DNA from: a virus
IMG/VR virus record: IMGVR_UViG_3300046007_009406
Location: 1 to 20,370 of that record
Length of the DNA: 20,370 nt
Reading direction: 5' to 3' (one strand)
The position numbers and the translations under genes are program-made. Numbering within the stretch: position 1 is the first letter of the stretch; every line of letters starts with the position of its first letter. A model generated the notes under the pieces. That model worked only from the letters and a program-made list of their open reading frames with translations, ran no database searches and was not told where the DNA came from. Of the stretch, positions 1 through 20,370 are shown one piece after another.

Positions 1-732
1 AAAGCAGCGCTTGACATTGGGCTGTTTCTCGGGCTGGGAACCACCGCAAGCAGCATTCCTACTAGCAAGACCGGATTAACCGAGATTCTCAGCCTGTCCG
101 ATGCCAGCATATCTACTACATCGGAGCAGCAAAAAGGATCGGATTACAAGACACCTTTTGGGTACAGCCAACAGGTGGTAACCGATAAAACATGGTCCAT
201 GCCGGCACAGTTTAACCTTGACGTAACGAGTGAAGGTTACGCATTGCTCAAGCGTGCCGAAAAAGGGGCGCCTAGTGGTATTACCGTGCAAATGTGGCGA
301 GAGCTTCCATTGTTTGGCAGCACCCATAAAAATCCGCAAGTTGAAGCCGCTGTTGCATCTGTCGCAAACTACAACGAAGCACTAGCTCGGGGCGGCATTA
401 TGGCGATAACTTTCAACTTCATAAATTACAGCGAGTTGCTGACTTACCAGCAAGGCAATCCCATTGCAACGCTGACCATCACCACTCCTGGCGCGGGCCT
501 GAGCGCTGGCACCGCTGTGCCCCTGGTGCCCGTGACGCCAGGCCCCGGCAACATGTCGGGCTTGGGCGCCACCGCGACGATCACCGTGAATGGCAGCGGC
601 GTGACTCAAACCGCCACGATCGTCGGCGGCGGCCAGAACTTCAGGGTGGGCGACACCTTGACGATCACCGATCCCGCCGTGGTCGGCGCCGGCGACACTG
701 CCCCGCTGTTCACCGTGGCGACGGTGGCCTAA
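1..732 (+). CDS. Phage major tail tube protein, 5' end outside window
   Basis: The frame is open from base 1 to the TAA at 730-732, giving 243 visible residues; the true start lies upstream. An internal GTG at 175 would give a shorter protein but cuts off clearly coding sequence, so I treat the gene as partial. Residues 1 to about 150 look like a tail-tube domain, with motifs such as SEGYALLKRAEKGAP and VQMWRELPLFG. From about residue 156 a Gly/Thr/Ala-rich beta segment follows (GGGQNFRVGDTLTITDP), resembling the surface-exposed C-terminal domains added to some tail-tube proteins. The role would be to polymerise as the tail tube around the tape measure encoded from 2345. The call rests on sequence character and on position before a tape-measure gene; no catalytic motif is expected. 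The next plus-strand structural gene is 1.6 kb away, across an inverted block. Confidence 0.6.
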   Translation, partial: KAALDIGLFLGLGTTASSIPTSKTGLTEILSLSDASISTTSEQQKGSDYKTPFGYSQQVVTDKTWSMPAQFNLDVTSEGYALLKRAEKGAPSGITVQMWRELPLFGSTHKNPQVEAAVASVANYNEALARGGIMAITFNFINYSELLTYQQGNPIATLTITTPGAGLSAGTAVPLVPVTPGPGNMSGLGATATITVNGSGVTQTATIVGGGQNFRVGDTLTITDPAVVGAGDTAPLFTVATVA

Positions 733-752
733 GAGTTGACGGGGAGGGGGGC

Positions 753-1022
753 TGCGGCGCTATGGTGTTCGCAGAGGTTCCCACCTCCTTGGTTTCCAAC
801 CGAAACCGCCACATTTCCGGCCCCTCACTCCCCTGCCAGGGAGTGGGGGGCTTGTGGTTTGCGACCACTTGCTTATGATCCTGTTGCAAGACCGATCCTC
901 CTTGGTTCGGTGGATCCAGCCGCTGCCTCAGTTTTCTCAGGACCGGGGGCAGTTGCTGGAATGGATTGGCGGGGGGCTCCGAAAGGGGCCCCTTCGCTTT
1001 ATGCGGCGCTATCGTGTCCGCA
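753..1022 (+). repeat. 21-bp direct repeat pair, 249 bp apart
   Basis: TGCGGCGCTATGGTGTTCGC(A) at 753-773 recurs as TGCGGCGCTATCGTGTCCGC(A) at 1002-1022, matching at 19 of 21 positions. Each copy begins TGCG and ends CGCA. The interval between them holds no recognisable gene. The pair could mark the edges of a small inserted or duplicated segment. Confidence 0.5.
821..850. terminator. Strong hairpin, candidate terminator after tail tube gene
   Basis: Bases 821-832 pair with 839-850 over 12 bp (one T-G wobble) around a 6-base loop CTGCCA. A second hairpin just upstream pairs GGTTTC (791-796) with GAAACC (802-807). Both lie between converging genes, where termination is expected. No T-run follows on either strand, so a classical Rho-independent terminator is not proven; the structure could instead stabilise the 3' end of the tail-tube mRNA. 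Confidence 0.35.
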
Positions 1023-1108
1023 TCTGGGGGCACCGGTCTCCATGAAACCCTGCAAGAGCTCGGACCTGTTCCGGGCTTTTGTGGTGTTCGGGCCCATTAC
1101 GCCTCCCC

Positions 1109-1624
1109 CTAAAGCCCCCCGGCCTGGCTCAGCCGCTGCCACTGCTCGGCGAAGAACTGGGCGAGCGGGTGCTTGTCGAGCGCTGGCTTGATCCAGTTCC
1201 GGCCTGGCAGCGCTCGGCCGCTGGCGGTGATCCGGTCTTCGAGGATGGACCTGGCGTAGTGGAACCCATCCTCGCTGACCGGATCCCAGGTAAACGTGAT
1301 CGTTGACCCTCGCGGGTTGTCCTGGCGCCGCTGCGAGTTCAGAAAGTCACCGGAGTCGACGATGTTGCGCGGGCTGGAGGCGATGGTGTAGGGCAAGCCG
1401 CCTTGTGCCTTCAAGACCTTATTCTTCTGGCGAAACGTCTTGGCTTTGTTGAACTTGCCGTAGCGGTAGGTTATCCCTGGCCATGGATACTGAACCGCCT
1501 TGATTTCTTCCTTCAGTTGCGGGCCGATTACATCGCCGTACTTCGCCATGATTATCGGCACACGCAACAGTAGCTTTTTGGATGTAAACCCGGTTAGCTT
1601 TAGATCAACAGTAATCCTAGCCAT
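1109..1624 (-). CDS. Putative head-tail/tail-completion protein (HK97 gp10-like)
   Basis: The protein has 171 residues from ATG at 1622-1624. A longer frame to 1663 exists, but the ATG used here overlaps the stop of the preceding minus-strand gene by 8 nt (ATGGCTAG), the same coupling used elsewhere in the window. An N-terminal beta start (MARITVDLKLTGF) is followed by a helical segment with AKYGDVIGPQLKEEI, then SSPRNIVDSGDFLNS, a beta stretch STITFTWDPV, the GFHYA motif, and near the C-terminus GRNWIKPALDKH. This order matches small neck/tail-completion proteins of the HK97 gp10 kind that connect the tail tube to the head. It is encoded on the opposite strand to the other tail genes, which is unusual. 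Family placement is from motif pattern only. Confidence 0.5.
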   Translation of the reverse strand: MARITVDLKLTGFTSKKLLLRVPIIMAKYGDVIGPQLKEEIKAVQYPWPGITYRYGKFNKAKTFRQKNKVLKAQGGLPYTIASSPRNIVDSGDFLNSQRRQDNPRGSTITFTWDPVSEDGFHYARSILEDRITASGRALPGRNWIKPALDKHPLAQFFAEQWQRLSQAGGL

Positions 1625-2012
1625 CGACGTACACCGCGAGTCGGATGCGGTCACCGATAACACTCTGCATTATGCCGCCGATCAGCCCTGTGGAGCCGTA
1701 GGGGTGGCGCTCCTGCAATACCTCACACCTGGCGGGCGGCTTGCTGCTGAACACCAGCAGCCCCCTCACGCCGGCCTGGATCCTGGCGTCCAGGGCCTGA
1801 GGGTTCACCGCGTAGCCGTCATAGGTGAGCCGGTCAGTGTCCACGCCTGGGAACCCAGACCCGTTGCGGCCCCCCTCGCGCAGGAACAACGACACGATGA
1901 TCTGCTCGGTTTTGGGGACGATGTTCCCGGTTACTGGATCTTCAATGGTGCCGATGTCCACAACATCGAATGTTGCCGTGGCGTTGACCTGGCCTAGAAG
2001 TGCGCTGCTCAT
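1617..2012 (-). CDS. Phage neck/tail-associated protein of unknown function
   Basis: The protein has 131 residues and starts at ATG 2010-2012 (MSSALLGQVNATATFDVVD). Its stop TAG overlaps the next gene by 8 nt. The sequence is mostly predicted beta strand, with a loop rich in Gly and Asn (REGGRNGSGFPGVDTD), then GYAVNPQALDARIQAGVRG, and a C-terminal strand IGDRIRLAVYVDG. Size, composition and coupling to the gp10-like gene suggest a head-closure, stopper or other neck component. I do not recognise a named family. No clear Shine-Dalgarno precedes the start. Confidence 0.4.
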   Translation of the reverse strand: MSSALLGQVNATATFDVVDIGTIEDPVTGNIVPKTEQIIVSLFLREGGRNGSGFPGVDTDRLTYDGYAVNPQALDARIQAGVRGLLVFSSKPPARCEVLQERHPYGSTGLIGGIMQSVIGDRIRLAVYVDG

Positions 2013-2036
2013 GGTCTAGTTTGCCGTGGCGGATCG

Positions 2037-2291
2037 CTATTGCGGGTTGGTTCCATCAGGAGCGGGCCCGTTGATGTCAGCCACTGGACCGCGCCATTGA
2101 TAGACGCCATGGGGGGCACTGATCCAGCCGTCTCTTAGTGGGATCCACCAGAAACCCCTACCCCAAGCGCGGTAGCGCATTTCACCGTTCCAGCGATCGT
2201 CAGTCGCCCAGCATTCGTACCACCCTGGCTGAACCGGGATCAACCGCGCTGACTGAATGCCGTGTTGCGAGGCGCTTGCGTAAGTGGTCAC
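2037..2291 (-). CDS. Small Trp-rich phage protein, unknown function
   Basis: The protein has 84 residues from GTG at 2289-2291; a longer frame to 2396 would run antisense into the tape-measure start and is rejected. The part after residue 18 is strikingly aromatic: PGWYECWATDDRW, RYRAWGRGFWWIPL, GVYQWRGPV. It ends in PAPDGTNPQ. The pattern looks like a compact beta domain and is clearly protein-like rather than chance. It lies 24 nt upstream of the neck-like pair in the same orientation and 53 nt from the divergent tape-measure gene. I cannot assign a function. The start choice is uncertain because no good ribosome-binding site precedes it. Confidence 0.5.
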   Translation of the reverse strand: MTTYASASQHGIQSARLIPVQPGWYECWATDDRWNGEMRYRAWGRGFWWIPLRDGWISAPHGVYQWRGPVADINGPAPDGTNPQ

Positions 2292-2344
2292 GTTGCGTCT
2301 GCTGCGGATGGGCCTGAGGCAACCTAGAGGAAGACAGGGACGGC

Positions 2345-5176
2345 ATGACAGAGAATCTGGGTGATGCGCTGCTGGTCGTCCGCGCCGACACCACACAACT
2401 GGACGCGGGCTTCAGGCACGCCGAGGAACGGGCTCGCCAGGCTGGGGCGTCAGCTCAGGAGGCCTTCCAGGCACCGGCGAACAGCATCGCGGCATTGCAG
2501 GCAAGGCTTGCCGAACTGCGCCAGGCCTTCAACGTCGCAGAGATCGGGTCGGCTGAGTTCAACAAGCTGCGAAATCAAATCCTGGGGGTTGAGGCAGCGC
2601 TGAAAACAGCAGGGGCAGCAGGGAATAGCCTGTCCGTGCTCAACGCCAAGTTGCAGGGACTGCAACAAGCTTTGCAAGCCGTTGATATTGGTAGCCAAGC
2701 ATTCCGCAATATCGAAGCGGAGATTAAAAATATCCAACGCCAACTAGCGACGGTAGGGGCATCCGCCAACAGCCTTACGGCGCTGAATGCCAGGCTGCAG
2801 GAACTGCAGCAGGCCCTGCAGCGGGTTGACGTTGGCTCCCAGGCGTTCCGCGACCTCCAGCGCGAGATCCAGCGCACAGAGCGAACCCTGGCGACCGTCG
2901 GCGCGGTCGGCAACAGCATCACAGGGCTGAGCGCCAAGTTGGCCGGCCTGCAGCAGTCATTCCGGTCGGTTGAGATCGGCTCCCAGGAGTTCCGCAAGCT
3001 CCAGCGCGAGATCCAGCGCACAGAGCGAGAGCTGGCCCGCGTCGATCAGACCCTGACGGGCCGGCTGGCCAGGGGTGCCCGTGGGTTCGGCGCAGAGGCC
3101 CTGCTGGCCCTCGGGGCACGTGGTGCTGCCGCCACTGCGCCGGTGATCGCCGCTGGCATGTTCCTGAAAAGCTCCATCGATCAGGCGGTCGAGCTGGAGA
3201 CCGTCACCCGCAAACTGACGGTGACCCTTGGCCCGCAGGGTGCCGCGGGTGCAATCAATTTTACCCGGGGGATCTCGCGGGAGCTGGGGCTCTCGTTTGA
3301 GACGCTGGTCGGGACTTACAGCAGCTTCACCGCAGCCGCCACGGCGGCGAACATCCCGATCGAGCAGCAACGGCAGCTGTTCACCTCGGTCAGCCGTGCG
3401 GCACAGGCCTACGGGCTGAGCAATGACCAGGTGGGCGGGACGTTCCTGGCGCTGCAGCAGGTGGCCAGCAAGGGGACGGTGAGCATGGAGGAGCTTCGCC
3501 TGCAGCTTGCTGAACGCCTTCCCGTGGCGCTGTCGGCTACCGCCAAGGGGCTGGGCATCACGCAGCGCGATCTGATCAAGCTGGTTGAATCAGGAAAGCT
3601 GACCGCTACTCAGTTCTTCCCGGCTCTGTCCCGGGGCCTGGATGAGCTGACCAAGGGCGCGGCTGGACTGGAGACATCAGCGCAGATATTTCAGCGCTTT
3701 AGCAATGCGTGGCAAGAGTTACAGCAAAGTGCAGGCACCAATTTGCTACCCGCCGTAACCGCGTCGGTCATTGAACTTACCAAGGCGCTGGAATACTCTA
3801 GGGATAAACAGGTTTCCGAGATATTTGCCTATGATTTCGGCCTGTCAATAGAAAGAGCAGAGCAGGCGGCTGGCGCCTTGCAATCTATACGGCAGCGCTA
3901 TAACTTAACCGAGCGGCAAGCAAGAAATATTACTAGCCAGGCTTTCGCATCTACTGGCGTAGAACCTGATATTTTTCGCCAGCGAATTTTAAACAACGAA
4001 CAATTTCTAGATCTTCTGGGGCAGCTAAACATCAAAGCCGCCGAGTTCAGGAAAAACAATCGCGACACTGTAGGCGAAATCAAAGCCCAGGAGGCGGCGA
4101 TTGCAGCCACCAATGAACAGGCCCGCCTTCGCAACCAGGAGACACAGAAATCCCTGGATCTGGAGCTCCAGCGCTCCAAGTTGCTGCAACAGGAGGCCAA
4201 CGCATCCGCCCGCCTGGCGGGTTCCCGCCGCACGCCAGGCCTCGACGAGGCAGGCCGCGCCAGCCTCGAAGCTGAGCTGACCGTTGGCGAGAAAATCAGG
4301 GCGCTGCAAATCTCCCGGCTGGAGCTGGCCAGGGAACAGGCCAAGCTGCCAGGCACGGGTGACGGCAAGGAAGGCAGCCAGTCCCTCGCCAAGCTGGCGG
4401 AGCTGCAATCCCAGGTCCGCACCGGCGAAATCGATGTAGCAGCGGCCCAGCTGCAGGGATCCAGGGCCACCGCTGACGCGCTGCGGAGCCAGCAGGAGCG
4501 GGTTCGCCAGCAGCGGCTCGAATCCCAGGCCGCCGCGGATCGCCTCCAGATCACCCGAGAGCAGACCGCGCTGGAGGCTGCCGCCGCCGCATCGCAGGGC
4601 CAGGTTTCGGCCACGGCGCTGCTTCAGCTCAACCAGCGTGCCTCCCTGGCGGAGAAGCTCCGGATCCTCGACGCGGCCCGCGGCGGCTTGGCCACCGAGC
4701 TGGCCAGGGGGCCAGAGGCTGACCGCGTGGTGATGGAGGAAATCTCCGGCCGGATCGCCCGCGCCAATGCCGATGTGCGCCAGGCCTACGCTGAGGCGGG
4801 GCTGCAGCTCACCACCAACGCCAGGACCGCAGCGGAGGCACTCCGGGGGGCACAGCAAAACCTGCGGGGTGTTCTGCGTGGTGGCTTCGATCTGCTGACA
4901 CCAGAACTGCAGCGGCAGCAGCTGCAGCAGGCGCGAGCGTCGATCCAACCACTCGTTGACCGAGGCGTGATTCGCACCGGGCTGGACATCAGCACTCCCG
5001 AGAAGCTTTTTGCCGTGGCCGGGTTCGCTGAGCAGCTGGTCCCGGCCCAAAAGGCGCTGGAAAATGCCATCAACGAAAACGCCAGGGCAACCCAGGCCCT
5101 CACCGAGAAAAACTGGAACGTCTACGTTCAGGTTCCAGGATCCGGCCCTGTGCCGATGCCCCTCCCCCGCACATGA
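2345..5176 (+). CDS. Tail tape measure protein
   Basis: The protein has 943 residues; AGGGA lies just before ATG 2345. The tape measure fills the tail tube, sets tail length and takes part in DNA ejection. Residues 1-45 precede four tandem 48-residue helical repeats (46-237). A small-residue, hydrophobic stretch follows around 243-277 (ALLALGARGAAATAPVIAAG). Residues from about 275 to 470 match the tape-measure core domain (FLKSSIDQAVELETVTRKL, GISRELGLSFETLVG, LQLAERLPVALSATAKGLG, GKLTATQFFPALSRGL). Long Gln/Ala/Arg-rich coiled coil runs from about 560 to 800. At the usual 0.15 nm per residue the protein would span roughly 140 nm, an inference only. The stretch at about 3700-4080 is richer in A/T than its flanks. 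The stop overlaps the next start by ATGA. Confidence 0.95.
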   Translation: MTENLGDALLVVRADTTQLDAGFRHAEERARQAGASAQEAFQAPANSIAALQARLAELRQAFNVAEIGSAEFNKLRNQILGVEAALKTAGAAGNSLSVLNAKLQGLQQALQAVDIGSQAFRNIEAEIKNIQRQLATVGASANSLTALNARLQELQQALQRVDVGSQAFRDLQREIQRTERTLATVGAVGNSITGLSAKLAGLQQSFRSVEIGSQEFRKLQREIQRTERELARVDQTLTGRLARGARGFGAEALLALGARGAAATAPVIAAGMFLKSSIDQAVELETVTRKLTVTLGPQGAAGAINFTRGISRELGLSFETLVGTYSSFTAAATAANIPIEQQRQLFTSVSRAAQAYGLSNDQVGGTFLALQQVASKGTVSMEELRLQLAERLPVALSATAKGLGITQRDLIKLVESGKLTATQFFPALSRGLDELTKGAAGLETSAQIFQRFSNAWQELQQSAGTNLLPAVTASVIELTKALEYSRDKQVSEIFAYDFGLSIERAEQAAGALQSIRQRYNLTERQARNITSQAFASTGVEPDIFRQRILNNEQFLDLLGQLNIKAAEFRKNNRDTVGEIKAQEAAIAATNEQARLRNQETQKSLDLELQRSKLLQQEANASARLAGSRRTPGLDEAGRASLEAELTVGEKIRALQISRLELAREQAKLPGTGDGKEGSQSLAKLAELQSQVRTGEIDVAAAQLQGSRATADALRSQQERVRQQRLESQAAADRLQITREQTALEAAAAASQGQVSATALLQLNQRASLAEKLRILDAARGGLATELARGPEADRVVMEEISGRIARANADVRQAYAEAGLQLTTNARTAAEALRGAQQNLRGVLRGGFDLLTPELQRQQLQQARASIQPLVDRGVIRTGLDISTPEKLFAVAGFAEQLVPAQKALENAINENARATQALTEKNWNVYVQVPGSGPVPMPLPRT
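2480..3055 (+). repeat. Four tandem 144-bp repeats in tape measure gene
   Basis: Units at 2480-2623, 2624-2767, 2768-2911 and 2912-3055 each encode exactly 48 residues. Each begins NS[IL], continues L.A[KR]L..L[RQ]Q[AS]F/L, then a [VED][IV]GS..F motif at unit positions 20-27, and ends in a charged helix. There is no insertion or deletion between units. Units 3 and 4 share the stretch LQREIQRTER. Unit 2 is richer in A/T than the others. Confidence 0.9.
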
Positions 5177-5919
5177 TCACCATCAACGGGCTGACCTTCA
5201 CCCCCCTCACCGCCCAGCCGTTCGGCTACGAGGGCGAGGCCAGGACCGGCCTGACGGCTAGGACCTTCCGCTGTGCTGGCCTGCTCACGCCGTCGCAGTG
5301 GGCCACGCTGGTGGGCATCTACGACACCTGGCGCGGCAACCGGATCGCCGACGCCGACACGCTCAGCTCGGGCACCGTCGGCAGCACCGTGGCGCTCACC
5401 ACTGGCAGCATCAACGGGCTGACCGTCACAGCGCTGGCCTGTTGGTTCACCGAGGCCCCCACCGGCGAGCAGGCGGGCACTTACGTGTCGGCATCGTGCA
5501 CCCTGGTGGATGCGGCGCAGGCACTGGCCGTGCTGCTGCGCCAGGAGGAGAAGTCCCGCCAGGGGAATGAAGCCAGGCTGCCGAACTTGGGCACCGTCAC
5601 CCTGGGCAGCGCCGTGATCACGCTCACCAAGCCGATGGAGACGCGGCGCGATGGCCCCACGGTGGCCATGTCACCTGGCGGGACGAGCATCATCAGCGGG
5701 GCGCTGGTGGCGCACAGAGTGCGGCAGATCGAGGGTTACATCAGCAGCGGAACCTTCGCCGATCTGCTGACCTGGTACGACACCACCATCGGCAGCAGTC
5801 CAGCGGCTGCGACCTGGTTCCCGATCAGCGAACCCACGGCTACGGCTGAGATCATCATCACCGGCGGGGCCAAGGCGACCCGTCACAGCGTTTCGCTCAC
5901 TGCACTGCAGATCATCTGA
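5173..5919 (+). CDS. Tail tip protein in distal-tail (Dit-like) position
   Basis: The protein has 248 residues. Its ATG overlaps the tape-measure stop (ATGA), and its own TGA overlaps the next ATG (TGATG), so it is translationally coupled on both sides. The sequence is Thr/Ala/Gly-rich and beta-sheet-like. It seems to hold two related halves: residues 1-118 (FGYEGEARTGLTARTFRCAG, WATLVGIYDTW) and about 137-248 (RVRQIEGYISSGTFADLLTW, then SVSLTALQII). Immediately after a tape measure, siphophages usually encode the distal tail protein that caps the tube, and that position is the main basis for the call. I see no diagnostic family motif. Confidence 0.5.
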   Translation: MITINGLTFTPLTAQPFGYEGEARTGLTARTFRCAGLLTPSQWATLVGIYDTWRGNRIADADTLSSGTVGSTVALTTGSINGLTVTALACWFTEAPTGEQAGTYVSASCTLVDAAQALAVLLRQEEKSRQGNEARLPNLGTVTLGSAVITLTKPMETRRDGPTVAMSPGGTSIISGALVAHRVRQIEGYISSGTFADLLTWYDTTIGSSPAAATWFPISEPTATAEIIITGGAKATRHSVSLTALQII

Positions 5920-8741
5920 TGCCCAACGACATCCGCGCTACCTCAATATGCTCCTTAGGCGTCATCGTTGACAACGCCAATATCGATGACAGCTACATCA
6001 ACGGCGGCGCGGGGCTGATCAAGACCACGGGTTCAGTGACGATCGATGGCTTGATTACACCAGCGGTCGGCACGCTAGTCACGTTCAGCTACACCAAGGG
6101 CGGCGTGACGCGGCAGATCCCCCGGGCGCTGCGGGTGTTGTCCAGCAACGCGGATCCGGCCACACGAAGGACCGCTGTTGAACTGGGCTGCCAGCTGACG
6201 TATCTGGATGATCTGCGGGAACGGATCAACTGGCAGGCACTGGATGATTCGAGCAACACACTGACTGCCGACGATGCCACGATCATTACCATCCCGATCC
6301 GGGCGCAAGGCGTTGCACAGAAGTGCTTAGAGGAGTTGGGCCTGACGGCGGCAAGCTTCAGCCTGACCAACGCTTTCAGCATCGCGCAGTTCGATCTGTC
6401 CCCCGGCTACGTGCAGGTGCTGAGCGATCTACTGGCGTCAGAATCTTTGATCGGCTACCTCAACACGTCGGAGGTCCTACAAGTCATCTCGCTGCAGCAG
6501 GAAGGCGGCACGGGTCCAGTGTTTGATCTCAACCAGCTAATAGGCTCAAGCAAGATTGGCTCCGGTAGGTTGCCAGCCGAAACCGTAATCGCCAGATACA
6601 GCAGCTTAAAGCTGAAGCAGCCAAAGCAAACCGCACCCGAGGAATGGCGCGAAAAAAACAATGCGGTTACATACACAATACAAATACCTTACACGTTAAA
6701 GGATACAGGAGAAAGCCGCATCGAAACCTACAACATTCTGGAGTCAACAAAAATAGAGACTGAATATCAGAACTATTCAACCACAAAAGGGCTACTACGG
6801 CTCCCGTTTCGCCGCAAGACAACATTTACAAGCGGAGCAGCGGCTCACGCCGGCAACGTCTTTAGCGAATACCTTTCGAATAATTTAAGCCCTGGAAACT
6901 CACAAGTAACCAAAATAACTATAGAGACATACCAGTATGACGACGAAGGAAACGAAACAATTTACCAGCGGGATGTTAGCGGTTCCCTAGGTTTCGCCCT
7001 TGGTTCTATCTCTGTGCCAATCGTGTTTGAGAACGACTACGTGTCACTGGATTTTACAACGCGTCTTGACCTTGAACGCGAAGTAATCGAAAGGGCGACA
7101 ATCAAGAACACGCAACAGGTAACAACATGGACTTACGTTCCATGGTTCTCTACTGTTGCCGGCCAACAGGCAATAGCATCTAGCAGTAATGCCCTGCAGA
7201 GCGCTGCCGCTGTTGTTTCTTACCTCGGGGGAATTATTAGCGCTGGATTGCGACTCAGTGACTACAGGGTAGAAACAACCGAAGTGCCTGAGCCCCTAGG
7301 TGTTCCATCGGTGGCAGATCAGAACACGGCTGCGGCGGCCAAGGGCGGCGATGCTGCTAACGGCTGGCGCACAGCCTCGGAGGCCAAGGTTGTGCTGGCC
7401 ATGGGCTCTGCAGTAGCGGAACGACGGGCCGAGTTCACGCCTCCCTACGTGCCAGATGACATATTCGCAAAGGTGAGTGGCGTTTATATTTCTACTCCAA
7501 GCGATGCGGATAGTAAGGCATTGAACTATGCCAAGGTGCAAAACCGGCTGGATCACGCCAACCGCAACGGCATGAACGTCCAGATGCTGCCGGAGCAGAT
7601 GCCAGACGCCCCATTTAGCCCCATCATCCTCCGATCTGGCGGGGTGTCTGCCCTTTACCGCACCAACGGCGCGGCTTGGACGATCGGCCCTGCCGGGGTT
7701 GTGGCATCCACTGACGCGCTGTTCTGGGGCGCTGTGGGCGGTTCTGGCCCTCGGTGGTTCCCCGTTGCACCGGGGATCACCACGCTGCCAGCGGCCCCGC
7801 CAGTGGTGGGCGGACAGATGACCGTAGGGCAGGTGGTGCCCGTGGCCACAGAGGCATATGAGATAACGCTGAGAACGCGGATCAGGATCAGCGTCCAGGC
7901 ATTCGACTACCTGCTGAGCGAAACGATCACCGTGCCGCCGCTCGTGACTCGGCTGAGGCTGGCCGCGTCAGAGGTGGAGCCGGAGGCTGTGGCGCTGCGG
8001 GTTCGGTCGCTGCTGTCAGTGTCCGAGGTGGCGCCGGAGGTGATAAATCTCAGGATTAGAACTAGGATCACTGTTGGAGGGGCTAATCCAATTAACGGCC
8101 TTTCGCCTATATTCTTCTACGATTTTAGTGACTCAGCAACGCTGACGACATCAGGAACCGAGATCACGGGGATCGCCGATCAAGGCTCGTTGGGCTGGAA
8201 TCTGACCAAGGTCGGCACGGGTCCATCCCTGGCGGGCTGGGGCAACGGCAAAAACTGCGCCAACTGGGGGAGTTCGGGTCACGACAACGCTTTGCGATAC
8301 GTGCACACTGGATCATCTCAAAACGTTGCGCAGATATTTATTGTGCTTGATGCTAATTTTGGATCAACATTTACAACTTACAACGGTTTGATCAGTAATA
8401 TCGTTGATGATACCCTGGATTTTGGTGTAACAGCAAGAACAAATACTGCATCATTTGACAGCGCAACAAACTGGTTTGATTACGCTTCGCTGAATGGCGG
8501 ATCAACGAACCAAATCACAGCGGTTTTGCCAACAATAAATAACCGCTGCGTTCTGATGGTGCGCAATGCAAACAGTAGCGCTTCCGTGCTTGATGATGGC
8601 ATTCAGCTTGGAAACGATCGAAACAACCCCGGCAGGGGATGGGGTGGCCTGATGGGCCTGGTTGTTGGGTTTAGCTCGGTTCTCAACTCGACCGATGAAG
8701 CCAGCCTTGTCAGCTATCTGACAACAGAATGGAACGTTTGA
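5919..8741 (+). CDS. Tail hub/tip protein with C-terminal lectin-like domain
   Basis: The protein has 940 residues, coupled to the previous gene by TGATG. Position two genes after the tape measure fits the baseplate hub or tail-associated protein. Residues 1 to about 430 would form the hub (DPATRRTAVELGCQLTYLDD, AQKCLEELGLTAASF). Residues about 645-715 hold three Arg-rich beta repeats (YEITLRTRIRISV, TRLRLAASEVEPE, INLRIRTRITV). From about 725 to the end (GLSPIFFYDFSDSATLTT, GLMGLVVGFSSVLN, YLTTEWNV) it has the layout of a concanavalin/LamG jelly-roll, suggesting glycan binding at the host surface. Bases about 6540-7290 are A/T-richer (24 of 60 G+C at 6661-6720) than the surroundings, suggesting a swapped segment. 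Confidence 0.6.
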   Translation: MPNDIRATSICSLGVIVDNANIDDSYINGGAGLIKTTGSVTIDGLITPAVGTLVTFSYTKGGVTRQIPRALRVLSSNADPATRRTAVELGCQLTYLDDLRERINWQALDDSSNTLTADDATIITIPIRAQGVAQKCLEELGLTAASFSLTNAFSIAQFDLSPGYVQVLSDLLASESLIGYLNTSEVLQVISLQQEGGTGPVFDLNQLIGSSKIGSGRLPAETVIARYSSLKLKQPKQTAPEEWREKNNAVTYTIQIPYTLKDTGESRIETYNILESTKIETEYQNYSTTKGLLRLPFRRKTTFTSGAAAHAGNVFSEYLSNNLSPGNSQVTKITIETYQYDDEGNETIYQRDVSGSLGFALGSISVPIVFENDYVSLDFTTRLDLEREVIERATIKNTQQVTTWTYVPWFSTVAGQQAIASSSNALQSAAAVVSYLGGIISAGLRLSDYRVETTEVPEPLGVPSVADQNTAAAAKGGDAANGWRTASEAKVVLAMGSAVAERRAEFTPPYVPDDIFAKVSGVYISTPSDADSKALNYAKVQNRLDHANRNGMNVQMLPEQMPDAPFSPIILRSGGVSALYRTNGAAWTIGPAGVVASTDALFWGAVGGSGPRWFPVAPGITTLPAAPPVVGGQMTVGQVVPVATEAYEITLRTRIRISVQAFDYLLSETITVPPLVTRLRLAASEVEPEAVALRVRSLLSVSEVAPEVINLRIRTRITVGGANPINGLSPIFFYDFSDSATLTTSGTEITGIADQGSLGWNLTKVGTGPSLAGWGNGKNCANWGSSGHDNALRYVHTGSSQNVAQIFIVLDANFGSTFTTYNGLISNIVDDTLDFGVTARTNTASFDSATNWFDYASLNGGSTNQITAVLPTINNRCVLMVRNANSSASVLDDGIQLGNDRNNPGRGWGGLMGLVVGFSSVLNSTDEASLVSYLTTEWNV

Positions 8742-8769
8742 GGCAAACTAGGAGACAGCAAGCGTAATC

Positions 8770-9174
8770 ATGGCACTCACCGTTCAGCAATCAACCAAGG
8801 AACTTGCGCGAGTCGCTAACCTCGCCTACGAGGGTGAAACCATCAAGGTTGCATTATGCAACGTTGGATCTACAGGCTATACAGCAGAAAGCACGGTCAC
8901 AAACTGGCTAACCACTGAGTTGTCGGGTAACGGTTACTCTCGGTTTTCGCTCTTACTACCCACGGGTGCCTATGACTCAGTTGATGCACGTTACGAAGTT
9001 CCGTTTTTTGATGCTGTGTTTACGGCAAGCGGTTCCGGTTTCACGTATGACAGGATTGTAGTTTATGTGGATGGAGCTACTTATCCTCACTCCGTAATCA
9101 CAGAGAATCCAAACATAGCGATAGTTGCAGGGCAAAGCAAAACTTATCGCATCCTGCTTTCCGTGGATGACTGA
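8770..9174 (+). CDS. Conserved-looking phage tail accessory protein, unknown function
   Basis: The protein has 134 residues. AGGAGA at 8750-8755 precedes ATG 8770 with a long 14-nt spacer. The start is MALTVQQSTKELARVANLAY, followed by VALCNVGSTGYTAESTVTNW, GNGYSRFSLLLPTGAY, a YDRIVVYVDG strand, and the end AGQSKTYRILLSVDD. The sequence is beta-rich with no signal peptide or membrane segment. It resembles small proteins I associate with tail-tip regions of cyanobacterial phage-like DNA, but I cannot name the family. It sits between the hub gene and an A/T-rich tail gene, and its stop overlaps the next start by TGATG. Confidence 0.6.
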   Translation: MALTVQQSTKELARVANLAYEGETIKVALCNVGSTGYTAESTVTNWLTTELSGNGYSRFSLLLPTGAYDSVDARYEVPFFDAVFTASGSGFTYDRIVVYVDGATYPHSVITENPNIAIVAGQSKTYRILLSVDD

Positions 9175-10094
9175 TGGCAACATTCATAAATGTTGACTAT
9201 GAAACTATCAGCTTACTGGAGCAAAACAGGCGCCAGGTTGATGCTAACCGCATCAGCTCACTTGAAGGTGTCGAGCAGAAGCGGTTAGGGGATCAGATCC
9301 AGGCCACCCGCCAAAGGCAACGGCGGCCCGTGCGCGGTCGGCTGAGGCCCGGCAGGCGCGAGGAGCTGGCGGCTACGGCTAAGCCGATCAACCTGATTGT
9401 TCTTGAGCTTTCATATAATCGGAATGATTCTATAGGGATTCCTGATTTAAGAATCTATGAATTGATGCCTTCACAACCTGGTGTTTATGATTTAACAGTT
9501 AGAAATCAAACCGGATATGGAACTGGTTGGTTGTGGACTGAATTCAGGGAAGCTTTTGCAAACGATATTACTCCTTATTCGCGAGGATACCCTTATACTA
9601 ATGGCAGTTTTCAAAATCAAGTTTTTTGGCCTGGAGATGATATAACTAATTCCGATCTCCCACAGCTTAATCTTAGTCCCGAAAAAAGATATGATTTTTT
9701 TGTAATTGATTTAACAAAAAATCTGGAACTTATAGAAAGTCCTTTTAACACAAGCACAACTTTTAATTATGAAGTCTATGTCTCACAGAGAAAATATATC
9801 CCGGTAGAATATGAGAATGTTGTCGATAAAAGTTTAGTATTAAATGTTTATCAGGTTTCCACAAGACCAGGAAATGCTTATACATATGGCCAATCATATA
9901 ATAATTTTCCAGTAAATTTACTGGATTTGCCGAAGTTTATTGCGCTTGGCTCAAAAAATAAAAAAACAATAAACATCAATACAGAAGTAGATTTTAGGCT
10001 AGTAGATGTTGCAAATCTCGCATTACCTGGCAAAAAAGTTCTAAACATAAAAATTGTCAATTCAAAGTTTAATAAAATTGAAATCCTCACATGA
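9174..10094 (+). CDS. Chimeric tail-associated protein, unknown function
   Basis: The protein has 306 residues, coupled by TGATG upstream and ATGA downstream. Residues 1 to about 75 are helical and basic (LLEQNRRQVDANRISSLEG, RQRQRRPVRGRLRPGRREE), in G/C-rich DNA: 48 of 60 bases at 9301-9360 are G or C. From about residue 76 the base composition flips (15 of 60 G+C at 9661-9720) and the protein becomes beta-rich with many Asn, Tyr and Phe residues. Motifs there include NLIVLELSYNRNDSIG, GWLWTEFREAFAND and KYIPVEYENVVDKSLV. The frame stays open throughout, so this is a fused gene rather than a broken one. The likely reading is an anchoring N-terminal part joined to an imported binding domain. 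No enzyme motif is visible. Confidence 0.6.
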   Translation: MATFINVDYETISLLEQNRRQVDANRISSLEGVEQKRLGDQIQATRQRQRRPVRGRLRPGRREELAATAKPINLIVLELSYNRNDSIGIPDLRIYELMPSQPGVYDLTVRNQTGYGTGWLWTEFREAFANDITPYSRGYPYTNGSFQNQVFWPGDDITNSDLPQLNLSPEKRYDFFVIDLTKNLELIESPFNTSTTFNYEVYVSQRKYIPVEYENVVDKSLVLNVYQVSTRPGNAYTYGQSYNNFPVNLLDLPKFIALGSKNKKTININTEVDFRLVDVANLALPGKKVLNIKIVNSKFNKIEILT

Positions 10095-10216
10095 AACCCC
10101 CAGCCAACCCAGCCGCCCTGCTCCAGCAGTCGCAACAGCAAACAAACGCCAACCGCTACCTGCATCTCAAGCAGCAGCAATACGCTAAGCTGCTGAAACA
10201 AGCCACCACCAAATGA
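10091..10216 (+). CDS. 41-residue micro-protein, Gln-rich
   Basis: A 41-codon frame starts at ATG 10091 (MKPPANPAALLQQSQQQTNA) and ends KLLKQATTK. It overlaps the previous stop by ATGA and the next start by ATGA, so it is locked into the coupled operon on both sides. That arrangement, with no gap, is the main evidence that it is real. The protein is Gln/Ala/Lys-rich, probably helical, with no membrane segment. Its function is unknown; its place directly before the chaperone-like gene suggests a small tail-assembly helper, but this is only inference. Confidence 0.6.
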   Translation: MKPPANPAALLQQSQQQTNANRYLHLKQQQYAKLLKQATTK

Positions 10217-10851
10217 CCGGCCTACCCTACATCAAGCCACCCGAGACATTCCCCCCGCGTCGGATCGGGAACAACGCGTCGGGAATCCTTGAGGTTCCCG
10301 TCCTTGGCGGGTTGGCGGTGGAAGAGATTGACACAGTGACCAAACTGCTGGATGGCTTTCCCTCCGCACAGGTGGCCGAAGCAGAGGCAGCCATTGCCAT
10401 AGCAGCTGCGGAGGGCTGCACGCCCATGGAGGCCCACCGCGTCGTTAAAGACGGTCTAAGCGGTCTGCCCCTTGATGATCCATCGGCTGAAACCATGCGA
10501 CTGCGCCACGCTGCGCGGATTCACGAAGTCCTCAGGATTTACGAGGCGGCCGGCCGGCTCAACAGGTTGTCAAGCTTGACCGCAATCATCCGCCATCGGC
10601 TGAACCGGCCAGAGTGGACCATGGCCGAAACCCTCAAGCTGCCACGGTTGCTGGGCGATGGCCTCTGGAAGCTGGTGATGGATGAGCAGGACGCCGAGGA
10701 TTTGCCAGCTGAGCCATTCACCGAGGACGACCTAAAAAAGCCGCCAGTGGGCGATGGAAGCCCGAGCGAACAGACTGGGGAGCCGTTTTCTGGCGGCTGT
10801 GCCACGCCTACCCCGGACAGTGGCACCGGGCCACCTTCGCCCGCGAGCTGA
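10213..10851 (+). CDS. Tail assembly chaperone, short (gpG-like) product
   Basis: The zero-frame product has 212 residues. It is mainly helical in the middle (VEEIDTVTKLLDGFPSAQVA, RHAARIHEVLRIYEAAGRLN, WTMAETLKLPRLLGDGLWKL), with an acidic segment (MDEQDAEDLPAEPFTEDDL). After the slippery site at 10734-10740 the sequence becomes low-complexity Pro/Ser/Gly/Thr (residues about 175-212), typical of sequence read past a frameshift site. In lambda-like phages gpG and the frameshifted gpGT bind the tape measure and recruit tail-tube subunits, then are lost from the mature tail. Such genes normally lie just before the tape measure; here it lies 5 kb after the tape-measure stop. The identification rests on the frameshift architecture, size and tail-operon context rather than on a family motif. 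Confidence 0.6.
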   Translation: MTGLPYIKPPETFPPRRIGNNASGILEVPVLGGLAVEEIDTVTKLLDGFPSAQVAEAEAAIAIAAAEGCTPMEAHRVVKDGLSGLPLDDPSAETMRLRHAARIHEVLRIYEAAGRLNRLSSLTAIIRHRLNRPEWTMAETLKLPRLLGDGLWKLVMDEQDAEDLPAEPFTEDDLKKPPVGDGSPSEQTGEPFSGGCATPTPDSGTGPPSPAS

Positions 10852-11396
10852 GGGCAACGGTCCTCCGCGCCTGGCGGGAGCTTCAGGCGATCGAGCGGGA
10901 GCAGGCTGCCAGGGCCGAGCTTCCCATCGCTCAGGTGTCGGCGATGCTAGCGAACATCAACCGAGATACGGCCAAGCAACCGCAACCCTGGCCGGTTCAG
11001 GATTTCTGCTTCTACCGCGACCGTGGCAGCACCGGCGACAGCAGCGGAATCCCGCCAGAGGCCGCAGCTGTGGCCCTGAGCCTGAAACACGAGAACCGCT
11101 GCCCCGAGATCCTGCTGGTTGCCTGGCCGGCAATCGTTGAAGCTGCCGACGACACCACCAAACCCCCGCCAGTGAGGGCGCTGCACAGCGACGACGGCGC
11201 CGTGTGGGTGCTGGCGCCACAGATGATGCAAGGCGGCTGCCGTGGTGGGCTGGTGGCCGTGCGCGGCACCGTGTCGGGGCCGGTGCTGCTGCGGGAGCTT
11301 GATCGGCCCCTGCTCACCCATCGGCTGGTGCTGCCCAGGCGGACCGGCTACGGCTGGCTGGAGGCCAGTCTGTTCCTGGCGGGTGATGCAAACTAG
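10213..11396 (+). CDS. Tail assembly chaperone, -1 frameshift fusion (gpGT-like)
   Basis: Slipping back one base at 10734-10740 joins 176 codons of the first frame to 218 codons of the next, giving about 394 residues and ending at TAG 11394-11396. I read the -1 frame from 10740 onward: it begins AASGRWKPERTDWGAVFWRL and stays open all the way. It contains FARELRATVLRAWRELQAIE, then MLANINRDTAKQPQPWPVQD just before FCFY. That string resembles the short basic segments ending in 'xDF' found in gpT-type tails. A further domain of about 120 residues follows (HENRCPEILLVAWPAIVEAA, RLVLPRRTGYGWLEASLFLA). The only independent start I find for this frame is a GTG at 10935, without a good ribosome-binding site, which favours expression by frameshifting. 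Confidence 0.65.
10723..10763 (+). promoter_or_regulatory. Programmed -1 ribosomal frameshift signal
   Basis: The slippery heptamer A_AAA_AAG occupies 10734-10740 in the correct phase (codons CTA AAA AAG), the same heptamer as in E. coli dnaX. An SD-like GAGGA lies at 10723-10727, 6 nt upstream. Downstream, GGGC 10749-10752 pairs with GCCC 10760-10763 around a 7-base loop, 8 nt after the slip site. A longer pairing, CCGCCAG 10741-10747 with CTGGCGG 10790-10796, could enclose it. All three parts of a bacterial -1 frameshift cassette are therefore present. Confidence 0.75.
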
Positions 11397-11399
11397 ACC

Positions 11400-11873
11400 A
11401 TGAACATCCGCACCCTACGGACATCGCTTGAGGCAACCCTGGCCAGCCAGCTGGGGACCTACACCTATGCCAATGGGGCAACCACTCCGGCGATTGCGGC
11501 GCGTGCCTGGGGTGAAGCGCTGCCGCCGCGTACCACGGTCAGTGGGATGGAGTGCCTGATCATAAGAAATCCTGAGCTAGATCCAATCGTTAAGCAATAT
11601 CGAGATGAAGTGGCGTTTCAGAAGTGGACTATATTTCTGGTTGATTGGGGCGGCTCCGTTGACTTGCACGATGCCGCTTCTCGCCTGCTCTGGGCCTACC
11701 CTGGCAGCGAAACCTCAGTAGTGCAGGCACCGCAAAGCGTTGGGCCTAAAGCGTGGATGCGGGTTGAGTTGACCACATCGCCCGACTTCTCGCTTGAGAC
11801 TGGCGGACTGCTGCTTGAAGACGGCGGCTATCTGCTGCTTGAAGACGGCGGCAAGCTGTTACTGGAGGTGTAA
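11400..11873 (+). CDS. Tail-associated protein with C-terminal LLLEDGG repeats
   Basis: The protein has 157 residues, starting 3 nt after the frameshift gene stops. Residues 1-130 form a compact mixed alpha/beta unit (MNIRTLRTSLEATLASQLGT, RAWGEALPPRT, FQKWTIFLVDWGGSVDLHDA, SRLLWAYPGSET, WMRVELTTSPDF). Size and layout resemble tail-terminator or minor tail proteins, but this is a weak resemblance. Residues 132-157 are three short repeats (ETGGLLLEDGGYLLLEDGGK), a tail motif common in phage structural proteins that probably forms beta strands at an interface. Its last codons contain GGAGGTG, which serves as ribosome-binding site for the fibre gene 2 nt downstream, so the two genes are expressed together. 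Confidence 0.5.
   Translation: MNIRTLRTSLEATLASQLGTYTYANGATTPAIAARAWGEALPPRTTVSGMECLIIRNPELDPIVKQYRDEVAFQKWTIFLVDWGGSVDLHDAASRLLWAYPGSETSVVQAPQSVGPKAWMRVELTTSPDFSLETGGLLLEDGGYLLLEDGGKLLLEV
11808..11852 (+). repeat. 21-bp tandem repeat encoding LLLEDGG
   Basis: The 21-base unit beginning CTGCTGCTTGAAGACGGCGG is identical at 11808-11828 and 11832-11852, set 24 nt apart, so it adds eight residues per unit. A third, diverged unit precedes it (ETGG) and a fourth follows (LLLEV). Such perfect short repeats allow unit number to change by slippage. Confidence 0.85.
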
Positions 11874-11875
11874 CG

Positions 11876-14167
11876 ATGCCAGACCAAAAACTCAGCCAAC
11901 TAACAGCGGCGGCAAATGTTGCCGGCTCAGATCAGCTCTACATCGTCCAGGGTGGCCAGTCCAAGCGTGCAACCGCCTCGCAGCTGCCGATCAGCACGGC
12001 AACAGCCGCAGCGCTAGCGGACAAGGACGCCAGCGGCACCGCAGCAGCTGCCATCACTGCTCACCTGGCGGCGGTCGATCACACGTCTGTAACCCTCGGT
12101 GCCACCGTGGCCGACGTGCTGGGGCTGACGGGACAGCAGCTGACGGCCGACGACCCGGGGGCAGGTGCCGATCGGCTGGTGTTCTGGGACCACTCGGCCG
12201 GGCGCCTGCGTCACCTGGCGCTGGGCTCGGGCCTGGCGATCACTGACACCACGATTGACGCAGTGGGCGGCACCGGCGGCTACCCGGCGTTTGCGGCCCC
12301 GACCGGCTTCACCGTCACCGGATCGGGAACCGCCTCTATCACGCTGTCGTTTGCCACCGGCTACGGCCTGCCCACCACGGCCAGCCAGGCCAGCTGGGAC
12401 GCGGCTGCGGGGCTGGCAGCAACGGCGATCCAGCCAACCGATAGCCGCCTGACCGATGCCCGCGAGTGGTCGGCAGCCACGGTCACGCAGGCGGCGGCAG
12501 AGGCGGGCACCGAGACGACGCGGCGGGCCTGGACGGTGCAGCGGGTCTGGCAGGCCGCGGCGGCATGGTGGCTGAGCATCACCGGCGCTACGGGTCGATC
12601 CCTGGCGGGGGCCTCTAGCCCGGCGGCAGGGCGCACAGTGCTGGAGCTGGGGACGGCGGCAACCACAGACGCCACTGCTTACGCCACGGCGGCGCAGGGG
12701 GCCAAGGCCGACGCGGCGGTGACGGCGGTCACCGGCACGGCTCCGATTGCCAGCAGCGGCGGCGTGACTCCAGCCATCTCGATCAGCGCGGCGACAACCA
12801 CGGCGGCGGGTTCGATGTCGGGAGCGGACAAGAGCAAGCTGGATTCAGTCGCCAGCGGCGCCACTGCGAACGCGACTGATGCTCAGCTGCGAGACCGCAG
12901 CACCCACACCGGCACCCAGTCAGCCAGCACCATCACGGGCCTCGCCGGCGTGGCCACCAGCGGCGCCTATACAGATCTGTCCGGACGCCCAACCCTGGGG
13001 ACTGCCGCGGCCCTGGACACAGGCACGGCAGCCGGGAACGTGGTAGCCCTGGACGGCAGCGCGCGCCTCCCAGCTGTTGACGGTTCCCAGCTGACCAACC
13101 TGCCGGGCGGCACTGGCGGTGGATCACCGGCCGGCACCGGTAGCGAGCTGCAGTTTCGATCTAGCTCCAGCGCATTTGGTGCTGTAACCGGTAGCTCTGT
13201 GGATGGATCTGGGAACATAACCCTAGGCTCCAGATTTACATCTACGGTTGCCAACGCCCTGAGTTCTTCGGCGCTTTTGCTGTCGGGAACCTGGATAACT
13301 AGCGGGGGAACGAGCACTACCACTAAGCCTGCGGTTCTAATTGAGCCTGCGGGAACTACAAGCAGCGGCTGGCCGACTGCCGGCAGTGCGTTTGGGGTTA
13401 ACTGCCCGTCTGGGTTTACTGGATGGCCTATTGCGGTTCACCAGAATGGATCGCTGAGATTTGGTATTGATCTGGGAAACAACCGTACACATATTAACAA
13501 CACGGGCACCCGGGGCGATTTTTATTTTGACAAGAGTGGTGGTGGCGGCGACCCTCGCATGGTGTTCCTAAACAGCACATCAACATTTCAATTTTTTGGC
13601 TTGACAGCGGTAACTGTTCCCGTGTTACAGTGCACTGCAACAACGTATGTGGCATCCCAAAATATTGAAACATCAATTTACGGCTATGGCATTGTTTCGC
13701 GTCGCGTAGGTGGTGCAGGTGCTGTTAATCAAATGTGGGAAGGTGGAACTAGAGGGGGGTTTGATGAGTTCAACAAAGGGCTCAGTATTCGAGCAATACC
13801 GAGGGGCACAGCACCGAGCGCAACACCGACCAATGCAACAGGAAGTGAGCTAAACCTGTTCGGTGGAGACGCCTTTACTAACGCAACAAACGCGGCCAAC
13901 GGTGGAGTCGTAACGATAAACGGTGGGATAGGGTATGGAACTGGCGTCGCTGGTAATGTCGTTGTTTGTGATCTGCGGGGATTTTTCCAGTTTGGCCGTG
14001 AGATCACCGTTGCTCAGTTGCCAGCAGCCAGCGCCACATTTAGGCGTGCGGAAGCCGTGGTAAGCGATGCGAGCTCACCAACGATTGGATCAGCCGTTGT
14101 TGGGGGTGGGTCTGCCATCGCCAAGGTGTGGTGTAATGGCAGCCAATGGACTGTTATCGGTATTTAA
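11876..14167 (+). CDS. Tail fibre / receptor-binding protein
   Basis: The protein has 763 residues. A strong ribosome-binding site GGAGGTG (11864-11870) lies 5 nt before ATG 11876. Residues 4-36 (KLSQLTAAANVAGSDQLYIV) are a typical fibre N-terminus that attaches to the tail. Residues about 60-430 are Ala/Gly/Thr-rich shaft with known fibre phrases (SAATTTAAGSMSGADKSKLD, STHTGTQSASTITGLAG, LDGSARLPAVDGSQLTNLPG). From about base 13140 (residue about 420) codon use shifts toward A/T and the protein becomes Asn/Phe/Gly-rich (NTGTRGDFYFDKSGGGG), as expected for an exchangeable tip. It ends with FRRAEAVVSDASSPTIGSAV and a final beta strand WTVIGI, a common fibre C-terminus. I see no intramolecular chaperone and no sugar-cleaving motif. 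Confidence 0.8.
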   Translation: MPDQKLSQLTAAANVAGSDQLYIVQGGQSKRATASQLPISTATAAALADKDASGTAAAAITAHLAAVDHTSVTLGATVADVLGLTGQQLTADDPGAGADRLVFWDHSAGRLRHLALGSGLAITDTTIDAVGGTGGYPAFAAPTGFTVTGSGTASITLSFATGYGLPTTASQASWDAAAGLAATAIQPTDSRLTDAREWSAATVTQAAAEAGTETTRRAWTVQRVWQAAAAWWLSITGATGRSLAGASSPAAGRTVLELGTAATTDATAYATAAQGAKADAAVTAVTGTAPIASSGGVTPAISISAATTTAAGSMSGADKSKLDSVASGATANATDAQLRDRSTHTGTQSASTITGLAGVATSGAYTDLSGRPTLGTAAALDTGTAAGNVVALDGSARLPAVDGSQLTNLPGGTGGGSPAGTGSELQFRSSSSAFGAVTGSSVDGSGNITLGSRFTSTVANALSSSALLLSGTWITSGGTSTTTKPAVLIEPAGTTSSGWPTAGSAFGVNCPSGFTGWPIAVHQNGSLRFGIDLGNNRTHINNTGTRGDFYFDKSGGGGDPRMVFLNSTSTFQFFGLTAVTVPVLQCTATTYVASQNIETSIYGYGIVSRRVGGAGAVNQMWEGGTRGGFDEFNKGLSIRAIPRGTAPSATPTNATGSELNLFGGDAFTNATNAANGGVVTINGGIGYGTGVAGNVVVCDLRGFFQFGREITVAQLPAASATFRRAEAVVSDASSPTIGSAVVGGGSAIAKVWCNGSQWTVIGI

Positions 14168-14183
14168 CTCAATCCTCAATCAA

Positions 14184-14408
14184 ATGAACTTCACAATCAC
14201 AATCCCCGAAGACCTGGTTCCCGGAATCACTGCTACAGCGTTTCGCGAATCAGAGCGACTTGGCGTAACTGTCACTCTTCAGATGGTTGTGCAGCAAGCA
14301 GCCGAAGCGGCCGCCACAAAAACAGCCCAGGATCTAATAGTGGGACGGTTTTACAAGGGCCCAATTCAACCGGAGTTCAATCAGGACGGGACTCCGTACA
14401 GCCCATGA
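14184..14408 (+). CDS. Small helical protein, unknown function
   Basis: The protein has 74 residues from ATG 14184 (MNFTITIPEDLVPGITATAF). A longer frame back to 14067 overlaps the fibre gene and begins with non-coding-like sequence, so I chose the internal ATG 16 nt after the fibre stop. The middle is one helix (TLQMVVQQAAEAAATKTAQD), followed by GRFYKGPIQPEF and a Pro-containing end. There is no membrane segment. It overlaps the next gene by ATGA and so belongs to the group of three small coupled genes at the end of the late operon. Function unknown; no good ribosome-binding site is seen. Confidence 0.6.
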   Translation: MNFTITIPEDLVPGITATAFRESERLGVTVTLQMVVQQAAEAAATKTAQDLIVGRFYKGPIQPEFNQDGTPYSP

Positions 14409-14878
14409 AAGAATCTGATCTCCTGCCGTTTTACAACCGCTTCTCTAAAATTGAAGCCTTACTAGAGGCGGTACAGTTTTCTTTGCAGGACAGCAAGCGC
14501 GAGCTTACTCGCCACCTAGAGCGCGTAGATCGGCTAGAGCTAAGGCAGCTAGAAATAGAAAGAAGGATGGTGACGGGAGAGCAGTTTAACGATTTACTCG
14601 GAAAAGTAAACGCACTCGCTGCTAATGAAACGGAGAGAATTGCAATCGCTAGAGAGCTTCAGGACCTAAAGGATGCACTAAAAGCACTAGAAAGAGATGA
14701 AGCTATAAGAAAAGGTAGCGATAAAGAGAAAAAAAACAGTGTATCGAGCTTGCAGTTTCGCATAGCGCAATCGATTGCTATTTTGGCTACACTTATTGCT
14801 TTCGGTCAAGCCGTGCTGCCCTCGCTTATCAATCAGCCAGCGCAGTTTACTCCTCCGCAGATCCAAGGCAAGCCATGA
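14405..14878 (+). CDS. Coiled-coil protein with C-terminal membrane helix (XhlA-like)
   Basis: The protein has 157 residues. Residues 5-105 form a long charged coiled coil (FSKIEALLEAVQFSLQDSKR, HLERVDRLELRQLEIERRM, ARELQDLKDALKALERDEA), followed by a basic hinge (KGSDKEKKN) and one hydrophobic segment at about 118-142 (IAQSIAILATLIAFG), then a short Pro/Gln-rich tail. This layout matches XhlA/haemolysin-type small phage membrane proteins encoded next to holins, although the protein is longer than typical XhlA. Its position after the fibre and before another membrane protein fits a lysis module, but no endolysin gene is in the window. The DNA is A/T-richer than its neighbours, with many A-runs. 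It could instead be a structural anchor. Confidence 0.5.
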   Translation: MKESDLLPFYNRFSKIEALLEAVQFSLQDSKRELTRHLERVDRLELRQLEIERRMVTGEQFNDLLGKVNALAANETERIAIARELQDLKDALKALERDEAIRKGSDKEKKNSVSSLQFRIAQSIAILATLIAFGQAVLPSLINQPAQFTPPQIQGKP

Positions 14879-15072
14879 ACAGAATTGTCACCATCGCCCT
14901 GGTTGGTTGCACTGGCCTTTCTGCCGTAGGCGCCTTTGGGGGGCCGCTCCTGTGCTCTGGACGCGGGCCGGAATGTGCGGATCGGTGGGGGGCGGCGGCA
15001 GGGGATGCCCTGAAGGCTGCAGCGCTTTTGGGCACCCTGCTGGCCACCTGCCCAGGGAGGGCTAACCCCTAG
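14875..15072 (+). CDS. Small exported or membrane protein, possible lipoprotein
   Basis: The protein has 65 residues, coupled to the previous gene by ATGA. The N-terminus MNRIVTIALVGC has one basic residue, a hydrophobic run and a lipobox-like LVGC with the Cys at position 12, so lipid modification is possible. A second hydrophobic stretch lies at about 45-58 (LKAAALLGTLLATC). Four Cys occur (12, 27, 34, 59). In a lysis group this could be an outer-membrane spanin subunit or a holin-like partner, but the sequence lacks the Pro-rich character of Rz1, so the function stays open. It overlaps the convergent minus-strand gene by 11 nt. Confidence 0.5.
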   Translation: MNRIVTIALVGCTGLSAVGAFGGPLLCSGRGPECADRWGAAAGDALKAAALLGTLLATCPGRANP

Positions 15073-15235
15073 GCCATCGAGGAGGCTCGATGCCACGGGA
15101 GCGGCAGAGGGCACTCAGGCGAGCCTGGCCCTCGGGGATGCTGCCGGCAACAACACAAATCCCGCTAGCGCAGATTCGCCACGCGACACTCCCGTTCTGG
15201 CGGGTGATCACGTCGATAGTGGGAGGATCGGTCAT
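15062..15235 (-). CDS. 57-residue protein, unknown function
   Basis: A 57-codon frame runs from ATG 15233-15235 to TAG 15062-15064 (MTDPPTIDVITRQNGSVAWR start). Its ATG overlaps the stop of the preceding 34-residue gene as ATGA. It contains a Cys pair ICASGIC, then VVAGSIPEGQARLSALCRSR and the end PPRWPRG. It is the last gene of the minus-strand operon and overlaps the end of the plus-strand operon by 11 nt. Evidence for reality is the coupling and a sensible mixed composition; no family is recognised. Confidence 0.5.
   Translation of the reverse strand: MTDPPTIDVITRQNGSVAWRICASGICVVAGSIPEGQARLSALCRSRGIEPPRWPRG
15075..15092. terminator. Hairpin at the convergent junction
   Basis: CATCGAG (15075-15081) pairs perfectly with CTCGATG (15086-15092) around a GAGG loop, three bases after the stop of the last plus-strand gene. 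It lies inside the convergent minus-strand gene. No T-run follows on the plus strand, so it is only a candidate 3' end for the late transcript. Confidence 0.3.
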
Positions 15236-15336
15236 CGCTCCATTTTCTGGTAGTCCAGCCAGAGCACCAGGGCGAACAGCGCGAATGGGGCGGAGAGCAC
15301 CACCAGGGCCGCCAGGCCTCTCAGGTTGTCAGCCAT
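15232..15336 (-). CDS. 34-residue single-pass membrane protein
   Basis: ATG 15334-15336 overlaps the preceding stop by 8 nt (ATGGCTGA) and its own TGA overlaps the next ATG. The protein (MADNLRGLAALVVLSAPFAL start) is one hydrophobic helix at about 8-27 followed by a charged tail WLDYQKMER. The hydrophobic core and the coupling at both ends argue that it is translated. Possible roles include a small membrane toxin, a superinfection-exclusion peptide or a holin-like helper; nothing in the sequence decides between them. Confidence 0.5.
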   Translation of the reverse strand: MADNLRGLAALVVLSAPFALFALVLWLDYQKMER

Positions 15337-15508
15337 CGGCCCAGCCCTCCAGTTCGTCGGCAATGGCGTGGATCCGTGCTTTGCCGCGGTGCATACTGAG
15401 CGCAGCGGCGCGGAGGGCGGTGGCAGCCAGTCGCGCCATCCGCGGCGCCTCTCGCGGAATATCGGCCGGGTCTAATACAAACGCCTGTTGCGTCAGCTCG
15501 GTCAGCAC
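15329..15508 (-). CDS. 59-residue helical protein, unknown function
   Basis: The start is GTG 15506-15508; no other usual start codon lies between it and the in-frame stop of the upstream gene. The sequence begins MLTELTQQAFVLDPADIPRE, then MARLAATALRAAALSMHRGK, and ends ADELEGWADG. The end, with GCC GAT GGC TGA overlapping ATG GCT, copies the end of the 423-residue gene upstream (RADG, also followed by an overlapping ATG GCT). I read it as a free-standing sister of the C-terminal part of that larger protein. Unassigned family. Confidence 0.5.
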   Translation of the reverse strand: MLTELTQQAFVLDPADIPREAPRMARLAATALRAAALSMHRGKARIHAIADELEGWADG

Positions 15509-15525
15509 CGCTTGCGCGGCGGGGG

Positions 15526-15770
15526 GAGAGGGGGCGGCTCATCGGTCGGCTTCCTCGTGCAACGGCAATGGCTTGGGGTGAGCCTTACCGCAATGCTCGC
15601 AAGTTGTACCAATCGGCCACCCTCTTAAGGGAACGTATCCAACCTCGCTCAGCCTGTAATGCCAGGCATGGATACCAACAAAACAAAGGATGCGGTTAAT
15701 CATTGTTGTGTTTCCCGATTCAGTCAATCTGCCGCGCTTCGGCAGCAGGGGAGAGGGGGCGGCTCATCGG
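15526..15770 (-). repeat. Repeated gene-end sequence, two identical 20-bp copies plus a variant
   Basis: GAGAGGGGGCGGCTCATCGG occurs at 15526-15545 and 15751-15770. In both, the minus strand reads an Asp/Asn-Arg codon pair and then TGA, followed by GCCGCCCCCTCTCCC. A diverged third copy at about 16206-16227 reads TCA instead of TGA, inside the 423-residue gene. The copies mark boundaries between small gene modules. Confidence 0.8.
15539..15703 (-). CDS. 54-residue putative zinc-ribbon-like phage protein
   Basis: I chose ATG 15701-15703 (MINRILCFVGIHAWHYRLSE), with GGGAAA a short way upstream, over an in-frame TTG eight codons earlier. The protein has a His/Trp/Tyr cluster at 11-15 and a CEHCGK motif near residue 38. 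It ends LPLHEEADR. The pattern of an early Cys/His group and a later CxxCGK is like very short phage proteins of the DUF1660 kind that may bind one zinc. The TGA stop lies within a 20-bp repeat shared with the neighbouring gene's end. Confidence 0.55.
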   Translation of the reverse strand: MINRILCFVGIHAWHYRLSEVGYVPLRGWPIGTTCEHCGKAHPKPLPLHEEADR

Positions 15771-15970
15771 TTGGCCTCTTCGCGCAGCATGGCCGCGAAA
15801 TAATCGGCCGAGGCAGTGGCGCTGCTGACGGGCACTTCCTGCTGGGTTTCCAGCCAGTCGGCTACAGCGCGGATCATTGCCCCATGGACCTCGGAATGGT
15901 CGGCCATGGGGTTTTCAGCCAGCTCACGCCCCTGAGCGTCGTGCATGAGCTGCCAGAGGGGTTTAGCCAT
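15764..15970 (-). CDS. 68-residue ADWL-type accessory protein
   Basis: ATG 15968-15970 overlaps the stop of the 423-residue gene by 8 nt (ATGGCTAA). The first part (MAKPLWQLMHDAQGRELAEN) is followed by a module AMIRAVADWLETQQEVPVSS and the end AAMLREEANR. This module is a sister of residues about 308-338 of the upstream protein (VIHAVADWLDTMMTTRVSAA then LRREADR). The DNA at 15849-15876 matches 16276-16303 at 27 of 28 bases, so the copy is recent or maintained by recombination. I associate such ADWL-containing proteins with cyanobacterial phage-like DNA. Their function is unknown to me. Confidence 0.6.
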   Translation of the reverse strand: MAKPLWQLMHDAQGRELAENPMADHSEVHGAMIRAVADWLETQQEVPVSSATASADYFAAMLREEANR

Positions 15971-16303
15971 CGGCCCGTCCCTCCAGCTTGGATTCCATAT
16001 CCAACCAGATGGCAACCCGCTCCCATGTGAGATTGGGGTCTGGTACCATTTTTTCCGCTGCGTCCGCTACCACGCAGAGCGCAGCGCAAGCTAATGGCGT
16101 GCAGTCAGCGCTAGGCCGCATGGTGCTAATCCGATTAGCAAGCAGCCGGGCCATCTCCTCCAATAACCCACCAGCAGGCGCGGTCAGCGAGGCGGGCTGG
16201 GCTGGAGAGAGAGCGGCTGATCGGTCGGCTTCCCTGCGGAGCACTGCAGCAGATACGCGCGTCGTCATCATGGTGTCCAGCCAGTCGGCTACAGCGTGGA
16301 TCA
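15849..16303 (-). repeat. 28-bp direct repeat encoding the AVADWL motif
   Basis: Bases 15849-15876 and 16276-16303 agree at 27 of 28 positions (plus strand begins TCCAGCCAGTCGGCTACAGC). The first copy lies in the 68-residue gene and the second in the 423-residue gene. They are long and close enough to support homologous recombination that would delete or amplify the 427 bp between them. Confidence 0.85.
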
Positions 16304-17234
16304 CGGCGCTGGCCTCATTATCGTCAACATGATCACCAGTGAAGTCGTAGATCTCCTCCGCCACCATCTCCACCAGCCCACCAGCAGGCGCAGGCGGCTG
16401 GGTGGGTTCCACCTCCTTCAGCGGATCCACTGAAGCAGCCCATTCCATAAGCCGCGAAACCACATCGGAAGCGGTGTGCCCGTCCCACGGGCGGCCGAGG
16501 TCCAGCCTGCTGGCGCCCGTGGCATTGGCAAGCGGGTAAAGGTCAACGGGAAGGTGGTAGGTCACGCTGCTCCCTCCCGGAAGCTCGGCACCGGCGATGA
16601 ACCAGTCATCGCCACCAAAACACTTCTCGCCGTCTGCGTGGCGCAAGCTGAACCAGCAATGCTGTGGCATCGCTCGCATGAGGGCGAGGAACAGGGCGTG
16701 GCGGTGTTCGTACAGCTCGGCAAAGGTGTGGTACCCATCGCTGAGCTGCGATGGGTCCACCTCCTGGCGAGGCTGGGCGCTGTGCTCGCGGCCGAGGTTG
16801 TAGACGGCGCAGAGGGCGGCAGTAGTAGACCCGTCCTGGAGTCGGCGTGTGTCGTAAAGACTCCACAGCTCCTCATCCGTGGCCACCATTTCCGGGGCGC
16901 CACGGGAATGGTCAGCTGGCCCAGCCGGATCTTCAATCTCTGGTAGGGCGGAGAACTCTACCCAAGGGCATCCGCCTGGGTTGTAGCTGTTATACCAAAG
17001 TCGCCCCTCTTCGCAGATGGCGTACTCTCGATCCCCGCAGAACGCCACGCTGGCGAACCGACGGCGGCGTTCTGTTGCCTTGTGTGGTGTCATGTCCGAC
17101 GAGGCCTCTTCCATGGCGGCAACGCGGTCGGCTACTTCAAGGAGGACACGGTAGTGCAGGGGCGAGCTTTGTTCTTCGGCCCAGCGCCGGAGTTTCTCCC
17201 ACTCGTCTGGTGTTGCCTTGTGTGGAGTGCTCAT
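15963..17234 (-). CDS. Composite accessory protein with WDGHT-type domain
   Basis: The protein has 423 residues and looks like several small phage proteins joined. Module 1 is residues 1-47 (PHKATPDEWEKLRRWAEE, LLEVADRVAAMEE). Module 2 is 48 to about 102, restarting with MTPHKATERR and containing FCGDREYAICEEGRLWYN and CPWVEFSALPEIE. Module 3 is about 165-265 and holds the DGYHTFAELYEHRHALFLAL, DDWFIAGAELPG, TYHLPVDLYPL and WDGHTASDVVSRL strings of a phage WDGHT domain. Module 4 is about 281-338 (APAGGLVEMVAEEI, AVADWLDT, LRREADR). Module 5 is 339-423 (APAGGLLEEMARLLANRIST). Repeated DNA sits at module joins. No catalytic function is known to me. The gene ends 3 nt after the dCTP deaminase stop is passed, so the two are in one operon. 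Confidence 0.7.
   Translation of the reverse strand: MSTPHKATPDEWEKLRRWAEEQSSPLHYRVLLEVADRVAAMEEASSDMTPHKATERRRRFASVAFCGDREYAICEEGRLWYNSYNPGGCPWVEFSALPEIEDPAGPADHSRGAPEMVATDEELWSLYDTRRLQDGSTTAALCAVYNLGREHSAQPRQEVDPSQLSDGYHTFAELYEHRHALFLALMRAMPQHCWFSLRHADGEKCFGGDDWFIAGAELPGGSSVTYHLPVDLYPLANATGASRLDLGRPWDGHTASDVVSRLMEWAASVDPLKEVEPTQPPAPAGGLVEMVAEEIYDFTGDHVDDNEASAVIHAVADWLDTMMTTRVSAAVLRREADRSAALSPAQPASLTAPAGGLLEEMARLLANRISTMRPSADCTPLACAALCVVADAAEKMVPDPNLTWERVAIWLDMESKLEGRADG
17073..17225 (-). repeat. 15-bp direct repeat encoding PHKAT
   Basis: TGTTGCCTTGTGTGG occurs at 17073-17087 and 17211-17225, 138 bp apart. On the minus strand both copies lie just after a Met codon (M1 and M48 of the 423-residue protein). 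This suggests that the second copy was once the start of its own gene. Confidence 0.8.
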
Positions 17235-17237
17235 TGG

Positions 17238-17855
17238 TCAAATCCTCGCGGTAACAACGATTTCACCCTGGTCCTGATATTTCCCCTGGCGGTCCTCGTA
17301 AGTGGTCTCGCAGGGTTCCCCCTCGAAGAACAGCGCTTGAACGATTCCTTCGTTGGCGTAGATTCGACAGTCGGCGCCGCTGGAGTTGCTGAACTCAAGG
17401 GTTAGGTGCCCCTCCCAGCCAGCCTCGCCAGGGGTGATGTTCGCGATCACGCCTAGGCGGGCGTAAGTGCTCTTGCCTAGAAAAATGCAGGTGATGTTGC
17501 TGGGGATCTTGAGCCGCTCCAGCGCCACGCCAAGCCCATAGGAGTGGGCTGGCAGGATGAAGTAGTCGCCGTCTTCGTCTTGATGCAGCGCCGTGGGTTC
17601 CAGGTTGTCGGGGTTGAACCGCTTGGGATTCATCACCGTGCCGGGGATGTGGCGGAAAATGAGAAACTCCTTGGGGCTCAGGCGGAGGTCGTAGCCGTAG
17701 GAGCTGATGCCGTAGGAGAGGACGGGGCGCCGTCTGTGGCCGATCGCCAAGGGATCGGGATCCAGTAACTTCACCTTCCGCACCAGGCGCGGCTCAAACG
17801 GCGCAATCATGCCGGCGGCGGCTTGTTCGCGGATCCAGCGGTCGTTCTTAAGCAT
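17238..17855 (-). CDS. dcd: dCTP deaminase
   Basis: The protein has 205 residues, starting MLKNDRWIREQAAAGMIAPF; its ATG overlaps the upstream stop by 8 nt. dCTP deaminase converts dCTP to dUTP, feeding dTMP synthesis. Family signatures are clear: SYGISSYGYDLRLSP at 47-61, LPAHSYGLGVALERLKIPSN at 101-120, GKSTYARLGV at 127-136 (Ser129 and Arg133 in the usual nucleotide-binding positions), GWEGHLTLEFSN at 146-157 with the expected catalytic Glu154, IYANEGIVQALFF at 165-177, and YEDRQGKYQDQ at 186-196. Length is normal for the family and no key residue is missing. The form resembles the cyanobacterial type. The sequence cannot tell a plain deaminase from a bifunctional deaminase/dUTPase. In a phage it would serve nucleotide supply for replication. 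Confidence 0.95.
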   Translation of the reverse strand: MLKNDRWIREQAAAGMIAPFEPRLVRKVKLLDPDPLAIGHRRRPVLSYGISSYGYDLRLSPKEFLIFRHIPGTVMNPKRFNPDNLEPTALHQDEDGDYFILPAHSYGLGVALERLKIPSNITCIFLGKSTYARLGVIANITPGEAGWEGHLTLEFSNSSGADCRIYANEGIVQALFFEGEPCETTYEDRQGKYQDQGEIVVTARI

Positions 17856-18087
17856 CGGTTTCTGGGGCGGGGGGTTCGGGGTATGGTTGCCAGTGGGTGG
17901 GCGGATGCACCTTGGATTCGGTTTTTGTTATTACACGTAAATCACAAAGCCAATACTCCGATCTTCTTGAAGTGTTCAAATTATCTGCACATCTGCCAGG
18001 TGCTACACGCCACCAATGGGTAGCGCTTGGACGATACAGTATAATTGGCCTATCTTTTGGCGCAGTCTCAATAGGTTGCCAGCTCAT
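17848..18087 (-). CDS. DUF551 family protein
   Basis: The protein has 79 residues, with start ATG 18085-18087 overlapping the preceding stop (ATGA). It shows the two hallmarks of DUF551: an N-terminal WQPIETAPKDRPIILY and a C-terminal PTHWQPYPEPP. The central part (ATHWWRVAPG, SEYWLCDLRV) varies, as usual in this family, and is A/T-richer than its surroundings. DUF551 proteins are small phage and prophage proteins without known function, usually in early-gene clusters. Its stop overlaps the dCTP deaminase start by 8 nt. Confidence 0.85.
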   Translation of the reverse strand: MSWQPIETAPKDRPIILYRPSATHWWRVAPGRCADNLNTSRRSEYWLCDLRVITKTESKVHPPTHWQPYPEPPAPETDA

Positions 18088-18191
18088 GGCCTAACCCTCG
18101 TGAGCACCACCAGTACCAACGCACCAGCGGCGGCACAGAGTGAGGTGGCGAGGATGATCGCAGCTGCGATCATCGTGCAGTCGTCAATCAT
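18084..18191 (-). CDS. 35-residue single-pass membrane protein
   Basis: The frame runs from ATG 18189-18191 to TGA 18084-18086 and overlaps both neighbours by ATGA, which fills what would otherwise be a gap of about 100 bp in the operon. The protein (MIDDCTMIAAAIILATSLCA start) has an acidic N-terminus, one hydrophobic helix at about 8-30 and a basic end TRVRP, predicting an N-out, C-in topology. A 22-bp perfect palindrome lies inside it at 18153-18174. Function unknown. Confidence 0.55.
   Translation of the reverse strand: MIDDCTMIAAAIILATSLCAAAGALVLVVLTRVRP
18153..18174. repeat. 22-bp perfect palindrome
   Basis: GATGATCGCAG at 18153-18163 is followed directly by its exact reverse complement CTGCGATCATC at 18164-18174. 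It lies in the coding sequence of the 35-residue membrane protein, where it encodes an Ala/Ile run. It could be an operator-like protein-binding site or a cruciform/hairpin in mRNA, or a by-product of the Ile-Ala codon pattern. Confidence 0.8.
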
Positions 18192-18481
18192 TGCGAGGCC
18201 TCCAGTGCCGCCTCACTGCAGCGGGGCAGGTTGTAGCCCTCCGGCAGGCACCATTGGGTCCTGGTGTCAACCAGATGGGCCAGGGTGCGGGCCTGGACGG
18301 TCAGATCCAGGCCTTGGGCCTCGCCCAGCTCACCGTTGTCGGGAAACGCGCGGGCGATGGCTTCAGCGGCCCCGATCAGCACCTCCAGCCGCCGCGCCAG
18401 CGGGGCGTTGGGGCTGTCGCCGGGGCGGTTGGGGACGATGGCTACCAGTGCCTCGACGGTCTGGGAGATGGGGTCGGTCAT
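18188..18481 (-). CDS. Hypothetical phage protein, 97 residues
   Basis: ATG 18479-18481 overlaps the stop of the coiled-coil gene (ATGA) and the stop overlaps the next small gene. The protein is helical in its first two thirds (ISQTVEALVAIVPNRPGDSP, LARRLEVLIGAAEAIARAFP, LTVQARTLAHLVDTRTQW) and ends with a Cys-containing segment (CLPEGYNLPRCSEAALEASQ). There is no membrane segment or known motif. Even codon use and the coupling on both sides support a real gene. Function unknown. Confidence 0.6.
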   Translation of the reverse strand: MTDPISQTVEALVAIVPNRPGDSPNAPLARRLEVLIGAAEAIARAFPDNGELGEAQGLDLTVQARTLAHLVDTRTQWCLPEGYNLPRCSEAALEASQ

Positions 18482-19581
18482 ACCTTGCTCCAGTCGATCA
18501 CGACTGCCGGATGAAGGCAGCCGCTGATGATCAGATCAGGGAGCGTCGCTGACCCGTGGAGGGCAATCGCGTCCGCCAGCTCCTGACGTAGTGCATCGCG
18601 GCGCCGGAGCTGCGCCTCCTTGGCCTGTTTGACGCGGGCGGCTTCCACGGCCTGGCGGGCTTCTTCGGCACGCTGGGCGGCCTCTGCGGCGGCGCGTGCC
18701 TCGCGCTCCCGTTGCTCGGCCGCTTCCTGTGCCTGGCGGGCGGCTTCAGCGGCTGCGATGGCGGCTTGCTCGCGGCGCTGTGCTTCGGCCTGCTCGCGGG
18801 CTTGGCGTTCGATCTCAGCCCGTTCCCGGGCCTGGCGCTCGGCTTCCGCACGCTGGACGGCTTCAGCGGCCTGGCGACGCTCGGCCTCAATCGCCTCTTG
18901 CCTGATGCGCTCATCACGCTCGGCCTGCTCCCGGGCGGCACGCTCGGCGCGGAGGGCCTCCAGCTCGGCCTGATCTGCCTCCTGCTGCCGCAAGGTGTCG
19001 CGCAGCTCCAACAGCTTGGTCTGTGCGTCTGCATGGCGGGCCTCGCCAGCGGTGCGGAACTCCTCCAAGCTGGTGGTGTCGATCGAGGCCAGCAGCAGCA
19101 GCCTGTCGTCAGCCTCGTCGCTGGTGGTCACCCCCTCGGGCAGGGCGGCGATGCGATCGAGGACGGCGCGGTGCTGGGCGATCCGGAACTCCTCTTCGGC
19201 GGCGATTTTGTCCAGCTCGTCCTGATGGGGCTTGATCAGGCCCTGGACGGACTCCTTCAGGGTCTTGGCGGTGCTGTCCACTTCGCGGCCACGCTGTAGA
19301 TGCACGGCTTTGGCATCCTCGCGGGCTCGCTCGATGCTGGCCTTCAGCCGGCGGAGGCCAGCGAGGTAAGAGCGGCAAGCCTTTTCGTCCACCGGCGCCC
19401 GGTAGTGAAAAACCTTACCCTCCGCCTCTTGGGTGGCCTGAGCGATCTGGCAGGCCAGGGCCTCCCAGCGGGTGATGGCCTTGGCTTCGTGGGCGGGGAC
19501 GATCGCGGTTTCTGGCCCCGGCCCTTCCCAATCGGGGTCCCAATCGAGGCCGGGTTGAGTCGGATCTGGTGTGTAGTTCAT
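18478..19581 (-). CDS. Long coiled-coil phage protein (DUF1351-like layout)
   Basis: The protein has 367 residues. Residues about 38-200 form a conserved-looking helical domain (ACQIAQATQEAEGKVFHYRA, SYLAGLRRLKASIERAREDA, VQGLIKPHQDELDKIAAEEE). Residues about 195-330 are a very regular Ala/Glu/Arg/Gln coiled coil (REQAERDERIRQEAIEAERR). The last 40 residues (LRQELADAIALHGSATLPDL) form a short C-terminal domain ending VVIDWSKV. This layout is like the coiled-coil proteins of early phage operons that often neighbour RecT- or Erf-type recombination genes, such as the DUF1351 group. No recombinase is in the window, so the role is not established. The strongly biased codons generate long false frames on the opposite strand. 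Confidence 0.6.
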   Translation of the reverse strand: MNYTPDPTQPGLDWDPDWEGPGPETAIVPAHEAKAITRWEALACQIAQATQEAEGKVFHYRAPVDEKACRSYLAGLRRLKASIERAREDAKAVHLQRGREVDSTAKTLKESVQGLIKPHQDELDKIAAEEEFRIAQHRAVLDRIAALPEGVTTSDEADDRLLLLASIDTTSLEEFRTAGEARHADAQTKLLELRDTLRQQEADQAELEALRAERAAREQAERDERIRQEAIEAERRQAAEAVQRAEAERQARERAEIERQAREQAEAQRREQAAIAAAEAARQAQEAAEQREREARAAAEAAQRAEEARQAVEAARVKQAKEAQLRRRDALRQELADAIALHGSATLPDLIISGCLHPAVVIDWSKV

Positions 19582-20117
19582 TCCAGGTTGTTGCGTTGGG
19601 CGGGGCTAAGAGATGGGTGGTCACGCTCGTCCAGCTCGCTCAGGTCGGGCTCATCGCTCGGGGCGTCTATGGCTGCGAGAAATTCCTCGCCTCGCTGATC
19701 CTCTTCTTGCTGCTCCCGCGCTGCGGCTGCCTCTGCCTCGGCTACGGCAATCCGGGCGGCCTGGACGGCTCCCTGGGCTCGCCAGCAGGCTGCCTCGGCC
19801 TCGGCCTTGGCGGCGGCGGCGTGGAGCCGGGGGGCACCCGCCAGAGCGGCGCGGCACTCGGCTATGGCGCGTTCCAGGTCGTCCAGGGTGGGCCAGGGGC
19901 GGGGATGAGTGCCGGGGATGGTGATGGCGTTGGCGTCAACCCAAATGTCGTCTCCCTGGCGGGGGGCGCTGGTCAGGGTGAGGGATGCCTCTTGAAACAT
20001 TCCGGTGTCGGGGTTGACGCGATCCCCGTGCCCATACCAGGCGCGGTCGTCTGGGGTGGTGTGGATCGGCCCAGGCTGGGAGCGTGCCAGCGGCAGGGCC
20101 ATGGGGATGGCTGTCAT
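19578..20117 (-). CDS. Ala/Glu-rich coiled-coil protein, unknown function
   Basis: The protein has 179 residues, start ATG 20115-20117; its stop overlaps the next start (ATGA). Residues 1-75 are a non-helical part with PIHTTPDDRAWYGHGDRVNP, MFQEASLTLTSAPRQGDDIW and NAITIPGTHPRPWPT. Residues about 76-145 are an Ala/Glu/Arg helix (DDLERAIAECRAALAGAPRL, AKAEAEAACWRAQGAVQAAR). The end is acidic (DAPSDEPDLSELDERDHPS). It precedes the larger coiled-coil protein and may work with it, which is inference from adjacency only. No family recognised. No clear Shine-Dalgarno lies in the 48 bp before the start, and I see no promoter there. Confidence 0.55.
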   Translation of the reverse strand: MTAIPMALPLARSQPGPIHTTPDDRAWYGHGDRVNPDTGMFQEASLTLTSAPRQGDDIWVDANAITIPGTHPRPWPTLDDLERAIAECRAALAGAPRLHAAAAKAEAEAACWRAQGAVQAARIAVAEAEAAAAREQQEEDQRGEEFLAAIDAPSDEPDLSELDERDHPSLSPAQRNNLE

Positions 20118-20165
20118 GGTGATGAGGCGGGATGGTGGAGTGATGGGACAGCGTTGGGAATGGTT

Positions 20166-20370
20166 TCAGTCGGCTACCCAGTCCTCCAGTTGGCTTGGGC
20201 GATCACCGGCAGGTATTTCGCTGCAGTCGCCATACAGGCCGCTGCAGTCGCCACGCAGGCCGCTGCAGTTGCCCACCAGGCCGCTGCAGTCGCCATACAG
20301 GCCGCTGCAGTTGCCCACCAGGCCGCTGCAGTCGCCATACAGGCCGCCGAAGTTGCCCACCAGGCCGCTG
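20166..20370 (-). CDS. G[DN]CSGL heptapeptide-repeat protein, 5' end outside window
   Basis: The frame is open from the right edge of the window (20369 downward) to TGA at 20166-20168, so the true start lies beyond 20370; an internal GTG at 20358-20360 is probably not the start. The visible part is a run of seven-residue units of consensus G[DN]CSGL[YVR], at least eight of them, then a unique end EIPAGDRPSQLEDWVAD. Such short-period repeats with a small residue, Cys and Leu at fixed places fit a stacked beta-solenoid. I associate similar 'GLxGDxxGL' repeat proteins with phage and environmental DNA, without a known role. It is the most upstream visible gene of the minus-strand operon. Confidence 0.65.
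   Translation of the reverse strand, partial: SGLVGNFGGLYGDCSGLVGNCSGLYGDCSGLVGNCSGLRGDCSGLYGDCSEIPAGDRPSQLEDWVAD
20217..20370 (-). repeat. Tandem 21-bp repeats, running off the window edge
   Basis: The plus strand repeats GCTGCAGTCGCCATACAGGC(C) with small changes, at a 21-bp period, across more than seven units to the last base. Most units contain CTGCAG. Two unit types, CGCCATACAGG and TGCCCACCAGG, partly alternate, giving a 42-bp higher-order pattern. The unit at about 20346-20354 is degenerate (GCCGAAG in place of GCTGCAG). Confidence 0.9.

Follow-up and report, generated by a model that had tools for sequence, protein, structure and literature searches.

The window analysed here, the whole 20,370-base IMG/VR virus record IMGVR_UViG_3300046007_009406 (positions 1 to 20,370), contains two overlapping reading frames, G and T, which we propose are joined by programmed -1 ribosomal frameshifting, as in the gpG/gpGT pair of lambda (probability about 0.88). 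The frameshift itself is very likely; its products are best read as tail assembly chaperones of the gpG/gpGT type. The proposal draws on the observed anatomy of the junction, the conservation of its slippery heptamer, selection on the -1 frame and a family-level similarity to gpT, from which slipping, a rate of slipping and a chaperone function would follow. Frameshifted tail chaperones are already known in phages, and our comparison points to one in the cyanosiphoviruses. This gives a firm comparative basis for such a gene in phages whose public isolate records separate G and T, and we found no report of a cyanosiphovirus G/GT frameshift in the open-access literature. The hosts are probably cyanobacteria, judging solely by the isolate relatives.

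The slip site and the two reading frames

The features of the region are as follows.

10213 to 10851, + strand: G ORF (0 frame), 212 aa, putative tail assembly chaperone, with homologues in isolates and IMG/VR loci
10723 to 10727, + strand: Shine-Dalgarno (SD)-like GAGGA that may stimulate slipping, 6 nt before the heptamer (sequence and GAG bias)
10734 to 10740, + strand: slippery heptamer A_AAA_AAG, in phase, with either this form or G_GGA_AAG at the junction in 86/86 loci
10740 to 11396, + strand: T part, -1 frame, 218 aa and TAG, making a GT of 394 aa, with PHROG 34388 and Phage_tail_T matches
10741 to 10796, + strand: two candidate hairpins past the heptamer (GGGC/GCCC and CCGCCAG/CTGGCGG), probably incidental by folding z and poor conservation
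11400 to 11873, + strand: p11400 gene after GT (in the isolates after the HNH gene), a tail or connector protein by context

A preliminary description of this DNA had placed A_AAA_AAG in phase at 10734-10740, which a letter by letter check bears out: the 0-frame codons at the heptamer are CTA AAA AAG, the phase for tandem -1 slippage. From 10713 onward the -1 frame is open; after a slip it would be read from G10740 (GCC GCC AGT) to the TAG at 11394-11396, and the 218 additional codons described earlier are indeed present. The predicted products are a 212-aa G and a 394-aa GT fusion (176 + 218 aa), with G residues 1-176 common to both and L-K-K-A-A-S as the junction peptide. By chance, AAAAAAG or GGGAAAG would be expected in phase only 0.005-0.009 times per overlap.

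In the mechanism we propose, most ribosomes would translate G (10213-10851) up to its stop codon, giving the 212-aa protein. A minority would slip back one base on A_AAA_AAG, probably as the two tRNA-Lys held in the ribosomal P and A sites re-pair, perhaps with help from the GAGGA just upstream, and would continue in the -1 frame to the TAG to make GT. By analogy with lambda, G would coat the tape measure protein and GT would also recruit the tail tube subunit, so that the slip rate would set the G:GT ratio. As in lambda, a -1-frame T follows a 0-frame G, and the slippery heptamer lies close to where G ends. For the lambda gpG/gpGT -1 frameshift we refer to Levin, Hendrix and Casjens (1993) and Xu, Hendrix and Duda (2013/2014), as they are cited in PMC5009743, a review which puts the G:GT molar ratio that lambda requires near 30:1.

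Conservation of the heptamer across relatives

A search with the -1-frame protein gave four close loci and eight isolate phage records (PSS2 three times, S-CRES1-3 and S-CBS2 twice), and a search with the alignment gave 80 IMG/VR loci and one Myxococcales MAG contig. We compared 86 junctions, comprising the window, the 80 IMG/VR loci, PSS2, S-CRES1, S-CRES3, S-CBS2 and the Myxococcales MAG, with S-CRES2 left out. An in-phase slippery heptamer stands at the junction in every one of them (54 G_GGA_AAG and 32 A_AAA_AAG), and in 39 of 39 loci once near-copies are collapsed (19 GGGAAAG and 20 AAAAAAG). Related phages that keep both frames and lack the heptamer, which the preliminary description had suggested looking for as counter-evidence, did not turn up: none of the 86 loci has lost either frame or the heptamer. 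The cyanosiphoviruses PSS2, S-CRES1, S-CRES3 and S-CBS2 share with the window homologous G and T and an in-phase heptamer at the same junction, which is G_GGA_AAG in PSS2 and S-CRES3 and A_AAA_AAG in S-CRES1 and S-CBS2. The lambda heptamer is G_GGA_AAG, the form also found in over half of the loci here.

On the tree of T, eight changes of heptamer type are needed, at least five of them forced by well-supported branches, and the encoded pair switches between KK (L-K-K) and GK (L-G-K) along with the heptamer. With the type having changed at least five to eight times while the residues switched, it is slipperiness that has been kept and not the peptide. The slip site is thus retained while both its letters and the peptide change, from A_AAA_AAG to G_GGA_AAG or the reverse.

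The same comparison bears on two explanations that do not involve the ribosome. Homopolymers are common sites of sequencing errors, and as there is one at the junction, an error of sequencing or assembly might have split a single ORF; the two frames are offset identically in 86 loci drawn from many samples and in isolate genomes, which refutes this and leaves its probability practically nil. RNA polymerase rather than the ribosome might slip on the six-A run, since A6 runs can support transcriptional slippage and the window heptamer contains one. Half of the non-redundant loci have GGGAAAG, without a long homopolymer, and the phase of the heptamer is always that which tandem tRNA slippage requires, so we regard polymerase slippage as extremely improbable.

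The Myxococcales MAG contig (L090:5435-6612) carries the same G/GT pair with G_GGA_AAG, and is likely a prophage or a co-binned viral contig.

Selection on the frames and the start of T

Over the first 20 codons past the heptamer, the -1 frame has a ratio-of-means dN/dS of about 0.43 and the 0 frame one of about 1.4, and the median is 0.36 over the whole T frame and 0.30 in G, all of these being simple pairwise estimates from non-independent pairs with synonymous sites near saturation. Just past the heptamer, purifying selection acts in the -1 frame and not in the 0 frame. Because this constraint sets in just after the heptamer, the T frame is apparently entered there.

T could also be a separate protein, whose translation starts internally (at GTG 10935, for instance) or by re-initiation once G has ended, and the annotators of PSS2, S-CRES and S-CBS2 did give T its own CDS and start; these records hold two separate CDS and no joined one. 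The GTG start had been put forward in the preliminary description as the alternative to check, and it is disfavoured. Among 34 freshwater-type sequences the column reads GTG in one (the window included) and ATG in one, and the rest are mostly CTN or TTG. T opens with conserved AAxG and DW residues, ahead of GTG 10935, and the -1 frame is already constrained right after the heptamer. We therefore reject GTG 10935 as the start of T, since the codon is not kept and conserved T residues precede it, and consider a separate T quite improbable. The earlier remark that T has no good start of its own holds for the family as well, as no start codon is conserved across the T-frame relatives.

In the PSS2, S-CRES1/3 and S-CBS2 records (L006, L007, L008 and L009), where G and T are annotated as two CDS, the T starts chosen fall downstream of the heptamer and lose part of the conserved T N-terminus.

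Candidate stimulatory elements

The arrangement had been described as dnaX-type, and it is in part: A_AAA_AAG and an upstream SD-like element are shared with E. coli dnaX, whereas a stable, conserved downstream stem-loop was not found. In E. coli, dnaX frameshifting requires a downstream stem-loop and gives a truncated product; here a -1 slip would yield the longer product.

The GAGGA reported 6 nt upstream is present at 10723-10727 and is modestly conserved. The first Glu codon of the upstream motif is GAG in 27 of 30 cases, against 64.6% elsewhere in G (P 0.0017, uncorrected and with kinship ignored). This bias lends modest support to an SD-like role, with which it would fit, although codon preference and shared ancestry would fit it too.

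The letters of both proposed hairpins are also as described, with GGGC at 10749-10752 and GCCC at 10760-10763, starting 8 nt downstream of the heptamer, and CCGCCAG (10741-10747) complementary to CTGGCGG (10790-10796). What did not stand is their role as stimulators. Folding of the 62-nt downstream segment gives z = -0.36 in the window and a mean of -0.25 over 39 loci, with control positions ranging from -0.75 to +0.14. The inner GGGC/GCCC hairpin is down to two of four pairs in L003 and L012. The outer stem, with pairs counted by eye, has 7/7 in the window, 6/7 in L002, L003 and L012 and 4/7 in L013, and its 3' arm encodes a conserved F-W motif. As neither hairpin is conserved or exceeds the controls in stability, we reject them as stimulators.

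Identity and fold of G and T

The T part of the window matches PHROG 34388 (E 7e-15), a family of no assigned function. It also resembles the lambda gpT family Phage_tail_T (PF06223), weakly, at E 0.008 and 17 bits, under the Pfam cut-off of 25.9 bits; this match covers residues 42-95, in the helical part of T. The same family is weakly matched by 35 of the 39 T relatives (E up to 0.1; best 6e-6), and such matches, weak but family-wide, support the gpG/gpGT reading given in the preliminary description. The isolate T homologues are 25-30% identical, and T of S-CRES is annotated as a tail assembly protein.

The appended part had been thought about twice too long for a gpT. T measures 205-253 aa in the 39 loci, so about 218 codons is normal within its family. 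In the AlphaFold model of T (pLDDT 83) a helical N-terminal part precedes a beta domain at about residues 147-215, and this predicted C-terminal domain, which is extra with respect to lambda gpT and in its widest limits spans about 141-218, explains the length that had seemed unusual. Its fold matches are weak, a PilZ domain (Z 4.2, 69 residues, rmsd 3.6) and the monocin tail tube (Z 3.2, 69 residues, rmsd 3.3), and for that reason we name no family for it.

G is modelled confidently and mostly helical (AlphaFold, pLDDT 90). In PSS2, S-CRES1, S-CRES3 and S-CBS2 the T frame is preceded by G homologues of 18-25% identity. A tblastn search of isolate phages with G alone gave no match, a Pfam search matched no family to G, and a profile search of solved structures returned none for G or T. 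The matches in a PDB fold search were weak (best Z 5.5 for G and 4.2 for T) and named no chaperone, though either protein may still have a known chaperone fold; the good matches of G in BFVD were without names.

Gene order around the pair

A chaperone pair customarily has the major tail protein gene on one side and the tape measure gene on the other. The pair in the window does not lie there. The order is a structural gene (175-732), two inverted genes (1109-2012, - strand), the tape measure gene (2345-5176), further genes to 10094, and then G, GT, p11400 and a fibre-like gene, so that, unlike in lambda, G-GT is distal to the tape measure gene, 5 kb past its end. The product of gene 175 has a full-length homologue similar to the structural protein S-CBS2 gp20, and we are therefore not certain that this product is the major tail protein. 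Relatives have the pair placed distally as well: a p8770-like gene stands ahead of G in most IMG/VR loci, and the tape measure family, identified in four long records, is upstream of T in all four (the G012 match being below the family cut-off). PSS2, S-CRES and S-CBS2 differ from the window in having G and T upstream of the tape measure, in the order (by position) head-completion genes, G, T, an HNH endonuclease or unnamed minus-strand gene, a p11400-like gene, tail genes and tape measure.

This position raises the question whether the frameshift, though real, might produce some other pair of virion or tail-tip proteins and not tail assembly chaperones. In favour of this, G-GT comes behind the tape measure and distal tail genes both in the window and in its close relatives, no homology of G to chaperones is recognised, and T bears the extra beta domain. 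Yet Phage_tail_T is matched in 35/39 T members, in the isolates the genes for the major tail protein and the tape measure come just after G and T, S-CRES T bears the annotation noted above, and we saw no second G/GT-like pair beside the tape measure gene of the window. We consider a non-chaperone pair unlikely, and the chaperone reading would mean that such a pair need not adjoin the tape measure gene, a rule on which annotators rely.

More tentatively, and with appreciable doubt, the window may represent a group of uncultured, probably cyanobacterial siphoviruses in which the frameshifted pair and the gene following it lie behind the distal tail genes, with an extra C-terminal beta domain of GT that perhaps resembles tail-tube or distal-tail folds. 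If true, chaperone expression would be uncoupled from the tape measure gene while the slip site would still set the ratio.

Several smaller observations were made in the surrounding genes. The two genes at 1109-2012 (- strand) are homologous to PSS2 genes that lie just upstream of PSS2 G and are here inverted between the structural and tape measure genes; the same inverted two-gene arrangement is seen in L091 at 10482-11385. Just before the structural gene of that record, L091:9150-9713 (+ strand) has a weak sigma-70 region 2 match (Pfam E 4.8e-4) and is possibly a phage sigma factor. A 41-aa ORF at 10091-10216 (+ strand; MKPPANPAALLQQSQQQ...) has ATGA overlaps with the preceding gene and with G, and its end is kept in close relatives; the overlaps at both ends suggest translational coupling. 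The C-terminus of p11400 (11780-11870, + strand) contains LLLEDGG repeats. The ORF at 17238-17855 (- strand) reads like a dCTP deaminase, as recognised by eye.
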